A stretch of 64,000 bases of DNA, taken from positions 248,001 to 312,000 of the forward strand of contig NZ_JABVWW010000003.1 in the NCBI RefSeq assembly GCF_013350005.1, given 5' to 3'. The stretch's first letter is position 1. The number at the start of each line of letters is the position of its first letter. This stretch comes from Methylocystis silviterrae (GTDB lineage Bacteria; Pseudomonadota; Alphaproteobacteria; Rhizobiales; Beijerinckiaceae). Shown piece after piece: positions 1 to 64,000 of the stretch. Position numbers and translations under genes: made by a program. Below the pieces are notes generated by a model, which ran no database searches, was not told the origin of the DNA, and saw nothing but the letters and a program-made list of their open reading frames with translations.

Positions 1-31
1 CTCTACGGACTGTGACGAGAGGATCGTCGAC

Positions 32-793
32 ATGCGGTGGATGAAGGCGCCGCGCAACGAAACTGACGCGCAACATGAGATGCGCGCGCGGCCGCATCGT
101 CGCACATCGGAGCAGGGGAGCGGCCTGCTATTCGACCCCGAACTGTCCGATCTGCCGCAGGCGATGCGCTGGCGTGAGTGGATGGGCCGTGTCGAGGCGG
201 CGATCTTCGCCTCGCCGACGCCGATCACGCGAGAGGCGCTGAGCAAACTCGTCGGGCGCGCCTGCAATTTCGATGAGCTGATTTCGGACATTCGCGACGA
301 CTTGCGCGCCAGGCCGTATGAACTGGTTCTTGTCGCCGGCGGTTATCAACTGCGCACCAAACCGCGCTACGCCGACGCCATTCGCGTCTTGAACAACGGC
401 GCCCGCGACGCCGGACCGCCGGCGCTGACGCCGACTGAACTCCTCACGGCGACGGCGATCGCTTATCTGCAACCAGCCACCCGCGCCGAACTCTCGCGAC
501 TCGCCGGCAAAGAAATCAGCCGCGACGTCATCGGCCAGTTAAAAAGCCTGGACCTCATTGCCGCCGGGCCGCGCGCGCCGACAGCGGGCGCGCCCTATGC
601 CTATGTTACGACGAAGCGATTCCTTGAGGCGTTCGGGCTCGCAAGCCTGCGCGATCTGCCCGATATCGAAAAGCTCGAAGATGCCGGACTGTTGCAGTGT
701 TCCGCCAATGAAATCGAACTCGACGGCGTGTTGCGAATGCGCGATCGGGATGCGATCGAATTCGTTGAAGCCGTTGACGACGAGGAGGATTAA
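32..793 (+). CDS. ScpB-like segregation/condensation protein
   Basis: This 253-residue protein resembles ScpB, the winged-helix subunit of the SMC-ScpAB condensin. Family features seen are an N-terminal wHTH part around residues 48-110 ending in the GGYQLRTKP beta-wing, and a second part with a VTTKRFLEAFGL segment at about residues 190-200 followed by a DLPDIEKLEDAGLL tail (canonical ScpB ends in a similar F-L-E-x-F-G-L-x-S-L-x-D-L-P stretch). The ATG at 32 is preceded by a GAGAGG Shine-Dalgarno. No scpA lies next to it in the window. Orphan ScpB-like genes of this type occur on rhizobial plasmids and islands, so an accessory rather than housekeeping copy is inferred. The first 40 residues are charged and not conserved, so a later start is possible. 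Confidence 0.75.
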   Translation: MRWMKAPRNETDAQHEMRARPHRRTSEQGSGLLFDPELSDLPQAMRWREWMGRVEAAIFASPTPITREALSKLVGRACNFDELISDIRDDLRARPYELVLVAGGYQLRTKPRYADAIRVLNNGARDAGPPALTPTELLTATAIAYLQPATRAELSRLAGKEISRDVIGQLKSLDLIAAGPRAPTAGAPYAYVTTKRFLEAFGLASLRDLPDIEKLEDAGLLQCSANEIELDGVLRMRDRDAIEFVEAVDDEED

Positions 794-851
794 TTCCAGC
801 GTCGCGAGAAAGCGGCGAGACAACGCAGCCGATGTTCTTACTTGGTCGTGA

Positions 852-1937
852 TCATCGAGAGCAATTTCTACTGCTTCGAGCCAAATCCAGAGCTTCTACT
901 GCTATCGCCGTCCTCCGCCAACCATTGGCGCCAAATTGCAAAAAGGACGGCCAGAATGAGCGGGCCGAGAATAGTCCGACCAGTCCGAACGCGAGCAACC
1001 CGCCCATTACGCCGAAGAGGACAATCACGAGTGGAACGTCCGTCGCGTTGCTGATCAATAGCGGCTTCAAAATATTGTCTGTCGGGTTCACGATGAAAGT
1101 CCCCCACGCCAGCAACGCGAAGCCAGCGCCAATCCGATCGGAGAATAGGAGCCATAAACCGATCGGTCCCCAGACCGCCACAGTGCCCAAGAATGGCACC
1201 AAGGCCGTTACAGCCGTGAGCGCGCCTAACAGAATTGGCGGTCCAACGCCGATAAATGCGTAGCCAATACCGGCAATGAGGCCCTGCGCCAAGGCGCTGA
1301 CAATCAGTCCGAAAACCACGGCTTGCGTCGTATCTCCTACGGCTTTGAAATATTGATCCGCCGGCTCGCCTGCAACTTTGCGCAATCCTCCGCGAATCTG
1401 CTCCAACACCCGTTCTCCGTCACGATAGAAGAAGAACAGGGTAACCGTCGTGATGGCAAGTTGCGCGAATGTGCGCCCAATTTGTCCGATGATCCCGGCA
1501 AGTTCCCGCACCCAGGGCTCCAGCCAATCTTTCACCTGCTGTTTCCGAAGCTCCGGATCGTTCCACACTTGGGTCACCGCCTCATCGAGAGCAGGGCCAA
1601 GGATGGGGATGTTGGTGACTGCTTTAGGCAAGACAAGCGGTTCGCTGGCGAATTTTGTCGACATCTCCCTGTAGGCGTCGGCGAGTTCGCTTTGCAATCG
1701 GATCAAGAGAAACGAAACTGGCACGACCAGAACCACCATAAGGACGAACGTCGCAATCGTTGCAGCAAGGGATGGCCGATTTCCGCAGACGCGTCGGATT
1801 CTCACGTGATATGGACCGGTGACATACGCGAGAATGGCGGCCCACACCAGGGGCGTGAGGAAAGGCTTCACGACGACAAAGCCAAGCCAGACCATGACGC
1901 CAAGCAAGACGAGACCAAAAATCTGACGATTTGGCAT
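852..1937 (-). CDS. AI-2E family transporter (UPF0118-type permease)
   Basis: This 361-residue polytopic membrane protein has the layout of the AI-2E/PerM exporter family: two N-terminal membrane helices (residues 6-45), a third near 60-80, a long soluble stretch with a WLEPWV-type amphipathic segment (about 115-165), then five C-terminal helices including a glycine-rich GPPILLGALTAVTALVPFLGT motif. Substrates in the family are poorly defined (autoinducer-2 or Na+/H+ exchange have been proposed), so no substrate is assigned. The ATG at 1937 follows a GGGAGCAAGGGACA ribosome site. The gene converges on the ScpB-like gene with about 58 bases between them. The tail after residue 330 (RRTAIAVEALDLARSSR) is not family-like and may be altered. 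Confidence 0.85.
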   Translation of the reverse strand: MPNRQIFGLVLLGVMVWLGFVVVKPFLTPLVWAAILAYVTGPYHVRIRRVCGNRPSLAATIATFVLMVVLVVPVSFLLIRLQSELADAYREMSTKFASEPLVLPKAVTNIPILGPALDEAVTQVWNDPELRKQQVKDWLEPWVRELAGIIGQIGRTFAQLAITTVTLFFFYRDGERVLEQIRGGLRKVAGEPADQYFKAVGDTTQAVVFGLIVSALAQGLIAGIGYAFIGVGPPILLGALTAVTALVPFLGTVAVWGPIGLWLLFSDRIGAGFALLAWGTFIVNPTDNILKPLLISNATDVPLVIVLFGVMGGLLAFGLVGLFSARSFWPSFLQFGANGWRRTAIAVEALDLARSSRNCSR

Positions 1938-2040
1938 TGTCCCTTGCTCCCTGCTCCGCGGTGTCTTGTTCCTATCGATAAACGTCGAGCCGCGTTGTGA
2001 TCGCGCGCCGCGCGCTTAATTTGCTGAACCCTATAACATC

Positions 2041-2309
2041 GACCTGGGTCGCGTGATGACGGCGGCCAAGGAGCGCGGTTGCTGCCTGGAGCTTAACGCA
2101 GAGCCGACCGCCTGGACCTGACAGACGTCGCCGTCAATGGCTGCGAAGGATTTGGGCGTGAAAATAGCGATCTCGACGGATGCGCATTCGACCGCCGGCC
2201 TTGCTTATATGCGCTATGGCGTGACCAAGCGCGTCGCGGCTGGTTGGAGCCTGACGATGTCATAAACACCCGGCCGTTAAGGGAGCTGAAGAAATTGATC
2301 AGGCGATAG
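2041..2309 (+). pseudogene. Degraded 3' end of polX (PHP domain of family X DNA polymerase)
   Basis: Three reading frames in succession give pieces of the C-terminal PHP phosphoesterase domain of bacterial PolX: CCLELNAEP, then RLDLTDV, then GVKIAISTDAHSTAGLAYMR, and finally DQARRGWLEPDDVINTRPLR followed by ELKKLIRR and a stop at 2307-2309. The order and spacing match the usual PolX ending, so the segment is a relic with at least three indels and no 5' part. Intact PolX has about 570 residues. It lies just upstream of the acyl-CoA synthetase operon, which may originally have sat behind an intact polX. Confidence 0.8.
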
Positions 2310-2387
2310 CCGCGTCGCTATGGCCCATGGCGGCGCGGCATTGTCACCGCCCCTTGGGTTCTTGCCCATCAAAGATCTGTTGCTTAA

Positions 2388-2495
2388 GCTCAATTGGCCA
2401 AGTCCGACGCGATAACGCCTCTGATCGACGCCGCATATTGGACGATGGAAGAAGAAGCGTGGCGGCTGCGGGAAACATTAGATGCGCGCCTCTGA
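2388..2495 (+). other. Short coding-like remnant overlapping the acs start
   Basis: An open frame of 35 codons (possible TTG start at 2394) encodes an acidic helical tail ending [15 protein letters not shown]. Its stop codon overlaps the first codons of the acyl-CoA synthetase gene, a junction typical of translational coupling. The product is not recognised. It may be the surviving 3' end of a gene lost between the polX relic and the operon, or it may be chance. Confidence 0.25.
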
Positions 2496-4260
2496 TAATG
2501 CTGCCCGTTATGCGACGATCCACAAGGATCCGGCCTCCTTTGCGGTTCCGCCAAACCTTGCGGACTATCGCGCCGTCTGCGCCGCGTTCAACTGGGAGGC
2601 GGCGCGCAAAGGCTTGAGCGGATTGCCGCAGGGAAGGGGTCTGAACATCGCTTACGAGGCGGTGGACCGACATGCCTACGGTCCCCGCGCGGATCGCACA
2701 GCGCTGCGGTGGATCGGGAAGACCGGAGAACGTCGCGATTATTCCTATCGCGAACTGGTCCTCGCAACCAATCGCCTCGCAAACGCCTTACAAACCATGG
2801 GCGTCAAGTCGGGCGACAATGTCTTCGTTCTGCTCGGCCGCGTTCCGGAGCTTTACGTCGCCGTTCTGGGCGCGTTGAAGATGAAGTGCGTCGTCACGCC
2901 GCTCTTCTCCGCATTCGGGCCAGAGCCGATCGCGACCCGCATGAAAATCGGCGATGCGCGCGTCCTGGTCACGACCGAAACGCTTTATCGGCGCAAGGTC
3001 GAAGCGCTACGCGGGAGCTTGCCCAAGCTCCACTGCGTTATTCTCGTCGACGCTGACCAAGACGGCGAAGGAACGCGCTCTTGGCGCAAGCTGATGCAGG
3101 CGGCGTCCGACGCCTTCGAAATACCCCCGACCGATTCGCAAGAGACGGCGCTGCTGCATTTTACAAGCGGCACGACCGGCCGTCCCAAGGGCGTCGTACA
3201 TGTGCACGAAGCCGTAGTGACGCATTACGCGACCGGACTCTATGCGCTTGATCTTCATGACGACGACCGCTTCTGGTGCACGGCGGACCCCGGCTGGGTG
3301 ACTGGAACGAGCTATGGGGTCATCGCGCCGCTCACGCATGGCGTGACCAATATTGTCGTCGAGGCGGAATTCGACGCGCCGACATGGTACGGCGTGCTCG
3401 CACAGGAACGGGTCACCGTGTGGTACACCGCTCCCACCGCCATCCGCATGATGATGAAGCTCGGCGCGGACGCCTTGAAGGATTATGATCTCTCCGCCTT
3501 GCGCTTCGCCGCCAGCGTTGGAGAGCCGCTGAACGCCGAGGCGGTGGTGTGGGGCGCAGAGGCCTTCGGCCTGCCGTTCCATGATAATTGGTGGCAGACC
3601 GAAACGGGCGGCATCATGATCGCTAATTTCGCGTCCATGGACATCAAGCCCGGCTCGATGGGCCGGCCCTTGCCAGGCATCGAGGCGGGAATAGTCCGGC
3701 GGAAGGCCGACGGCGGGGTTGAAACGGTCAATACTGACCAAGAAGGCGAACTCGCGCTCAAAAGCGGCTGGCCATCGATGATGCGCGGCTACCTTCACGA
3801 GGAAGCGCGCTATCGAAAATGCTTCGCTGGCGAATGGTATCTGACCGGCGATCTCGCACGCTGCGACGATGATGGCTATTTCTGGTTCGTCGGACGCGCC
3901 GACGACGTGATCAAATCCTCGGGCCATCTCATCGGCCCCTTCGAAGTCGAAAGCGCGCTGATGGAGCATCCGGCCGTCGCCGAAGTGGCGGTCATCGGCA
4001 AGCCGGATCCGATCGCCGGCGAGATCGTCAAGGCTTTCGTCGCCTTGAAGCTTGGCTTTCCGGCGGACGAAGCCATGCGCAAGGAGTTGCTCGGACACGC
4101 CCGCAAAAGGCTCGGCGCCGCCGTGGCGCCCAAAGAAATCGAGCTTCGCGCCAATCTGCCGAAGACCCGTAGCGGCAAGATCATGCGGCGCTTGCTCAAG
4201 GCGCGCGAGCTCGGCCTGCCGGAAGGCGATCTTTCGACGCTGGAGAGTGACGAGCGATGA
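2482..4260 (+). CDS. AMP-forming acetyl/acyl-CoA synthetase (AcsA-like)
   Basis: This 592-residue ANL-superfamily enzyme activates a carboxylate with ATP and then transfers it to CoA. The adenylation P-loop [11 protein letters not shown] is at residues 227-237. An [12 protein letters not shown] substrate segment and a WWQTETGG motif follow, with YLTGDLA and [11 protein letters not shown] hinge motifs after them. The C-terminal lid carries the catalytic lysine in RSGKIMRR near residue 573. WWQTETGG and the length favour acetate or another short acid, as in Bacillus AcsA; true Acs proteins are about 650 residues. The stop overlaps the next start as ATGA, so it heads a coupled operon with E1 alpha, E1 beta, E2 and ACP. 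It could feed acetyl or propionyl-CoA alongside the dehydrogenase. The substrate is inferred. Confidence 0.88.
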
Positions 4261-5243
4261 CCAAGAAAGTGCATCTCGATCACGTCCACTTGCTTCATCT
4301 CTTGAAAGCGATGATCCGCATCCGGCATTTCGAGGCCAAATGCGTCGAGCTCTATCAGGCGCAAAAGATTCTCGGCTTTCTTCACCTCTACGACGGCGAG
4401 GAGGCCGTTTCGGTCGGCGTGATGGAGGCGCTGACGCAAGACGACGCCGTTATCGCGACCTATCGCGAACATGGCCAGGCGCTCGCCCGCGGCGTCGATC
4501 CGAAGTGCCTGATGGCCGAGATGATGGGTAAACTGAACGGGTGCTGCCGCGGGCGCGGCGGCTCCATGCATTTTTTTGATCGCGCGCGCCGTTTCTATGG
4601 CGGCAACGCCATCGTCGGCGGAGGCCTGCCGCTGGCGCTCGGCGTTGCGCTCGCCGACAAGATGCAGCGACGATCCACTGTCACGGCCTGCTTCTTTGGC
4701 GAAGGAGCGGTGGACGAGGGCGAGTTCCACGAGACGCTCAACTTGGCCAAGCTCTGGCGGCTTCCGATCCTGTTCGTCTGCGAGAATAATCTATACTCCA
4801 TGGGCATGGCGGTCGAGCGCGCGGAGGCAGATATCGACTTCGTGCATAAGGCGTCGGGCTACAGAGTCGCTGGCGAGAAGGTAGACGGCATGGACGTGGT
4901 CGCCGTCGAAAGCGCGGCGAGAAACGCCATTGATAGAATTCGCAGCGAAAACGACCCCTATTTCCTCGAGTGCCGAACCTATCGTTTTCGGGCGCATTCA
5001 ATGTTCGACGCGCAACTCTACCGCTCGAAGGATGAAGTCGAAGCTTGGCGCAAAAAGGGGCCGATCGTCCGCTTCCAGACCTGGTTGGAAGCCAATCGCT
5101 TGATCAAGCCCGAAGAGCTTGCGGCGATTGAAGAGGAGGTCGACAAGGAAATCGCGGCCGCAGTCGCTTTCGCGGAAGCCGGCGGTCTAGAACCGGTTTC
5201 GGAGGTTGAACGCTTCGTCACGATGGAGGCGGTCCCGTCGTGA
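4257..5243 (+). CDS. 2-oxo acid dehydrogenase E1 alpha subunit (pyruvate/acetoin type)
   Basis: This is the 328-residue thiamine-diphosphate E1 alpha subunit, which with E1 beta decarboxylates a 2-oxo acid and passes the acyl group to lipoyl-E2. Seen are the [15 protein letters not shown] active-site segment, [10 protein letters not shown], the glycine-rich [15 protein letters not shown], and the ThDP/Mg motif [31 protein letters not shown] (GDG-type start, N-N end). [11 protein letters not shown] replaces the usual H-S-x-S-D-P phosphorylation loop. The sequence fits pyruvate dehydrogenase E1 alpha and also acetoin dehydrogenase AcoA; the two are hard to separate by eye. It overlaps the upstream stop (ATGA) and the downstream start (GTGA). 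Confidence 0.9.
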
Positions 5244-6247
5244 ACACACCGCAAGCGAACGCCGCCGCCACGCGCATGACCTATCGCGAGGCCTGCAAGC
5301 AGGCGCTTCGCGAGGCGTTGCTCTCTGATTCACGCGTCTTCCTGATGGGCGAGGACATCGGCCGCTATGGCGGCTGCTACGCAGTGACAAAGGGTCTCCT
5401 TGAGGAGTTTGGCGAGGAGCGCATTCGTGACACGCCGCTCTCGGAGAGCGCCTTCGTCGGCGCGGGGGTCGGCGCCGCCATGGCGGGGATGCGACCGATC
5501 GTGGAAATCATGACCGTGAATTTCAGCCTGCTCGCGCTCGATCAGATTCTCAACAACGCCGTCACCATTCCGCATATGTCGGGCGGCCAGTTCGCGATCC
5601 CCCTCGTCATTCGGATGGCCACCGGCGGCGGGCGACGCGTCGGGGCGCAGCATTCGCGCAGCCTCGAGGGCTGGTATGCGCATATCCCTGGACTGCGCGT
5701 CCTGACCCCCGCCACAGTCGAGGATGCGCGCTTCATGTTGAAGGGCGCGCTCGCGGACCCCAATCCTGTGATTATTTTCGAGCATGTCATGCTCTACAAT
5801 ATGGAGGGCGATCTTCCATCGGACATGGAGAAGGTCGATATCGCGCATGCGAAATTGCGTCGCGCCGGACGAGATGTAAGCCTCATCACCTATGGCGGCA
5901 GTCTGTTCAAGGCGCTGGAGGCGGCGGACGCGCTTGCTGCTGAGGGGATCGATGCAGAAGTCATCGATTTGCGCGTGCTCAGGCCACTCGACACGAAGAC
6001 CATTCTCGACTCAGTCGCAAAGACGAGGCGCTGTGTCATCATTGACGAAGGCTGGCGCAGCGGGTCGATTTCGGCCGAAATCGGCATGCGCATCGCAGAA
6101 GAAGCTTTCTTCGAACTCGACGCGCCGCTGCGGCGCGTATGCTCGCGAGAGGCGCCGATACCCTATGCGGCGCATCTCGAAGACGCTTGCCTGCCGCAAG
6201 TAGCGACGATCGTCGCAGTAGCACGCGAACTTGTCCGTCCGTCATGA
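5240..6247 (+). CDS. 2-oxo acid dehydrogenase E1 beta subunit
   Basis: This 335-residue transketolase-like beta subunit completes the heterotetrameric E1. Recognisable parts are [15 protein letters not shown], the [18 protein letters not shown] ThDP-site segment, [20 protein letters not shown], and [23 protein letters not shown]. The C-terminal transketolase domain has [13 protein letters not shown] and [16 protein letters not shown]. The start is GTG at 5240, overlapping the alpha-subunit stop, so the subunits should be made in equal amounts by coupling. Its length is typical. The next gene starts in the same ATGA-overlap style at 6244. Confidence 0.92.
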
Positions 6248-7419
6248 GCGCGTTCAAAATGCCAGCGCTCGGCGCCGACATGGAGGCCGGCACGCTCGTC
6301 GAGTGGCTCGTGAAGCCTGGCGATCGCGTCAAATCCGGGGATGTCGTCGCGGTGGTCGAGACGCAAAAGGGCGCGATAGAGGTAGAAATCTTTCTGGAGG
6401 GCGTCGTCTCCAACATCCTCGTTCCGGTCGGCGCGCGCGTTCCGGTCGGGACAGTTCTTGCGCAGATCGACGGCGCGCCCGGCGCCGCCCCGCCGCTCCC
6501 CCTTGAACCCGCAGCCGCTGCGCTGAAGCCGGCACCGCAGATATTGGCGCAGGCGCCGCCGATGCCGGCCATCACGGCGCCGAGCTCGCGACTAAAGATT
6601 ACGCCCGCGGCGCGGCGCCGAGCGACGGCGTTGAGCCTCGACCCCACAATGATCGTGAAAGGAACCGGCGTCGAGGGATCGATCCGGCTCGCCGATGTCG
6701 AAACATACGCGAGCGGAGCAAAGCTCGCACAACGCCCGGCGAAAAAAGGCCTCGATCTTTCTCAGATGCGCCAGGCAATCGCCGCCGCTATGAGTCGCTC
6801 GAAGCGAGAAATCCCGCACTATTACCTCACAGAAACGGTCGACCTTAACGCCGCTTTGACCTGGATCGAGCGCTTCAACGCCGAGAAAACCCCAGTCGAA
6901 CGCATTCTGCCCGCCGTGCTCTTTCTCAAGGCTGCGGCCTTGGCCTTGCGCGAGCAACCGCAGCTCAACGGCGCTTATGAAAATGGCGCCTTTATTCCTT
7001 CTTCGAGCATTCACGTCGGTTGGGCGATTTCTCTGCGGGGTGGCGGGCTGATCGCGCCAGCAATTCGGGACGCGGATAAGAAATCGCTCGCCGAATTGAT
7101 GGGTGCCATGCGCGACCTCGTCGAACGCGCACGGCGCGGGAATTTGCGCAGCTCCGAACTCACTTCACCCACTGTTACCGTCACGAGCGTCGGCGATCGC
7201 GGCGCGGAATCGGTGACCGGCATTATCTATCCTCCGCAGGTCGCGATCATCGGATTTGGCCGTGTGGTCACGCGTCCATGGGTCGTCGATGGGCGCATCG
7301 AGACTCGTCCGCTCGTCACCGTCAGCCTCGCGGCGGATCATAGGGTCACCGACGGCCATATCGGCGGCCTGTATCTCGCCGCGGTCGGGCGTCTCTTACA
7401 GGAGCCGGATAAATTATGA
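6244..7419 (+). CDS. Dihydrolipoamide acyltransferase E2
   Basis: This 391-residue E2 core component accepts the acyl group from E1 and hands it to CoA. An N-terminal lipoyl domain (residues 1-76) carries the lipoylated lysine in [13 protein letters not shown] Pro/Ala linker follows, then an E3-binding peripheral-subunit domain (about 118-155, [12 protein letters not shown]...GTGVEGSI). The catalytic domain (about 170-391) ends with [11 protein letters not shown], containing the H-R-x-x-D-G active-site motif. ATG 6244 overlaps the E1 beta stop. No lipoamide dehydrogenase (E3) gene lies in the operon or elsewhere in the window, so a shared E3 must serve it. The catalytic domain is slightly shorter than in standard pyruvate E2. 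Confidence 0.9.
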
Positions 7420-7682
7420 CGGACGCCGAAATCAGAGCGCTCATCCTGGAGCTCATTGGCGAAATCGCGCCCGAGGCCGATCTCGCGTTGGCTCGCGATC
7501 AAGATGATTTACGTGAAGTATTCGATCTTGATTCGATGGATTTCGCCAATCTCGTCGTCGCCATTCATGATCGACTGGGGGTCAATATTCCCGAGGCCCA
7601 CTACAATCAGCTCTTCACGCTGGAGTGTGCGATCGCCTATCTGCATGATGCGCTCACGCAACCAAAACAAAACGATGGATAG
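7416..7682 (+). CDS. Acyl carrier protein
   Basis: This 88-residue acidic protein has the four-helix acyl carrier layout. The phosphopantetheine serine sits in VFDLDSMDFANL (residues 38-49, consensus D-S-L/M). Its ATG overlaps the E2 stop, so the carrier is part of the dehydrogenase operon rather than a fatty-acid synthesis cluster. Discrete carriers beside an acyl-CoA synthetase and an oxo-acid dehydrogenase are unusual. Possible roles are holding an acyl product from the synthetase or E2, or acting as the carrier for lipoyl or octanoyl groups. No phosphopantetheinyl transferase or ketosynthase is adjacent. Confidence 0.85.
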   Translation: MTDAEIRALILELIGEIAPEADLALARDQDDLREVFDLDSMDFANLVVAIHDRLGVNIPEAHYNQLFTLECAIAYLHDALTQPKQNDG

Positions 7683-7697
7683 CGCCCATCGTCAGGG

Positions 7698-8570
7698 ATG
7701 TTTAGCAAGATGCATGTCGTCATCGATATTGGCGGAACGAAGACGCGGCTCGCAGGCGCTCATGATCTTGGTGCGTTCCTAGAACCCGTCATCGTCGATA
7801 CGCGGCAGAATTACCGAGAAGCGCTCGACGCTCTGTACGCGGCAGCTGTAGGGGCGTCGACGGGCGCGTCGATCGACGGCGTGGCGATCGGCGTTCCAGG
7901 GGTGCTGTCGCGCGATAAGCGCGTTCTGGTTCACGCGTCCAATCTTCCAAAATGGAATGGAGCCAAAATCGCCGACGACATCGAATCCACTGTTGGCGCG
8001 CCCACCGTGTTGGAGAATGACGCCGCCCTTGTGGGCCTCGGCGAAGCGACCGATGGCGCGGGAAAGGGCTCGGCGATCCTCGCCTATGTCACGATCTCGA
8101 CGGGCGTGAACGGGGCGCGCATCGTCGATGGCCAAATCGATCGCACAACCTATGGTTTTGAGATTGGCGAGCAATATGTCGACGATTCGACGCGCACTTT
8201 CGAGGAGCTTGTCTCTGGCCGCGCGATCGCCGCGCGCTTCAACATGCCTCCGCGAGAGCTCGGCAAGGACCATCCCGTGTGGGATGAACTCGCTCGGCTC
8301 ACCGCGCGGGCTCTGCACAATGCGATCGCGCATTGGTCGCCCGACCGCATCGTCATTGGCGGCTCGATGATGAACGAAGTTGGCATTCCGATCGATCGCA
8401 TATGGACGCATCTGCAGGCGCTGCCGCGCAAGAATCCGGTGCTGCCTGAAATCGTACATGCGACGCTCGGCGACTTCGGCGGATTATGGGGCGGTCTTGC
8501 ACGACTGCGTCTCGCGCGCGAGCAAATATCGCTCGCGCCGGCCGGCTCAATTGGCCAAGCGAGCGTTTGA
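7698..8570 (+). CDS. ROK-family sugar kinase lacking the zinc motif
   Basis: This 290-residue ASKHA-fold kinase is probably a glucokinase. It has the N-terminal phosphate-1 loop DIGGTKTRLAG, a GVAIGVPGVL segment, the sugar-binding LENDAALVGLGEA (the catalytic Asp is in E-N-D-A), and a STGVNGARIVDG phosphate-2 region. The ROK signature normally goes on to E-I-G-H and a C-x-C-G-x-x-G-C zinc site. Here the residue after EIG is Glu and the cysteines are absent, so this is a zinc-free variant. With the GH3 and GH13 glucosidases nearby, phosphorylation of released glucose is a reasonable inference. Starts at 7698 or 7710 are both possible. The 3' end overlaps the convergent ABC gene by 24 bases. 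Confidence 0.8.
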   Translation: MFSKMHVVIDIGGTKTRLAGAHDLGAFLEPVIVDTRQNYREALDALYAAAVGASTGASIDGVAIGVPGVLSRDKRVLVHASNLPKWNGAKIADDIESTVGAPTVLENDAALVGLGEATDGAGKGSAILAYVTISTGVNGARIVDGQIDRTTYGFEIGEQYVDDSTRTFEELVSGRAIAARFNMPPRELGKDHPVWDELARLTARALHNAIAHWSPDRIVIGGSMMNEVGIPIDRIWTHLQALPRKNPVLPEIVHATLGDFGGLWGGLARLRLAREQISLAPAGSIGQASV

Positions 8571-10343
8571 TGCGGCCGAACGTTCGGGCAGCCGTTGTCG
8601 CGCGTCCAGCGTCAAATGCAACACGCGGCCAAAGAACTTGTCCTGACTTTTTGGTCCGCTAACATAGATTAGCGCCGTTCCCGCCAGCTCTTGTCCGAAG
8701 ACATCGAAAAGCGTTTGGCGTGCCTGGGGCGAGAGCGACTCGATCGCCTCGTCCACAACGACGAACCGCGGCTTGTGCAGCAGGACGCGTGCAAAGGCGA
8801 GTTGTTGCTGCTCGGGATCTGTCAGCTCATTCTCCCATCGCGCCACCCGATCCAGCAGAAACGCGAAATGTCCCAAATCGAAACGCGTCAGCGCCGCGAC
8901 ATAGGCTTCCTCAGAGAAATCGCTCGATGGCGACGGGTAGGATATAATCGCGCGCAATGAAAGATCGGGTATGTAGGCGCGCTTCGGGACAAAGAGAACG
9001 CTTTCCGCCGACGGCAGACGAATGCGTCCGCTCCCGGATGTCCACAATCCCGCCATCGCCAGAAACAACCGCGTCTTGCCGGACCTCGGCTCGCCTACGA
9101 TCAGCACATGTTCGCCGGGCGCAATCTCGACACGCGCTTCGCTTAAGCTCGTTAGTCCGGCAGGCGAAAGAATGCACAGTTCGTCGAGGACAAACCGATC
9201 GTCGGACGTCTCTTCGAATGTGATGCGGCGCGCGTCCAAGCCGGCCTTGTCGATGTCGATCAAGGCTTGCCGAAAACCGCCGACGCGATGCAGCGTCGCG
9301 CGCCAATCGGCGATCGTTCCGGCATTGTCGACGAACCAGCGCAGCGATTGCTGCACCTGAGTGAAAGCCCCCACCGCCATGAGCAAGCCGCCGAAGGTGA
9401 GACTTCCCGCAAAATAGGCGGGGGCGGCGACGATGATGGGCGCAACGATGGTGAACCAGCCATAGCCGGCGGTCACCCAAGTCAGATTGGTGGTTGCGGA
9501 GACAATTCGGCGCAATACGTCGAGAAGACGATCGAGCTCCCGGTGCAGACGAGCTTCCTCCAGCTTCTCGCCGCGGGAAACCGCAATCGCTTCGCCGTGT
9601 TCATTGACATGCATCAGTGCAAAACGCATTTCGGATTCTCGCGCATAGCGCTGGGCGCCGAGCTCGACCAGCGGGCGCCCGACACGCCAGCTGGCGAAAG
9701 AAGCGACGCTTGCATAGAGGAGCGCGCACCACACCATATAGCCCGGAATGACGATCTTTCTGTCGAATAGGCCGAATGCAACGCCTTCGGAGAGTCCCCA
9801 TAGCACGCCGACGAAACTTAAGAGCAGCAAAGTTGCTTGCAGAAGGCCGATTCCTAAATCCGTTGAGACCTCGGCGAGCCGCTGCGCGTCCGCATGAATG
9901 CGCTGGTCTGGATTGACGCCGATTTCGCCCAGACTCGCGATGCGGAAGCTGCGATGCGATTTCAGCCACTGAAAGAACAAATCCCGGGTCATCCCTTCGC
10001 GCAATTTCAGCTTGGCCGTCTGAGCCAGCCACGTCTGAGCGACGTTGAGAACCAGCAATGCGCCGGCGATATAGGCAAAAACCAAAAGCTGCGCGATAAC
10101 GGCGGAGAGTTCCTTTCTCGATAGCGCGTCGTAAAAAGGCTTATTCCACGCGTTTAACCGAATCTGGCCATAGGCCGTCGCGCTGATGATCACAACGAGA
10201 GCGAAGCCCAGCCAATAGAGCGCGAATCTTTCGCGAGACGCGCGAAGGGCGCCGAGAATCATCTTGAGATGCGGCCATAGGGTGACGGCCGTGGTCGTTC
10301 CCAGAGCCATTGCTTCCTGCTGCGGGTTGTCTTGGTCAATCAT
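8547..10343 (-). CDS. SbmA/YddA-like ABC transporter, fused permease-ATPase
   Basis: This 598-residue protein joins an SbmA/BacA-type membrane domain (about residues 25-345; helices near 40-60, 85-105, 165-185, 200-220, 300-325) to an ATPase domain. The NRWNKPFYDAL-like segment (here LNAWNKPFYDALSRKE) is characteristic of the YddA/SbmA/peroxisomal ABCD group. Walker A is GEPRSGKT and Walker B is FVVVDEA. The signature motif is weak (LTDPEQQQLAFARVLL instead of LSGGEQQR), common in this group. It probably forms a homodimer in the inner membrane. Substrate is unknown; relatives handle peptides or long-chain acyl compounds. It runs opposite to the operon and is related to the transporter at 32516-34234. 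Confidence 0.85.
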   Translation of the reverse strand: MIDQDNPQQEAMALGTTTAVTLWPHLKMILGALRASRERFALYWLGFALVVIISATAYGQIRLNAWNKPFYDALSRKELSAVIAQLLVFAYIAGALLVLNVAQTWLAQTAKLKLREGMTRDLFFQWLKSHRSFRIASLGEIGVNPDQRIHADAQRLAEVSTDLGIGLLQATLLLLSFVGVLWGLSEGVAFGLFDRKIVIPGYMVWCALLYASVASFASWRVGRPLVELGAQRYARESEMRFALMHVNEHGEAIAVSRGEKLEEARLHRELDRLLDVLRRIVSATTNLTWVTAGYGWFTIVAPIIVAAPAYFAGSLTFGGLLMAVGAFTQVQQSLRWFVDNAGTIADWRATLHRVGGFRQALIDIDKAGLDARRITFEETSDDRFVLDELCILSPAGLTSLSEARVEIAPGEHVLIVGEPRSGKTRLFLAMAGLWTSGSGRIRLPSAESVLFVPKRAYIPDLSLRAIISYPSPSSDFSEEAYVAALTRFDLGHFAFLLDRVARWENELTDPEQQQLAFARVLLHKPRFVVVDEAIESLSPQARQTLFDVFGQELAGTALIYVSGPKSQDKFFGRVLHLTLDARQRLPERSAASNARLAN

Positions 10344-10517
10344 CTTAAACGATCTCGCCCAAGCAATTTCGCGGCGCCGTCTCCGACCGTTGCGCGCCGT
10401 CGGCGGCCGGATGATCTGTTATACATGCAGTTTAGAACGGATTGTTCCGCTAAGGCGAGGCCCAGGTCCGCGCCGAGACGGGACGGTTGAAACGACGACA
10501 ATTATGTGGGCGACGCC

Positions 10518-12647
10518 ATGAGCCGGATTGAGTCCCTTCTGCGCGCCATGACGCTCGAGGAGAAGCTCGGCCAGCTCAACCTCGTCACGGCCGGGCAGGC
10601 TGCCACTGGCCCAATCGTCCCAGGCGAGACGACGCAAGACATTCGCGCCGGCCAGGTTGGCGGCGTCTTCAACCTTTGGGGGCGCGATGTCGTCGCGCGG
10701 ACGCAGCGGCTTGCGGTCGAGGAGACTCGATTGGGCGTGCCGCTGATTTTTGGCCTCGACATTCTCCATGGATATCGCACGATCTTTCCGGTTCCGCTTG
10801 CGGAGACCGGCGCTTTTGATCCGCTCTTATGGGAGCGCACGGCCCGCGCTTCGGCGCTAGAGGCGGCATGCGAGGGCATTCATCTGAGCTTCGCGCCGAT
10901 GCTCGACGTCTCGCGCGATCCGCGCTGGGGCCGGATTGCGGAGGGACCGGGCGAAGACCCCTTTGTCGGATCGAAATTCGCGCAGGCGAAAATTCGAGGC
11001 TTCCAGGGCGAGCGCCTGAGCGATCGAGGCGCGCTCGCAGCGACCGCCAAGCATTTCTGCGCGGGCGGCGCCGCCACAGCAGGACGCGACTATGCGGCTG
11101 TAGATGTCTCGGAGCGCATGCTACACGAAGTCTATCTGCCGCCGTTTCGCGCCGCCGTCGAAGCAGGATGTGCGGCAATCATGTCCGCCTTCAACAATGT
11201 CAACGGCGTTCCGATGACGTCGCACGACAAGCTGTTGAACGGATATTTGCGGCGTAAACTCGATTTCGACGGCGTCATCATGAGCGATTACACGGCGGTC
11301 ACGGAGCTCGTCGAGCATGGCGTCGCCGCCGATCTTGTCGAAGCGGCGGCCCTTGCGCTCACTGCCGGCGTCGACATGGATATGGTGAGCGGCGCCTATT
11401 TGCGTTGCCTTCCGGAGGCGCTGGCGCGCGGCCTGATGGCCGAAGCCGACATTGACGCAGCCGTCGCGCGCGTCTTGCGGCTAAAAGAGCGGCTTGGATT
11501 ATTCGACGATCCCTATCGGTTCGCGACGCCCGCTGAAGGCGTTCAGGAGGCGCATCGGCAGCTGGCGCTGGACGCCGCCCGGCGCGCGATCACGCTGCTG
11601 TCCAATCGGGGCATTTTGCCGCTTGCCGCGGATGTGCGCCGCATCGCCGTCATTGGACCCCTGGCGGATGCGCGCGCCGACATGCTTGGTCCCTGGTCTG
11701 CGGCCGGGGCCGCTGAAAATTGCGTCACGATCCTCGAAGGGCTCAAGGCCGCCTTGCCGGCTCTTGAGATCATTCATTGCACGGGCGTCTCGATTGAGGG
11801 CGACGACGAGAGCGGAATCGAACAGGCTCGCGCGCTGGCGAGGGACGTGGATGTCGTCGTGCTCTGCTTGGGAGAATCCGCTAGCATGAGCGGCGAGGCG
11901 GCCAGTCGCGCGACGCCGGGACTGCCTGGAAAACAACGCCAACTTGCGGAAAGGATAATAGCGACCGGCGCGCCGGCGGTCGCACTTCTTTCTTGCGGAC
12001 GCCCATTGACCGCGCCTTGGCTTTTCGAACAGGCGCAGGTCGTGCTCGCCACATGGTTCCTTGGCGATATGGCGGGCCATGCCATCGCCGATGTGCTGAC
12101 GGGCCGCTTCAACCCTTGCGCGCGGCTTGCCGTCACTTGGCCGCGCGATGTCGGGCAGGTTCCGATTTTCTATGCGTCGCGATCGACGGGGCGCCCGCCG
12201 GACGCGAACAATTTCTACAGCAGCAAATATCTCGATTGTCCTGTTGAGCCACAATTTCCTTTCGGCCACGGACTTTCCTTTGCGCGCGTGACCTTGACGA
12301 ATCTTCGCATCAATCGGCTTGAGTTCACGCTCGGCGATGAAGTCGAGGCGCGCGTCGATGCGCGCAATGAGAGCGAGGTTGCGACGGAAGAGACGATCTT
12401 TCTCTTCCTTCATGACGTTACGGCGCGTGTCGCGCGCCCGCTGATGGAGTTGAAAGCCTGGGCCAAGGTCGCCTTGGAGCCCGGTAAAAGCAAGACGGTT
12501 ACTTTCACGCTGACCGCAGAAAGCTTCTCCTTTCCAGGCGACGATATGGAGCCCATGTTCGAGCCCGGCGCTTTCGACATTCTGGTCGGCCTCAGCGCGG
12601 ACCGGAAAAAATTGCTGACCGCACGCTTGCGCATGATGTCGACTTAA
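10518..12647 (+). CDS. GH3 beta-glucosidase (BglX-like)
   Basis: This glycoside hydrolase family 3 enzyme of about 709 residues hydrolyses beta-glucosides. The TIM-barrel domain starts at MTLEEKLGQLNLVT. KHFCAGGAATAGRDY and MSAFNNVNGVPMTSH follow, and the nucleophile aspartate sits in GVIMSDYTAV. A second alpha/beta domain (about 345-540) and a fibronectin-like C-terminal domain (about 600-705) complete the BglX architecture. Periplasmic BglX has a signal peptide; none is visible here, so a cytoplasmic location is inferred. I prefer ATG 10518 to the in-frame GTG at 10506 because the protein then begins MSRIESLLRAMT like its relatives. It sits 18 bases before the alpha-glucosidase start. Confidence 0.9.
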   Translation: MSRIESLLRAMTLEEKLGQLNLVTAGQAATGPIVPGETTQDIRAGQVGGVFNLWGRDVVARTQRLAVEETRLGVPLIFGLDILHGYRTIFPVPLAETGAFDPLLWERTARASALEAACEGIHLSFAPMLDVSRDPRWGRIAEGPGEDPFVGSKFAQAKIRGFQGERLSDRGALAATAKHFCAGGAATAGRDYAAVDVSERMLHEVYLPPFRAAVEAGCAAIMSAFNNVNGVPMTSHDKLLNGYLRRKLDFDGVIMSDYTAVTELVEHGVAADLVEAAALALTAGVDMDMVSGAYLRCLPEALARGLMAEADIDAAVARVLRLKERLGLFDDPYRFATPAEGVQEAHRQLALDAARRAITLLSNRGILPLAADVRRIAVIGPLADARADMLGPWSAAGAAENCVTILEGLKAALPALEIIHCTGVSIEGDDESGIEQARALARDVDVVVLCLGESASMSGEAASRATPGLPGKQRQLAERIIATGAPAVALLSCGRPLTAPWLFEQAQVVLATWFLGDMAGHAIADVLTGRFNPCARLAVTWPRDVGQVPIFYASRSTGRPPDANNFYSSKYLDCPVEPQFPFGHGLSFARVTLTNLRINRLEFTLGDEVEARVDARNESEVATEETIFLFLHDVTARVARPLMELKAWAKVALEPGKSKTVTFTLTAESFSFPGDDMEPMFEPGAFDILVGLSADRKKLLTARLRMMST

Positions 12648-12665
12648 CGCGCGTTGGAGGCGCAC

Positions 12666-14252
12666 ATGCCGCACTCCTGGTGGCGAACAGGAACGGTCTA
12701 TCAAATCTATCCGCGCTCCTTTCAGGACTCGGACGGCGACGGCATCGGCGATCTCGAGGGCGTGCGGCGTCGGCTCAACTATCTCGTCTGGCTCGGCGTC
12801 GACGCGATCTGGCTCTCGCCCTTCTATCCTTCGCCAATGCATGACTTCGGCTATGACGTCTCCGACTATTGCGATGTCGATCCGCTCTTTGGCTCGCTTG
12901 CGCGTTTCGATGCGCTTGTCGATGAGGCGCATGCAAAAGGACTGAAAATCATTATCGATTTCGTTCCAAACCATACGTCCAATGCGCATCCCTGGTTTCT
13001 CGCGAGCAAGAGCGCGCGTAGCGATCCCAAGCGCGACTGGTATCTCTGGCGTGATCCCGCGCCGGACGGCAGGCCGCCGAACAATTGGTTCAGCCATTTC
13101 GGCGGCGGCGCATGGAGCTGGGATGAGCAAACGCAACAATATTATCTGCACTCATTCTTGCCCGAGCAGCCCGATCTCAACTGGCGCAATCCGCAAGTTC
13201 GCGCGGCAATGCATGACGTGCTGCGTTTCTGGTTGCGACGCGGCGTCGACGGATTTCGCGTCGATGTGATCTCGCATATCGTCAAGGACGCCGCCTTCCG
13301 CGACAATCCGGCCAATCCGGGTTGGACCGGAGAAGGTCCCGACATCTTTCGTCTCGCCCAGACCTATTCCTCGGACCAATCCGAAGTACATGACGTCATC
13401 GCCGAAATGCGACGGGTGGTCGATGAATTTCACGATCGCCTGCTGATCGGCGAAATCTATCTGCCGATCGAGAGGCTCGTCGCCTATTACGGAAAAGAGC
13501 TGCAAGGCGTCCATCTGCCGTTCAATTTCCAGCTTCTAGATGCGCGCTGGAACGCCGCCGAGATCGGCCGATTGATCGAGAAATATGAAGCGGCGCTGCC
13601 GCAAGGCGCCTGGCCGAACTGGGTGCTCAGCAATCACGACAGGCCGCGCATTGCGGCGCGCGTTGGCGTGGCGCAGGCGCGGATCGCCACAATGCTGCTT
13701 CTGACGCTGCGCTGCACGCCGACGCTCTATTACGGCGATGAAATCGGGATCGGGCACGTCGATATTCCGGCGGATCGCGTCCAGGACCCTTGGGCGAAGC
13801 GCGAGCCGGACCTTGGCGTCGGCCGTGATCCGTCTAGAACGCCCATGCAATGGGACGCAGGCCAATTCGCGGGATTTTCAACGCGCGAGCCTTGGCTGCC
13901 GCTGACGCCAGACCGCGAGACACGCAACGTCGCGACAATGCGCGACGACAAATCATCGATCCTCGCCTTGACGCGAAAGCTGCTCCATTACAGGCGCGAG
14001 CGCGCCCCACTCAACAAGGGCGAATGGCGTCTATTGTGTTCTAGCGACGACATTCTCGCCTATGAGCGTGTTTCTGGCGAAGAGCGCGTATTCGTGGCGC
14101 TCAATTTCTGCAGCGAACCCAGAAGTTGCGCGCTTCCCACGACCGCTGGCGCCACAATAACGATCTCGACCCATGGCGACCGCCGCGGTGAAGCCGTCGG
14201 AACGGTCCTAGGCCTTCGCGGCGACGAGGGCGTCCTCCTCTCCTCACCATGA
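12666..14252 (+). CDS. GH13 alpha-glucosidase (oligo-1,6-glucosidase/trehalulose-type)
   Basis: This 528-residue alpha-amylase-superfamily enzyme begins with the usual WWRTGTVYQIYPRSFQDSDGDGIGDL. Conserved regions follow: VDFVPNHTS-type IIDFVPNHTS, GVDGFRVDVISH with the nucleophile Asp, LLIGEIYLP with the acid/base Glu, and SNHDRPRIAAR with the third catalytic Asp. A small beta domain closes the protein. The YYGDEIGIGHVDIP segment fits exo-acting alpha-glucosidases. ATG 12666 is chosen because a strong GGAGG lies at 12656-12660. No signal peptide is seen. With the GH3 enzyme and ROK kinase it would turn intracellular or imported oligosaccharides into glucose 6-phosphate. Linkage preference cannot be read from sequence. 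Confidence 0.92.
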   Translation: MPHSWWRTGTVYQIYPRSFQDSDGDGIGDLEGVRRRLNYLVWLGVDAIWLSPFYPSPMHDFGYDVSDYCDVDPLFGSLARFDALVDEAHAKGLKIIIDFVPNHTSNAHPWFLASKSARSDPKRDWYLWRDPAPDGRPPNNWFSHFGGGAWSWDEQTQQYYLHSFLPEQPDLNWRNPQVRAAMHDVLRFWLRRGVDGFRVDVISHIVKDAAFRDNPANPGWTGEGPDIFRLAQTYSSDQSEVHDVIAEMRRVVDEFHDRLLIGEIYLPIERLVAYYGKELQGVHLPFNFQLLDARWNAAEIGRLIEKYEAALPQGAWPNWVLSNHDRPRIAARVGVAQARIATMLLLTLRCTPTLYYGDEIGIGHVDIPADRVQDPWAKREPDLGVGRDPSRTPMQWDAGQFAGFSTREPWLPLTPDRETRNVATMRDDKSSILALTRKLLHYRRERAPLNKGEWRLLCSSDDILAYERVSGEERVFVALNFCSEPRSCALPTTAGATITISTHGDRRGEAVGTVLGLRGDEGVLLSSP

Positions 14253-14258
14253 ACCGCG

Positions 14259-14716
14259 TTGACCTGCGGTCCGCGCGACAGCCCCGCCGCCGGCGATCAG
14301 ATCGTCAATGAGGATCGCGATGCGATCCTTGACGTCCACGGCGAAAATGTCGCCGACGACGCGGACTTCGCTGCGATATTTGTCTATGAAGACCTTGGCG
14401 ACCGGCCGTGCCAACATGCGCTCCAGCCGCAGACGAAGGAGTTCCACGCACTTCTCGCCGCCGAGATCAGTCGAGACGACCGCGACCAGCGCATCGCCAA
14501 TCTGTCCGATGAGGCGGGGCGCGAACAGCGCCTCCGCGCCGAGGTAAACGGCCTTGCAACGAAACGCGTTCTGGAACGCGGCGATGTTGTGCACGTCAAC
14601 GCCGACGACGTGACCATCGCCATCTCCTCGAATAATTGCGAGACGTAACGAATCGTCACAGGATCGCGCGGCTTTGCGTCGCCGTTTGCTGTCGATTTCG
14701 GTTTCATTTGAGACTG
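14259..14716 (-). pseudogene. Frameshifted, truncated ribose-phosphate pyrophosphokinase (prs-like)
   Basis: The upstream piece encodes KPRDPVTIRYVSQLFEEM. After one lost base near 14617 the second frame continues GHVVGVDVHNIAAFQNAFRC, then a VVSTDLGGEK segment and VAILIDDLIAGGGAVARTA. These match in order the Prs flexible loop and helix, the D-V-H-N catalytic segment and the PRPP-binding D-D-L-I-x-T-G-G-T loop. Intact enzymes have about 310 residues; the N-terminal third is missing and the frame is broken, so no enzyme is expected. Prs paralogues of this N-A-A-F-Q-N-A-F type are often grouped with polX and stress genes in Alphaproteobacteria (recollection, not checked). Confidence 0.8.
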
Positions 14717-14879
14717 TGCCTTCGGATGCAGTGTCAATTGAAACAGCACTTTTCTGACGTCAGGTGAAAACGGCTCCGCATTCAAGCACGGGCTTCCAAC
14801 GCTCGACATCGTCATCGGCGATTTGTTCTTTTCCGGTCCGTCGACATGATGGTCGTCGATTTGTGAAGGCTTGCCGGCC

Positions 14880-15050
14880 TCATCGGCCTGCGTGTACGGT
14901 GAGCCGGACCGTCGACCGTCTCGCGTCCGACCATTCTACCCTGTGCCGGACAGGCGCGGGGATTTCGAAATAGTTGCCCGGATAGAGAATTGTCGGCTCG
15001 GCCTCGCCTTCGATTAGAAGACCTGCCGAGCTGGCCACCACAATGAGGCG
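14880..15050 (-). pseudogene. 3' remnant of a cupin gene
   Basis: The reading frame ends with LLIEGEAEPTILYPGNYFEI and PAPVRHRVEWSDARRSTVRL. This is the last beta strands of a small single-domain cupin with the H-R-V-E-W motif. Sequence upstream is not cupin-like and runs into the divergently oriented ftsH start at 15057, so the 5' part has been lost. Full members have about 100-120 residues. Confidence 0.65.
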
Positions 15051-15056
15051 TCGACC

Positions 15057-16931
15057 ATGGAAAAGACACCGGCGGGACGAGATTGGCGTTTCAATGTCGG
15101 CTATTTGCTTTTCGCGCTGATCGCCATCCTGATTCTGCATCGAATGTGGGATATCCACCAACAGACAGAGGTCATCCTCTACAGCGAGTTCGCCAACCTT
15201 CTGCGCGAGGACAAGGTCTCGGAAGTCGTGGTCGGCGATCAGGCCGTCCGCGCGACCTTGAAGGAACCGACGCCGGATGGACGAAAGCAGGTTCTTGCGG
15301 TGCGCGTCGAGCCCAATTTCGCCCAGGAGCTCGAGGCCGCCAAAGTCAAATATTCCGGCCAAATCGAACACACATGGATTTCCACGCTGCTCATATGGAT
15401 GGTGCCGATCGCCATTTTCTATTTCTTCTGGAGCCTGATCACACAGCGTATGAGCCAAGGCCTCGGGTCGATCATGTCAGTCGGCCAGAGCAAGGCCAAG
15501 GTTTTCGTCGAAAAGGACATCAAAATCGGTTTCGCCGATGTCGCGGGCGTCGACGAAGCCAAGGAAGAACTGCAAGAGATCGTCGCCTTCCTGAGAGACC
15601 CGACGACGCATGGACGACTCGGCGCGCGCATCCCGAAAGGCATTCTACTCGTCGGGCCGCCCGGAACCGGCAAGACCCTTTTGGCGCGCGCGGTCGCGGG
15701 GGAGGCTGGCGTCCCATTCTTTTCGATCACCGGCTCGGAATTCGTCGAAATGTTCGTCGGCGTCGGCGCCGCCCGCGTGCGCGATCTCTTCGCTCAGGCG
15801 CGCGCCAATACGCCTTGCATCATTTTCATCGATGAACTCGACGCGTTGGGGCGCGCACGTGGCATTTCGGGTTTAAGCGGCGGGCATGACGAAAAGGAGC
15901 AGACACTCAACCAGCTTCTGAGTGAGCTCGACGGCTTCGACCCGACCATCGGCGTCGTTCTGCTCGCAGCGACCAATCGTCCGGAAGTGCTCGATCCCGC
16001 GCTGTTGCGCGCCGGCAGGTTCGATCGCCAGGTTTCGGTCGACCGGCCCGACAAGAATGGTCGCGTCGCGATTCTCAATGTGCATTTGAAGAAAATCAAA
16101 CTCGCCGAGAATGTCGACCCGGCCCAGATCTCCGCATTGACGCCCGGCTTCACGGGCGCTGATCTCGCCAATCTCGTCAATGAAGCGGCGATGCTGGCCA
16201 CGCGCCGCCAGGCGTCATCCGTGTCCCTTGATGATTTCACCGCCGCTGTCGAGCGCGTCGTCGCCGGTCCGGAAAAGCGCAAGCGCCTGCTCAATCCGCG
16301 CGAGCGCCAGATCGTTGCGTATCATGAGATGGGCCACGCGATCGTCGCCATGGCTCTGCCGGACACCGACCCGATCAAGAAGGTTTCGATCATTCCAAGA
16401 GGGATGGGCGCGCTCGGCTATACGATGCAAATGCCGACCGAGGACCGCTATCTGATGACCCGCACGGAATTGCTGAATCGCATGACTGTGCTGCTCGGCG
16501 GACGGGCGGCGGAGATGGCGGTCTTTCGAGAGGCGACGACAGGCGCCGCCGACGATCTCCAGCGCGCGACCGAAATGGCGCGCGCTATTGTCACGCGATA
16601 CGGCATGGAGCCGGAAATCGGGCAGGCCTCCTTCGTCGCCGAGCGCCCACGCTATCTCGACTTGCCGGGGCTTGGCCCCTTTCAGTCCGAAGCCAGCGAC
16701 GAGACCAACGCGAAAATCGACGCCGCCATCCGCAAGCTCGTCGATCAGGCATTCGATCGCGCGACCGCCATATTGCAGAACTGCGCGAGAGTCCACAAGG
16801 ACTCGGCGCAGCGTCTGCTCGACAAGGAAACCTTCGGCGAGGACGATCTGGCTCCGATACGAGCCGCAGTTACGCAATGCGTCGCTGGTCCGTCGAAGAC
16901 GACAGCGGGCGCTGGCGCGGAAACTTCGTGA
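15057..16931 (+). CDS. ftsH: FtsH-type membrane AAA+ zinc protease
   Basis: This 624-residue inner-membrane ATP-dependent protease degrades damaged or unassembled membrane proteins and selected regulators. Two membrane helices (about 13-30 and 108-128) flank a periplasmic domain. Walker A GPPGTGKT is at 200-207, Walker B FIDE at 257-260, and the second region of homology contains [18 protein letters not shown]. The zinc motif is HEMGH at 423-427, where most FtsH have HEAGH; the two His and the Glu are kept. The third ligand is probably the Asp in [10 protein letters not shown] near 500. It lies among accessory genes and the other genes of the housekeeping ftsH locus are absent, so it is probably a second, stress-linked copy. 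Confidence 0.93.
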
Positions 16932-17257
16932 GAAGAGTCGAATTTTCGCTGTTCCGCAATCGTCCGTGGAACTCTTGACGCAAGGGACGAGCCGATCGCT
17001 CTGAAATTCGGAGCTTATGGGCGTTGATTTGCATGGGCTCGTCCTTGCGCCTTCGCAAGTCGCCCATCGCCGGCGGGCGCATTGTCGGCATACGCCTCCC
17101 CACCGGTTTCGTTTACTGGATCAATTGAATCCAGACCGTACTGCACTGCTCCAACAAATGGACAGGATTGCGTTATGCGAGCCCCCGGCTAGTCATCTGG
17201 AACTGAAGTTCGTTTCATTATAATCTAACGCTTCCGATTGAAAGCGGGAGCGCGATT
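16932..17257. other. Intergenic, no gene recognised
   Basis: These 326 bases between ftsH and the IS630 fragment contain only short open frames without recognisable coding signal. No hairpin terminator with a T-run was seen after ftsH. Confidence 0.5.
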
Positions 17258-17432
17258 ATGGCCAATTCGACAGGACGTCCGATTGCTCCATTGATCCTCA
17301 GCGCAGAAGAAAGAGCCTATCTCGAACGACAGGTTCGTCGTCATCGTGCGGCGCGGTCTTTGTCGGAACGCTGCCGCGTGATCCTCCGGTGCGCGGACGG
17401 CGTTCCCAGCATGTCAATCGGCGTTGAAGTTT
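17258..17432 (+). pseudogene. Truncated IS630-family transposase, N-terminal part
   Basis: The first 58 codons encode the helix-turn-helix start of an IS630-type transposase (LSAEERAYLERQVRRHRAAR, SLSERCRVILRCADGVPS). The frame runs straight into the left inverted repeat of the ISL3 element at 17433 and stops eight bases later. The continuation of the transposase is not found on the far side of the ISL3 element, so the rest is gone. Confidence 0.75.
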
Positions 17433-17456
17433 GGCTCTGACGCAGATTTGATGCAG
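17433..17456 (+). repeat. Left terminal inverted repeat of the ISL3 element
   Basis: It begins GGCTCTGAC and ends TTTGATGCAG. It pairs with the right repeat at 19063-19086, differing at about four positions, mostly in the middle. Confidence 0.8.
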
Positions 17457-17463
17457 GCCGCGA

Positions 17464-19019
17464 TCAGTTCGCGCCGATGAGGCGCGCTTCGAGTAGATCG
17501 ATTTTTGCGCGCCCATACATTTGGCGCTTCACGAGTTTGAGCTTTGTGATCTGACCTTCGGTCTGTCCGTTCGACCAAGCGGATATGATTGCGGCGCGCA
17601 CAGCAGCCCTGTCTTTTATGACGCCGTTAGCCAAGGACGCGACGAGACTCAATTTTGCGTGCTCAATCCAGGCGTCGAGCTCCGCATCATGCTTCTTTCG
17701 GATCATGGCGTGGAAAGCTGCGATGACGCTTCGCGCTTCGACGAGCAGCGGGACGCCGCTTTCTATCGCCGCAATCGTTAGGGATTCTGACTTGGAGAGC
17801 GTGTCGCGACCTGTCGTCATCAGCCGCGCAATGGTTCTGGGGGAAGGGACGCGGCGCAAGCTTGAAGTATCAGCTTTCTCGGCCCGACGCCGCCGTCCAG
17901 CCCATTCGGAAACAACCCGCAAACATCCCCGGAATCCCTGGCTCTTCAGACGCCGCCAAAGCTCGGAACCGCTGTGAAGGCCTGCGGTCCATTGCGCGTC
18001 GAGCCAGGGCAGATACGGCTCCAAAGAACTTTCGCGCGTTCGGAATACGTCTGAACGCTGGCCGCGCAGAATCCTGCGCACGAGTCCCCGGCTATGCCCG
18101 GTCTCCCGTACGATCTGTTTGATCGAGGCTCCATTCTTGGCGCGCACAAGGATGGCGGCGTCCGCATCCTCCCGCCGCAGATATCCCTCGTATTGAATAC
18201 GCTCAGCGGCGGTAAGCAGATCCGGATCGACGATCGCCGCGCCGATTGCGGAGCGGATTTGACGCATCGATTTGCGCACGGCGTCGAGGAAGGCATGGCT
18301 GGCGTTCGCCATCAGATGCCAGCGATCAGCGACCTGCGTCGCCTGCGGTAACGCCTTGGTGGCGGCCAGCGAATAGGAGCCGCCACGGTCACGCGCGACA
18401 ATGGCGATCTGTGGCTGAGCGGCCAGCCACGCCTGCGCGGTCGCGGGCTCCCTGTCGGGCAGAAGACGGATAGGCCGTCGTCGTTCGAGATCGCAAATGA
18501 TCGTTCCGTAACGCTGATTGCGCTTCCACGCCCAGTCATCGATCCCGACTACAGTAGGCTTGGGGAATGGTGGACAGCCTCGCCGGCGAACGGCCCTCAA
18601 CAAGTGTCGTTGCTTACCGGCAGCATTAACCGACGAGCGAAGTTGGCGGCAGGACGGCCGCCGAGGGCAAGTCCCAGATGATGGACAAGGCAGTCCAGTC
18701 GCGCTGTCCGGCGAGCCGACGGCGCCAGAACATCGGCGCTGAAGCGCTCCGTGAAAATTGCGCGACGACAGGAAGTAGAGTCGCATCGGAACCGGCGCGC
18801 GATGACAATGAGCCGAACCTGACGACCCGCCAATGGCAGATCGGCCAAGCGCCGGAGATAGTGGCTGTGGACGCGCTCAGCGATCGTCGCGCAACCCGGG
18901 CATTGACTTGATTTGCTCGTGTGGCGAACCGTGATGACCGTGATCGCGCCATCTTGGACGGCATTTTCAACGTGGAAACCGGGTGGCACAAAGGCCGCGG
19001 GGTGCAGACTACGAGGCAT
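17464..19019 (-). pseudogene. ISL3 transposase broken by one frameshift
   Basis: The N-terminal frame (starting MPRSLHPAAF at 19019) has the zf-ISL3 cysteine motifs CPGC and CDSTSCRRAIFTERF, and ends at LMLPVSNDTC. One base is missing near 18605, after which the second frame continues LRAVRRRGCPPFPKPTVVGI and DDWAWKRNQRYGTII (first catalytic Asp region). It then carries DRWHLMANASHAFLDAVRK, the KQIVRETGHSRGLVRRILRG helix-turn-helix and the C-terminal SNGQTEGQITKLKLVKRQMYG with the last acidic residue. Joined, it would be a full ISL3 transposase of about 515 residues. There is no obvious slippery heptamer, so a disabling mutation is more likely than programmed frameshifting. Confidence 0.85.
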
Positions 19020-19062
19020 GGCGTTGATTCCTTCATGAAACCAACACGAGCCGGCGCCCGAA

Positions 19063-19086
19063 CTTCATCAAAAGTGAGTCAGAGCC
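19063..19086 (-). repeat. Right terminal inverted repeat of the ISL3 element
   Basis: On the minus strand it reads GGCTCTGACTCACTTTTGAT and ends in GAAG. It pairs with 17433-17456 and marks the edge of the element against the hydrolase fragment. Confidence 0.8.
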
Positions 19087-19291
19087 AAAATTGCACGCCG
19101 AAACACAGCCAAGCGATGATTGTCTCGCCATCATCCGTCGCAAGGCGCAATTCTTCGATGCCGCTCATGCCGGCGTCGGCGGGATGGATCAGCCGCCGAT
19201 CGGGGAAATATGTGAAGCGGCGTTGAAACACGGCCGCGCCAACGACCACGAAGGCATAGATCGCCACGAGAAGAGCTAGCTGCAATTTCAA
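19087..19291 (-). pseudogene. N-terminal fragment of an alpha/beta hydrolase cut by the IS
   Basis: The first 68 codons give a membrane-anchor or signal segment (MKLQLALLVAIYAFVVVGAA) followed by RFTYFPDRRLIHPADAGMSG and IEELRLATDDGETIIAW. This is the start of BEM46-like alpha/beta hydrolases (Y-F-P-D-x-R ... G-L/M-S-G-V-E-E). The frame is cut at the ISL3 right end, before the catalytic domain, and the rest is not found on the other side of the element. Confidence 0.7.
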
Positions 19292-19322
19292 GCGACATTC
19301 CCCTTATGACCCATTGGCGCGA

Positions 19323-19472
19323 CTAAGCTTCTGGTCGAATGGCGGCGTGCTCAATCGGCTCGCCCTCTTTGACGCTGTCGACCGCACCGATCAGCCTCTT
19401 GAGCGCCGACTCATAGGCCTGCGGCGCGTCAAAAATAGCCGGCGCGCCGAACGCATCGAGATCGCGTGAGCC
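19323..19472 (-). other. Short coding-like remnant, unidentified
   Basis: An open frame between two stops encodes RDLDAFGAPAIFDAPQAYES followed by ALKRLIGAVDSVKEGEPIEH and a stop. Composition and helical periodicity look like the tail of a real protein, but no family is recognised and no start codon is evident. It lies just upstream of the hydrolase fragment on the same strand. Confidence 0.3.
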
Positions 19473-19559
19473 TCAACACGCGTTCTCGTTCCACTTATGT
19501 CTGCGACGATGTACATATTGTTGATCGAGCTCTATCAAGCGGTTCAGCCGCAGCTGGCG

Positions 19560-20056
19560 TTACGAAAGTAACCCGAGCGCTGAGACGACCATCGCTTGAA
19601 AAATCGCAATACTGCAAGTCGCGATCTTGGCGTTTGTGGCCGCCTTGGCGACCGCGACTGCTTCTTCCGTGAAGAGGGTCGGCGATACTAAGAAGCGTGA
19701 CAACATTACGTCTTCAGCAAAATCGCATGCCATGAACAGCATGGCGCCAGCACTAAAAGCCAATCTGCGTAGGGCGGCCATTTCAAGGTGTGAGCCGCGA
19801 TCACGGATCCAAGCCCGAGAAAACCGCCGAGGCAGATCAGGAACATCACATCAAATGGAAACAGCACAGGAAAAATGTAACCGCGCGCTCTTGTGGGATT
19901 GTGCGCGACCCCAGTCAATGAGGCTTGTGGCGTCGTATCGTGGGTTGATTTCAAGAAAGCGACCAGAAACATCCGACCCATATCGGTCTGCGAGAACGCC
20001 GACCGAAAAGTTGAGTGCGGCCGCAAGGCGCCCAAAAATATGGCGGCGTCGATCAT
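19560..20056 (-). pseudogene. Frameshifted multi-pass membrane protein
   Basis: A start at 20056 with a very good GGAGGGGAA ribosome site opens a frame with MIDAAIFLGALRPHSTFRSA, IFPVLFPFDVMFLICLGGFL and SVIAAHTLKWPPYADWLLVL. It then goes out of frame. The companion frame continues AMLFMACDFAEDVMLSRFLV and ATCSIAIFQAMVVSALGLLS. Together they make a membrane protein of about 165 residues with three or four helices and a conserved-looking C-D-F-A-E-D motif. The break lies near 19745-19770. The family is not identified. Confidence 0.55.
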
Positions 20057-20679
20057 TTCCCCTCCACTCAGACGACTTTGATGAGGCAGATAGTAATGAG
20101 GGCCAGACCGTGCTCGCAAAAAAAAACGTCGAAACTCGCGAACAGTCCTTCTTCGTAGGACGTGACAACCCGTCACACCCAGTGGCGATGATCAACTGAT
20201 CGTCGATTGGACTTGACTTAGCCCGGGTTTCTCACAGAGCTTCGGCTTATAGGGTTCAAGAACGTCATCGTCATGGCTTCCTTCTGCCGCTCGACCAAGG
20301 AGGCCGAGCGTGCGCTCGGAAGCGCAGAGAGGACAAATGATTAACTCCGTCATCGCATGTGCGGTCCTGATGAAGCTGTCTATGACGACGAAGCTCGAAA
20401 TGGCCCGTGTCTTCCCAGAAGTGGCCAACTACTGCATGACACATCCATCTGGGAAGGTTCGCGTCTTCTACCGGTTCGAGGGTTCGGGAAGATCATCACG
20501 GTCCGGCGGCCGCCGTTGAGCCACAAGAAGCTTCGAGCGACGGCAAAACCGCGCCAGAGATTTGGAACACGGTCATTGCGGCTTGCCCCCGTCGAACGCC
20601 CAAACGCGGTTTTGCGACCGTCCGTTTGAATTTGCACCATAGCCCTCAAACTTGCTGAAACCATTTTTCTTAGCATTCG
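20057..20679. other. Gene-poor stretch, nothing firmly recognised
   Basis: About 620 bases hold several short open frames on both strands with no family resemblance. The sequence CTTAGCCCGGGTTTCTCA at 20217-20234 resembles ends reported for IS1380-like elements, but no transposase was found next to it. It is treated as decayed spacer downstream of the ATPase gene. Confidence 0.4.
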
Positions 20680-23600
20680 CTACTTTCGAGTTACGCCTAG
20701 CGAGATTCGTCGATTTTTTGTCCGTCCCTCCTCAGTGTCATTGGTTGCGACCGGATGGCTTTCACCATAACCTTTCGTGTTGAGGCGTGAAGCGTCCACA
20801 CCCATTCTCGTCAACTCGCGCATCACCGAGTCTGCGCGCGCTTTTGACAATCTCTTATTTGCGCTCCGGGCGCCGACGCTGTCCGTATAACCGCCAATCA
20901 CGGATATGACGTTCGGATAGGCCGCCAGGATGTCGGCGATGTTTTTTAACTGATCCTGAAATGCGGCTTGCGGTTTTGCTTTGCCCGTCTCGAATTGGAG
21001 GCGGTCGAAGTCGAACCAGGTCACTCCTTCTATCTTCGCTTCACGCTCGAGAAACGCGAGCAGATTGGCCTCCATGCCGGAGCTCGGAACATTCAATATG
21101 AGCCCGCTGGGCAGCTTCCTGCTTAAAAATTTGGGAGGCCCGCCAGCCGCCGTTCTCGTGCTGGTCTCTTGTTCCCGGCCGCTTGGCTGGGCTTCCTCCA
21201 CGGCGGATTTGGTTTCCTTGGACGGAGTGGGAGCGTCTTGTTGCGCGGGCGGGGGCTCAATCCTCTCTACTCGAACCGACCCAGTCTCTCGCGGCGTGAT
21301 GAGCTTTGGCGCATAAGCGATAAGAAGCCAGCCAAGTGAAATCGCCATCGCCGCGGCCGCCGCCCATCCGACAGAGGCCCTCGCGTTCACGCGACCTTGT
21401 ACGAATATCCGACGGAGCCAACGAACTCCGCTAAGTCCTGCGCCGCGCCAAACGTATTTGAGCGCTTCAAGCAGCACCAACACGATCACGCCGGCGCCGA
21501 GCGTGACCGCCAGGTCGTCCAGGTGTAGGGGCCCGAAGCGGAAGAGATCGCTAATGGGGGGCGAAAGAAGCGTCAGACTCAGCATCGCCACGACGGCAAG
21601 GAGCACCCACGCAAGCGCCGTGTTTGGTCGACGGAGCGCTGTTTGCAGCGATGCGCTGAAGGTGCGGTTGACAAAGATCAGGCTGACGATCGCGAGGACC
21701 AATGAGAAGAAAGTTAACGCGCGCACTTCCGTCTCTGGCATGCCCCGCTTCAGCCCAACAAGGAAAATGACTGCAACAAGCGCGAATGCGAACGCTCCCT
21801 GTAAAAGGCCCCACGCGATCACGGGACTCGAGAATAGGGGCTCGTCGGTAGGACGTGGCGGGCGGCGCATCACATCGTCTTCCTCGATCTCGGCTTCGAA
21901 GACGAGCGAACAGACCGGGTCGATCACCATTTCCAGAAATGCGATGTGCATCGGCCCAAATAGGAGCGGCAGGCCAAACAACAGAGGCAATATCGCCAAC
22001 CCCGCGATGGGCACATGCACCGCGAAGATGAAACCCGTCGCCTTGCGCAGATTGTCGTAGATTCTGCGGCCAAGCCGGATCGCCTTGACGATCGAGCCGA
22101 AATCATCATCGAGAAGCACGATTGAGGAGGCCTCCCGCGCCACGTCCGTTCCGCGTCCGCCCATGGCAATGCCAATGTGCGCGGCCTTGAGAGAGGGCGC
22201 ATCATTCACGCCGTCTCCCGTCATGGCGACGATCTCGCCGTTTGCTTTGAGCGCATTCACAATTCGGAGCTTCTGATCAGGCAGGATTCGCGCAAATATG
22301 TTCGCTGTCCGCATGCGCTGCGCGAGCTGTGCCTCGCTTTTGCTTTCGAGTGTCTGTCCTGTCACGACTTCGTCGGTATTTAGACCCGCCTGGCGAGCGA
22401 TTGCCTTCGCCGTCGCTGGGTAGTCGCCCGTGATCATGACCACCCTGATGCCTGCCGACCGACACTCGCTCACGGCGGCCGGAACGGCTGAGCGTAACGG
22501 GTCGGCGAGTCCGACGAGCCCCAAGAATTCGAACGTGAAGTCTCGCTGCGAGTCCGGCAACGCTTTCTGCGCGAAGGATGCGTTGGCCACTCCCAGAACG
22601 CGCTGACCCTCCGCAGCCATGCCCTCAACGGACCGCTTCACTGCAGCAAACTCCGTCTCGTTCAATCGGCAGAGGGTAGCGATGGCTTCCGGCGCGCCTT
22701 TGGCCGCGACAACGAATTCCGGCGTGGCGTCGCTTTGCCAGACCTGTGACATCGCAAGGAGATCGGAACGAAGACCGTATGTCTGCAATAGTTTCCAATC
22801 TGGACCAAGCAGAGTTCCGGTCTTGGGCAAATGGTTCCGGCCGAAATCGTGAAACGCTTTTTCCATCGGATCGAATGGATCAGGCGCGCTGGCGAGAATT
22901 CCGAACTGGACCAGATGATCGAAGCTCGCAGGCATTGAGCGGGATATCTGGCCGGCTCGTAATGCCTCGCCGCCCTTGAGGCGTAGTTCGGCAATCGACA
23001 TCTGGTTCTCGGTCAGGGTGCCGGTCTTATCCGTGCACAAGACCGTCGCCGAACCCAGAGATTCGATGGCCGCGGCGCGACGGGTCAATACGCGCGCCCG
23101 CGAAATCCGCCATGCTCCCATCGCCATGAATACGGTGAGCACGACGGGAAACTCCTCGGGCAGCATCGACATGCCGAGCGCGATGCCCGCAAGCACCGCA
23201 TCGAGCCATCCTCCGCGCAACACGCCGTAGAGCAACACCGCCAAAACGCTCACGGCGCCTCCTGCGAGAGCAAACACCCCCACGAGACGCCGTGTCTGCG
23301 CCAGCAGACGCGGCGGCTCCGTTTCGACTGTGCTGAGCGATTGGCCAATTTTGCCGATTTCGCTCTGTGCGCCGGTCGCGATCACTTCGCCTATTCCGGT
23401 TCCGCGCACCACCAGCGAGCCTGAAAACACATATGGCAGGTCATCGCCCCCGGGCCGGCGGCTTTCGAGAGGCGCATCGGCGCGAGAGATCTTGCGAACG
23501 GGCGCTGACTCTCCCGTCAGCAGCGACTCGTCGATCTGGAGGTCCTGGCATTCGCTGAGCGCCGCGTCGGCGGGAACCCGGTCGCCTTCGCTGAGCACGA

Positions 23601-23985
23601 CGACATCGCCACGCACGACTTCGCGCCCAGCGATTCTCTTACGTACGCCGTCACGAATAACCAGCGCGCGCGGACTCGTAAGGTCGCGCAGCGCTTCCAG
23701 GACGCGCTCGGTGCGGGTCTCTTGCACCGCCGTGATGACGACCGACATTGTTGCGAAGACGAGGAGAATTAATGCTTCCTTCAAATCCCCCAGCAGCAAG
23801 TAGATCAGGCCGCCGCCGATGAGCAGCGCGAGCATCGGCTCGCGCAGGACCTCGAGAACGATTCGCAGCGGCGTGCGCCGTTCCGGCCGCGGTAGCTCGT
23901 TGTACCCCTCGCTCTTCAGCCTGGCCTGCGCATCTGCTTCACTGAGGCCGGGAGTCGAGTGGAGGGCTGAGGAAGCATCTGGCAC
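20680..23985 (-). CDS. P-type cation ATPase fused to a C-terminal OmpA domain
   Basis: This protein of about 1101 residues has a complete P2-type ATPase core. It shows a TGES actuator motif (IDESLLTGES), an M4 motif MLPEEFPVVL (about 276-280), the phosphorylated Asp in CTDKTGTLTEN (about 319), an MITGDYPATA segment and the hinge AMTGDGVNDAPSLKAAHIG. Ten helices are plausible. Instead of ending there, it adds an eleventh helix (about 872-892), a Pro/Glu/Thr-rich linker (about 893-985) and an OmpA C-terminal domain (about 987-1101: TWFDFDRLQFETGKA, IGGYTDSVGARSANKRLSKA, GYGESHPVATNDTEEGRTKN). The extra helix would place the OmpA domain in the periplasm to bind peptidoglycan. The ion is probably Ca2+ or another divalent cation (inferred). 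GTG 23985 is chosen for its strong GGAGGG site. Confidence 0.88.
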   Translation of the reverse strand: MPDASSALHSTPGLSEADAQARLKSEGYNELPRPERRTPLRIVLEVLREPMLALLIGGGLIYLLLGDLKEALILLVFATMSVVITAVQETRTERVLEALRDLTSPRALVIRDGVRKRIAGREVVRGDVVVLSEGDRVPADAALSECQDLQIDESLLTGESAPVRKISRADAPLESRRPGGDDLPYVFSGSLVVRGTGIGEVIATGAQSEIGKIGQSLSTVETEPPRLLAQTRRLVGVFALAGGAVSVLAVLLYGVLRGGWLDAVLAGIALGMSMLPEEFPVVLTVFMAMGAWRISRARVLTRRAAAIESLGSATVLCTDKTGTLTENQMSIAELRLKGGEALRAGQISRSMPASFDHLVQFGILASAPDPFDPMEKAFHDFGRNHLPKTGTLLGPDWKLLQTYGLRSDLLAMSQVWQSDATPEFVVAAKGAPEAIATLCRLNETEFAAVKRSVEGMAAEGQRVLGVANASFAQKALPDSQRDFTFEFLGLVGLADPLRSAVPAAVSECRSAGIRVVMITGDYPATAKAIARQAGLNTDEVVTGQTLESKSEAQLAQRMRTANIFARILPDQKLRIVNALKANGEIVAMTGDGVNDAPSLKAAHIGIAMGGRGTDVAREASSIVLLDDDFGSIVKAIRLGRRIYDNLRKATGFIFAVHVPIAGLAILPLLFGLPLLFGPMHIAFLEMVIDPVCSLVFEAEIEEDDVMRRPPRPTDEPLFSSPVIAWGLLQGAFAFALVAVIFLVGLKRGMPETEVRALTFFSLVLAIVSLIFVNRTFSASLQTALRRPNTALAWVLLAVVAMLSLTLLSPPISDLFRFGPLHLDDLAVTLGAGVIVLVLLEALKYVWRGAGLSGVRWLRRIFVQGRVNARASVGWAAAAAMAISLGWLLIAYAPKLITPRETGSVRVERIEPPPAQQDAPTPSKETKSAVEEAQPSGREQETSTRTAAGGPPKFLSRKLPSGLILNVPSSGMEANLLAFLEREAKIEGVTWFDFDRLQFETGKAKPQAAFQDQLKNIADILAAYPNVISVIGGYTDSVGARSANKRLSKARADSVMRELTRMGVDASRLNTKGYGESHPVATNDTEEGRTKNRRISLGVTRK

Positions 23986-23990
23986 GAAAA

Positions 23991-23996
23991 CCCTCC
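23991..23996 (-). promoter_or_regulatory. Shine-Dalgarno fixing the ATPase-OmpA start at GTG 23985
   Basis: GGAGGG lies five bases upstream of GTG 23985. The open frame extends 40 codons further to a TTG at 24105, but that has no good ribosome site and the extra residues are not ATPase-like. Confidence 0.65.
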
Positions 23997-24189
23997 GAGC
24001 GTTCGCTAACCCGCATTTTTCAAACTCGGCATGCGTTAGCCGACTTGTGACGGGACGATGATCGCAATGCCGAGCAGGCGTCACAAGCCGGAGAATCGTC
24101 GCCAAGTTGCGGCAGGCGGATGTGTAGCAGTCACAAGGGCAAATCGCGGACGCCGTCCCATACGATCGGTGTGACCGAGGGGACTTACC

Positions 24190-24310
24190 GCAGAGTCGAT
24201 CGTGGCCTCGTCCAGTCCAAACTGCGCCTGCGCCTGATCATGGGCATTTTTCGCATTATCCAGGGCGTCTCGAGAAATCACCTTGGTCGGGGCGAGTCTC
24301 TGGGGCATTG
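24190..24310 (-). pseudogene. Possible HlyD/RND adaptor remnant
   Basis: The minus strand encodes VISRDALDNAKNAHDQAQAQ followed by FGLDEATIDSAV. This resembles the alpha-hairpin of HlyD-family periplasmic adaptors (S-x-x-x-L-D-N-A-x-x-A-x-x-x-A-x-A). Only about 35 residues match and no other part of the family is present, so this is a tentative relic. Confidence 0.35.
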
Positions 24311-24359
24311 TCACATTAGGCGCATACCGCTGCTGATGTCCCGCTCGTATCCGCCATGA

Positions 24360-24462
24360 TGACCAAACTCAGCTGTGCCCTGAGCTTCCGCGACGTGGAA
24401 GATCTGTTGGCTGAACGGGGCGTCGCGGTTTCCTACGAGACCGTGCGACGATGGGATGTGTC
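24360..24462 (+). pseudogene. IS6-family transposase remnant, N-terminal part
   Basis: The segment encodes LSFRDVEDLLAERGVAVSYE followed by TVRRW, the typical helix-turn-helix of IS6/IS26-type transposases (R-D-V-E-E-L-L-A-E-R-G-I-x-V-S-Y-E-T-V-R-R-W). The sequence then departs from the family. A different IS6 fragment lies at 38814-39170. Confidence 0.7.
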
Positions 24463-24940
24463 CAATGCCTCGACGTGTATCCACGTCAGTGGGAGGAGGT
24501 GTCGCTTCCGCGATCTAGATTCGTGCGAACCGACAAATTGGCCTGCCAAGGATTGGATGAGGGACCACGTCTCCGATGCATCACGCCTCGTTATAATCAG
24601 CGGCGCTTTTCGCAAGGCGATCCGCGCGTTGAACGCAATTAAATGACCAGCGCCACTCGCGCCGGACCGATCAAGCGTTTGGCATATCCGTTCTGCTAAG
24701 TCGAACCGAACGAAGTGGTGAGCGCGTCCAATCTTTCGAGTTGAGGCCTTTTGCCGAGGCGCATCGGCGTCTCACGAATTCCTGTTGCCAAAACTCAACG
24801 CAAATGCGAAATTTTGAAACAGATTTGTAGTAAGCTCTTCATTAGGCGAAAGCCGAGGGCTGACCCAAGCGCGCGTCACCAAAAATCGACGAAAGTGCAA
24901 TGAGTTTTGGACATTGCCGTAAATTTACCGGGAGACTGCG

Positions 24941-25126
24941 GTGCTAACGCTCATAATTGGAATCCTTATCATCGTCGTCCTTGGGGCGATCTTGTTTTGG
25001 GTGATCGATAAATTCTGTCCCGATGCGCGGCTAGCACAGCTACTCAAGCTGCTAGTGGTGCTAGTCTGTTTGGGAGCGATCATAGCCCGGGTGCTTCCGC
25101 TACTTGGGTCTCCTTCATTTCTATAG
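24941..25126 (+). CDS. Small two-helix membrane protein (Thivi_2564-like)
   Basis: This 61-residue protein has two hydrophobic helices (residues 2-22 and 36-56) separated by a short DKFCPDARLAQ loop. Length, topology and the LLKLLVVLVCL second helix match small Thivi_2564-type membrane proteins. The start is GTG 24941, preceded by GGGAG at a good distance. Function is unknown. It stands alone between IS relics. Confidence 0.65.
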   Translation: MLTLIIGILIIVVLGAILFWVIDKFCPDARLAQLLKLLVVLVCLGAIIARVLPLLGSPSFL

Positions 25127-25399
25127 CAGCATCAAGTAAACGAAAATCCCGAAGGGCTAAGCAACTTCCTGGATGGACTTCCCTTTGAAAAGCCATGTTC
25201 AGCGGGTGGATTATCAGGCGGTCGGCGATCGCTACAAAAGGCGTTCCCTCCTCAGAGTGGCTAGCAGGTCCCGCCTCGGCTCACGACCGTAGCACGCCTC
25301 CTCGCTATTAGAGCGTTTCCAGTTTTTTTAGACTCGAGCTGATTCCCATTTTCTGCGGATTGTGATTCGAGATGCTGGCTGGATGGAAGGCCAGCATCG

Positions 25400-25615
25400 A
25401 TGGTTCGACCCCTTCCCAACGATCTTCGCGAACGCGTCGTGGCTGCGGTTTCGGCCGGTGAGAGTTGCCGGGCTGTGGCGTAGCGGTTTGGTGTTGCGGT
25501 TTCTTCCGTGGTCAAGTGGTCGCAGCGCCAAACGCGCGACCGGCTCCGACGCGCCCGCCAAGATGGGCGGCTATCGCAAGCGCACGCTTGAGCCGCATCG
25601 GGCTTTTTGCGGTTA
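25400..25615 (+). pseudogene. IS630-family transposase remnant with an internal stop
   Basis: From ATG 25400 the frame reads MVRPLPNDLRERVVAAVSAG and ESCRAVA, then TAG, then RFGVAVSSVVKWSQR. This is the N-terminal DNA-binding part of a common rhizobial IS630 transposase. A later out-of-frame piece KMGGYRKRTLEPHRAF continues the match, so an indel follows the stop. The subgroup differs from the IS630 fragment at 17258. Confidence 0.75.
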
Positions 25616-25724
25616 ACCGTTATTCTTGCGATGAAAAGCAGAGCTGCCCGCGGTGCATTCGCGCCGACAGGCCGCAACGAAGCCCAAGCTATCACAGCGT
25701 CACTTTAGAGCAGCGAGCGCAGGA

Positions 25725-26285
25725 TTAGCGAGGCTTCGAAGCCCCTGGCAGCATACGTCTCAGAGTGCGATCGCGAAAAACGAAGTGGTGGACGAACGCC
25801 GCTCCAGCATGGAGCGTGGCGAGGATGATAAGTCCGTTCGCTAGAGTTTCATGAATTTCCTTCATGTCATGTGCAAACGTTTTGTTCTTCGTCCACGGCG
25901 ATGCGATATCGAAAATGCCAAGCACGGAAAGCGCGTCGCCATCGGCAAATTGCGTCGCGACGCCAACGGCGACAACCGCCGCAAGCAGCGCGTAAAGCGC
26001 AAGGTGGACGATTTTGGCGGCCAAATCGCCAAATCTCCCCAGCGGCGTCGGTTCTGGAGACGGCGGCGCGTTGATTAGACGCCAGCCGACACGAAAGATC
26101 AAAAGGATGGCGATCAACTCTCCCGCAGAAACATGGATTAATTCCCCGAGATCGCGGGCTCTCCCACGTGGCAGGTTTTCGCCCACGGTCCCGAGCACCC
26201 ATGCGACGCCAACAAGAAGCACGGAAAACCAATGAACGATTTGGACGGCTGCACCGTAGCCTCGCAGAGAATTGCGCCATTGCAT
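25725..26285 (-). CDS. Cytochrome b561-type membrane haem protein
   Basis: This protein of about 186 residues has four membrane helices and the haem-ligand histidines of the bacterial cytochrome b561/Ni-hydrogenase b family: VQIVHWFSVLLVG (helix 1), ELIHVSAGELIAILLIFRVGWRL (helix 2), IVHLALYALLAAVV (helix 3) and EIHETLANGLIILATLHAGAAFVHHFVFRD (helix 4). It probably passes electrons from the quinone pool to a periplasmic acceptor. ATG 26285 starts the protein at MQWRNSLRGYG. An in-frame extension upstream to 26411 lacks a family match. No partner redox gene is adjacent. Confidence 0.85.
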   Translation of the reverse strand: MQWRNSLRGYGAAVQIVHWFSVLLVGVAWVLGTVGENLPRGRARDLGELIHVSAGELIAILLIFRVGWRLINAPPSPEPTPLGRFGDLAAKIVHLALYALLAAVVAVGVATQFADGDALSVLGIFDIASPWTKNKTFAHDMKEIHETLANGLIILATLHAGAAFVHHFVFRDRTLRRMLPGASKPR

Positions 26286-26756
26286 TGAGGACCTCACTGT
26301 ATTTTCCGCGGACTTTATCAAAACGACATAATTGTTCACTTCGGCGAATTTCAGTCGAACGCCGAGAAGCGATGCGGCAAATTGTATCGGCGGAACGTCA
26401 TGAATCCACATTGATCGCTTCCCGCGCAGCAGTTGGCGCGCGCAATGAGGCAGCCGGCCCTACTAGGCACAACAAGCCCACGACGATCAACATGACGGCC
26501 ATATAGTCGAAATCAATTTGCGACAAAATCCCCGGCCGTAATACGGCGTAAGGTCACATGCTCAAGGCGCTGATTTTACTGTCGTGAAAGTTTTCGAAAG
26601 GGATCACAATTGAAATCTGAGTTACACCGAGGCCTCGACAACTTCACATTTGGGCCTAGTTGATCCTCTTCAGAAGCAGCGCGCGGCACGCCCGCGTTGG
26701 GGCGGACTCGACTCTGTGTTTCTGAAAATCTGCGTTTCTAAAAAAGGGAGGTCGAA
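26286..26756. other. Intergenic, no gene recognised
   Basis: These 470 bases between divergent genes must hold both promoters. No coding frame, repeat or terminator was convincing. The only clear signal is the GGGAGG ribosome site just before 26757. Confidence 0.5.
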
Positions 26757-27143
26757 ATGTGTAAGAGTGTGAAATCTGTCCTGGCCGCGTTATGCGGGGT
26801 GACCGCGCTGGCGGCTCTACCGGCGGAAGTTTTGGCTGGCCCCATGAGCGCCGCGAGTCCAACGAGCGTTGGACTAACCAGGTCATTCGAACCAGCTTAT
26901 TATCGGGGCCATCGCCGCGGTTATTATCGCCACGGTTATTATCGCCGAGGCTACGGCATCCCGGGCGCTGCGGTTGGCGCCGCAGCTGGCGTCGCGGGCG
27001 CGGCGGCTGGGGCCGCGGCTGGCCTTCTGGGCGCGGGAGTCGCAGGCGCATCGGCGGGCTACGGCTATCCCGGCTACGGCTATGGCGGCAGTTCGTGTTG
27101 GCAGTGGGACCCGATCGCTGGTTGGGTGTGGGCCTGCCAATAA
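26757..27143 (+). CDS. Secreted Gly/Tyr/Ala-rich small protein
   Basis: This 128-residue protein has a signal peptide (MCKSVKSVLAALCGVTALAA, likely cut after EVLAG). A Tyr/Arg/His repeat region follows (residues 47-67: RGHRRGYYRHGYYRRGYG), then an Ala/Gly stretch that could form a membrane-inserting hairpin (70-98), a GYGYPGYGYGG segment and a conserved-looking WQWDPIAGWVWACQ end. Similar proteins with Y-Y-R-R-G-Y repeats and a final C-W..W-x-C element are common in Hyphomicrobiales envelopes without known function. ATG 26757 follows GGGAGG. Confidence 0.65.
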   Translation: MCKSVKSVLAALCGVTALAALPAEVLAGPMSAASPTSVGLTRSFEPAYYRGHRRGYYRHGYYRRGYGIPGAAVGAAAGVAGAAAGAAAGLLGAGVAGASAGYGYPGYGYGGSSCWQWDPIAGWVWACQ

Positions 27144-27452
27144 AGCGCGCGCCTTGTCCTGCGCCGCAATTGGACGCGAGGCCGCAACAGCTACCGGCCT
27201 CGCGGTGAACCGAGTGGGGCGACTTCGGTGGGATAAGGGCGCTGCACGTGCCCTACTCCTTTCGATTGCGGTTGCCTCGACAAAATGTTGTCACAGCGAC
27301 AGTGATGCCCTCGGCAGGTTCTCAGCCTTTGGGCTCTGATCCAGCGTTAACCTGTCCGTCCAATTTTCATGGATTGCTCCTGCTGATGCAGTAACCGTCG
27401 CGCGCGACGTTTACTGCCAACGCCTTGCCGATCCGATCTGGATTGGCGAGGC
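27144..27452. other. Intergenic, no gene recognised
   Basis: About 310 bases between two convergent genes. No coding signal or terminator hairpin with a T-run was found. Confidence 0.45.
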
Positions 27453-28586
27453 CTATGCAGGCCGTGGGCTAAATGTCGCGTGCGCGATCGACACAACGAG
27501 TCCGCGAGGACTGCTCACCATTTCAATTTGCGCCTTGATCTGTTGCGCGAGCGCCTTCACAAGCGTGCTGCCTAAGCCGTCTGAAGGGGCGGCTGTAGTG
27601 TATCCTTCCGGCCTGCCCACGCCATTATCGGAGACAGTGAGCTGCCAGTCGGAGCCGGACGTCTCGTATTTGACGAGGATTTCCGCGTCCTGGCGGCTTT
27701 GAGGAAATGCATATTTCACGGAGTTGATAACCAGCTCCGTCGTGATCAGGCCAAGACTCACTGCTTCCGTCGAGGGAATGAGGGCGCTGTCGAAGGTGTA
27801 TTTCAGGGATATTTGTTTCTCCTCGCCGATCATAGAGGCCGCGAGTCCGTCACATAGCGTGGTCAAATAGGGAGCGACTTCGACGAGTTCCGTGCGGCCT
27901 GCCGTGTCGATGTGCCGCTGCAATGTCGCCACCGACATAACGCGGGAGTAGGCGTCCTGCAGGTGTCGGCGCGCTTCTTCCGAGGTCGTGACCCGAGTCT
28001 TCATCATGATGATGTTCGCGATGATTTGCAAACTATTGAAAATGCGGTGCTGCATTTCCAGGAGCAACACTTCCTTCTCCCGTAGCAGCGTCCTGGTTTC
28101 ATTGAGAAGAGACTCCTTCTCCTTCTCTATGACACGTCGATGGGTCACATCTACGAAGGAGAGCAAAATAGCTTTGTGAGCGTTGCTCGTGAAGAAGACT
28201 TCTCGCGCGTTCACAATCACGACGCGCTGTCCGATGCGAGGAAACTCGGCATCTATCTCAAAATCTTCCGCGACGGCGTGCTCGGGCAGGATTTTATCCA
28301 ATACCGAAGCCAAGCGCGCTATGTTGAAGCGGCCGTCTAAAATCTCATAAACCGAACGTCCGATGACCTCTTCAGGGGTGACTGCAAAATTATCGAAAAA
28401 GGACCGGCTAGCTACGGTTACGCTGAGATGACAATTAAGCACGAGCAGAGGATCGCGGACCGTGTCGACGACCGCCTGGGCGAGCACCGGAGCGTATTGC
28501 GGGTCTAAGGGCTCGATTGTGATTTCGAAATATCCTTGCTGGCGCTTTTTACTACGCGCAATTAATACGATAAAACCTTGTTGCAA
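27453..28586 (-). CDS. PAS-containing HisKA_2/HWE-type sensor histidine kinase
   Basis: This is a cytosolic sensor kinase of up to 377 residues. A PAS domain (about 30-150: VVDTVRDPLLVLN ... SFVDVTHRR) is joined by a coiled coil (about 150-180) to a HisKA_2 dimerisation domain with the phospho-acceptor histidine in EMQHRIFNSLQIIANII. The ATPase domain has the N-box TTELVINSVKYAF, the G1 box VSDNGVGRPEG and DGLGSTLVKALA. This type works in the alphaproteobacterial general stress response and in light or redox sensing. No response regulator or PhyR/NepR gene is next to it, so its partner is elsewhere. The start is uncertain: 28586 is a TTG and the first 25 residues are atypical. Confidence 0.85.
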   Translation of the reverse strand: MQQGFIVLIARSKKRQQGYFEITIEPLDPQYAPVLAQAVVDTVRDPLLVLNCHLSVTVASRSFFDNFAVTPEEVIGRSVYEILDGRFNIARLASVLDKILPEHAVAEDFEIDAEFPRIGQRVVIVNAREVFFTSNAHKAILLSFVDVTHRRVIEKEKESLLNETRTLLREKEVLLLEMQHRIFNSLQIIANIIMMKTRVTTSEEARRHLQDAYSRVMSVATLQRHIDTAGRTELVEVAPYLTTLCDGLAASMIGEEKQISLKYTFDSALIPSTEAVSLGLITTELVINSVKYAFPQSRQDAEILVKYETSGSDWQLTVSDNGVGRPEGYTTAAPSDGLGSTLVKALAQQIKAQIEMVSSPRGLVVSIAHATFSPRPA

Positions 28587-28869
28587 TTTGGCTCAGGCGC
28601 GTTGCCCTAAGGCCAGCGCGAAATTCCGACTGCGTCGCTGCTACGCTCACGCCACGTACGCGGGTCTCTAGAGCGGTCGCGGGCCGAGGCCCCTCCTATA
28701 ATTTTCCTTCCTACGCTAGAAATATAGCAATTCCAACATTCCGAGTCATGTCGCCGCGCCAGGTGGTCGAGAAACGCAGCCAATGCCGACAGTCGAAGCC
28801 TCCAAAACTCTCATGGTCTGCATAACACGTTGAAAATCGGCCGCCCGCGGACAACTAAGATCGTGACCG

Positions 28870-29439
28870 TCATGGCCTCATGATGACAGGCGTGCCGACG
28901 CTTACGCGATCGAACAGATCAATCACATCCTCATTCAACATGCGGATGCAGCCGTAGGAGGCGGCGGAGCCGATCGATGCGCGCATCCTTTTGGTCGTCC
29001 CGTGAATCGCCACCTGGAAGCGGCTGAGGGTAAGCGCGCGAGCGCCCATGGGATTGTTCGGCGCGCCGCCGCGAATAAGGTCCGGCAATTCCGGATGGTC
29101 GCGTTTCACAATCCTTGGCGGAGCCCAGTCGGGATTGACGTATTTACCGATAATCGTGGCGGAGCCGGACCATTCCTCGCTGCTCTTTGGCACGGCGATC
29201 GGATAGCGAATTGCGACGCCTTCATCCTCAACGAAGAAAAGTTTGCGGCGCCGCGCGTCGATGACAATCGTGCCCGGCTCGACGGACGATGAAAAGGCCA
29301 CCATATCCCGGGCGGCGCCGATCGACGGCAAGGCGGCGGCGCCAATGACGAGCGCCACGCCGACAAGGAGAGTGCGCGACAAACGAGCGAGACGTTCCGT
29401 AAGAGCCGGAGCGTGTATTTGAGACGATAAGCTACTCAT
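28870..29439 (-). CDS. L,D-transpeptidase (YkuD domain)
   Basis: This 189-residue secreted or anchored enzyme is predicted to make 3-3 peptidoglycan crosslinks or attach proteins to the wall. An N-terminal hydrophobic segment (about 20-40) acts as signal or anchor. The YkuD domain (about 55-187) contains IVIDARRRKLFFVEDEGVAIRYPIA and AIHGTTKRMRASIGSAASYGCIRMLNEDV, with the catalytic motif H-G-T ... S-x-G-C-I-R-M; the cysteine nucleophile is present. Length is normal for the small alphaproteobacterial class. Together with the OmpA-fused ATPase and the mltF relic it adds to a peptidoglycan theme in this region. Confidence 0.92.
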   Translation of the reverse strand: MSSLSSQIHAPALTERLARLSRTLLVGVALVIGAAALPSIGAARDMVAFSSSVEPGTIVIDARRRKLFFVEDEGVAIRYPIAVPKSSEEWSGSATIIGKYVNPDWAPPRIVKRDHPELPDLIRGGAPNNPMGARALTLSRFQVAIHGTTKRMRASIGSAASYGCIRMLNEDVIDLFDRVSVGTPVIMRP

Positions 29440-29696
29440 GGCGTTTTTTTCTTACGGTTAATGGCGGTCGGGCGATTGCGTCGCCGCAATTATGGCGATG
29501 GCGGCGGCCGCTTTCCGGTCGGCCTAAGCTATTTGTTTGGCTGGATGGCGGACTTTGACGCTTCATGCGGCTAAAGTCCCAGTTGGACAAGCGTTCCGAT
29601 CAGACGAGCGTTCCCGTTAAGACCAAGGCTCCCGCCACGACCAACGCCGTAGCGAGGAGCGCGCTCATGAAAGGCCCAAGAGGATGCGGTCTGGGC

Positions 29697-32288
29697 TCAG
29701 GGGCCTTGGTCGCGAGCTCTGATCCGCTTCGAACGACCTGCGGCATTGACGGACCAGAAGAACCATATCTTACCCACTTCCGTGGCCACGATATAGCCGA
29801 GGACGATAGCGACAACGGCGCTGATCTCAATCGCCGAGAGCGGCACGAAGCCGAACATCGAGCTCAGCGCCCCGAGGAAGGGGATAGCGAAGGTCGCGGC
29901 TGCTACCGCAAGCGTTGACCACAACAGCAACTGACTCGGGCTGCTTCGAAAAGCCGGCTTGTGGGTTCGCAGGACGAGGACGACCGCGAGTTCGGTCAGC
30001 AGCGAAATCATGAACCATGCGGTCTGGAACGTCGCCTCGCCGGCGTGGAAAACCAGGAGCAGCACCGCGAAGGTCAACATATCGAAGGCCGAACTGATCA
30101 GGCCGAAGACAATCATGAACTTCTGGATCTCGCTGATGCTCCAGCGCTGCGGATGTGAGACCCGGTCCGCATCGACATTGTCGCTGGATATCGCGATCGA
30201 CGGCACGTCGGAGAGGAAGTTATTCAGCAGGATCTGCTTGGCGGCAAGCGGCAGGAACGGCAGCAGCGGCGCCGCCAGCGCCATGCTGACCATGTTCCCG
30301 AAATTCGCGCTGGTGGTGATCGAGATGTATTTCAGCGTGTTGGCGAAGGTCCGCCGACCGTCCTCCACGCCAGAGCGCAACACGTCCAGGTCGCGGTCGA
30401 GCAGGATGATGTCGGCGCTTTCGCGGGCGACGTCCACCGCCGTCTCGACCGAGATGCCAACATCGGCCGCATGCAGGGCCGGCGCATCATTGACGCCGTC
30501 GCCGAGATATCCGACCGAGTGACCTGTCCGCTGCAGGGCGCGGACGATCCGCTCCTTCTGCTGGGGATCGATCTCGACAAAGAGGTCTGTCCGTGGCGCG
30601 AGATGCCACAAAGCCTCGTCCTTGAGTTTTACGAGCTTTTCGCCCGTGAGCATCGACGTTGCATCGAGGCCGACGGCCTTCGCCAGATGCGCCGTCACAT
30701 AGCGGTTGTCGCCGCTGATCACTTTGATGCGGATGCCTAGCCGATTGAGATCGTCGATCGTGCGCCGCGCATCCGCCTTAGGCGGGTCGTAGAAGACAAG
30801 AAAGCCACGAAAAGTCATCTCCCGTTCGTCGTCGCGGTCGTAGTCCGCCTTCACTGGAACCTTGCGGGTGGCTACGGCCAGAACACGGAAGCCTTCAACG
30901 CTTTTGGCCTTGAAGACTTTCTCCAGTTCCGCCCGCCGCTCGGCGTCCGCTGGAACCTCGACGCCATCGCGGTCCAATGATGTGCATATGTCGAGCACGT
31001 TCGAAAACGCCCCCTTGGTGATGAACAGGCGCTGTGACGGCGCTCCATCCTCCGCCACGACGATGGTGAGTCGGCGACGCATGAAGTCGTAGGGGATTTC
31101 GTCGATCTTTGCGGCGCCGCGGGTCGTTAGCCCAATGTCCTTGCCCGCAGTCACAATCGCTTCATCGAGCGGGTTCTCGATGCCGGTCTCGAAGGCGGCG
31201 TTGAGAAAGGCAAGCCGTCGCACCTCATCTGAAGGTTGGCTTCCGGCGTCGAGGACGTCGCGCAGAACAATGGCGCCTTCGGTCAATGTGCCCGTCTTGT
31301 CGGTGCACAGGATATCCATGCTGCCGAGGTTCTCGATGGCGTCGAGCCGGCGGACGATGACGCCGCGCTTGCTCATGGCCCGCGCGCCGGCCGAAAGGGT
31401 CACGCTGATGATCGCCGGCAAGAGTTCAGGCGACAGACCGACCGCGAGCGCCACGGCGAACAGCAGGGACTCGATCACCGGGCGGTGGAGCAACAAGTTC
31501 ACAGTCAGCACGAAGAGAACGATGACAATCATCACGCGGACGAGGAGATAACCGAACTGCCGCACGCCACGGGCGAAGTCGGTCTCGGGTTGGCGCGCCC
31601 CCAGCCGCGCCGCAATAGCGCCGAACTCGGTTCGGCGGCCGGTGCTCATGGCAAGGACCTTCGCCGTGCCGCTGCGCACCGAAGCGCCGAGAAAGACGGC
31701 ATTGGTCCGTTCAGTGATAGGCGCGTCGGGACGAACTATCCCGGCCCGCTTCTCGACCGGAAACGACTCGCCGGTCATGCTCGCTTCGCTGACGAGGAAG
31801 TCCTGCGCCTCGATCACGAGCCCATCAGCCGGGATTAGATTGCCCGCCGAGAGGAGGATGTGGTCGCCGGGCACGATCGCGCTGACCGGCGCCGTCCGCT
31901 CCACCCCATCCCGCACCACGCGGCACGTCAGCGCCAAGCGCTTCTTCAGTTCCTCGACCGCGGTGGACGCCCGATATTCCTGAAAGAAGCTGAGGAGCGA
32001 ACTGCCCAGGACGATCGCCAGGATGATGGCGGCGTCCACCCATTGCTGAAGCGCCAGCGAGATTGCGGCGGCGAACGCCAGGATGAGGACGAGCGGGCTT
32101 TGGAACTGGCGTAGAAGGAGGCGAAGCGCGCTCAGGCGCGGCGCATCCTCGACGCTGTTGGGACCGACGCTTAAGAGCCGCGCAGCGGCGCGATCGGACG
32201 ACAGCCCATCTGGACCCGACTCCAAAGCTGCGGCCAGCTCGGAAGCATCATGGCTCCAGTAGGGAGTTTCATTCGCGTCCCAGGTCAC
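29697..32288 (-). CDS. Magnesium-translocating P-type ATPase (MgtA/MgtB type)
   Basis: This 863-residue P3B-type ATPase is predicted to import Mg2+. The N-terminal cation-ATPase domain is followed by VEELKKRLALTCRVVRDG, the actuator motif ASMTGESFPVEK and an M4 region GLSPELLPAIISVTLSAGA. Next come ILCTDKTGTLTEG with the phospho-Asp and GYLGDGVNDAPALHAADVGISV. C-terminal helices contain ANFGNMVSMALAAPLLPFLP and LLNNFLSDVPSIAISSDNVD, typical of MgtA. The start is GTG 32288 after an AGGA site. It is the second large P-type ATPase within 12 kb but has normal architecture. No mgtC or magnesium riboswitch leader was recognised upstream. Confidence 0.92.
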   Translation of the reverse strand: MTWDANETPYWSHDASELAAALESGPDGLSSDRAAARLLSVGPNSVEDAPRLSALRLLLRQFQSPLVLILAFAAAISLALQQWVDAAIILAIVLGSSLLSFFQEYRASTAVEELKKRLALTCRVVRDGVERTAPVSAIVPGDHILLSAGNLIPADGLVIEAQDFLVSEASMTGESFPVEKRAGIVRPDAPITERTNAVFLGASVRSGTAKVLAMSTGRRTEFGAIAARLGARQPETDFARGVRQFGYLLVRVMIVIVLFVLTVNLLLHRPVIESLLFAVALAVGLSPELLPAIISVTLSAGARAMSKRGVIVRRLDAIENLGSMDILCTDKTGTLTEGAIVLRDVLDAGSQPSDEVRRLAFLNAAFETGIENPLDEAIVTAGKDIGLTTRGAAKIDEIPYDFMRRRLTIVVAEDGAPSQRLFITKGAFSNVLDICTSLDRDGVEVPADAERRAELEKVFKAKSVEGFRVLAVATRKVPVKADYDRDDEREMTFRGFLVFYDPPKADARRTIDDLNRLGIRIKVISGDNRYVTAHLAKAVGLDATSMLTGEKLVKLKDEALWHLAPRTDLFVEIDPQQKERIVRALQRTGHSVGYLGDGVNDAPALHAADVGISVETAVDVARESADIILLDRDLDVLRSGVEDGRRTFANTLKYISITTSANFGNMVSMALAAPLLPFLPLAAKQILLNNFLSDVPSIAISSDNVDADRVSHPQRWSISEIQKFMIVFGLISSAFDMLTFAVLLLVFHAGEATFQTAWFMISLLTELAVVLVLRTHKPAFRSSPSQLLLWSTLAVAAATFAIPFLGALSSMFGFVPLSAIEISAVVAIVLGYIVATEVGKIWFFWSVNAAGRSKRIRARDQGP

Positions 32289-32515
32289 TCACGGTCCTAT
32301 CTGCGATTGTGTGTCGGCGAACGTCGCTAGTCTGCTCTTCGGCCTCGCTTCACGCGAAGCCAGACGGCGTCCATCAAAATGACATGAGAAAAACGATCAC
32401 ATAAGAGTTCACAGGCAGACAGCGATAGTCTCACATGAAGGCGCCGATCGCGCCAAGATGCAGGGCCATCTATGCCGCCTTGCCGGTCATCCCAAGTTGA
32501 GTTTTAGGAACGAAT

Positions 32516-34234
32516 ATGACTAACGGCATTGTTCCAACCGCGGTCGATGTGCGGCTCCTGCGCCACTTTGCGAACCTCTCCTTTGGCTTCTGGACCGGCC
32601 CCACGCGCCGCAAAGCGAAACTGTTCGTGGCGGGGCTCTTTGCCTGCCTGCTGCTCAATCTCGCCCCGGCCATCGCGGTCAACCGATGGAACAAGTTTTT
32701 CTTCGACGCCCTGCAGAATAAGGACCAGCGGCTGATCCTTCTCAGCATCGGCCTGATGCTGGCGCTGGCCTTCGCCTCTGCGTTGACGAGCGTCGCGCTA
32801 CTGCAGATGCGCATGCGCTTTCAGTTGCGCTGGCGGGAATGGCTGACTCAGACGCTCGTGCGGCGCTGGATGGAGCGCCGCCGCTTTTATCAGCTCAGCG
32901 TCCTTCGACTCGTCGACAATCCGGAAGCGCGCATCGCCGAGGACGGGCGGATCGCTATCGAGCTCTTCGTCGACTTTGCGACGGGCGTCACGAATGCTCT
33001 GCTCATGGCGGTCTCGTTCGTCAGCGTGCTGTGGTTCATCGGCGGCTCGCTGACGATTGGGGGCGTGACGATCCCCGGCTATCTCGTAATCGCGGTCGTC
33101 ATCTATTCCGCCTCGACGTCCTTCGGCATGCTGCTTTTGGGCCGTCCGCTCGTCGCGCGCGTCGAGGCGAAGGCGGTCGCAGAGGCGGACTTTCGTTTTG
33201 AACTTTCGCACACTCGCGAAAACGCCGAAACAATCGCGCTTATCGGCGGCGACGACGCCGAGCGGGAGCGGCATTATGCGAGATTCAGTCAGGTTGCGCT
33301 GCGCTGGGTTGCGGTGATTGGACGACAGGCGCGCATGCTCTTCCTGTCGAGCGGCAATAACGTGCTTGCGCCCGCCATCCCGCTCATGCTGGGCGCACCG
33401 AAATATCTCGCCGGCGAAATGTCGCTCGGCGATCTCATGCAGGCGGCCGCCGCCTTCATACAGGTGCAATTGGCGCTCAACTGGCTCGCCGACAATTCGC
33501 TGCGCCTCGCGGACTGGTTTGCCTCGGCTCGGCGCGTCGCCGCCCTTGACCTCTTCTTCGATGACCTCGACGAACTCGCGATCGGAGCCGAGGAGAAGAT
33601 GATTGATCTCGCCTTCAGCGACGACGACGCATTGCATCTTTGCGGGCTCTCCATCGCCCAGCATGACGGCGCGTTGATGCTCGCGGACACCGATGCGACG
33701 ATCGGACGCGGCGAGAAGGTTCTCGTGAAGGGAGATCCTGGCGCCGGCAAGAGCACGCTGATCCGCGCCATGGCGGGGTTGTGGCCGTGGGGCAGCGGCC
33801 GCATTCTGCGTCCGAAGGATGCGCGCATCGCGTTCATGCCGCAGCAGCCGTATATGCCGCGGGGCACGCTGCGCGAGGCGCTCGACTATCCTTGCGGCGA
33901 CACGCCGCCCGACCCCGCGCGCACCAAAAGGATCCTCGCCGCTTGCGGCTTGGCTCATCTCGTATCGCGCCTGGACGAGGAGCAGAGCTGGTCCGATGTG
34001 CTATCCGACGGCGAACAGCAACAGCTCGGCTTCGCGCGCGTGCTACTGAGGCCACCAGACATCATCATCATGGACGAACCGACCTCGGCGCTCGACGACC
34101 TCAGTCAGATGCGGCTGATGGAACTGCTCTGCGAGGAAGCGCCGGGCTCGACCATCATCCACGCGGCACGCCGCAATGTTGACAAGCGGTTCTACGACCG
34201 CGAGATCCAGCTCAGCGCGAGATCCCCATCATGA
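32516..34234 (+). CDS. SbmA/YddA-like ABC transporter, fused permease-ATPase
   Basis: This 572-residue half-transporter belongs to the same group as the protein at 8547-10343. The membrane domain (about 1-330) carries AVNRWNKFFFDALQNKD in the first loop, the group's signature. The ATPase domain (about 370-565) has Walker A KGDPGAGKSTLIRAMAGLWPWG, a QPYMPRGTLREALDYP segment, the signature-like LSDGEQQQLGFARVLL and Walker B IIIMDEPTSALDD. These motifs are closer to consensus than in the other copy. It runs divergently from the Mg2+ ATPase with 227 bases between, so promoters probably lie there. Substrate is unknown. Confidence 0.88.
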   Translation: MTNGIVPTAVDVRLLRHFANLSFGFWTGPTRRKAKLFVAGLFACLLLNLAPAIAVNRWNKFFFDALQNKDQRLILLSIGLMLALAFASALTSVALLQMRMRFQLRWREWLTQTLVRRWMERRRFYQLSVLRLVDNPEARIAEDGRIAIELFVDFATGVTNALLMAVSFVSVLWFIGGSLTIGGVTIPGYLVIAVVIYSASTSFGMLLLGRPLVARVEAKAVAEADFRFELSHTRENAETIALIGGDDAERERHYARFSQVALRWVAVIGRQARMLFLSSGNNVLAPAIPLMLGAPKYLAGEMSLGDLMQAAAAFIQVQLALNWLADNSLRLADWFASARRVAALDLFFDDLDELAIGAEEKMIDLAFSDDDALHLCGLSIAQHDGALMLADTDATIGRGEKVLVKGDPGAGKSTLIRAMAGLWPWGSGRILRPKDARIAFMPQQPYMPRGTLREALDYPCGDTPPDPARTKRILAACGLAHLVSRLDEEQSWSDVLSDGEQQQLGFARVLLRPPDIIIMDEPTSALDDLSQMRLMELLCEEAPGSTIIHAARRNVDKRFYDREIQLSARSPS

Positions 34235-34382
34235 ACCCGACGATTGTTGACTTTCGAAGGGCATTACTATTCGACGCGTTGCCGCCTTTCAATTTGAATG
34301 TCTTGAAAAGATACGGGGCGTGGACCGGCGAAGCGGCCGTGATAAGCTCAAAAGTGAAATTCCCTGCGACGGAGATTGCTTA

Positions 34383-34547
34383 ATGTCACTCTCAACATTG
34401 CTCATCATCCTCCTCATCATCGTTTTGCTCGGCGGTTTCAGTGGACGTTTTGGCGGCTACGGCTATGGGTACGGGCATGGCGGCGTCGGCGTGATCGGCC
34501 TCATCCTGATCGTTCTTGTCGTTCTCATGCTGCTTGGGCGGATTTAA
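34383..34547 (+). CDS. DUF3309 miniprotein, copy 1
   Basis: This 54-residue protein has a hydrophobic helix (3-17), a Gly/Tyr linker GGFSGRFGGYGYGYGHGGVG (18-37) and a second helix (38-52). This is the DUF3309 pattern. ATG 34383 is used because it follows GGAGATTGCTTA and matches the start of the second copy at 39962. The function is unknown; such proteins occur near stress genes. It is 20 bases upstream of the VIT gene and probably co-transcribed with it. Confidence 0.8.
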   Translation: MSLSTLLIILLIIVLLGGFSGRFGGYGYGYGHGGVGVIGLILIVLVVLMLLGRI

Positions 34548-34567
34548 TCTGAGAATTGGAACGTCGG

Positions 34568-35269
34568 ATGAGTCGTCTGCGACTGCACCCGGAATACCAT
34601 CTGGTCGGGCGTATCGGGTGGCTAAGAGCCGCGGTGCTCGGCGCCAATGACGGCATCGTTTCAACTGCGAGCTTGATCGTCGGCGTTGCAGCAGCCAATA
34701 CGGCTGAGGGCGGCGTCTTGATCGCTGGCGTCGCGGGACTAGTGGCTGGCGCCATGTCCATGGCCGCTGGCGAATATGTGTCCGTGAGCTCGCAATCCGA
34801 TACCGAAAGGGCGGATCTCGCTCGGGAACGCAGCGAACTGACCGAGAGCGCCAAGGCCGAACTTGACGAGCTTGCCGAAATTTACGTCCAGCGCGGCGTC
34901 GATCCGGCTCTTGCGCGGCAGGTTGCCCATCAGTTGATGGCGAAAGACGCCCTGAGCGCTCACGCGCGCGATGAACTGGGGATTTCGAAGATCACCACGG
35001 CGCGTCCTGTGCAAGCCGCACTGACATCGGCTGCAGCATTTTCTGTCGGCGCCGCCATGCCCTTACTCATGGTCCTGGTGTCGCCCGCTGGCGATCTTGT
35101 TCCCATAGTTTCCGGCGCGTCTTTGTGTTTTCTCGCTCTTCTAGGCGCCATCGGCGCAAGAGCAGGCGGGGCGAATGTTTTGCGCGCCACAGCCCGAGTG
35201 ACATTCTGGGGCGCCTTGGCGATAGCTCTAACCGCCGGTATCGGGGAAATATTCGGCGCGGTTGTTTGA
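34568..35269 (+). CDS. VIT/CCC1-family Fe2+/Mn2+ transporter
   Basis: This 233-residue membrane protein of the VIT1/CCC1 family moves iron or manganese out of the cytoplasm. The first two helices have the signature WLRAAVLGANDGIVSTASLIVGVAAA and AGAMSMAAGEYVSVSSQSDTERAD. A cytoplasmic acidic metal-binding stretch (about 80-140) follows, then three helices (about 143-165, 168-190, 205-230). Asp in GANDG and Glu in AAGEY, essential in family members, are present. It follows a DUF3309 gene. A damaged paralogue of the same gene pair lies at 39962-40631. Confidence 0.9.
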   Translation: MSRLRLHPEYHLVGRIGWLRAAVLGANDGIVSTASLIVGVAAANTAEGGVLIAGVAGLVAGAMSMAAGEYVSVSSQSDTERADLARERSELTESAKAELDELAEIYVQRGVDPALARQVAHQLMAKDALSAHARDELGISKITTARPVQAALTSAAAFSVGAAMPLLMVLVSPAGDLVPIVSGASLCFLALLGAIGARAGGANVLRATARVTFWGALAIALTAGIGEIFGAVV

Positions 35270-35345
35270 CCATTTGGATGATGGAAAGGGATACAAAAAA
35301 ACGCGCACGGTCATGGCGAAACGCAGGAAGTCCTCGTCACCGCAG

Positions 35346-35645
35346 TCACAAATCTTTGTGGCTGTGAAGAAAGCGGGCGAGTTGCTCTTTCAAGTCCGCT
35401 GTGGCGAGCGGCTCGCCGACAGAAACGGCGCGCGCGAAAAGTTCCCGCTGGACTTCCGTGGGTAGATTATTCCAGCGGCTGATGACCGCCGCTCCCAAGC
35501 ACTGTAAAATGAGTGCTTCTTCTTCCTTGGCCAGAGCAGCCCGCTTTTCCCGATCTGCATCGGTTCTGCCGCCTTCGTTCTCCCATCTGGATAAGGCGCG
35601 GACCAGCGGGTTATCCTGAATCGAAGCTTTTGGTTCCTTGGCCAT
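35346..35645 (-). CDS. Small charged helical protein of unknown function
   Basis: This 99-residue protein is rich in charged residues, with an acidic/basic helical centre (about 28-45) and the segments QDNPLVRALSRWENEGG and AAVISRWNNLPTEVQRELFA. No membrane helix or signal. No family is recognised with confidence; similar short proteins accompany stress genes in Hyphomicrobiales. ATG 35645 is preferred to 35648 for spacing to AGGGTGA. Confidence 0.5.
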   Translation of the reverse strand: MAKEPKASIQDNPLVRALSRWENEGGRTDADREKRAALAKEEEALILQCLGAAVISRWNNLPTEVQRELFARAVSVGEPLATADLKEQLARFLHSHKDL

Positions 35646-35673
35646 CACGCATCACCCTGAACGATATCAATGC

Positions 35674-35806
35674 TCACAGCCGAGGGGGATTATGCCGCCC
35701 TTTCGCCGACTTCAACACCCAGCGCACACTAGCATGGCCAATCCCAAGTTGATCGGCCATGCCTTGCCGCGACACGCTCCGCTCTGGTCCCCCGGGGCTG
35801 GTCAAA
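35674..35806 (-). pseudogene. Possible C-terminal remnant of a serine recombinase
   Basis: The minus strand encodes ERSVSRQGMADQLGIGHASV followed by RWVLKSAKGRH and a stop. It resembles the final helix-turn-helix of resolvase/invertase proteins (R-x-x-M-A-x-E-L-G-I-x-x-A-S-V-Y-R-x-L). The catalytic domain is missing. Confidence 0.4.
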
Positions 35807-35820
35807 TGACCAAATACGAA

Positions 35821-35847
35821 AGGCGGCCTGTAGGGCCGCCTTTTTTT
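35821..35847. terminator. Rho-independent terminator hairpin, probably bidirectional
   Basis: An 8-bp perfect stem (AGGCGGCC / GGCCGCCT) with a 5-base loop is followed by seven T on the plus strand. On the minus strand the same hairpin is followed by TTTCGTATTT and lies 21 bases past the csbD stop, so csbD is its likely user. Confidence 0.75.
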
Positions 35848-35867
35848 ACGCACAGGATGAGGTCAAG

Positions 35868-36059
35868 TTAAGCCTTGTCGACGAGCTTCTTCACGGCATC
35901 CTTAGCCTTGCCGACGGCCTCCTGAGCTTCGCCCTTGAGCTCCTGCACAGCGCCTTTGAGCTCAAGGTTTGGGTTGCCCACTGCTTGGCCGACTCCCTGT
36001 TTGACTGCCCCCGCCGCCTGATTTGCCGCACCCTTGATCTTGTCGGTAGTGCTGCCCAT
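35868..36059 (-). CDS. CsbD-family stress protein
   Basis: This 63-residue hydrophilic, Lys/Ala/Gly-rich protein matches the CsbD family: MGSTTDKIKGAANQAAGAVK, a central GNPNLELKGAVQELKGEAQE and a C-terminal amphipathic helix. CsbD-like proteins are induced in general stress responses; their biochemical role is unknown. ATG 36059 follows GAGGAGACC. It is monocistronic with a hairpin terminator just downstream. Confidence 0.88.
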   Translation of the reverse strand: MGSTTDKIKGAANQAAGAVKQGVGQAVGNPNLELKGAVQELKGEAQEAVGKAKDAVKKLVDKA

Positions 36060-36440
36060 GGTCGGTCTCCTCAGTTATGACTGACAATGCGTTATTGCGT
36101 ATTGCCTCTCGCGATTTGCCAGTAGCGCAATCATAGTCGATCACGAAAAGCCCGGTAGCGCAATGAGTGAGACATAAGGCCGCGCCGGCCCTTTGCGCTA
36201 GTTGCGAGCCTTCAATCACTTCGCGTCACTCGTGATGCGCATTGACGCGGCGCGCTCCGCTGAAGTGCAGAGATACAAAATTGATAGCCCCGAAACCTGA
36301 AGAGCGCCTGGCGAAGCACATCCAAAACAGAGCGTAAGTCAGGGAGCGTTCAATTGCTCTCGATGCTCGGCGTTCCAATTCTGATCATCATTCTCCTGGC
36401 GCTGATCCGACGTTAGCGGCGGATCAGGAGGCGGCGTTGC
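36060..36440. other. Intergenic upstream of csbD
   Basis: No gene is supported. A 17-codon frame (36363-36416, MLGVPILIIILLALIRR) looks like a single membrane helix but is too short to judge. The csbD promoter should lie here. Confidence 0.4.
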
Positions 36441-36461
36441 CGGCGTCTCCGGATGGATGCT

Positions 36462-36990
36462 TGAGCATCGGCCAAGCTTACGATCTTCGTGCGGACGGCT
36501 GCTCTAAACTCGATCGTTGTCGACTTCGTCGATCCGTGGTCGACGAACGTCAAGGAGATTGTCGTCATCGGCCCCACCTTGCCCAGGCTGGACACGATCG
36601 AGAGCCTCAGCGGACGCGAGATCCACGTACGCCTTTCAAGCAGTATGCGGACCATCTCGCGGTGGCCAAAGGCTTGAAGCAGATTGCAATCATGCCGATC
36701 GATGAGAACCTTGAGAACGAAGACCTTCGTCGATGGTGAATGCCTAACTGCTACCTTATGTTGTCGTCGGCGCTCACAAAGCCACCATATAGTCTGGGGT
36801 CTTTCCCAAAGCGCTCCCACGCAACGACCTTGTCGTTAGCGAAGGGGGCTGGGCGATTCCCAACTACAATCCGGAGATCAAGTCCGCGCTAAACGCATTC
36901 ATCAGGGAGCATCGCGCCAATACCACCTTCGGCGCCACGGTCCGGCGACGCCACATTCTCTCGATCCGGGCTCTGCGAGACATTTCGGCG
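36462..36990 (+). pseudogene. Degraded MltF-like lytic transglycosylase/solute-binding gene
   Basis: Fragments in changing frames match in order the substrate-binding-like domain of MltF-type proteins: VDFVDPWSTNVKEIVVIGPT, LSGREIHVRLSSS, MPIDENLENEDL, VVVGAHKA, VFPKALPRNDLVVSEGG and NPEIKSALNAFIREHRANTT. Several indels and stops separate them. The transglycosylase domain that should follow is absent, because the DUF2252 gene begins at 37014. Confidence 0.7.
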
Positions 36991-37013
36991 ACGATCGAGC
37001 GAGGAGACAGGAT

Positions 37014-38126
37014 ATGTCCTTTCGGGCTGACAACGATACATACGAGGCGTGGCTTCGTAACCAATGCCAAGTGGTGGAAGCAGACCTTGAACATAAACAC
37101 GAGAAGATGAAGAAGGACGCCTTCACCTTCCTTCGCGCAACATTCTTCCGATGGGCGAAGACAATCGAGAAAATTTGCGCCGATCTAAGTGATGCGCCAG
37201 CCGTTCTTAGCGTTGGTGATACTCATGTCGAAAACTTCGGGACGTGGCGCGACGCCGAAGGTCGTTTGGTGTGGGGCGTGAATGATTTCGATGAGGCGGC
37301 GGTCATTCCATATCCCCTTGACCTTGTCCGACTTGCGACAAGCGTGCGGCTCGCTCCGGGCGTGGCGTTCAGCAACCACGACGCCGCCAGCGCGATTGCC
37401 GCTGGGTACCGAAAGGGTCTGGACCAACCGAGGCCAACGCTGCTCGATGAGAACGCAGCCTGGATGCTTCCGTTCGTGGCCTGCACCGACGAAGAGCGGG
37501 AAGAATTCTGGGACGAGGTCAGGAAGTATCCGGCGGCGACCCCGCCGGATGAGGTCAAGAGCGCTCTTCGTTCGAGTCTCCCCACGGACGCCGTCGTCGA
37601 GAGGTTCGCGTCTCGTAGAAAGGGCAGTGGAGGGTTGGGGCGACAACGCTTCGTGGCGGTCGCGGACTGGCGCGGCGGGAGCGTCATACGGGAGGCGAAG
37701 GCGCTGGCGCCGTCCGCGTGGCAGTGGGCCCATGGCGGAGACGCGCGCCCGCCTTCTTTTGTCGATCTAGCTACGGGCAAATATCGATCGCCTGATTCCT
37801 TCCTTCATATCCATGACGGTTTCATCGTCCGGCGGATTGCGGCGGATTCCCGAAAGCTCGACCTCGGCGACAACGCAGGCGCCAAGTTGAACCTCCAATT
37901 GCTCGAGGCCATGGGCTTCGACCTCGGCGCAATCCACGCCGCTAGCGAAGTGCAAACGCCAAGCATTCGCAGCGATCTCGACGCGCGCCCGGTCGATTGG
38001 CTGCACGGCGCTGCTAAAGTTGCAGCCGAAAGTGTGAAAGAGGATTATGCCGCATGGGCAAAGCTGATCCCGTCAATGATTGCCGCTTTTCGCGACTTCC
38101 TTAATGTGGACCATAACGCCAAGTAG
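37014..38126 (+). CDS. DUF2252 family protein
   Basis: This 370-residue cytosolic protein is of the DUF2252 family, which has a distant kinase/phosphotransferase-like fold. Family motifs are YEAWLRNQCQVVEADLEHKH, FTFLRATFFRWA, LSVGDTHVENFGTWRDAEGR and VNDFDEAAVIPYPLDLVRLA. The G-D-x-H-x-x-N-F and N-D-F-D pairs resemble aminoglycoside-phosphotransferase catalytic loops. No substrate is known. ATG 37014 follows a GGAGACAGGAT ribosome site. It interrupts or replaced the 3' part of the mltF relic, suggesting a junction at about 36990. Confidence 0.88.
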   Translation: MSFRADNDTYEAWLRNQCQVVEADLEHKHEKMKKDAFTFLRATFFRWAKTIEKICADLSDAPAVLSVGDTHVENFGTWRDAEGRLVWGVNDFDEAAVIPYPLDLVRLATSVRLAPGVAFSNHDAASAIAAGYRKGLDQPRPTLLDENAAWMLPFVACTDEEREEFWDEVRKYPAATPPDEVKSALRSSLPTDAVVERFASRRKGSGGLGRQRFVAVADWRGGSVIREAKALAPSAWQWAHGGDARPPSFVDLATGKYRSPDSFLHIHDGFIVRRIAADSRKLDLGDNAGAKLNLQLLEAMGFDLGAIHAASEVQTPSIRSDLDARPVDWLHGAAKVAAESVKEDYAAWAKLIPSMIAAFRDFLNVDHNAK

Positions 38127-38298
38127 AGCGATGAAGGACGAACACGTCCGCGCGCGACATCAGAACCTTGACCTGATTTTTTTGCGCTCCCGTCTGCCAA
38201 GAGTTCGCGGTGGCCGCAGTTAGGTTCGGGCCGGCGGCCGATGCTCGAGGCAGCAGGCAAAAAGGGGCGATCGGTTTGCCGTGCACAACCTTGAGCGG

Positions 38299-38694
38299 CT
38301 ACTCCGTGGTCTTGCCATCGAAGTGCTCGTCACCAGCTTCGGCCTCCGCCTTAGTGGCGCGGACGACGCCGTCCCGGTGATCCGGCGGTCCATAGATCGT
38401 ATAGAGCTTCAAAGGCTTTTCACCCGTGTTTATGACGTTGTGGCGGGCGCCTGCGGGCACGATGATCGCATCGTCGCTCTTAATCTTCGTACGGACTCCG
38501 TCAATCAGAACTTCGCCCTTGCCTTTTTCGACCCGGAAAAACTGGTCGTGGTCCAAGTGGACTTCCTCTCCGATTTCCTCCCCGGGTTTTAGAGCCATCA
38601 GCACCAACTGAAGGTGCTTGCCCGTATAGAGAACGCGCCGGAAGTCCTTGTTCTCCTCGGTTAGTTCCTCAATGTCTTCGACAAAGCCCTTCAT
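38299..38694 (-). CDS. Single-domain cupin protein
   Basis: This 131-residue protein is a conserved-barrel cupin with metal ligands in EEVHLDHDQFFRVEKGKGEV (H-x-D-H, E) and the second motif PAGARHNVINTG (His). Such proteins bind a divalent metal and may act as isomerases, dioxygenases or sensors. The closest look-alikes are small stress-associated cupins (G-E-E-I-G-x-E-V-H). ATG 38694 follows TGAGGATATCGCC. It converges on DUF2252 with 172 bases between. Confidence 0.85.
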   Translation of the reverse strand: MKGFVEDIEELTEENKDFRRVLYTGKHLQLVLMALKPGEEIGEEVHLDHDQFFRVEKGKGEVLIDGVRTKIKSDDAIIVPAGARHNVINTGEKPLKLYTIYGPPDHRDGVVRATKAEAEAGDEHFDGKTTE

Positions 38695-38813
38695 GGCGAT
38701 ATCCTCACTGGTGATGGGCAGCTAAGCAGCATCAAGATTAGCCGTTGAATATGACAAAGCCAGCGTCACGCGGATTAAATCGACCCGAATGGTTTTGATA
38801 ATGCGCTTAATGG

Positions 38814-39170
38814 CCATGGCGGCTTTACGGCGCCGTCGACAGCTACGGTCAAACGGTGGAACCCGTCTGGCGCTGAGGCGGAGAGCTCAACGCTTCCTTC
38901 GGAAGACTTTGAAGCAACTACACACTGTAACGCCAAAAACCATCACGGTCGACAAGAACCGCGCCTATCCGAGCGCGGCCAAACCGGTGAAAAAAAGGGC
39001 GGGCGAGTTGTCGCGCTTCGCCTGGAGGCCATCGAGAAGGTTACTGGAAAATCTAAATTCGGTTTTTCGCTGCTGGGGCGCGATCCGGTGATGGGGTCGC
39101 GCCCCGGCCAATGGCTAGTCCTTGCCGCACGATCGAACAACATCATAACGCCAGGAGGCGCGTTATTAAA
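38814..39170 (+). pseudogene. IS6-family transposase remnant, C-terminal part
   Basis: The segment encodes AQRFLRKTLKQLHTVTPKTI, TVDKNRAYPSAAKPVKKRAG and ELSRFAWRP, followed by a decayed CRTIEQHHNARRRVIK. This is the DDE-domain end of IS6 transposases (A-K-R-F-L-R-K-A-L ... T-V-D-K-N-x-A-Y-P ... I-E-Q-D-H-R). Frameshifts are needed to join the parts. The N-terminal half is absent. Confidence 0.75.
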
Positions 39171-39206
39171 TTCAAACTTGATCCGCGGCGGGCGCTTGCC
39201 TCGCGT

Positions 39207-39293
39207 CTAAAACCAACGTCCTCGGCCGTACCAACCGCCTCCGCCAAGCAGGAGAACAACAATAATAATGAGGAGCAGCGTCTGGATATCCAT
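39207..39293 (-). CDS. 28-residue Gly/Trp/Tyr-tailed membrane miniprotein
   Basis: ATG 39293 to TAG 39207 encodes a one-helix peptide, MDIQTLLLIIIVVLLL, with the tail GGGGWYGRGRWF. The ribosome site AAGGA lies nine bases upstream. Peptides of this G-G-G-G-W-Y-G-R-G-R-W type accompany DUF3309 genes in Hyphomicrobiales and are easily missed for length. Function is unknown. It lies 670 bases before the second DUF3309 copy, in opposite orientation. Confidence 0.6.
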   Translation of the reverse strand: MDIQTLLLIIIVVLLLGGGGWYGRGRWF

Positions 39294-39961
39294 GATGTCC
39301 ATTCCTTCAGTGCGATGGCGGCTTTGGCTTGTTCACAATATCTGTCGAGCACATCATATGGGAGACGCCGACGGACAAAAAAAGAAATCGGTGAATTTCG
39401 TAACAATAATATGTCGGCGAATTATTGACCAGAAACGTCAGCAACACTCCTTCAGCAGCGCCAAAAAGCGACGAAGGCAACTTGCTGCTGCTCTTTCCAA
39501 TGATGCTCCGCGTCTTGGTGGAGCCATTGCGGCAGTCTCGCTTATGAAGGACCAACTCAAATATTTTTGCCTCCATATCAATTCCTGGCTCAACACATGT
39601 TAATGGCGCTTACGGGCGATCGAGCTTGACGACGCTCACCGCGCTGCGAGAAGTCTCGACGATTCCCGCATTCCCGACGCCAAACTGCTGGAGACTCAGG
39701 AAACCGCAAGGCGCGTCCTTGAGGAGCTCAAATTTGCTGAGTAGCGCTCGACAGATAAGGAAGATCACGCTCGCCCATATTTGCACCATGCTCGAGAATG
39801 TCACTAAACTGGCCGCCAGTTCTTAACGGCCTCTAGCTGCCGCATCGAATCGAAAGACCAAACGCTGTCAGGCTCAAAGAGCTGGTCGTTCCTTTGTCGA
39901 TGCTTGACCGGGTGAGGTCGCATCATGTTTGATTAGGTTCCTTCAAGCGGAGGTACGGATA
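39294..39961. other. Gene-poor stretch with one coding-like fragment
   Basis: No complete gene is supported. A plus-strand frame at about 39604-39747 encodes IELDDAHRAARSLDDSRIPD followed by AKLLETQETARRVLEELKFA and a stop. It looks like a helical C-terminus without a start codon and is unidentified. The rest is AT-richer than its surroundings. Confidence 0.35.
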
Positions 39962-40126
39962 ATGTCACTGGGAACTGTACTTATCATCATCCTCGTCATC
40001 TTTTTGCTTGGAGGCTTTAGTGGCCGCTTTGGCGGCTACGGCTACGGCTACGGCCATGGCGGCGTCGGTGTGATCGGCATCATCCTGATCATCGTGGTTG
40101 TCCTGCTTCTTACAGGACGGCTTTAA
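39962..40126 (+). CDS. DUF3309 miniprotein, copy 2
   Basis: This 54-residue protein is nearly identical to copy 1 at 34383: MSLGTVLIIILVIFLLGGFS, the shared RFGGYGYGYGHGGVGVIG core and a C-terminal helix ending LLLTGRL. The ATG follows AGCGGAGGTACGGATA. Conservation of the Gly/Tyr core and both helices while the adjoining VIT copy has decayed suggests it is still selected. Confidence 0.8.
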   Translation: MSLGTVLIIILVIFLLGGFSGRFGGYGYGYGHGGVGVIGIILIIVVVLLLTGRL

Positions 40127-40300
40127 TCAGCCGAATGTCGAGCGAAACGATCCGGCTGCCGCAACGCGAACGGATAATGCGCTCGGCTTGATGGCAATGG
40201 GTTCGAGGCCCTTCTCGCGGCGTACGCGACGCGGCTCCAATTGGAGCCGGTCAAGGACCGGTTGCCGACGAGCCTGAATGGGTGATGTGGGGGAGGAGCG

Positions 40301-40631
40301 ATGAAATCGTCTTCGACTGCACACGGAGAACCTCCTGGTCGAGCGTATCGGCTGGCAACGGCGCTCCGCGCTATCGACCAGATAGTCTCGACTGCAAGCT
40401 TAATCGACGGAGTCGCGGCGGCGGCGGCGCGGAACGATATTTTGATTTCAGCGGTCGTGGCGGCTGACGCCATACCGATAGCCGCTGGCGAGTATGTGTC
40501 CGTCAGCTTCCAATCTGACGCCAAGCGGGTGGATTCCGCATGCGAACGAACTACAGAGAATGACGATCTGGGGCGCCTTGGCCTTGGCTCTAACCACCGG
40601 GACTGGGAAAAATGTTGCCCCGGTTGTCTGA
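40301..40631 (+). pseudogene. Internally deleted VIT-family gene, copy 2
   Basis: The 5' part aligns with the VIT gene at 34568: IVSTASLIDGVAAAAARNDI and AAGEYVSVSFQSDAKRVD. After about 40560 the sequence jumps to the 3' end of the gene, in another frame (TIWGALALALTTGTGKNVAP, then VV and the stop at 40629-40631). Roughly 330 bases coding for the metal-binding loop and middle helices are missing, and the conserved GANDG is lost. No transporter can result. Confidence 0.85.
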
Positions 40632-40719
40632 GCGAGTCGACAGAGAGAAGTATAGCTGGGTCATGAACGTCATCGACAATTCAAGCGTCTTGGGGATCGA
40701 CTCGGAACTGTGGTGGGCC

Positions 40720-41247
40720 ATGTCGCGTTTTGTTCGTCACTTCAGCCTCGTGGCCCTCTTCGCGGCCTCCCTCATTTCATGTCCGGCCTTCGCAGAAGGG
40801 AAGGCGCATGATTTGGCGACCTTCTTCAGCGGGCGATTGACCGCCAAGGGAAAATTCAAGAATTTCCACGACGGATCGACGCGCGGCGTGCGGGTCGACA
40901 TCCGCGGAGCGCCAGATGGAAACTCGTTCAAGCTGATTCAGGACACGACCTATTCGGACGGCGAGAAACAACATAAGGTCTGGAGATTCTCGAAAATCGG
41001 TAAAGGGCGTTACGTCGGCCGGCGCGCCGACCTGGTCGGCCCGGCGAGCGTGGTTGCTCACGGTAATAACATCGAGATCGCCTACCGCGCCCGAGTCTCG
41101 ACGAAGGATGGCAAAACCCATGAGCTGAATTTCAAGGAAACCTACCTATTCACGCGGCCCGGGACGGCCACTTACTGGCTACGCGCGTCGTTACTGTTCA
41201 TTCCGATGGGGGAAGCGCGTCTGACCATTCGAAAGCTGCCCCGCTGA
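40720..41247 (+). CDS. Secreted DUF3833-like protein
   Basis: This 175-residue protein has a signal peptide (MSRFVRHFSLVALFAASLIS, probable cleavage after AFAEG). The body resembles DUF3833: FFSGRLTAKGKFKN, VRVDIRGAPDGNSFKLIQDT, TYSDGEKQHKVWRFSKIGKG and a final MGEARLTIRKLP. DUF3833 proteins are usually lipoproteins; here no lipobox cysteine is clear (LISCPAFA has a cysteine, but the context is poor). ATG 40720 is preferred over upstream in-frame starts because it gives the signal peptide. It lies behind the broken VIT copy. Confidence 0.7.
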   Translation: MSRFVRHFSLVALFAASLISCPAFAEGKAHDLATFFSGRLTAKGKFKNFHDGSTRGVRVDIRGAPDGNSFKLIQDTTYSDGEKQHKVWRFSKIGKGRYVGRRADLVGPASVVAHGNNIEIAYRARVSTKDGKTHELNFKETYLFTRPGTATYWLRASLLFIPMGEARLTIRKLPR

Positions 41248-41289
41248 CGAGGATGGTTTCAGTGGTTGCGTCTGACGGCGGGTTACGTG

Positions 41290-41560
41290 CGGCGTCGATT
41301 GCGCAACAGAGGCTCGCTCGCGCGAGGCAGGGCGTTCACTTGCTCCAGATCTTCAATCGCTAACCTGTTCGCTCTTCAGCCCGCCGTATTCCTGTCGCCG
41401 CCGATAATACGTAACTTCAGTCACGCTTATCATCGAATGGTTTACGCGACCGATTGCCCCTGCATCGTCAGCACGCGGCCTGCCGGAGCGATCTTCTCGG
41501 CTTATGACGCTTGCTGGCCATCTCGAATCTCCTCCAGGCTCCAAAAGCCAAACTCTATGG
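41290..41560 (-). pseudogene. IS3-family OrfA remnant
   Basis: In changing frames the minus strand encodes EKIAPAGRVLTMQGQSVA, SVTEVTYYRRRQEYGGLKSEQV and LEQVNALPRASEPLLRN. These correspond to the helix-turn-helix (I-G-V-T-E-x-T-Y-Y-R-W-R-x-E-Y-G-G-L) and leucine-zipper parts of IS3-type OrfA proteins. OrfB was not found. Confidence 0.7.
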
Positions 41561-41633
41561 AGGACCATTGTTCAGCGACTGACCAAAACGCTAGAGTCGC
41601 TCTACTGGGTGTCGAGAGGTCATTCGTCATCAG

Positions 41634-42197
41634 TCACGAATCAAGTCGATTGCTTTGTAAGTCATGGATCAGATGACTGAGAGACGGCTCGTCGAGGTCG
41701 TGCAGAACATCTGCCAATCTTTCATCGCCAGACCGCCCCGGAGCGAATCCGGCCCCATAGGTCTGACGCAATGTGGATATGAGCGTATTGCCATGCTTCT
41801 TGCTGATTCTGCCGTTCTTGTCTCGATGGCGGCCGTCGAGTCCCGGTTGCTTTGTCATGACCGTTTCCTCGGGTCGAGGGGAAAAAGCCCCATCACGACT
41901 CATCTGGGAATTGACTCGGTCGAGAACGGCCGCGGCCGTGGGCTCTGCGACGGCCGCCGCGTCCCGGGCGGCTTCGGTCTCGGCCGCCGCCTCCGCCTTT
42001 GCCTCGGCGTAGAGATCCTCGGCGGCTTCGGCGATTTCGCCGCCCCGGATCCGCGCCTCGTGCATCGCGATCAATGCTGCTTTCAGCGCGGCTTTCGCGG
42101 CGGGACGTGCGCGTCGCGCGATATGCCGGCCAAATAGCGCGACGCCCGCCGCGCCTATCAGCGCTCCGAGCGCCACGCGCGCCAATGGTGGCGACAT
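41634..42197 (-). CDS. Fusion of a membrane-anchored helical protein and a small conserved domain
   Basis: The 187-residue frame has two parts. Residues 1-110 begin MSPPLARVALGALIGAAGVA with a membrane helix, followed by a long Ala/Glu-rich helix (EAAEDLYAEAKAEAAAETEA). Residues 114-187 start MTKQPGLDGRHRDKNGRISK and match a small protein usually encoded alone (G-L-D-G-R-H-R-D ... K-H-G-N-T-L-I ... D-E-P-S-L-S). An internal ATG at 41858 has its own GAGGAAA ribosome site, so the second part may also be made separately. ATG 42197 follows AGAGGAGAAACG. Functions are unknown. Confidence 0.6.
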   Translation of the reverse strand: MSPPLARVALGALIGAAGVALFGRHIARRARPAAKAALKAALIAMHEARIRGGEIAEAAEDLYAEAKAEAAAETEAARDAAAVAEPTAAAVLDRVNSQMSRDGAFSPRPEETVMTKQPGLDGRHRDKNGRISKKHGNTLISTLRQTYGAGFAPGRSGDERLADVLHDLDEPSLSHLIHDLQSNRLDS

Positions 42198-42289
42198 GAT
42201 CGTTTCTCCTCTCGAACCCACGCCAATCATGCAGGTTTAGGTCTACTTTAGCGCAACGCGATAAAGTTTTACCCTTCTTAGCCCGCTTG

Positions 42290-42862
42290 CGCTCGCGCGA
42301 AATGTCGGCGGCAGGCTGAAGCTCTTTCCCGACGAAGAGCCGTCTTCGACGCGATCCGTGTCCATGCGGGAGTCAATGACGAGGCAAGGGCGTCGGGGAT
42401 TTCGCCGGCTTCGGAATAGTCCGCTTCGAGCTGAGCGGCTTCGAGACGAAGCGACTCACGAGTTGCGACTTCTTCTTCGCTCAAAGGCTGGCGTTCGCCC
42501 TGAAGGTGGCGGAGCCCATAGGTGTGGCCGTAGGGGAAGTCGATCGCCGTCTGGACCCATTTCCACCCCTCGGCCCGGACGGGCTCGGCGTCGCGCGCTA
42601 ATTTTTCGGCGACCAGCCGTTCAAGTAGAGCGACATCCTGTAGCCAGCCGCCGTCGTCGCTCTGGAAAAGGTCCCGAATGATGGGACCGCCGGCGGCGAG
42701 ATAATCTTCGCCGACATATTGCGCGCGCTTGTCTGAAGCCCGCACCGCGCCTTCGGTGAGAATGCGGCGGATCTGATATGGCTTCCTTGTTGTAGGAGCG
42801 CTGGATCGCTTCCCAGACCTGCTGCTGGCGCTCATGGTCTGGATTGACGGTGAAATTTCTTT
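42290..42862 (-). pseudogene. Fragment of a plasmid-type ParB gene
   Basis: Two frames encode NFTVNPDHERQQQVWEAIQR and SYNKE, then PYQIRRILTEGAVRASDKRA, GGWLQDVALLERLVAEKLAR and GWKWVQTAIDFPYGHTYGLR. This is the middle of the large ParB/RepB-like protein of rhizobial plasmids. The N-terminal ParB nuclease-like domain with G-E-R-R and the C-terminus are absent, so the fragment is joined directly to the end of the DUF932 gene. Confidence 0.75.
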
Positions 42863-44030
42863 GCACGCTTCTCGAGATCGAGCCTTTCGTCCTGATGCGT
42901 CTTCCTCCGCGCGATCGCCGTAATCCCTTGCACGAAATCGAAGACGCTCTCGGGCTTTCGGCCTTCCTCGGTCAGCATCGTCTCGATGATCTTCGAGGTC
43001 TCCGGTTTCGAGAAGCCGCGCTTGCGCAGGAATTCGACGCGATCATCGACATTGTGGGCGACAATCCGTTCCCGCGCAGCCCTGACGCCATTGATAAAGG
43101 GCATGGGCGAGGAATTGGCGAAGCGCGTCAGCGCCGGCGCCGCCTCATGCGCGAAGCGCGATGCTGCATATTTGGAATGGCGGATCGTGATCTCTTCGAA
43201 ATCTTCGACGCCCAAAGATTGCGGTTCTGACAAACGGCCCGAAGATAGAAGCTCGCAATGCCAAGCGTCTTTGCGCCGACTTCTGAGTTCCAGCAGTAGA
43301 AAGCTCGAAAGAAAAGATCGGGCGACCCGTCAGGCAGACGGCCGGCCTCGATCGGGTACAGATCGTCGACGAGGAAGAGGAAGACGTCACGGTCGGAAGC
43401 GTAGAGCGTTGTCTTTTCCTGTGTCACGTCGACATTGGGGTTGTAGATGCCGGTCGACCAGTCGAGCACGCCCGGAACCTTCCAGCGCGTGTCGCCTGTC
43501 CCATTGCCCGCGATGCGCTGCACTGCGGATACAGGTTCATGATCGAAGATCCGGCCATAGTCTGGACCGGTCACTGCGCGCAGCTCGATCCGGCTGTCGT
43601 CGGTCTCGAGCGTCTTGATCTGCTCGGCGCGATGCGCGCTCAGCCCATACTGCAGATTGATCCCAGCGAGCGGCGCAGGAAGCTGACGCAGATATGTCGC
43701 TGGCGCGCCGACGAAACTCGCGAGTTGACCGAAGCTCCAATGCGTCGGCGCGATTGGCGCATCGGAACCAGGCAGCAAGAGCGCAAACTTTTCGGAATCG
43801 TCGCGACTGGCTTCAACGCGGATCGCAGCGCTCTCAACCGTTCGCGTTCGGCTATGCTCGGTCCGGCCGTGTACGGCCGCGAACAGCTCCGACAGCGACA
43901 GATACCGCTCATCCGCGGGCCGCGAGAACCATTCAGAGGACACGCGTCCAATCCGCACTCCGCGGCTCGCATCCACCTCGTAGCCGCCGTCATGTCCGCG
44001 CGCGGCGTCCAGAAATTCCACCTGAGTCAT
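42860..44030 (-). pseudogene. DUF932 plasmid/phage-like gene with one frameshift
   Basis: Frame one (from ATG 44030) encodes about 270 residues of a DUF932 protein: WSFGQLASFVGAPATYLRQL, ELRAVTGPDYGRIFDHEPVS, LYASDRDVFLFLVDDLYPIE and AVCQNRNLW. One G is missing in a G-run near 43208-43210. The next frame continues GVEDFEEITIRHSKYAASRF, ALTRFANSS and VFDFVQGITAIARRKTHQDE. DUF932 genes travel with parB and DUF1612-type genes on alphaproteobacterial plasmids. The start has a GGAGACGAACC ribosome site. A single sequencing-style homopolymer error cannot be excluded. Confidence 0.8.
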
Positions 44031-44258
44031 GGTTCGTCTCCATGACGGGCGCCGGGAAACTCTCTCCCGGTCCTCAACCCGTCATGAAAACCCGACGCCG
44101 CTCTCACTCTCGTGCCTCGCGGGCTCGCCTGTTGAGGTATGCGGCGCCGACGGGAGGCGATCATCCCCAACAAAAATTCTGCGCAGTCGGTTGGTCACCA
44201 TATGGTCACCAAGCCGAACTGCGAGCCAATTGTGACGGCTCTATATCTTTGATTTTAT

Positions 44259-44334
<76 letters not shown>

Positions 44335-44445
44335 GTTCGGCGAGCGCCGCGAGCGCGACGCTTTTTCGAACGAGCGGTGCGAATATCAAAACCGCTCGCC
44401 GCTGTCCAGCGTTACGCGCGGCCGCCCGCATTTTCCTGCGCCGGA

Positions 44446-44997
44446 TTACGGGGCGCGCGCCGCCGGCCACCCGTGGATCAGACGTGCTTTCGTCACGAGA
44501 TCGGCCCACGGGCCCGTGTGGGCGTTGCCCGCGGCGGGCGTGGGCGCGGCCTGTTTGCGCGCGCAAACGGCCTTGGCCGCCTCGGTCTTCGGCCCCTGCG
44601 TGTAAAAATAGATGACGTTCATCTTCAGCTGCGACGCCAGTTGGTTGAGAATCGTGCCCCTTTTCAGCACATTGACCCCCCAATGCGCGTCACGCGGCGC
44701 TCCCGGCTTGAAGCCGTAGCCGTAATCGCCCTCGCCCCTGATGAGATCGAAGCGGATGTAGCAGAGCTCGCCCTCGGGCGCGGGCTGCGCCACCATCTCT
44801 CGGGTGACGATCACGTCCTGGTTGTTGTAGCGGACGTTATAGTCGACGGGAGCATGCCAGACGTCGACCTTCTCGAAATGCTGCAGAAGCTCGGATTCGT
44901 CCGGGTCCGCCGCCTGCGCCGCGGCGGGACCGAAGAAACAGGCGCTCGCCGCGAGCGTGGCTGCGCACAGGGGTTTCAGCAAAAAATCGCTTTTCAT
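44446..44997 (-). CDS. Secreted protein of unknown function
   Basis: This 183-residue protein has a clear signal peptide (MKSDFLLKPLCAATLAASAC through AAAQAADP). The mature part has a YNVRYNNQDVIVTREMVAQP segment, CYIRFDLIRGEGDYGYGFKP and NVLKRGTILNQLASQLKMNV, with two cysteines that could pair. No family is recognised. ATG 44997 gives the signal peptide. It is transcribed away from malate dehydrogenase, sharing a 240-base intergenic region. Confidence 0.65.
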   Translation of the reverse strand: MKSDFLLKPLCAATLAASACFFGPAAAQAADPDESELLQHFEKVDVWHAPVDYNVRYNNQDVIVTREMVAQPAPEGELCYIRFDLIRGEGDYGYGFKPGAPRDAHWGVNVLKRGTILNQLASQLKMNVIYFYTQGPKTEAAKAVCARKQAAPTPAAGNAHTGPWADLVTKARLIHGWPAARAP

Positions 44998-45052
44998 ATG
45001 TCGCCCTTCCACCGAGCGGCTTGCGCGCGCTCCCCTCGAGCTTCGCAGGTAA

Positions 45053-46201
<1,149 letters not shown>

Positions 46202-46382
46202 CGCCTCTCTGAGGCGGCGCCCGGCGATCCGGTTCGGCGACGTTCTTGCGGCGCAAGCGCGGGGCCGGCGGCCCGGGGCTCTGGCGCGACTGTAGGAACA
46301 TTCCTTGCAAGTTGGGGGTTAGACTGTCTGAAAGACTGATTCTCCCCGAGAGGTTCAGGCTTGCTCGAGTGGATGCGAAGCC

Positions 46383-46508
46383 ATGTTGGACCCTGACGCT
46401 ATTGGCTTTATCAAAATACTTGCCATCGCCGGCACGCTTTACTTTGCAGTCCGCGGGGCAATCCTTATCGCCGTCGCGGCGATAAACGCCGTTGCTCTTT
46501 TGCCCTGA
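46383..46508 (+). CDS. Possible 41-residue membrane peptide
   Basis: ATG 46383 to TGA 46508 encodes MLDPDAIGFIKILAIAGTLY and FAVRGAILIAVAAINAVALL, one long or two short hydrophobic helices. The ribosome site (GAAG) is weak and no family is known. It lies alone between mdh and the DUF882 gene. Confidence 0.35.
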   Translation: MLDPDAIGFIKILAIAGTLYFAVRGAILIAVAAINAVALLP

Positions 46509-46615
46509 GTTTTACACTCGAGGCTTGATCTATACGTCTGGCGCGACGGCGTGGCTTGGGGAACTGTTCGAGCGGGAATCTACAAAGCTCAAAAAACCGC
46601 TCCCCTGCGCCAGTT

Positions 46616-48418
46616 TCACTGCGCGGGGGTTTCCGCGTCATGTTCGGCCGAGACGCCCTTGTTTGTGTGGCTGCGTCCGCGGGAGCGGGCGGCCGCGCGA
46701 AGGCCAGTTGACGAGCCTAGCAGAGGGGTTGCGCCGCGAACTGTCGCCTCGGCGACCGCCTTCCCGTTGTTTTCCCCTGCGGCGGCGTCCGACGGCTCAG
46801 CGCCCTGCGGCGGCTCAGGCGCATAGGCGAGCGACTCGTGGCCGGCCGCCGCTCTAGACTTTCTCGTCTCATTTTTGGGCGAGTCGACCAGCCGCGCGAT
46901 CGCGCTCGTCGCCTTCGCGTGGGGGATACCGGGCCGAGTCGGGGGCAGGGGCGCGGACGCGAGCTTTGGACGGCGTGGCGGCGCATCAGTTGCGGGCATT
47001 CTGCCTGAACGGCGGTCAGCGCGGTCGGCGTCCTGAAATTCGACAGCGCTTTGCAGCTCGGCTGACCTGTCATACGCTGTCCGCGCGTCCAAGCGTGCGG
47101 CGAGCGAGGACGGACGCTGCGGCGGCAGCGGCGCTCGAACTGTTGGAAGCTTCGCGGCGGGCGGCTCTTGCTCGGGCGCTTCTGCGCCCGGCGTGGACAG
47201 AGTCGTCTCGCCACGCGGCAAATCGGCCTCCGCCCGCGAAAGTTCTTTGGCCCCGTAGCGATAGGCGCCGGTCGCGGCGGACGCCGCGCTTTGCTCTTCC
47301 ATTTCGCCGCTTGTCCCGCGTGCGGGCCGTGGCGCGAGCGAAGCCCACTGCTTTCGGGCGCTCGGCGCCGGCGCCGCGACCTCAGCGTCTTCTTCTTCGC
47401 CGCCCCCGCCGCCAAACAGCATGGCGAAGAAGCCGCCAAACGTGCGGCGCGGCGCGACGACATAAGCGCCGTCGCCGCGCGCCTCGATCTCGGCGCGCGC
47501 CTCTTCATAGCGCGCGAGCGGCTGGCCATTGGTCGGCAAATGCACCGTTTTGCCGTCGGGGAAAAGCCGCGCCAGCTCGTCGTAACTCATGCGCGGCCAT
47601 GCTCGAACATTGCCGACGTCGAGATGGACGAAAGGCGTGCCCGCCGTCGGATAATAGCCGACGCCGCCGCGCTGCATGCGCATGCCGATCTCGCGAATCT
47701 GCGACATCGGCATTCCCGGCATCGTGGTGTCCATCGCCTTGCCGAGCATGTGCTGGGAATATTTGGCGACGGCGCGCGAACGGGCGCGCAGCATGGCGTT
47801 GGTCTCGGGAGAGCGATAGGCGGAGACGACGTTCACGACCTGATCGCCGGCGCCCGCGTGGCGGTAGGCCTCCCAGACGACGTCGAAGAGGCGCGGATCC
47901 ATGTTGGTCGGCTCGTCGCGTCGCCAGTCGCGCAGGAACCAGTTCAATTGATGAAGGACTTGGGCGTCATATTGCCCGTTGACGAGATATGTCGCCGAAA
48001 TCGATTCATGCGTATGGGCGTGGTAGAGATGAATTGTCCTTGTGTCGCCATTGGCGACGGCGGTTTCGGTCATCTTCGGCGCGAGCGTCGCCAGACAAAA
48101 GACCACGAGCCCAAGTACCGTCGAAAGCGGAGCGGAAATCAGGCGCGCGCTGGAGCGAGGCGTCGTCAATAGCTGCTTCCCGTCTCGCTTGAAGCGCGCC
48201 TCGACCGACGTCGCCCCAGATACTAACAAGCCCTCCGACCTTTCGGCCGAAAGGCGCCCTTTGCGCCGGGCGGCGCGAGGCGACGGCGAAAAATCACATG
48301 CGGAATGCGCAGTTAGACGCGCTTTGCCCCTCGGCGGTCGCTGCCGCCCTGATTCCCCACCAATTCTGGAGTTACGGTAACATCGTGGCGAAAAATTGCT
48401 CAAGCTTCGCCGGATCAA
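46616..48418 (-). CDS. DUF882 (YcbK-like) peptidase domain with a long disordered tail
   Basis: This protein is up to 600 residues. A membrane or signal segment (about 95-118) precedes a DUF882 domain, a peptidase M15/YcbK relative expected in the periplasm. Conserved parts are FLRDWRRDEPTNMDPRLFDV, SAYRSPETNAMLR, SQHMLGKAMDTTMPGM and GVGYYPTAGTPFVHLDVGNV, the latter two with probable zinc ligands H, D and H. From about residue 345 the protein is a Pro/Ala/Arg-rich, low-complexity tail of about 250 residues. The first 90 residues are also unlike the family, so a later non-ATG start is likely. Relatives trim peptidoglycan or act with L,D-transpeptidases. Confidence 0.8.
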   Translation of the reverse strand: MIRRSLSNFSPRCYRNSRIGGESGRQRPPRGKARLTAHSACDFSPSPRAARRKGRLSAERSEGLLVSGATSVEARFKRDGKQLLTTPRSSARLISAPLSTVLGLVVFCLATLAPKMTETAVANGDTRTIHLYHAHTHESISATYLVNGQYDAQVLHQLNWFLRDWRRDEPTNMDPRLFDVVWEAYRHAGAGDQVVNVVSAYRSPETNAMLRARSRAVAKYSQHMLGKAMDTTMPGMPMSQIREIGMRMQRGGVGYYPTAGTPFVHLDVGNVRAWPRMSYDELARLFPDGKTVHLPTNGQPLARYEEARAEIEARGDGAYVVAPRRTFGGFFAMLFGGGGGEEEDAEVAAPAPSARKQWASLAPRPARGTSGEMEEQSAASAATGAYRYGAKELSRAEADLPRGETTLSTPGAEAPEQEPPAAKLPTVRAPLPPQRPSSLAARLDARTAYDRSAELQSAVEFQDADRADRRSGRMPATDAPPRRPKLASAPLPPTRPGIPHAKATSAIARLVDSPKNETRKSRAAAGHESLAYAPEPPQGAEPSDAAAGENNGKAVAEATVRGATPLLGSSTGLRAAARSRGRSHTNKGVSAEHDAETPAQ

Positions 48419-48674
48419 AACGGCGCGGCGTCGTTTTACGCTGCGGAATCCAAAATAGCTTCGAGGGCGGCGCGAAGAGCTGCGCCCGTCACGTGAGGTG
48501 CGTGGAGGCGCCCAAACGCCGGTATCGCGAAGGAATGCTTATGCTCACGGCGTGGAATAGCGCGCGGAGCGGCCGATCAAAAGCGCGACTTTGTGGGACG
48601 TGGGCCAAACTGCGAGCGTAAAATTCTGAACGCTCCTCACAGCTACGCCGCGCGGCAGTCTGCGACGTCGCCGC

Positions 48675-49451
48675 TCAGTTCGAGGCCACTGTGCGCACGA
48701 GCTGCGGCCCCAGGATGGGCTGCGCGCCGCTGATGAGGCGCAGATAGGCCGGAGAGAGCGACGCCATTTCCTGCCCAGCAAAGGCCTCTGACGGCGGCCT
48801 TCGCGGCGGCAGCGGCGCGGGTTCGGGAAGCGCATTCGCCGCCTCTTCGTCGCCGCGCGCGAATCCCGTCAGCTGCCGCCGGTCGGCGACGGCGACATGG
48901 ATCGGATCGGTTGTCTGGCCGCCAGTGCTCGCAAGGGCGGTGGCGACGGCGGACTGCACCTTCTGCGCGATGTCGCCAAAGGCGGCGAGGCTCGCGCCGG
49001 ACTGCCCATCTGGTCGTGCGCTGGCGACGCTGGTCGAAGCCGCGCGCTGCTGCTTGCGGCTTGCGATCATGGTCGGGCCGCCCTCGCAATTGCGCATGCC
49101 AAGAGCGATCAGCTCCGTCCCGGTCAACACGCGATATTCTCTGGTCAGATAGCCAAGCCGCGCCTGCACCGCGGTCGGGTAGGCGGCGAACAGCCGGGAT
49201 GAGACGCCGACGTCGACCTCCCGGTTGATAGCATTATAGGCTTGATGAAATTTGACCTTTGCGTCGGGATAGACGCAGACGTTGGGCAGGCTCAGCGCCA
49301 GCGTGCAGGCCGAGCGGCATTCATGCAGCCTGACCTCGCGGTTCTCGCGGCGATATCGTTCGGTGAGCGCTTCATAATCGCTGACCAGTCCGCCGACGTC
49401 CTTGTAGACGACGACAGGCGCCGGCAAGGGGGGCGGCGACAAATAGCCCAA
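48675..49451 (-). CDS. ClpP-like (COG3904-type) protein with a disordered tail
   Basis: This 258-residue protein of unknown role starts at TTG 49451 after GAGGTG. Residues 15-75 contain GGLVSDYEALTERYRRENRE and VRLHECRSACTLALSLPNVC followed by VYPDAKVKFHQA. That is the pattern of COG3904 ClpP-like periplasmic proteins, where a Ser in C-x-S-A-C-T is the nucleophile and the later His is in G-F-H-x. The second half is Ala/Pro-rich and probably disordered. No clear signal peptide is seen with this start, so the location is uncertain. Confidence 0.5.
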   Translation of the reverse strand: MGYLSPPPLPAPVVVYKDVGGLVSDYEALTERYRRENREVRLHECRSACTLALSLPNVCVYPDAKVKFHQAYNAINREVDVGVSSRLFAAYPTAVQARLGYLTREYRVLTGTELIALGMRNCEGGPTMIASRKQQRAASTSVASARPDGQSGASLAAFGDIAQKVQSAVATALASTGGQTTDPIHVAVADRRQLTGFARGDEEAANALPEPAPLPPRRPPSEAFAGQEMASLSPAYLRLISGAQPILGPQLVRTVASN

Positions 49452-49536
49452 GACGCACCTCTACTCTATGCATTGCGAGCTTCGCTTCAGCAAACATTCA
49501 CCATGTCGCGGTGAACATCGCCTTAAAGGAGCGACA

Positions 49537-50565
49537 TCAGCCTCGGATGCCGACGCGAAGCCCTGGCGCGGGCCTTTCTTGCAGAACATTGCGGCGAAAA
49601 TGGAATAGAGCCGCCGGGCGTCCGCCTGTCTTTAAGGACATATCCCCCGTCGGCTCGACAATGGCCGTTGATTCCACCAGACGGCGGAAGTTCTGCTTGT
49701 GCAGATGTCGGCCAGCGATGGCTTCTACTGTCCGCTGCAGCTCAGTCAGCGTGAACTCCGACGCCATCAACTCGAAGATCACGGGACGATATTTCATTTT
49801 GGCGCGCAGTCTGCCCATGGCTGTGGCGAGAATGCGGCGATGGTCATGGCGCATCGGGGTCCCGAGCGGCGTCAGCGGCGCCCGTTTCTCCGCCGATTCA
49901 CGACCATCGCGCAGCGCCTCCTCGAGAAGCCCCGCCTCGTAAAGAAGCTCGTAGCGCTCAAGGACGTTCTCCTCATTGAACGCGCGTCCCTTGCCGCCAA
50001 AGAGAAGATTGACCCGCACCCGGCGCGAGACGCCTGAGGAGGAAACGGCGTCCGGCGCCTCGGCCACCCAGTCCGTCAATCCCGGCGCGATCGTTTCCTC
50101 GAGGACCACGGGCGGACCTTTGCGCCAATCCTCCCAGGGAAAGAAATCATGCCAGCTCCGCCAGACGCTTGCGCGCCGATCGGCGTCGTCTTGGATGCGC
50201 GTCAACGCCAAATAGCCGACCGAGACGACGTGCGGATCACGGTCGCCGGCGCGGGCGTGCCGTCCGCGATCTCCGAATGTATAGAGCTGCTCGACATAGC
50301 CCAGCGGCGCGCCGGTCTGCTCGGCGACCCATTCGCGCAGGCCGATCTCGAAGGTGCGATGGCGGATCGGATCGAAAGGTCCGGAGGGAAGGGCGGCGAC
50401 CCCCGTAGGCCCGTCCGCGCGCGTCGTCAGGATCAAGGGCTCGTCGTCTCGAACAGCGACGATTGCGGCGGTGAGGCCGATTTCGACAGGCGGAGATAGG
50501 GGCGCGAGCGCTTCGGCGGCTCGACTAGGCGTCGGCGAATTCCAGGGCGAAGGGCGTTCCCTCAT
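49537..50565 (-). CDS. NUDIX-domain NAD regulator (NrtR-like)
   Basis: This 342-residue protein has a divergent NUDIX domain (about 25-190: GLTAAIVAVRDDEPLILTTR ... LREWVAEQTGAPLGYVEQLY ... VVSVGYLALTRIQ) and a C-terminal winged helix (about 255-340) with VIFELMASEFTLTELQRTVE and LHKQNFRRLVES. This is the layout of NrtR-type repressors, which sense ADP-ribose or NAD derivatives and control NAD metabolism. The NUDIX box lacks the full catalytic set, as expected for a regulator. The gene overlaps the upstream phosphatase by 41 bases, so they share a transcript. Confidence 0.85.
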   Translation of the reverse strand: MRERPSPWNSPTPSRAAEALAPLSPPVEIGLTAAIVAVRDDEPLILTTRADGPTGVAALPSGPFDPIRHRTFEIGLREWVAEQTGAPLGYVEQLYTFGDRGRHARAGDRDPHVVSVGYLALTRIQDDADRRASVWRSWHDFFPWEDWRKGPPVVLEETIAPGLTDWVAEAPDAVSSSGVSRRVRVNLLFGGKGRAFNEENVLERYELLYEAGLLEEALRDGRESAEKRAPLTPLGTPMRHDHRRILATAMGRLRAKMKYRPVIFELMASEFTLTELQRTVEAIAGRHLHKQNFRRLVESTAIVEPTGDMSLKTGGRPAALFHFRRNVLQERPAPGLRVGIRG

Positions 50566-51049
50566 AGCAGTCGGTCCCGCGTCCGATCGCGGCGATCGCG
50601 GCGGACATTCGCCCGTTCCGCCCGAGCCTTTCGTCGGCGAGCGCGACCAGCCGTCTGTTGGGGGTCGCGGTCGGCGAGACGCGGCGCAGTTCGCGCGCGA
50701 TCTCCATTTCGCAGCGACGCGGCGCTAAAGCACAGGCCGCGACAAAAGCCGCCGCGGGCGATCGGCTCACCCCAGCGTAGCAGTGTATGACGAGCGGCGC
50801 GGAGCGGTCCCATTCCTCAAGGAAAGCAAGCAGCCGATTGATATGTTCCTCGCCAGGGAGGACGTGCCCTCCCCGCGGCGCGTCGATATCGGAGACAGCG
50901 ATGCGCAAATGGCGCTCGCGGGAGATTTCGCAAGGCCGAACAAGCGACGCCCCGGCGGTAAGAATGGTGACAAGCGAGCGTGCGCCGCTTTCGCGCACCG
51001 TGTCGACCACCTTAGTCAGGGAACAGACGTACAGGCGCCCATTCGGCAT
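50525..51049 (-). CDS. Dual-specificity/tyrosine phosphatase-like protein
   Basis: This 174-residue protein has the cysteine phosphatase loop HCYAGVSRSPAAAF (C-x5-R, about residues 88-101) and upstream segments RLYVCSLTKVVDTV and DIDAPRGGHVLPGEEHINRL that may supply the general-acid Asp. The size fits small bacterial DSP-type phosphatases. It sits between an HD hydrolase and the NAD regulator, an arrangement conserved in Hyphomicrobiales (recollection). A nucleotide or inositol-phosphate substrate is as likely as phosphotyrosine. Confidence 0.82.
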   Translation of the reverse strand: MPNGRLYVCSLTKVVDTVRESGARSLVTILTAGASLVRPCEISRERHLRIAVSDIDAPRGGHVLPGEEHINRLLAFLEEWDRSAPLVIHCYAGVSRSPAAAFVAACALAPRRCEMEIARELRRVSPTATPNRRLVALADERLGRNGRMSAAIAAIGRGTDCYEGTPFALEFADA

Positions 51050-51070
51050 TTTTCTCCCCGACGTTCTTCT

Positions 51071-51703
51071 TCAACTTTCGTCGACCGCCCGAAACCGAGC
51101 GAGAAAACTCGCCTGCGTCTCCTCAATGGGAGCCGGGGCGAGTTCGTCCATGAAGGGCTGCGGCGGGATCGCCGGGCGGCCGAAGATGCGCTCGGCTTCG
51201 CCCCGTGTAAAGCCCGCAAGCTGCACCGCCTCGAAAAAAGCGGCGGCGCGGTCAGCTTCCTTGCACAGGCGCCGCAGTGCGGGACAGGGCGTCGGCGGCA
51301 GAGAGAAACGCAGGAGAATCGCGCCCAATATGCGGTCCTCGACGCTTTTGTATGCGTCGCCGATCACCGCCTTGAACGGGGAGATCATATCGCCGATCAC
51401 ATATTCCGGCGCGTCATGCAGCAACATGTAAAGCCGCTCCGTTCGGCCGATCGCGGGATCGAGCGCGCATGCGACCTTTTCCACAAGCATGCTGTGTTGC
51501 GCGACCGAGAAAATATGCGCGCCGACGGTCTGACCGTTCCATCGCGCGACGCGCGCGAGCCCATGCGCGATATCTTCGATCTCCACGTCGAGCGGCGAAG
51601 GGTCGAGCAGATCGAGGCGGCGTCCGGATAACATGCGCTGCCAGGCGCGGGGCGCCTCGCCGGGCGACGGCCGCCCACGATTTTTCGCTGGAGGGGAGCG
51701 CAT
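51071..51703 (-). CDS. HD-domain hydrolase (YfbR-like)
   Basis: This 210-residue metal-dependent phosphohydrolase has the family segments RWNGQTVGAHIFSVAQHSML (first His), YMLLHDAPEYVIGDMISPFK (the H-D pair) and KEADRAAAFFEA (last Asp). YfbR relatives are 5'-nucleotidases for deoxynucleoside monophosphates. It begins the run HD hydrolase, phosphatase, NAD regulator (22 bases to the next gene), suggesting nucleotide or NAD salvage. Confidence 0.87.
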   Translation of the reverse strand: MRSPPAKNRGRPSPGEAPRAWQRMLSGRRLDLLDPSPLDVEIEDIAHGLARVARWNGQTVGAHIFSVAQHSMLVEKVACALDPAIGRTERLYMLLHDAPEYVIGDMISPFKAVIGDAYKSVEDRILGAILLRFSLPPTPCPALRRLCKEADRAAAFFEAVQLAGFTRGEAERIFGRPAIPPQPFMDELAPAPIEETQASFLARFRAVDES

Positions 51704-51707
51704 CGCG

Positions 51708-52340
51708 TCAGCCGCCCTCGCCCCCTGAGTGGCGATGGCAGCCCGTCAGATGATCGTCCACCATGCCGACCGCCTGCATGAAGGCGTAGACGATCGTCGG
51801 TCCGCAGAATTTGAAACCGCGCGCCTTGAGATCTTTGGAGAGGCGTTCGGAAAGTGGGGTTTGGGTCGGCACGTCGCTCATGCGCGTCCAGCGATTGACG
51901 ATCGGTCGTCCATCCACGAAACCCCACAGATAATCCGAAAAGCCGGTCGTCGCCTCGATCTCCAGCCACGCCTGCGCCGAGAGCACGGCGCCTTCGATTT
52001 TTGCGCGGTTGCGCACGATTGCATCATTACGCATCAGCGCCGCGACGCGCTTCTGATCGAATCTCGCGATCTTTGCCGGATCGAAGCCGTCGAAGGCCGC
52101 GCGAAACGCCTCACGCTTGCGCAGAATGGTGATCCACGAAAGGCCGGCCTGGAAGCCGTCGAGCGTCAGCTTTTCAAAGAGCGCCCGGCCGTCCCATTCG
52201 GGCCGGCCCCATTCGTTGTCGTGATAGTCGAGATAAAGCGGATCGACGCCGGGCCACGGACAGCGTTTCAGTCCGTCGGGATGCGACACGACCGTGAGCT
52301 CGCGCCAACTTGCCGGCTGTTCCCGAACGCTTGCCAACAC
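51708..52340 (-). CDS. tag: DNA-3-methyladenine glycosylase I
   Basis: This 210-residue helix-hairpin-helix glycosylase removes 3-methyladenine from alkylated DNA. It shows LKRCPWPGVDPLYLDYHDNEWG, the ELFEKLTLDGFQAGLSWITIL-like LFEKLTLDGFQAGLSWITIL, GFKFCGPTIVYAFMQAVGMV and DDHLTGCHRH. The Tag zinc-snap ligands (Cys and His near the N-terminus, His and Cys at the C-terminus) are all present. GTG 52340 opens the frame; an internal GTG before SHPDGLKRCPW would also fit. The HD hydrolase start lies five bases after the stop. Confidence 0.93.
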   Translation of the reverse strand: MLASVREQPASWRELTVVSHPDGLKRCPWPGVDPLYLDYHDNEWGRPEWDGRALFEKLTLDGFQAGLSWITILRKREAFRAAFDGFDPAKIARFDQKRVAALMRNDAIVRNRAKIEGAVLSAQAWLEIEATTGFSDYLWGFVDGRPIVNRWTRMSDVPTQTPLSERLSKDLKARGFKFCGPTIVYAFMQAVGMVDDHLTGCHRHSGGEGG

Positions 52341-52522
52341 TCACCTTTAAAAAGCGGACGAAAAACGCCGCGTGCTCGGGCTTTATCGCGCGTTTGGATT
52401 GCGTTCACAACCAAGTTGGGACTATCGTCGGCCCCGGCGGGCGCAGATGGCGCGCGTCATGCTTCTATGCGCCGTCGCAGTTGTTGCGGCTCAGTTCGCG
52501 CCGTCGATCAATGGAGATTTAT

Positions 52523-53062
52523 ATGGGGATCCGTATCGCTGTTTCTTACGCTGCGGCCGGCGGCGCTCTGGCCGTGGCCGTCGCCCTCGCCGCGAGCTCA
52601 GGGGACGCGTATGCGCAGGCCAATGTATTGAAGGAATGCGGATCGCAATACCAGGCGGCTAAGGCGGCCAACGAACTCGGCGGACAGAGCTGGCAGGAAT
52701 TTTTGAAGGCCTGTCGCGGGCGATTGGCGGAGCAGGCCAAGCCCGGCGAAGAGAAGCCGGCGGAAGCCAAGCCTGCCGAGGCGAAGCCCGAGACGCCGCC
52801 GCCGGCCGCCGAAGAGTCGAAGCCCACGCCGCCCCCCGCGACGGAAGCCAAGCCCGTCGAGCCGACTCCGCCCGCCGCGACCGAAGCGACCCCGAGCCCC
52901 AAACCCGCGACGGACTCGAAAGCCGCGACGCGCGAGCGCCAGAAGAAATGCGCCGCGGAATGGAAGACGAAAAAGGCGGAGCTCAAAAAGGCCGGTTCAA
53001 AAATCACCTGGCCAAAATATTGGAGCGAGTGCAACAAGAGGCTGAAAGCCGCGGGCGAATAA
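52523..53062 (+). CDS. Secreted two-repeat PsiF-like protein with a Pro/Glu-rich linker
   Basis: This 179-residue protein has a signal peptide (MGIRIAVSYAAAGGALAVAV ... AYAQA). Two similar cysteine modules follow: KECGSQYQAAKAANELGGQS with WQEFLKACRGRL, and KKCAAEWKTKKAELKKAGSK with ITWPKYWSECNKRL. They are joined by a linker made of repeated KPAEAKP and TEA elements. The modules recall PsiF-type C-x(n)-Y/W-x-x-x-K-x-x-x-x-x-G-x-x-W-x-x-F/Y-x-x-C proteins of unknown function. ATG 52523 follows GGAG. A strong terminator lies 22 bases downstream. Confidence 0.7.
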   Translation: MGIRIAVSYAAAGGALAVAVALAASSGDAYAQANVLKECGSQYQAAKAANELGGQSWQEFLKACRGRLAEQAKPGEEKPAEAKPAEAKPETPPPAAEESKPTPPPATEAKPVEPTPPAATEATPSPKPATDSKAATRERQKKCAAEWKTKKAELKKAGSKITWPKYWSECNKRLKAAGE

Positions 53063-53084
53063 CGCTCTTCGCGCTTTTTGACGT

Positions 53085-53113
53085 CGCCCGGCGGCTCTCC
53101 GCCGGGCGTTTTT
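53085..53113 (+). terminator. Rho-independent terminator
   Basis: A perfect 10-bp stem (CGCCCGGCGG / CCGCCGGGCG) around a CTCT loop is followed by five T. It lies 22 bases past the stop of the secreted PsiF-like gene. Confidence 0.85.
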
Positions 53114-53184
53114 CATGCGCTCTTGCTCGGCGAAAGGCGTCGTGGCAGAGGGAATGAAACTGATCGCTGAACGGGGGCGGGCGT

Positions 53185-53580
53185 TTGGATAAAACCGAAT
53201 TGCGAAAACTGCAGGCTTTTCTGCGCCGTTCGCTCGGCAATGAGGGCGTTCGCGTCACAGCGGATCCGAAGAATCCGGACGACGCCGCCGTGCATCTTGG
53301 CGAGCGAAGGATCGCTTCGATCTCGGTCGACGACGAAGACGGCGATCGTTCCTTCGCCTTCGAGATGAAAATTCCCGTCGGACGCGAAGTGCTGCAGTCC
53401 TATTTGCGCAAGCTGTTCGAAAACGATCGCCTGTCGATCGTGGCGCGCGGGCGCAAAACGGATTCCGTCGAACTCAACGCCGACGGCGAATTTCTCGGCG
53501 TCATCTCCGCTGACGATCCGAAGCTGTCGAGCTTCACGCTGCAGGTCGCGATTCTCGATTTCGATCTCGAAGAAGAGTGA
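53185..53580 (+). CDS. Tandem DUF3126 protein
   Basis: This 131-residue acidic protein consists of two tandem copies of the DUF3126 module, which normally forms a protein of about 70 residues. Copy one (about 4-64) reads ELRKLQAFLRRSLGNEGVRV ... DDEDGDRSFAFEMKI. Copy two (about 68-129) reads REVLQSYLRKLFENDRLSIV ... DGEFLGVISADD ... AILDFDLEEE. Copy one keeps the D-D-E-D-G-D-R-S-F signature and copy two the D-G-E-F-L-G-V and A-I-L-D-x-D-L end. The start is TTG 53185 after a GGGGGCGGG stretch. DUF3126 has no known function. Confidence 0.75.
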   Translation: MDKTELRKLQAFLRRSLGNEGVRVTADPKNPDDAAVHLGERRIASISVDDEDGDRSFAFEMKIPVGREVLQSYLRKLFENDRLSIVARGRKTDSVELNADGEFLGVISADDPKLSSFTLQVAILDFDLEEE

Positions 53581-53656
53581 CGCGCTGCACGAAATCGGGG
53601 CGGCCGTTCGATCGTTGATCGGTCTCGGGCTTTGCTTAGGGCGTGGCCCACGCAGC

Positions 53657-55033
53657 TCAAAACCCCGGCAGTCGAAGCTCTGCGCGCAAACCGCCGCTGG
53701 GGCTGTCGTCGAGTTGCAGCGAGCCGCCATAAGCGGCGGCGAGATCGACGACAATCGACAGGCCAAGACCTGATCCGGGCTTGGTTTCGTCGAGACGCCG
53801 CCCACGCTGCGTCGCCGCGGCGCGCAAATGCGAAGCAAGCCCCGGTCCGTCGTCGTCGATGGTGACGCGCAGCGTCGGCCGCGACGCGCCTTCGACGCAG
53901 ACGTCGATCGTCACCCGGCTCTTCGCCCATTTGCCGGCGTTGTCGAGAAGATTGCCGATCATTTCTTCGAGGTCCTGGCGCTCGCCAAGAAAGCGCAGAC
54001 GCGGATCGGCGCCGCCAGAAAAGATCACGCCCTTGTCGCCATAGATTTTACTGAAGGCGCGCAGCAAGGCCTCGATCGACGGCGCAATCTGCGTCGCGGC
54101 GCCGAGCGCGCCGCCGCGCGCCGCCGCCCGCGCCCGGTCGAGATAGAAGGAGATCTGATCGCGCATGATCTGCGCTTGTTCTTGAACTTTCCCGGCGAGT
54201 TGCCCGGGCGCGGAATCGGCTTCATTGACGATGACGGAGAGTGGCGTTTTCAGCGCATGGGCGAGATTGCCGACCTGCGTGCGCGCGCGTTCGAGAATGT
54301 CGCGATTGGCGCTGATCAGCAGATTGAGCTCTTCGGCGAGCGGCGCGACTTCGCTCGGGTAGGCGTCCATGATCCGCTCCCGTTCGCCGCCGCGGATCGA
54401 CGCCAGTTCGCGCTGCAATTGCCTCAAAGGCCGCAAGCCAAAGCGGACCTGGAAGGCGGCGCCGATGGCGAGCGCAATCGCGAGCGCCGCGAAAGCGACG
54501 ATCAGCGCGAAGCGAAAACGGGCGATTTGCTCTTCCATCTCTTCGCCGCTGCCTGCGACCTGCACGAGATAGATGCCGACGTCGCCGACGTCGATGACGC
54601 GCTCGACGATGCGCAGCCTGCGCCCGTCCGGGCCCAGCCCGTAGCCGCGACGAAAGCCGCCGACCTCCGCTACGACGCCAAGATCTGAGAGCTTGGGCAG
54701 CGTGTTGGCGAAGAGCGAGCGCGACGCCTTGATGTCATGCGACTTGTCGTCGAGACGCGTGATCTGCCAGTACCAGCCCGAGCCCGGCAACTCGAACTGC
54801 GGGTCGCCGAGCTGGCCAGGGCCGGTACGTCCCTCCTGTCCCGACTCGGACACGTCGGCGACGATGGCGCGCAGGTAAACGTCGAGGCGCCGTTCGAAAA
54901 CCTCTTCCGCTTCGTTTCGGTAGTAGGCGGTAAGAAGAATGCTGGCGACGATCAGCACGACCGAACTCATCGCCGCGGCAGTCAGGAACAGACGCGCGGC
55001 GATGGAGCGAAGGGAGACGAAGGAAAGGGGCAT
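53657..55033 (-). CDS. PhoQ-like sensor histidine kinase
   Basis: This 458-residue inner-membrane kinase has helices at about 15-37 and 165-188 flanking a periplasmic sensor domain (GSGWYWQITRLDDKS...). A HAMP-like linker follows, then a dimerisation domain with the phospho-acceptor His in NLAHALKTPLSVIVNEAD. The ATPase domain has MIGNLLDNAGKWA (N box), IDDDGPGL (G1) and GSGLGLSIVVDLAAAYGG (G2). The L-A-H-A-L-K-T-P-L motif is typical of PhoQ relatives. ATG 55033 is chosen because the family starts at the first membrane helix. The regulator ends just five bases upstream, so they form one operon. Confidence 0.92.
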   Translation of the reverse strand: MPLSFVSLRSIAARLFLTAAAMSSVVLIVASILLTAYYRNEAEEVFERRLDVYLRAIVADVSESGQEGRTGPGQLGDPQFELPGSGWYWQITRLDDKSHDIKASRSLFANTLPKLSDLGVVAEVGGFRRGYGLGPDGRRLRIVERVIDVGDVGIYLVQVAGSGEEMEEQIARFRFALIVAFAALAIALAIGAAFQVRFGLRPLRQLQRELASIRGGERERIMDAYPSEVAPLAEELNLLISANRDILERARTQVGNLAHALKTPLSVIVNEADSAPGQLAGKVQEQAQIMRDQISFYLDRARAAARGGALGAATQIAPSIEALLRAFSKIYGDKGVIFSGGADPRLRFLGERQDLEEMIGNLLDNAGKWAKSRVTIDVCVEGASRPTLRVTIDDDGPGLASHLRAAATQRGRRLDETKPGSGLGLSIVVDLAAAYGGSLQLDDSPSGGLRAELRLPGF

Positions 55034-55037
55034 GCGC

Positions 55038-55721
55038 CTAGCGTTTATAGCCGGCGTCCTTTGCCGGCGCGGCCGCCATGTAGCCCAGCCCACGCACGGT
55101 CTGGATCAGATCGACGCCAAGCTTTTTGCGCAGCCTGCCGACGAAGACTTCGATCGTGTTCGAGTCGCGATCAAAGTCCTGATCATATAAATGCTCGATG
55201 ATTTCACTGCGGGATACGACGCGTCCGCCGTGATGCATCAGATAGGCGAGCAGCCGGTATTCGTGCGAAGTGAGCTTCACGGGCGCGCCGTCCACGACGA
55301 CGCGGCCGGCCTTGGTGTCGAGCCTCACCGCGCCGCAGACGATTTCATTCGTCGCATGGCCCGTCGCGCGGCGCAGCAGGGCGCGGATGCGCGCCAGCAC
55401 CTCCTCCATGTGGAAGGGCTTTGAAACATAATCATCGGCGCCGGCGTCGAAGCCTTGCACCTTGTCGCTCCAGCGGTCGCGCGCGGTGAGGATCAGCACC
55501 GGCATGTCGCGTCCCGCCGCGCGCCATTCTTCGAGAATGGTCACGCCGTCCTTCTTCGGCAGACCGATGTCGAGGACGACGGCGTCGTAGGGCTCCGTTT
55601 CGCCGAGATGGCAACCTTCCTCGCCATCGAAGGCGCGGTCCACCGCATAGCCCGACTGCTCGAGCGCACGAACGATCTGGCGGTTCAAATCCTTGTCGTC
55701 TTCAACGACGAGCAGCCGCAA
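55038..55721 (-). CDS. OmpR/PhoP-type response regulator
   Basis: This 227-residue regulator has a receiver domain (1-115) with acidic residues in VVEDDKD, the phospho-Asp in AVVLDIGLPKKDG, and LILTARDRWSDKV and DYVSKPFHMEE with the conserved Thr and Lys. The winged-helix Trans_reg_C domain (about 130-220) includes LTSHEYRLLAYLMHHGGRVV and VFVGRLRKKLGVDLIQTVRG. It pairs with the kinase that follows. The PepSY-like gene at 55744 precedes it on the same strand and is probably co-transcribed, as in many PhoPQ-like operons. Confidence 0.95.
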   Translation of the reverse strand: MRLLVVEDDKDLNRQIVRALEQSGYAVDRAFDGEEGCHLGETEPYDAVVLDIGLPKKDGVTILEEWRAAGRDMPVLILTARDRWSDKVQGFDAGADDYVSKPFHMEEVLARIRALLRRATGHATNEIVCGAVRLDTKAGRVVVDGAPVKLTSHEYRLLAYLMHHGGRVVSRSEIIEHLYDQDFDRDSNTIEVFVGRLRKKLGVDLIQTVRGLGYMAAAPAKDAGYKR

Positions 55722-55743
55722 TGTGTCCTCCCGCGTGCGAGAC

Positions 55744-56127
55744 TCAATCGCCTATAGAGCCCGCGCCTATAGAGCCAGCCCCTATAGAGCTAGAATGAGG
55801 CCGGCCGCTGAACGCGTCGACAAGAATCTTGACGATGTGGCCGTCCCGGCGCAGCAGGCTGATCTCATAGATAAGTCCTTCGCCCAATTGGCACAGCCGC
55901 GCGCCGAGCGGCTCGGCCTGCAGCCGCAGGGCGACATCCCGCATGCACCGGAAAGGATCGGCGAGCTTCTGCGCTTCCATTTTGCTGCGCGCCTGCGCCA
56001 TGGTGAAACATTGCAGCCGCGCGGGAGCCTCTTCGGCGCGGCTGGCGGCGGCGCGCAGGAAAGCGGCCGTCGCCGCGAGAGCGGCGACGGTGAGCGCCCG
56101 TCTCCAACAACCTCCGGCGGCCCGCAT
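55744..56127 (-). CDS. Secreted PepSY-like protein with a repeated C-terminal tail
   Basis: This 127-residue protein has a signal peptide (ALTVAALAATAAFLRAAASRA) and a mature part with a PepSY-like strand-helix pattern: GEGLIYEISLLRRDGHIVKI followed by LVDAFSGRP. Small PepSY proteins often accompany PhoPQ-like systems and may modulate the sensor. The last 14 residues are (SIGAG)n-like, produced by a 15-base tandem DNA repeat at 55751-55790. It lies 22 bases upstream of the response regulator. Confidence 0.6.
   Translation of the reverse strand: MRAAGGCWRRALTVAALAATAAFLRAAASRAEEAPARLQCFTMAQARSKMEAQKLADPFRCMRDVALRLQAEPLGARLCQLGEGLIYEISLLRRDGHIVKILVDAFSGRPHSSSIGAGSIGAGSIGD
55751..55790. repeat. 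Three-copy 15-base tandem repeat
   Basis: The decamer CCTATAGAGC occurs at 55751, 55766 and 55781, exactly 15 bases apart. On the minus strand it encodes SIGAG-type units at the end of the PepSY-like protein. Because the unit is five codons, copy-number change would keep the frame. Confidence 0.85.
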
Positions 56128-56202
56128 GCGCCTCTCCCCGGCGCATAGTCGGCCGAAAGCCCTGAATGCGCAATGAATAGTCGAGAAATGCGGCCGCGCG
56201 CC

Positions 56203-56418
56203 TCAGCTCTCCGAGGCGCGGCAGGCGTCCCGCATTTTCTTGTAGTCGATGATCATGGCGGCGAGAGGCGCGTTTTGGGGCAAGGCGCGCAGCTGCTTCG
56301 CCGCAATCTTCTGCTCTGCGAGAGAATAGGCGACGAGCGGCGGACAGCCGCCGCCCGTCGATTGGCATGCCGCAAGAGCGAGGCTAAAAGCGACCATGAT
56401 CGAGATCTTGCGAAACAT
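56203..56418 (-). CDS. Small lipoprotein, outer spanin (Rz1-like) candidate
   Basis: This 71-residue protein has a lipoprotein signal (MFRKISIMVAFSLALAAC, lipobox L-A-A-C) and a mature part CPPLVAYSLAEQKIAAKQLR and ALPQNAPLAAMIIDYKKMRD. The C-P-P-L-V-x-Y-S ... A-L-P ... D-Y-x-x-x-R-D pattern is common in phage lysis regions. Its 5' end overlaps the upstream membrane-protein gene by 35 bases, the classical arrangement of o-spanin and i-spanin genes. Function is inferred from context. Confidence 0.6.
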   Translation of the reverse strand: MFRKISIMVAFSLALAACQSTGGGCPPLVAYSLAEQKIAAKQLRALPQNAPLAAMIIDYKKMRDACRASES

Positions 56419-56605
56419 CTTCAACGCTCCTGCGCTCAACCATGATTTCCGCCTGCCGCTTGGCGGCGCGCATATCGGATTCGGCGCGCCGCGCGTTCTC
56501 CTTAGCGGCGCCGCCGGCGACAAGTCGCGCCAACATTGCGCGTCCAAGCGCATAGGCGACGACGCCGGCGACCGCGACGAGACAGAGCGCGGTGAGCTTG
56601 GACAT
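56384..56605 (-). CDS. Small membrane-anchored helical protein, inner spanin candidate
   Basis: This 73-residue protein has an N-terminal membrane helix (MSKLTALCLVAVAGVVAYAL) and a charged alpha-helical periplasmic part (KENARRAESDMRAAKRQAEI). Type II topology with a coiled-coil-forming tail, and the overlap with the lipoprotein gene, fit an i-spanin. It would link inner and outer membranes for the final lysis step. It is shorter than phage lambda Rz. Confidence 0.5.
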   Translation of the reverse strand: MSKLTALCLVAVAGVVAYALGRAMLARLVAGGAAKENARRAESDMRAAKRQAEIMVERRSVEDVSQDLDHGRF

Positions 56606-56606
56606 G

Positions 56607-56783
56607 TCAGGCCGTTCCCGGCGGCGTCGAGGTGATGCTGCGCATGATCGCCATCAACGCCGCCGAACCGATGGCGATGGCGCCGGCCTTCGGATCGTTG
56701 AGGAAGGCGATCCAGTCGGTCGATGCGAGCGCGCCAAACAGCGCGACGAGACCAGCGGCGACATAGGTGCGATAGCCTTGCAT
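56607..56783 (-). CDS. Two-helix membrane protein, holin candidate
   Basis: This 58-residue protein has two hydrophobic helices (about 7-24 and 33-48) joined by a TDWIAFLNDPKAG loop and ends MRSITSTPPGTA. The I-T-T/S-T-P-P-G end is typical of small proteins in alphaproteobacterial prophage lysis clusters. ATG 56783 follows AAAGGAACTCCCC. Its place between endolysin and spanin genes supports a holin or holin-like role. Confidence 0.55.
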   Translation of the reverse strand: MQGYRTYVAAGLVALFGALASTDWIAFLNDPKAGAIAIGSAALMAIMRSITSTPPGTA

Positions 56784-56824
56784 GGGGAGTTCCTTTTTTG
56801 ATGCCGGAAGCCGCCGGCGCGGTT

Positions 56825-57436
56825 TCACTTGCGGCCGAGGACTCGTGAGACGAATGAGTCCATGGCGAAGGCGGGACCCGGATCGCGCTTGCGCGTCGGC
56901 GCAATGTCGTCATGTCCGGCGATGTCGCTGATGCCGTAGGTCTGGCAGAGCGCCTTGGCGATATCGACGGCGGCCGAGATCTGAAGGGCGGGATAGATCA
57001 TCCAGGGCTTTTCGCCGCCCCTATCCAGCTTGTGGACGAGCATTGCGACCTGACTCGCCGGCACATTTTTTCCGTATGCGTCGGCGAATTTTCCGTTGGC
57101 GAGCTTCGTCAATGGTCCGGCGTTGGTCAGCTCAATGCCGATCGAAAAGGCGTTGCAGTTCGAGCGCCGCCTCCAAGCGCTTTTGCCCGCGTGCCATGCG
57201 ACGCGATTGAACGGCGCGAGCTGCGTCACCGCGCCGTCGAGATCGACGACGAGATGGGCGGAGGCTTTCGCGTTGGGATTGCACAGCCAGGAGATCGCGC
57301 CCTTCGCCGACTGAGCGGCGGTGTAATGCATGATCAGCAGCGAGGGCTTCAAAACGCCGCCGACATTGGGCGTCGGCTTTTGAGCGACAGGCTTGTCGTT
57401 CTGGTGCAGGACGTGATTCTTCACGGCGAAGGCCAT
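56825..57436 (-). CDS. N-acetylmuramoyl-L-alanine amidase (endolysin)
   Basis: This 203-residue Amidase_2 enzyme cleaves the amide between muramic acid and the stem peptide. Zinc ligands and catalytic residues are seen in SLLIMHYTAAQSAKGAISWL (His), the KASAHLVVDLDGAVTQLAPF strand, NRVAWHAGKSAW (His) and GHDDIAPTRKRDPGPAF (His, Lys, Asp). No signal peptide is present, so it needs a holin to reach the wall, fitting the neighbouring holin candidate. ATG 57436 follows GAAGGAG. Confidence 0.9.
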   Translation of the reverse strand: MAFAVKNHVLHQNDKPVAQKPTPNVGGVLKPSLLIMHYTAAQSAKGAISWLCNPNAKASAHLVVDLDGAVTQLAPFNRVAWHAGKSAWRRRSNCNAFSIGIELTNAGPLTKLANGKFADAYGKNVPASQVAMLVHKLDRGGEKPWMIYPALQISAAVDIAKALCQTYGISDIAGHDDIAPTRKRDPGPAFAMDSFVSRVLGRK

Positions 57437-57507
57437 GGGCCGACTCCTTCTCTTCCGATGTCGTTTGTTGATGAGGAATCGCGCGCGACGCGCTTGATGT
57501 TTTGCGA

Positions 57508-59094
57508 TCAGAAATATTCGAAGACGACGGCGTAGCCGCCGCCGCCATTGCCGCCAGCGCCGGAATTGGCGCCGTTCTGCGACGCGCCGCCGCCACCGCC
57601 GCCAGCGCCCATGCCGCCGTTGCCGCCAGCGCCAGGAGTCGTTGCATGCGACCCTCCGCCGCCGCCGCCCCCGCTGCCTTGGTCGAGCGGACCGGCGGCG
57701 TTCGCGAAGGACGAACCGGAAGAGCCGTTGACTCCAGAGGCCCCGCCACTCGCCAAAGTGACGACGCCGGCCACCCAAATCGCGCCGCCGCCGCCGCCCG
57801 CGCTCATCGCGTTGGCGGCGGTAATGCCACCGCCGGCCCCGCCGCCGGATGCACCGAAGAATACGCCGCCTCCGCCTCCGCCGGCGGCCCCCGTTGCGGG
57901 ACCGCCGCCTCCGCCTCCGCTGAAACCTCCAACGACAAGAACGCTGGCTGACGGAGCCGCAGAGCCACCATTGCCTTGGCCCCCCTGGCCAACGCCGCCG
58001 GTAGCGCCAGACGCGCTACCGGCCACGCCAATGACGCTCCCCCCAGCGCCACCGCCAGAGCCGGACGCGAGCCCGCCGCCGCTGCCAAAACCGCCGCCGA
58101 ACGCTTTAAGCAGCGATCCAAAAGCGGTGTTGCCGCCGGCAGTTCCGCTATTTCCAGCCGTGCTATCGACGGTCTGCGCCGCGCCGCCATTGCCGCCCGC
58201 GCCGATCGTGACGGTGAGGCCCCCGCCGATTTGAGCTGCGGTGAACTTGCCTTTTGCAATTCCGCCGCCTCCGCCCCCGCCTCCGCCTGAGGCGATTGCC
58301 CCGGCCGCCTGTCGCGCGCCTGCGCCGCCGCCGCCGCCGCCGCCAAAAAGGATCACGTCAACAAAGCGCATTCCTGGCGTCGGCGTATAAGAATCCGTGG
58401 CCGCAAACAGATGAACGTTCGCCGGGCCGCCGCTTGGAAAGGCGACTGCGCCAGTGGCGCTGTCGATGACGATCGCTTCCTTCCAGATCGAACCATCGGG
58501 CGACACTTTGACGCGAAAATGATCGTCGCCAATCAACCCAGTTTCGGCGCGCGCGGAATAGTTCGATTCGTAAAGTTGCGAGAGAGTGTTCGCCGCGCTC
58601 TCCTTGTTGAGCGCGAAGCGGAGATCGCCGGAGCCGCCTTCGCCGACGCTCGTGGCGGTAAAGAGCGTTGCATTGAGTTTGGCGAGCAGCGGATTGGCGC
58701 CGTCGGCGGTCGCGCCGATCCCGAGCAGCGCAAGGTTTTGCAGCTGGCGCAAGGACAGGCCGCAATCAATCCATCCCGCGCCGTCATAGAGCAGCAGAAG
58801 CGATTCCGCTTCGACATAGGCGCGCCAACCGGCTTGCGGCGAAAGGAAAGTCCAGCCGCCTGCGAGGAATGTCGCGATCTGATCGCTTCTGTCCGTAAAA
58901 TCGCCGGTCGCGCCCGCGCCGACGAGCACGCGGTCGCCTTCCGCCGGCGTCGCGGGCGGCGACGTCACGCTTCGCGCAGAGACCGAAAGCTGCGTCAGCG
59001 CGTCGATCAGCGCCAGAGCTTCATTATGCGTGACGTGCTTTTGCGCTTGCGCCGCCTCGATGAAGGGCAGCGCAAGATGCGTGGTTTGCGTCAT
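57508..59094 (-). CDS. DUF2793 tail protein with a polyglycine-rich C-terminus
   Basis: This 528-residue protein starts with a DUF2793 domain (about 1-110: LALPFIEAAQAQKHVTHNEA, GDFTDRSDQIATFLAGGWTF, GWRAYVEAESLLLLYDGAGW). A beta-rich middle (about 150-235) with FRVKVSPDGSIWKEAIVID follows. The last 280 residues are dominated by runs of 4-9 glycines separated by short Ala/Ser/Thr strands, ending GGGGYAVVFEYF. DUF2793 occurs in GTA and phage tail-fibre proteins. The glycine-rich part resembles polyglycine-II receptor-binding tips of phage tails. ATG 59094 follows AGGAAAAACG. Confidence 0.85.
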   Translation of the reverse strand: MTQTTHLALPFIEAAQAQKHVTHNEALALIDALTQLSVSARSVTSPPATPAEGDRVLVGAGATGDFTDRSDQIATFLAGGWTFLSPQAGWRAYVEAESLLLLYDGAGWIDCGLSLRQLQNLALLGIGATADGANPLLAKLNATLFTATSVGEGGSGDLRFALNKESAANTLSQLYESNYSARAETGLIGDDHFRVKVSPDGSIWKEAIVIDSATGAVAFPSGGPANVHLFAATDSYTPTPGMRFVDVILFGGGGGGGAGARQAAGAIASGGGGGGGGGIAKGKFTAAQIGGGLTVTIGAGGNGGAAQTVDSTAGNSGTAGGNTAFGSLLKAFGGGFGSGGGLASGSGGGAGGSVIGVAGSASGATGGVGQGGQGNGGSAAPSASVLVVGGFSGGGGGGPATGAAGGGGGGVFFGASGGGAGGGITAANAMSAGGGGGAIWVAGVVTLASGGASGVNGSSGSSFANAAGPLDQGSGGGGGGGSHATTPGAGGNGGMGAGGGGGGASQNGANSGAGGNGGGGYAVVFEYF

Positions 59095-59176
59095 CGTTTT
59101 TCCTATTGGACGGGGAGCGTCGTCGTCAGCGGGAAACCCCGTCCAGCCGTCGCGCTCATCTGATAAAGTGAAAGCG

Positions 59177-62100
59177 TCAGTTCGCTTTGCGGCGCGCCGA
59201 ATCGTCGAGTTCTTCGGCGGCGGGATAGAGGATCGGCGCTGCGGCGGCGGTGAGCGTGCGCTTTCCGCTCGCCGGCAGTGAGATATCGGCTTCGTAGGAT
59301 TCGCTCGCCTCGCCGAGCGGAATGTCGAGCGCCTCCCAGGCGTCGGAGTCGAGGCGTCCACGCCGCACGAAATCGATGACGACGCCGGCCGGCGTGCGCC
59401 GGGCGCGCGCCTGCGTCGGCGCGTAGGGACGCAACGCCTTATTTGTCGCGGCGACCGTCGGCTGAACGAAGATCGGCTCCGCATAGTCGCGATCCGCCGG
59501 ACCGATGCGATAGGTGATCGGCGCGCCAATCTCCGCGACCTTGCGCGCGAGCGGCGCGATCGCGTCATCGAGCAGCACGACGGTCGCGCCGGCCGGCGCA
59601 TCGCGCTTGGCGAGATGTTCTTCGCCGCCGAGTCCGCGAATGAGCCTTGACAGACGATATGTCTGTTCGCCGATAAGTTCGGCGTGCGCGAAAGCGAAAA
59701 TCTCCCAGTCGCCGTCGACGCGGATCGCCATCGCCGAGCGCCCCGCGAGCGCGGCGAGATCGCCCACCGACGAGAGGTGTCCGGCGCCGATTCTAACAGT
59801 GACGCCGCCGCCATTATCGAAACGTCCGACCGGGCCGGCGCGCAGGACTTCGAGCGTCTCGCCGATCGTCGCGCGCTTGTCGATTATGGCGATCTGCTCA
59901 TAGCCGCCCTCGAACGTCATTCTCCAGATGGCGAGCGGACCGGGCCAAGGATCGGCGAAGGCGGCGACATAGGAGAGCGCTTCTTCATCGCGCGTCAGCG
60001 CGAGGTCGAGAATTTCGACTCTCGGCGGTCCGACCATCTTCGGCGAGACGACATTCACGCGTCCGAGCAGCGGCGCGGCCGAATCATAGACGGAAGCGTC
60101 CGCCGCGCGCGCGCTGACTTGCCGCGCGGCGCCGTCCGTGATGCGTTGAATTTGAAACAACCGGTCGCCGCCCGCTGCGCCGAGCCGCACCAGATCGCCG
60201 GGCTGCAAGGCGAGAAGGCCAGGCCGCAGCGTAAACTCCGCGGTTTCGCGTCCGATCCACACGTCCTGAAGCCAGCTCTCCGCAAGCGACTGCGCATTGG
60301 CGCGATTCGTCATCACCGCGGCTTGCGCTTCACTCTGGCGCGCCGAGCGGCCCTCGAGTCTGCGGGATAGGACTCGCGCCATTTGAAAGTCGTTTTCGGA
60401 ATCGCAGAAGGAAAGCGCGATCTCCTGCGGCAGTTCGCTTTCCTGCGCCCGCGCCAGCGTCACCAGCGACGCGGTTTTGCCGGAAACGAGATCGTCTTCG
60501 TCAATTTCGCACACCGGCTTCCCGCGCCGATCGACGAAGCGCAAGGCGCCCGCGCTCGCCACGACGTCGATGCCGTAAAGCGCGGCAAGAGGATCGATCG
60601 CCTCGCGCGGCGACATCGGCCGCTCCAGCACATAGCCGTCGAGAAAGCCGCTGACGTTCGGCCGCTGCGCGACAACTTCAGGCGCAGAGACGGCGCCGGC
60701 GAGCGCCGTCAGGAGGCGGTCGAGCGGCGCGCCTTCGAGTCGTCCGTTCAACCAATGGCCCGTTTCCCAATTGGCGGCGTCGCTCCACGCATCGGCTTGC
60801 GTCGGAAAGGCCGGATAGGGGCGCGCATCCCAGCACCATATGTGCAGGCGCGCCGGGTCAACCATCGGCCCGGCGTAGAGGCTGGATGTCGGATTGCGCG
60901 CCCCGCCGCCGGGCGCCGCCGGATCGAAATGCGCGATCATCGCCTCGATGAATCGCGCCTGCATGAGATCGTCGCGGCCGTTGCGCGAGAAATACGGCAA
61001 ACCGCCATCGCTCGAGCGCGGGTCCGGAAAAACATTCGGCGCATTGGCGCCGCGATCCACCGCCGGACATCCCGTCTCGACGATCCAGATCGGTTTCGAC
61101 TGCGGGACCCATGCCGTCGGCGCCGCCAACTCAGCGCCGCCGACGCGCTCGTAATGCGGTTGCGACCACCATGACAGAAAATCCTTCTGGCGGAAGATCC
61201 AAGGCTTGCCGAGTCCGTCGCTGATTGGGGTGCGATCCTGCGCCAGGCGCGCATCTGCGTCGGCGTAATGCCAATCATAGGCCTCGCCCGAAGCGATGCG
61301 AGACTTGAGATAGTCGAGGTCATAAATGCTCGCCGCTTCCTGCGCGTCGAGATGCGCGTCGCCGTCGCGCCAGTCGGAGAGCGGCCAATAGACGTCGACG
61401 CCGACGAAATCGACGGCGCTTGACGCCCACAGCGGGTCGAGCGGAAAGCGCGCTTCGCCGCCTGCAGGAACATGTGCGCCATATTCCGTCCAGTCGGCGG
61501 CGTAAGAGAGTTTCGTTTGCGGGCCAAGGATCGCTTTCGCTTCCGCGGCGAGCGTCATCAGCGCCGCGACGGCGGGATATGCGCCCGGCGCCGAGCGCAC
61601 GCGCGTCAAGCCGATCAGCTCGGAGCCGATGAGGAAGGCGTCGACGCCGCCTGCCGCGACGCAAATATTGGCGTAATGCAGAATGAAGCCGCGATAGCGC
61701 GAAAAGAATGCGTTGAGCTGCGCCGCGGCAGTCGCGGTTGCGTCAGGTGAACCCGGCCGACCCGGAGCGGGATCGCATGTGACGCGTCCGCGCCAGGGGA
61801 GCGCCGGCTGTTCGACGGCGCCTGTGTAAGGATTGGGCAGCGCATTGCCCGGCGGCACGTCCATCATCACGAAGGGATAGAAAGTCACCACGAGGCCGCG
61901 CGCTTTGAGATCGGCGATAGCGGCCATCACCGACGCGTCGCTGGGCGTTCCGCCATAGGCCGCGCGTCCGTCGATTTGCGACACGAGCCGCGCGCTTGCG
62001 CGCGTCAGCCCGGCGACCGACCAGTCGGGCGGCCAGAAGCCGCCGAGAATGAAGTTGAACTGACCGATGGTTTTGAATGTCGCGTCGACGCGCGGCGCGA

Positions 62101-62986
62101 TCGTGCAATGTTCAGCGCGAAGGTCGTCGCCGAACCAGGCGACGACCAGCGCGACGCTTTCGAGATTCGGGCAAAGCGCCTGCAGAGCGTCGATCGACGC
62201 GGTCCAATCCGTCGCCGCGGTGAGCTGATGGCGATTTTCCGCCGCCGTGGCGCCCGGCGAGTAGAAATTGAGCTTGAGAGCAGGGTGATAGCCGGCCTCC
62301 GTCGCGCCGGGAATGAGGTCGACGGCCCGGATCATCGCGCCGAGTCCTTCGACGGGCTTCACGACTTCGAACGTAAATTGCGGAATGCGATTGCCGAATG
62401 CGGCCAGCGCGAGATCCTCGAAAACGATATAGGCGAGGCCACGATAGGCCGGCGCGTTTTCGGTCCCTTCCTTGGCGACGATCAGCGGATCTGGCTCCTG
62501 ATCTTCGGTCCCGGAATAGACACGAATCGGCAGCGTCGTCATGTCGAGTTCTGACCCATCAGCCCAGATGCGTCGCACGAAAGCGACAGGCCCTTCGCAT
62601 AGCCCAATCGCGAAATTCGCCGAATAGGCATAGGTGAACTGAATGTTGAAGCCGCCGCCGCCGCCGCCGCCGCCTTTGCCCTGATGCTGGGTCTGCGCAA
62701 AAGACACATTGACGCGTTCGAGAAAACGCGTCGCCCAGATCATCTGTCCGCCGAGGCGCGCGCGGCCATAGACGCGCGGCACGCCGGCGCCCTCCGTTGA
62801 GGTGATCCCGTCCATCGATTTCAGCCGCGGGCCGATCGAATAGCGGGGCGATGCATGCGGTTGCAGCGCCGCGTCGACGAAGGAGCCGCCAAAGCCGCCG
62901 AGCACGCCGCCGATAGAGGAACCAATAGGTCCGCCGATCGCGCCGCCGGCGACAGAGCCGACCGTCTGCAGAACAAGAGTGGCCAT
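59177..62986 (-). CDS. GTA/phage tail hub protein with TIM-barrel-like domain
   Basis: This 1269-residue protein corresponds to the large distal tail/host-interaction protein of RcGTA (rcc01698 type). The N-terminus is a Gly-rich hydrophobic hairpin (VGSVAGGAIGGPIGSSIGGV). A glycoside-hydrolase-like TIM barrel (about 400-760) has LKARGLVVTFYPFVMMDVPP, YAADWTEYGAHVPAGG, VDFVGVDVYWPLSDWRDGDA and IWIVETGCPAVDRGANAPNV; the final E could be catalytic. The Phage-tail_3-like region and C-terminal beta domains follow. It is full length for the family. Downstream genes on the strand are the DUF2793 fibre and lysis genes. Confidence 0.92.
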   Translation of the reverse strand: MATLVLQTVGSVAGGAIGGPIGSSIGGVLGGFGGSFVDAALQPHASPRYSIGPRLKSMDGITSTEGAGVPRVYGRARLGGQMIWATRFLERVNVSFAQTQHQGKGGGGGGGGFNIQFTYAYSANFAIGLCEGPVAFVRRIWADGSELDMTTLPIRVYSGTEDQEPDPLIVAKEGTENAPAYRGLAYIVFEDLALAAFGNRIPQFTFEVVKPVEGLGAMIRAVDLIPGATEAGYHPALKLNFYSPGATAAENRHQLTAATDWTASIDALQALCPNLESVALVVAWFGDDLRAEHCTIAPRVDATFKTIGQFNFILGGFWPPDWSVAGLTRASARLVSQIDGRAAYGGTPSDASVMAAIADLKARGLVVTFYPFVMMDVPPGNALPNPYTGAVEQPALPWRGRVTCDPAPGRPGSPDATATAAAQLNAFFSRYRGFILHYANICVAAGGVDAFLIGSELIGLTRVRSAPGAYPAVAALMTLAAEAKAILGPQTKLSYAADWTEYGAHVPAGGEARFPLDPLWASSAVDFVGVDVYWPLSDWRDGDAHLDAQEAASIYDLDYLKSRIASGEAYDWHYADADARLAQDRTPISDGLGKPWIFRQKDFLSWWSQPHYERVGGAELAAPTAWVPQSKPIWIVETGCPAVDRGANAPNVFPDPRSSDGGLPYFSRNGRDDLMQARFIEAMIAHFDPAAPGGGARNPTSSLYAGPMVDPARLHIWCWDARPYPAFPTQADAWSDAANWETGHWLNGRLEGAPLDRLLTALAGAVSAPEVVAQRPNVSGFLDGYVLERPMSPREAIDPLAALYGIDVVASAGALRFVDRRGKPVCEIDEDDLVSGKTASLVTLARAQESELPQEIALSFCDSENDFQMARVLSRRLEGRSARQSEAQAAVMTNRANAQSLAESWLQDVWIGRETAEFTLRPGLLALQPGDLVRLGAAGGDRLFQIQRITDGAARQVSARAADASVYDSAAPLLGRVNVVSPKMVGPPRVEILDLALTRDEEALSYVAAFADPWPGPLAIWRMTFEGGYEQIAIIDKRATIGETLEVLRAGPVGRFDNGGGVTVRIGAGHLSSVGDLAALAGRSAMAIRVDGDWEIFAFAHAELIGEQTYRLSRLIRGLGGEEHLAKRDAPAGATVVLLDDAIAPLARKVAEIGAPITYRIGPADRDYAEPIFVQPTVAATNKALRPYAPTQARARRTPAGVVIDFVRRGRLDSDAWEALDIPLGEASESYEADISLPASGKRTLTAAAAPILYPAAEELDDSARRKAN

Positions 62987-63010
62987 GAGCGTCTCGAAGA
63001 GCCTCGCAAT

Positions 63011-63118
63011 GTCATTCCCGACAGGCCGAAGGCCTGATCGGGAATCCAGAGCAGCTTCAGGAATGTCGGGTTTTGTCCTGGATTCCCGATCGCGCGCTGA
63101 GCGCGCGTCGGGAATGAC
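63011..63118. repeat. 108-bp nested palindromic repeat unit
   Basis: The unit starts GTCATTCCCGA and ends with its perfect complement TCGGGAATGAC (11 bp). Inside, GATCGGGAATCCAG (about 63036-63049) pairs with CTGGATTCCCGATC (about 63078-63091), and each arm also holds a small palindrome (GGCCGAAGGCC; CGCGCGCTGAGCGCGCG). It looks like a REP/BIME-type or miniature inverted-repeat element placed between the hub gene and the NlpC/P60 gene. Confidence 0.8.
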
Positions 63119-63133
63119 AGACGTGCGGCGTCT

Positions 63134-63565
63134 TCAATCCACAACGTTCGGAAAGGCGAAGGCGGCGAAAAGCTTCTTGCGCCAATGCGGGCCAATCGCG
63201 ACCTGCGCGACGCAGGCGCCGGCATGGGCGTGAATCATATGCGTCGTCGATATTGCGATGCCGAGATGTTTCGCCGGGAGATGTTCACGAAAGCGAAACA
63301 GCAGAACGTCGCCTTCACGAAAATCGCTTAAGGCCACCATTCTGAAATGGCGATGGGCGGCGTCAAGCAATGTCTCGGCGCTCAAGGCTTCGGCCCAATC
63401 GGGCGTATATGCGGGCGCCGCCTCCGGCTCGTCGCCGATGATGTCGCGCCAGACGCCGCGCACGAGCCCAAGACAATCGCAGCCGACATGGATGAGCGAA
63501 GCTTGATGCACATAAGGCGTGCCACGCCAGCGCCGCGCCGCCGCGACAATGTCGGCGCGGGTCAA
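63134..63565 (-). CDS. NlpC/P60 phage cell-wall peptidase (GTA gp14-like)
   Basis: This 143-residue peptidase starts MTRADIVAAARRWRGTPYVH. It has the catalytic Cys in HVGCDCLGLVRGVWRD, the His in LPAKHLGIAIS and a further polar residue in HMIHAHAG. This is the GTA-specific peptidase that helps the tail pass the wall, matching the rcc01697 position in RcGTA. Its start overlaps the DUF2163 stop by four bases, so the genes are coupled. It is separated from the hub gene by a palindromic repeat. Confidence 0.92.
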   Translation of the reverse strand: MTRADIVAAARRWRGTPYVHQASLIHVGCDCLGLVRGVWRDIIGDEPEAAPAYTPDWAEALSAETLLDAAHRHFRMVALSDFREGDVLLFRFREHLPAKHLGIAISTTHMIHAHAGACVAQVAIGPHWRKKLFAAFAFPNVVD

Positions 63566-64000
63566 CTAAAAAAACTCCCGCCGTCCATCGCTGGCGCAAG
63601 CGAACTCGGATAGGCGATGATTCGGTCATTGCCCGGCATATGCGGGAAGCCTCGAAAGTTGACGATATTATCGAACTTCAAGCGACAGGCTGTCGGCGAC
63701 TTATCGCATCCCGCCGTCAGGACAACGACGTCTCCGGCGAGAATCGCGCCGCCTGGCGGCGTCCACAGCGTGACGGTCGCGCGAAAATTTTCCTGCCAAT
63801 GCGATTTGATCGTGAAACGGGCATTCTCATTCGCGCCGCTTATGAAGGTCAGCGCGCCGCCTGCAAAGAAGCCGCAGTCGAAAAGTTCGGAAAGATCCAT
63901 GTCGATTGCGCCGCCGACGAAGGCGGCGATGACGCTCGTCGCGTGAAAGCCGGGCGCCATGACGTCGAAGCCGCAGCGCGCGTCGCCGAGATCCGCCGAA
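63562..64000 (-). CDS. DUF2163 tail protein, 3' part (GTA gp13-like), cut by window edge
   Basis: The open frame enters from beyond the right edge. The visible 145 residues begin ADLGDARCGFDVMAPGF, the conserved D-L-G-D-x-R-C-G motif of the DUF2163 family, and continue TLWTPPGGAILAGDVVVLTA, GCDKSPTACRLKFDNIVNFR and GFPHMPGNDRIIAYPSS with four likely metal or disulfide cysteines. DUF2163 (rcc01696 in RcGTA) is an iron-sulfur-containing baseplate hub component. The gene order DUF2163, NlpC/P60, TIM-barrel hub is that of RcGTA. Confidence 0.92.
   Translation of the reverse strand, partial: SADLGDARCGFDVMAPGFHATSVIAAFVGGAIDMDLSELFDCGFFAGGALTFISGANENARFTIKSHWQENFRATVTLWTPPGGAILAGDVVVLTAGCDKSPTACRLKFDNIVNFRGFPHMPGNDRIIAYPSSLAPAMDGGSFFS

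What the first reader, a model, noticed from the sequence alone, without database searches (positions are those of the whole stretch)
20680..23985. P-type ATPase fused to a periplasmic OmpA peptidoglycan-binding domain
One uninterrupted frame carries a full P2-type pump, then an eleventh helix, a Pro/Glu/Thr linker of about 90 residues and an OmpA C-terminal domain. P-type ATPases end in the membrane or cytoplasm; an extra helix would put the OmpA domain outside, tethering an ion pump to the cell wall. This could sense wall spacing or stress, or fix pumps at sites of wall synthesis. An L,D-transpeptidase gene lies 5 kb away. I know of no described system of this kind, but cannot search.
Basis: partly seen in the sequence, partly recalled or inferred. 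Interest (0 to 1): 0.85.

Follow-up and report, generated by a model that had tools for sequence, protein, structure and literature searches.

The report
Ion pump with wall-binding tail
In methane-eating bacteria, an ion pump carries an extra membrane helix, a long flexible linker and a domain of a cell-wall-binding family, and the same kind of tail recurs on several unrelated metal transporters, which suggests a reusable device for tethering transporters to the wall.

Summary
The fusion is real. One 1101-residue frame (GTG 23985) holds a complete P2-type ATPase, an 11th hydrophobic helix, a 107-residue linker and an OmpA domain. It recurs intact at five other loci in four genomes of the genus (Methylocystis). 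Of 80 related loci kept, 4 are fused and 76 stop after TM10.

Its tail is a module: 23 places in 17 of 382 family genomes. Twenty are attached to transporters (one a fragment, one frameshifted): this pump, a second P2-type pump, Zn/Cd-type and Cu-type P1B pumps, FeoB, a TauE/SafE permease. One related FeoB keeps the helix and early linker but ends in LysM, another wall-binding domain. The residues that bind diaminopimelate in Acinetobacter OmpA are kept in 26 and 27 of 27 modules. One genome of each module-bearing genus (3 of 3) has methane monooxygenase; 0 of 19 other genera tested.

Best explanation: a transferable peptidoglycan tether for transporters. Periplasmic location and wall binding are inferred, not measured; structure prediction of the tail failed. 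Keeping pumps out of intracytoplasmic membranes is my boldest, least tested reading. My paper searches found no description. Stress sensing is untested; the L,D-transpeptidase neighbour is at 4 of 6 loci.

The parts
20680..23985 (-). CDS of the fusion protein, 1101 aa from GTG 23985 to the stop at 20680-20682
   Evidence: full-length homologues
23991..23996 (-). Shine-Dalgarno-like GGAGGG, 5 nt before the GTG
   Evidence: sequence printed
21445..23985 (-). P2-type ATPase core, residues 1-847, 10 TM segments by Kyte-Doolittle; TGES, DKTGT, KGAPE, GDGVND intact
21316..21372 (-). 11th hydrophobic helix, residues 872-890, Arg-rich segment before it
   Evidence: found by both hydropathy scales; helix 873-894 in the AF2 model but at pLDDT < 50
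20995..21315 (-). Pro/Glu/Ser/Thr-rich linker, residues 891-997, with the conserved EA..L..FLE stretch near its end
20710..20994 (-). OmpA (PF00691) domain, residues 998-1092
   Evidence: 65.6 bits, cut-off 27.2; 3td3 Acinetobacter Omp38, 77.7 bits
20881..20883 (-). codon of Asp1035, equivalent of diaminopimelate-binding Asp271 of Acinetobacter OmpA
   Evidence: PMC6572160 passages
20836..20838 (-). codon of Arg1050, equivalent of diaminopimelate-binding Arg286 of Acinetobacter OmpA
   Evidence: PMC6572160 passages
28870..29439 (-). neighbour: YkuD L,D-transpeptidase gene (near 4 of 6 P2 fusion loci, so probably not part of the device)
29697..32288 (-). neighbour: second P-type ATPase, 863 aa, without the tail (an internal contrast)

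Best explanation
The protein is a primary ion pump tethered to peptidoglycan. Shown from sequence: the P2 ATPase is complete and is followed in frame by an 11th hydrophobic helix, a long linker and an OmpA domain that keeps both peptidoglycan-contact residues. Inferred: the 11th helix carries the chain out of the cytoplasm, the linker (at most about 37 nm if fully extended) spans to the wall, and the OmpA domain grips diaminopimelate, so the pump is held at the wall-facing plasma membrane. The tail is a reusable module (helix + linker + wall-binding domain) placed on several unrelated transporters in three genera of this family. Its job is therefore most likely to fix where transporters sit, or to limit their spread, rather than to serve one ion.
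For: Intact fusion at six loci in five genomes, the window included, under purifying selection in pump and OmpA parts. The six fused P2 sequences are one clade (100/100) nested among unfused pumps; 76 of the 80 related loci kept stop soon after TM10. The module is on 20 transporter frames of several unrelated types in the 382-genome search, one of them a fragment and one frameshifted (frames read; frame check; tally). OmpA is above Pfam's cut-off in each of the 14 module-bearing transporter frames scanned. A hydrophobic helix with 3-5 Lys/Arg in the 15 residues before it lies between transporter and linker in 14 of the 15 transporter frames scanned, the LysM one included; in the fifteenth, the TauE/SafE permease, I found no helix beyond those of the permease. 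Linkers are of similar length, 74-119 residues in 13 frames. Asp kept in 26 and Arg in 27 of 27 modules, 23 of them different sequences. Two FeoBs, 67% identical through helix and early linker, end in OmpA in G114 and in LysM in G267. One module sits behind a lipoprotein-like signal (L158, by eye).
Against: No topology, binding or localisation was measured. AlphaFold2 gave no usable model of the tail (mean pLDDT 39.9 alone; below 50 in the full model), so the fold rests on profile matches. Hydropathy counts do not fit the expected helix numbers in every fusion: the second scale gives 9 for the window protein, and Kyte-Doolittle gives 8 where 9 are expected in the Zn-type fusions and 10 where 11 are expected in L116; Cu-type counts of 9-10 include a segment in the soluble part (expected numbers recalled). 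In Cu-type P1B fusions and FeoB-OmpA the OmpA domain is divergent, with loops lost or changed, so wall binding may be weak or lost there. Several other columns are as conserved as Asp and Arg, so their conservation shows an intact domain family rather than binding itself. The LysM match is modest (23.0 bits, cut-off 20.9), and a potassium-binding protein is among the PDB matches of that tail. Most relatives of this pump do without a tail, so it is dispensable for transport.
Confidence: 0.72

Rival explanations
1. Wall-coupled regulation: as in flagellar stators, engagement of the OmpA domain with the wall changes the pump's activity through the linker or 11th helix, so that the tail senses wall spacing or envelope stress.
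For: MotB/PomB precedent: peptidoglycan binding and the linker regulate ion conductance (abstract of PMC9093738). SERCA2b's 11th helix and luminal extension affect Ca2+ affinity (reference title only). A conserved EA..L..FLE stretch precedes the domain in most modules.
Against: One module on transporters with unrelated mechanisms (several P-type lineages, FeoB, TauE/SafE) fits a generic anchor better than allosteric control. No special constraint is seen on the 11th helix segment (pairwise dN/dS 0.18-2.7 on few changes).
Confidence: 0.15
2. The tail is an envelope scaffold that recruits another periplasmic partner (for example metal-binding or RND components), and its OmpA fold no longer binds the wall.
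For: Divergent OmpA loops in the Cu-P1B and FeoB modules. The plasmid-borne Zn-type fusion lies within about 9 kb of CusA/CzcA-type RND efflux genes and nikR.
Against: The two peptidoglycan-contact residues are kept in 26 and 27 of 27 modules, and LysM stands in for OmpA once.
Confidence: 0.1
3. Accidental read-through fusion, spread by duplication and without function.
For: Family-restricted distribution in the samples searched; two copies of the P2 fusion in G234; a frameshifted module-bearing copy (L117) and a fragment (L123) exist.
Against: Purifying selection, separate groups of fusions to different partners, the repeated extra helix and conserved contact residues.
Confidence: 0.03

Closest known systems
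MotB/PomB flagellar stator B subunit
   Same: An inner-membrane ion-conducting complex with a TM helix, a linker and a C-terminal OmpA-like peptidoglycan-binding domain (PMC9093738 abstract; sequence matches).
   Different: Here the tail is fused to an ATP-driven pump and to other transporters; helix 11 (VGWAAAAAMAISLGWLLIA) has no acidic residue, and I saw no sign of a flagellar role (not searched for).
LMCA1 (lmo0841) and SPCA1/PMR1-type Ca2+ P2A ATPases
   Same: Closest solved pumps to the core by sequence and in Foldseek. The Glu of LMCA1's TM4 PE motif aligns with Glu277 and the Asp of its TM6 with Asp689 (that these are ion ligands is recalled).
   Different: The window protein goes on past TM10. 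Its TM6 has Glu685 and Ile688 where LMCA1 has Asn, and the curated cut-off of the Ca2+ pump models is not reached (TIGR01522 431 bits against 798.3), so the ion is unknown.
SERCA2b
   Same: A P-type ATPase with an 11th helix and an extracytoplasmic tail (title in the reference list of PMC7313052; otherwise recalled).
   Different: Short tail without a wall-binding domain, eukaryotic, no wall (recalled); homology of the tails was not tested.
OmpA/Pal-type peptidoglycan-associated proteins (Acinetobacter Omp38, YiaD)
   Same: Same domain family and, for Omp38, the same diaminopimelate-contact residues.
   Different: Those anchor outer-membrane proteins or lipoproteins (recalled), not inner-membrane transporters.

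Membership tests
P-type ATPase, type II (P2) | Phosphorylation and actuator motifs DKTGT, TGES, GDGVND (motifs recalled) | tested here: met
   DKTGT319, TGES157, GDGVND590
P-type ATPase, type II (P2) | Cation_ATPase_N and Cation_ATPase_C domains, 10 TM core | tested here: met
   Both domains above cut-off; 10 segments before helix 11 by Kyte-Doolittle, 8 by the second scale
PMR1-type Ca2+ ATPase (TIGR01522) | Score above the curated equivalog cut-off | tested here: not met
   431 bits against 798.3
OmpA C-terminal domain (PF00691) | Score above the gathering cut-off | tested here: met
   65.6 against 27.2 bits
OmpA C-terminal domain (PF00691) | Asp and Arg that bind diaminopimelate | tested here: met
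   Asp1035 and Arg1050; 26 and 27 of 27 modules; role from PMC6572160 passages
OmpA C-terminal domain (PF00691) | Periplasmic location and peptidoglycan binding | not testable with these tools
   Inferred from helix count and homologues only
OmpA C-terminal domain (PF00691) | OmpA fold in a structure prediction | tested here: inconclusive
   AF2 confidence too low for the tail
MotB/PomB stator subunit | Acidic ion-carrying residue in the TM helix (recalled) | tested here: not met
   Helix 872-890 has no Asp or Glu
MotB/PomB stator subunit | Encoded with a MotA-type partner (recalled) | not tested
   No MotA-specific search was run

The most novel reading that the evidence does not exclude
Methanotrophs of this family carry a transplantable wall-tether module, with exchangeable wall-binding heads (OmpA, LysM), that keeps metal and ion transporters in the wall-facing plasma membrane and out of the pMMO-filled intracytoplasmic membranes. 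This would be membrane sorting by anchorage to the cell wall in bacteria.
Probability: 0.27. Interest if true: 0.92.

Novelty: new variant of a known kind. Interest (0 to 1): 0.75.

Why it matters
Peptidoglycan anchoring of an ion-conducting inner-membrane protein is known for flagellar stators; I know of none for pumps, and my paper searches found none. A tether that recurs on pumps of several lineages, an iron transporter and a permease would be a general way to position transporters. It makes a question testable: how do bacteria with extensive intracytoplasmic membranes keep metal export and import at the true cell surface? The module could also serve as an engineering part in harmless laboratory bacteria.

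Tried and rejected
Full-length match in L030: rejected as a fusion; its OmpA piece is a separate frame upstream of the ATPase. OmpA hits in other frames: L129 (G175) looks like a chance frame with an OmpA gene at its end, and L132-L134, L154-L156, L164, L167 and L168 read as ordinary OmpA-type proteins without this module (by eye). L,D-transpeptidase as a partner: rejected because it is near 4 of 6 P2 loci only; it is absent from the 8.1 kb upstream held for the other two (L006, L011, which printed matches above 35% identity). Structure prediction of the tail failed for lack of usable diverse sequences. Foldseek of the full model: the 50 rows shown of 653 were all P-type ATPases, with no OmpA protein among them. 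Viral contigs: no relative of the OmpA part confirmed. Paper searches for the fusion found nothing relevant: none listed; one, four and one paper listed, seen as title and start of abstract only. Searches were background searches seen as listings. The library is the open-licence PMC full text.
Full report
Observation. The reverse-strand frame 20680-24105 is open throughout, and Pfam finds Cation_ATPase_N, E1-E2_ATPase, Hydrolase, Cation_ATPase_C and OmpA in it. The start is most likely GTG 23985: GGAGGG lies 5 nt upstream, and in three of the four fused loci from genome contigs (L005, L007, L011) the homology further upstream is broken by a stop or a frame change. From this start the protein has 1101 residues; all residue numbers below use it. 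The P-type motifs are intact. Kyte-Doolittle hydropathy gives 11 segments; a second scale gives 9, but both find the last one, at 872-890. The N-flank of this helix (LRRIFVQGRVNARAS, four Arg) is basic, as expected for a helix leaving the cytoplasm; its C-flank has three Lys/Arg, so the charge evidence alone is modest.

Not an assembly slip. A pattern scan of the species-genome collection confirmed 386 relatives, of which the best 80 were kept. Four of these 80 are full-length fusions, named Methylocystis or Methylocystaceae (L005, L006, L007, L011); the other 76 end soon after TM10 (for L009 and L064 that script counted extensions of 50 and 87 residues, but the frames end right after TM10). 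They are 96-98% identical to the window protein over 1101 residues. Pairwise dN/dS is 0.08-0.21 in the pump and 0-0.57 in the OmpA part (one pair without any change); in the short helix-11 segment it runs from 0.18 to 2.7 on few changes, so nothing can be said there. A tree of the ATPase part puts the six fused sequences in one clade (100/100) inside unfused pumps, with L008 next (96/89): one fusion event for this pump.

The tail is a module. Searching 298 genomes of the family with the tail alone and reading long frames showed it attached to other transporters. With a 13-row profile (A2), 382 family genomes gave 24 rows at E <= 1e-26: 23 with the module (157-363 bits) in 17 genomes of three genera, and one ordinary OmpA match (G113, 97.6 bits). 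Of the 23, six are this P2 pump (G000, G226, G234 twice, G203, G272); five are on Zn/Cd-type P1B ATPases (G292, G203, G310, G212, and G277 as a fragment without the front of the pump); five are on Cu-type P1B ATPases with an HMBD domain (G200 twice, G146, G042, G187); two are on a second P2-type pump (G267 twice, one frameshifted); one is on FeoA-FeoB (G114); one is on a TauE/SafE permease (G126); three are not on a transporter (G114:C1, G309, and a lipoprotein-like protein in G310). Partner names rest on Pfam and NCBIfam for the frames scanned and on similarity for the rest. OmpA is above Pfam's cut-off in each of the 14 module-bearing transporter frames scanned, narrowly in some Cu-type ones (27.8 against 27.2 in L131). 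A further copy is annotated 'heavy metal translocating P-type ATPase' on a complete plasmid of Methylocystis rosea BRCS1 (WP_195838300.1). In the genus, where all candidates were scored, 11 of 39 genomes carry it at more than 160 bits.

Beyond the family. A 385-genome class sample gave only the window genome at E <= 1e-28. A 397-genome order sample and a 398-genome phylum sample gave, beyond the window, three proteins near 150 bits (G312, G640, G683; DUF937 by Pfam for L151, and by eye for L152 and L153) and then matches of about 105 bits and less. Of these weaker ones I read L154-L156, L164 and L167 (ordinary OmpA proteins) and left the others. In the large samples only about seven candidates a genome were scored, so misses are possible. 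In the module tree the P2 (100/99) and Cu-P1B (100/98) tails group by partner; most Zn-P1B tails group too (86/84), together with the tail of the lipoprotein-like L158; L120 falls outside and deeper branches are unresolved.

The head can be exchanged. In G267 an FeoA-FeoB protein (L160) aligns at 67% identity with the G114 FeoB-OmpA protein (L122) from residue 28 to 969, that is through the extra helix (911-929) and about 40 residues into the linker. It then ends in a LysM domain (23.0 bits, cut-off 20.9) instead of OmpA. PDB matches of that tail include a cell-wall-binding LysM protein (4uz2) but also LysM proteins with other roles, among them a potassium-binding protein. Two unrelated, commonly wall-binding domains behind one backbone are the strongest single sign that wall binding is what is selected. 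FeoB was present in 9 of 39 genus genomes; of the six frames I read (L122, L160, L174, L175, L177, L178), only these two show such a tail, and the other three frames are 664-678 residues long.

Wall-contact residues. Asp271 and Arg286 of A. baumannii OmpA bind diaminopimelate (PMC6572160, passages). They align with Asp1035 and Arg1050. Over 27 modules (23 family rows, the plasmid copy and three DUF937-type proteins; 23 different sequences) Asp is kept in 26 and Arg in 27; some other columns are just as conserved. In the Cu-P1B group a loop between them is lost, and FeoB-OmpA is also divergent, so binding there is less sure.

Topology logic. P-type ATPases and FeoB end in the cytoplasm (recalled), and 14 of the 15 transporter frames I scanned have a hydrophobic helix between the transporter and the linker. 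The TauE/SafE fusion has none beyond the permease's own; this would make sense if that permease already ends outside, which I did not test. Helix totals from hydropathy are not clean: Kyte-Doolittle finds 8 in the Zn-type fusions, where 8 + 1 are expected, and 10 in L116, where 10 + 1 are expected, and it adds a segment in the soluble part of the Cu-type ones. Linkers are 74-119 residues in the 13 frames measured.

What it does. The common factor among the partners is not the ion or the mechanism but membrane transport, so I favour positioning over regulation. A lead came from biology: methanotrophs of this group have stacked intracytoplasmic membranes (recalled). I asked whether module-bearing genera carry pMMO. 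One genome each of the three module-bearing genera has PmoA (3 of 3), and none of 19 other genera of the family does (0 of 19, one genome each; Fisher p = 0.00065). I took the first 19 non-bearing genera in list order; 21 of 43 genera stayed untested, and the test ignores shared ancestry, so one ancestral event could explain it. PmoA of G042 is 88.5% identical to one copy in the window genome, and that of G126 is about 71% identical to the other. So a wall tether might keep transporters at the wall-facing membrane. This is the boldest reading, not a result; 28 of 39 genomes of the genus lack the module at the level used, so it is not needed for life with such membranes.

Surroundings. Upstream on the same strand lie a cytochrome b561, a histidine kinase, YkuD and a second, tail-less P-type ATPase. 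Among the six P2 loci, YkuD and cytochrome b561 are found near the window copy, L126, L127 and L128 (the histidine kinase near three of these), but not near L125/L006 and L119/L011. The neighbourhood is thus not a fixed operon.

Structure. The full-length AlphaFold2 model is moderate in the pump (overall mean pLDDT 61.5) and useless in the tail; the tail alone reached pLDDT 39.9. Foldseek puts SPCA1 first and LMCA1 among the best, at TM-scores of only 0.36-0.43 by query length. The LMCA1 alignment keeps the TM4 Glu and TM6 Asp but has Glu685 and Ile688 for two TM6 Asn, so Ca2+ or another divalent ion is possible but unproven.

Known or not. No paper in the open-licence PMC full text matched searches for the fusion in a relevant way; most subscription papers and preprints were not searchable. 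The nearest working analogue is the stator subunit MotB/PomB (PMC9093738, abstract and outline only). I rate it a new variant of a known kind: known parts and a known principle, in a new and repeated combination.

Noticed in passing
L169 (G203:C20), L170 (G292:C11), L172 (G272:C2), L173 (G277:C5): P1B metal ATPases with N-terminal TPR repeats, then a helix and the pump, in some behind a signal-like segment (TPR by Pfam in L169 and L172, by eye in the other two): another apparent extracytoplasmic appendage on metal pumps in this genus.
   Followed up: partly
L174 (window genome, G000:C64) and L175 (G203:C35): FeoA-FeoB proteins with a long insert (Pro-rich stretches around a small globular-looking region; no Pfam match there in L174, L175 not scanned) inside the membrane part.
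   Followed up: no
L151, L152, L153 (another family of the order): DUF937-type proteins with a helix, linker and the same OmpA subtype: a possible source of the module.
   Followed up: partly
   Followed up: partly
window 17464-18786: ISL3-type transposase gene near the fusion; the M. rosea SV97 genome holds two copies of the fusion in different surroundings.
   Followed up: no
L124, L159, L165, L166: Small proteins with a hydrophobic helix and diverged versions of the tail but no transporter.
   Followed up: no
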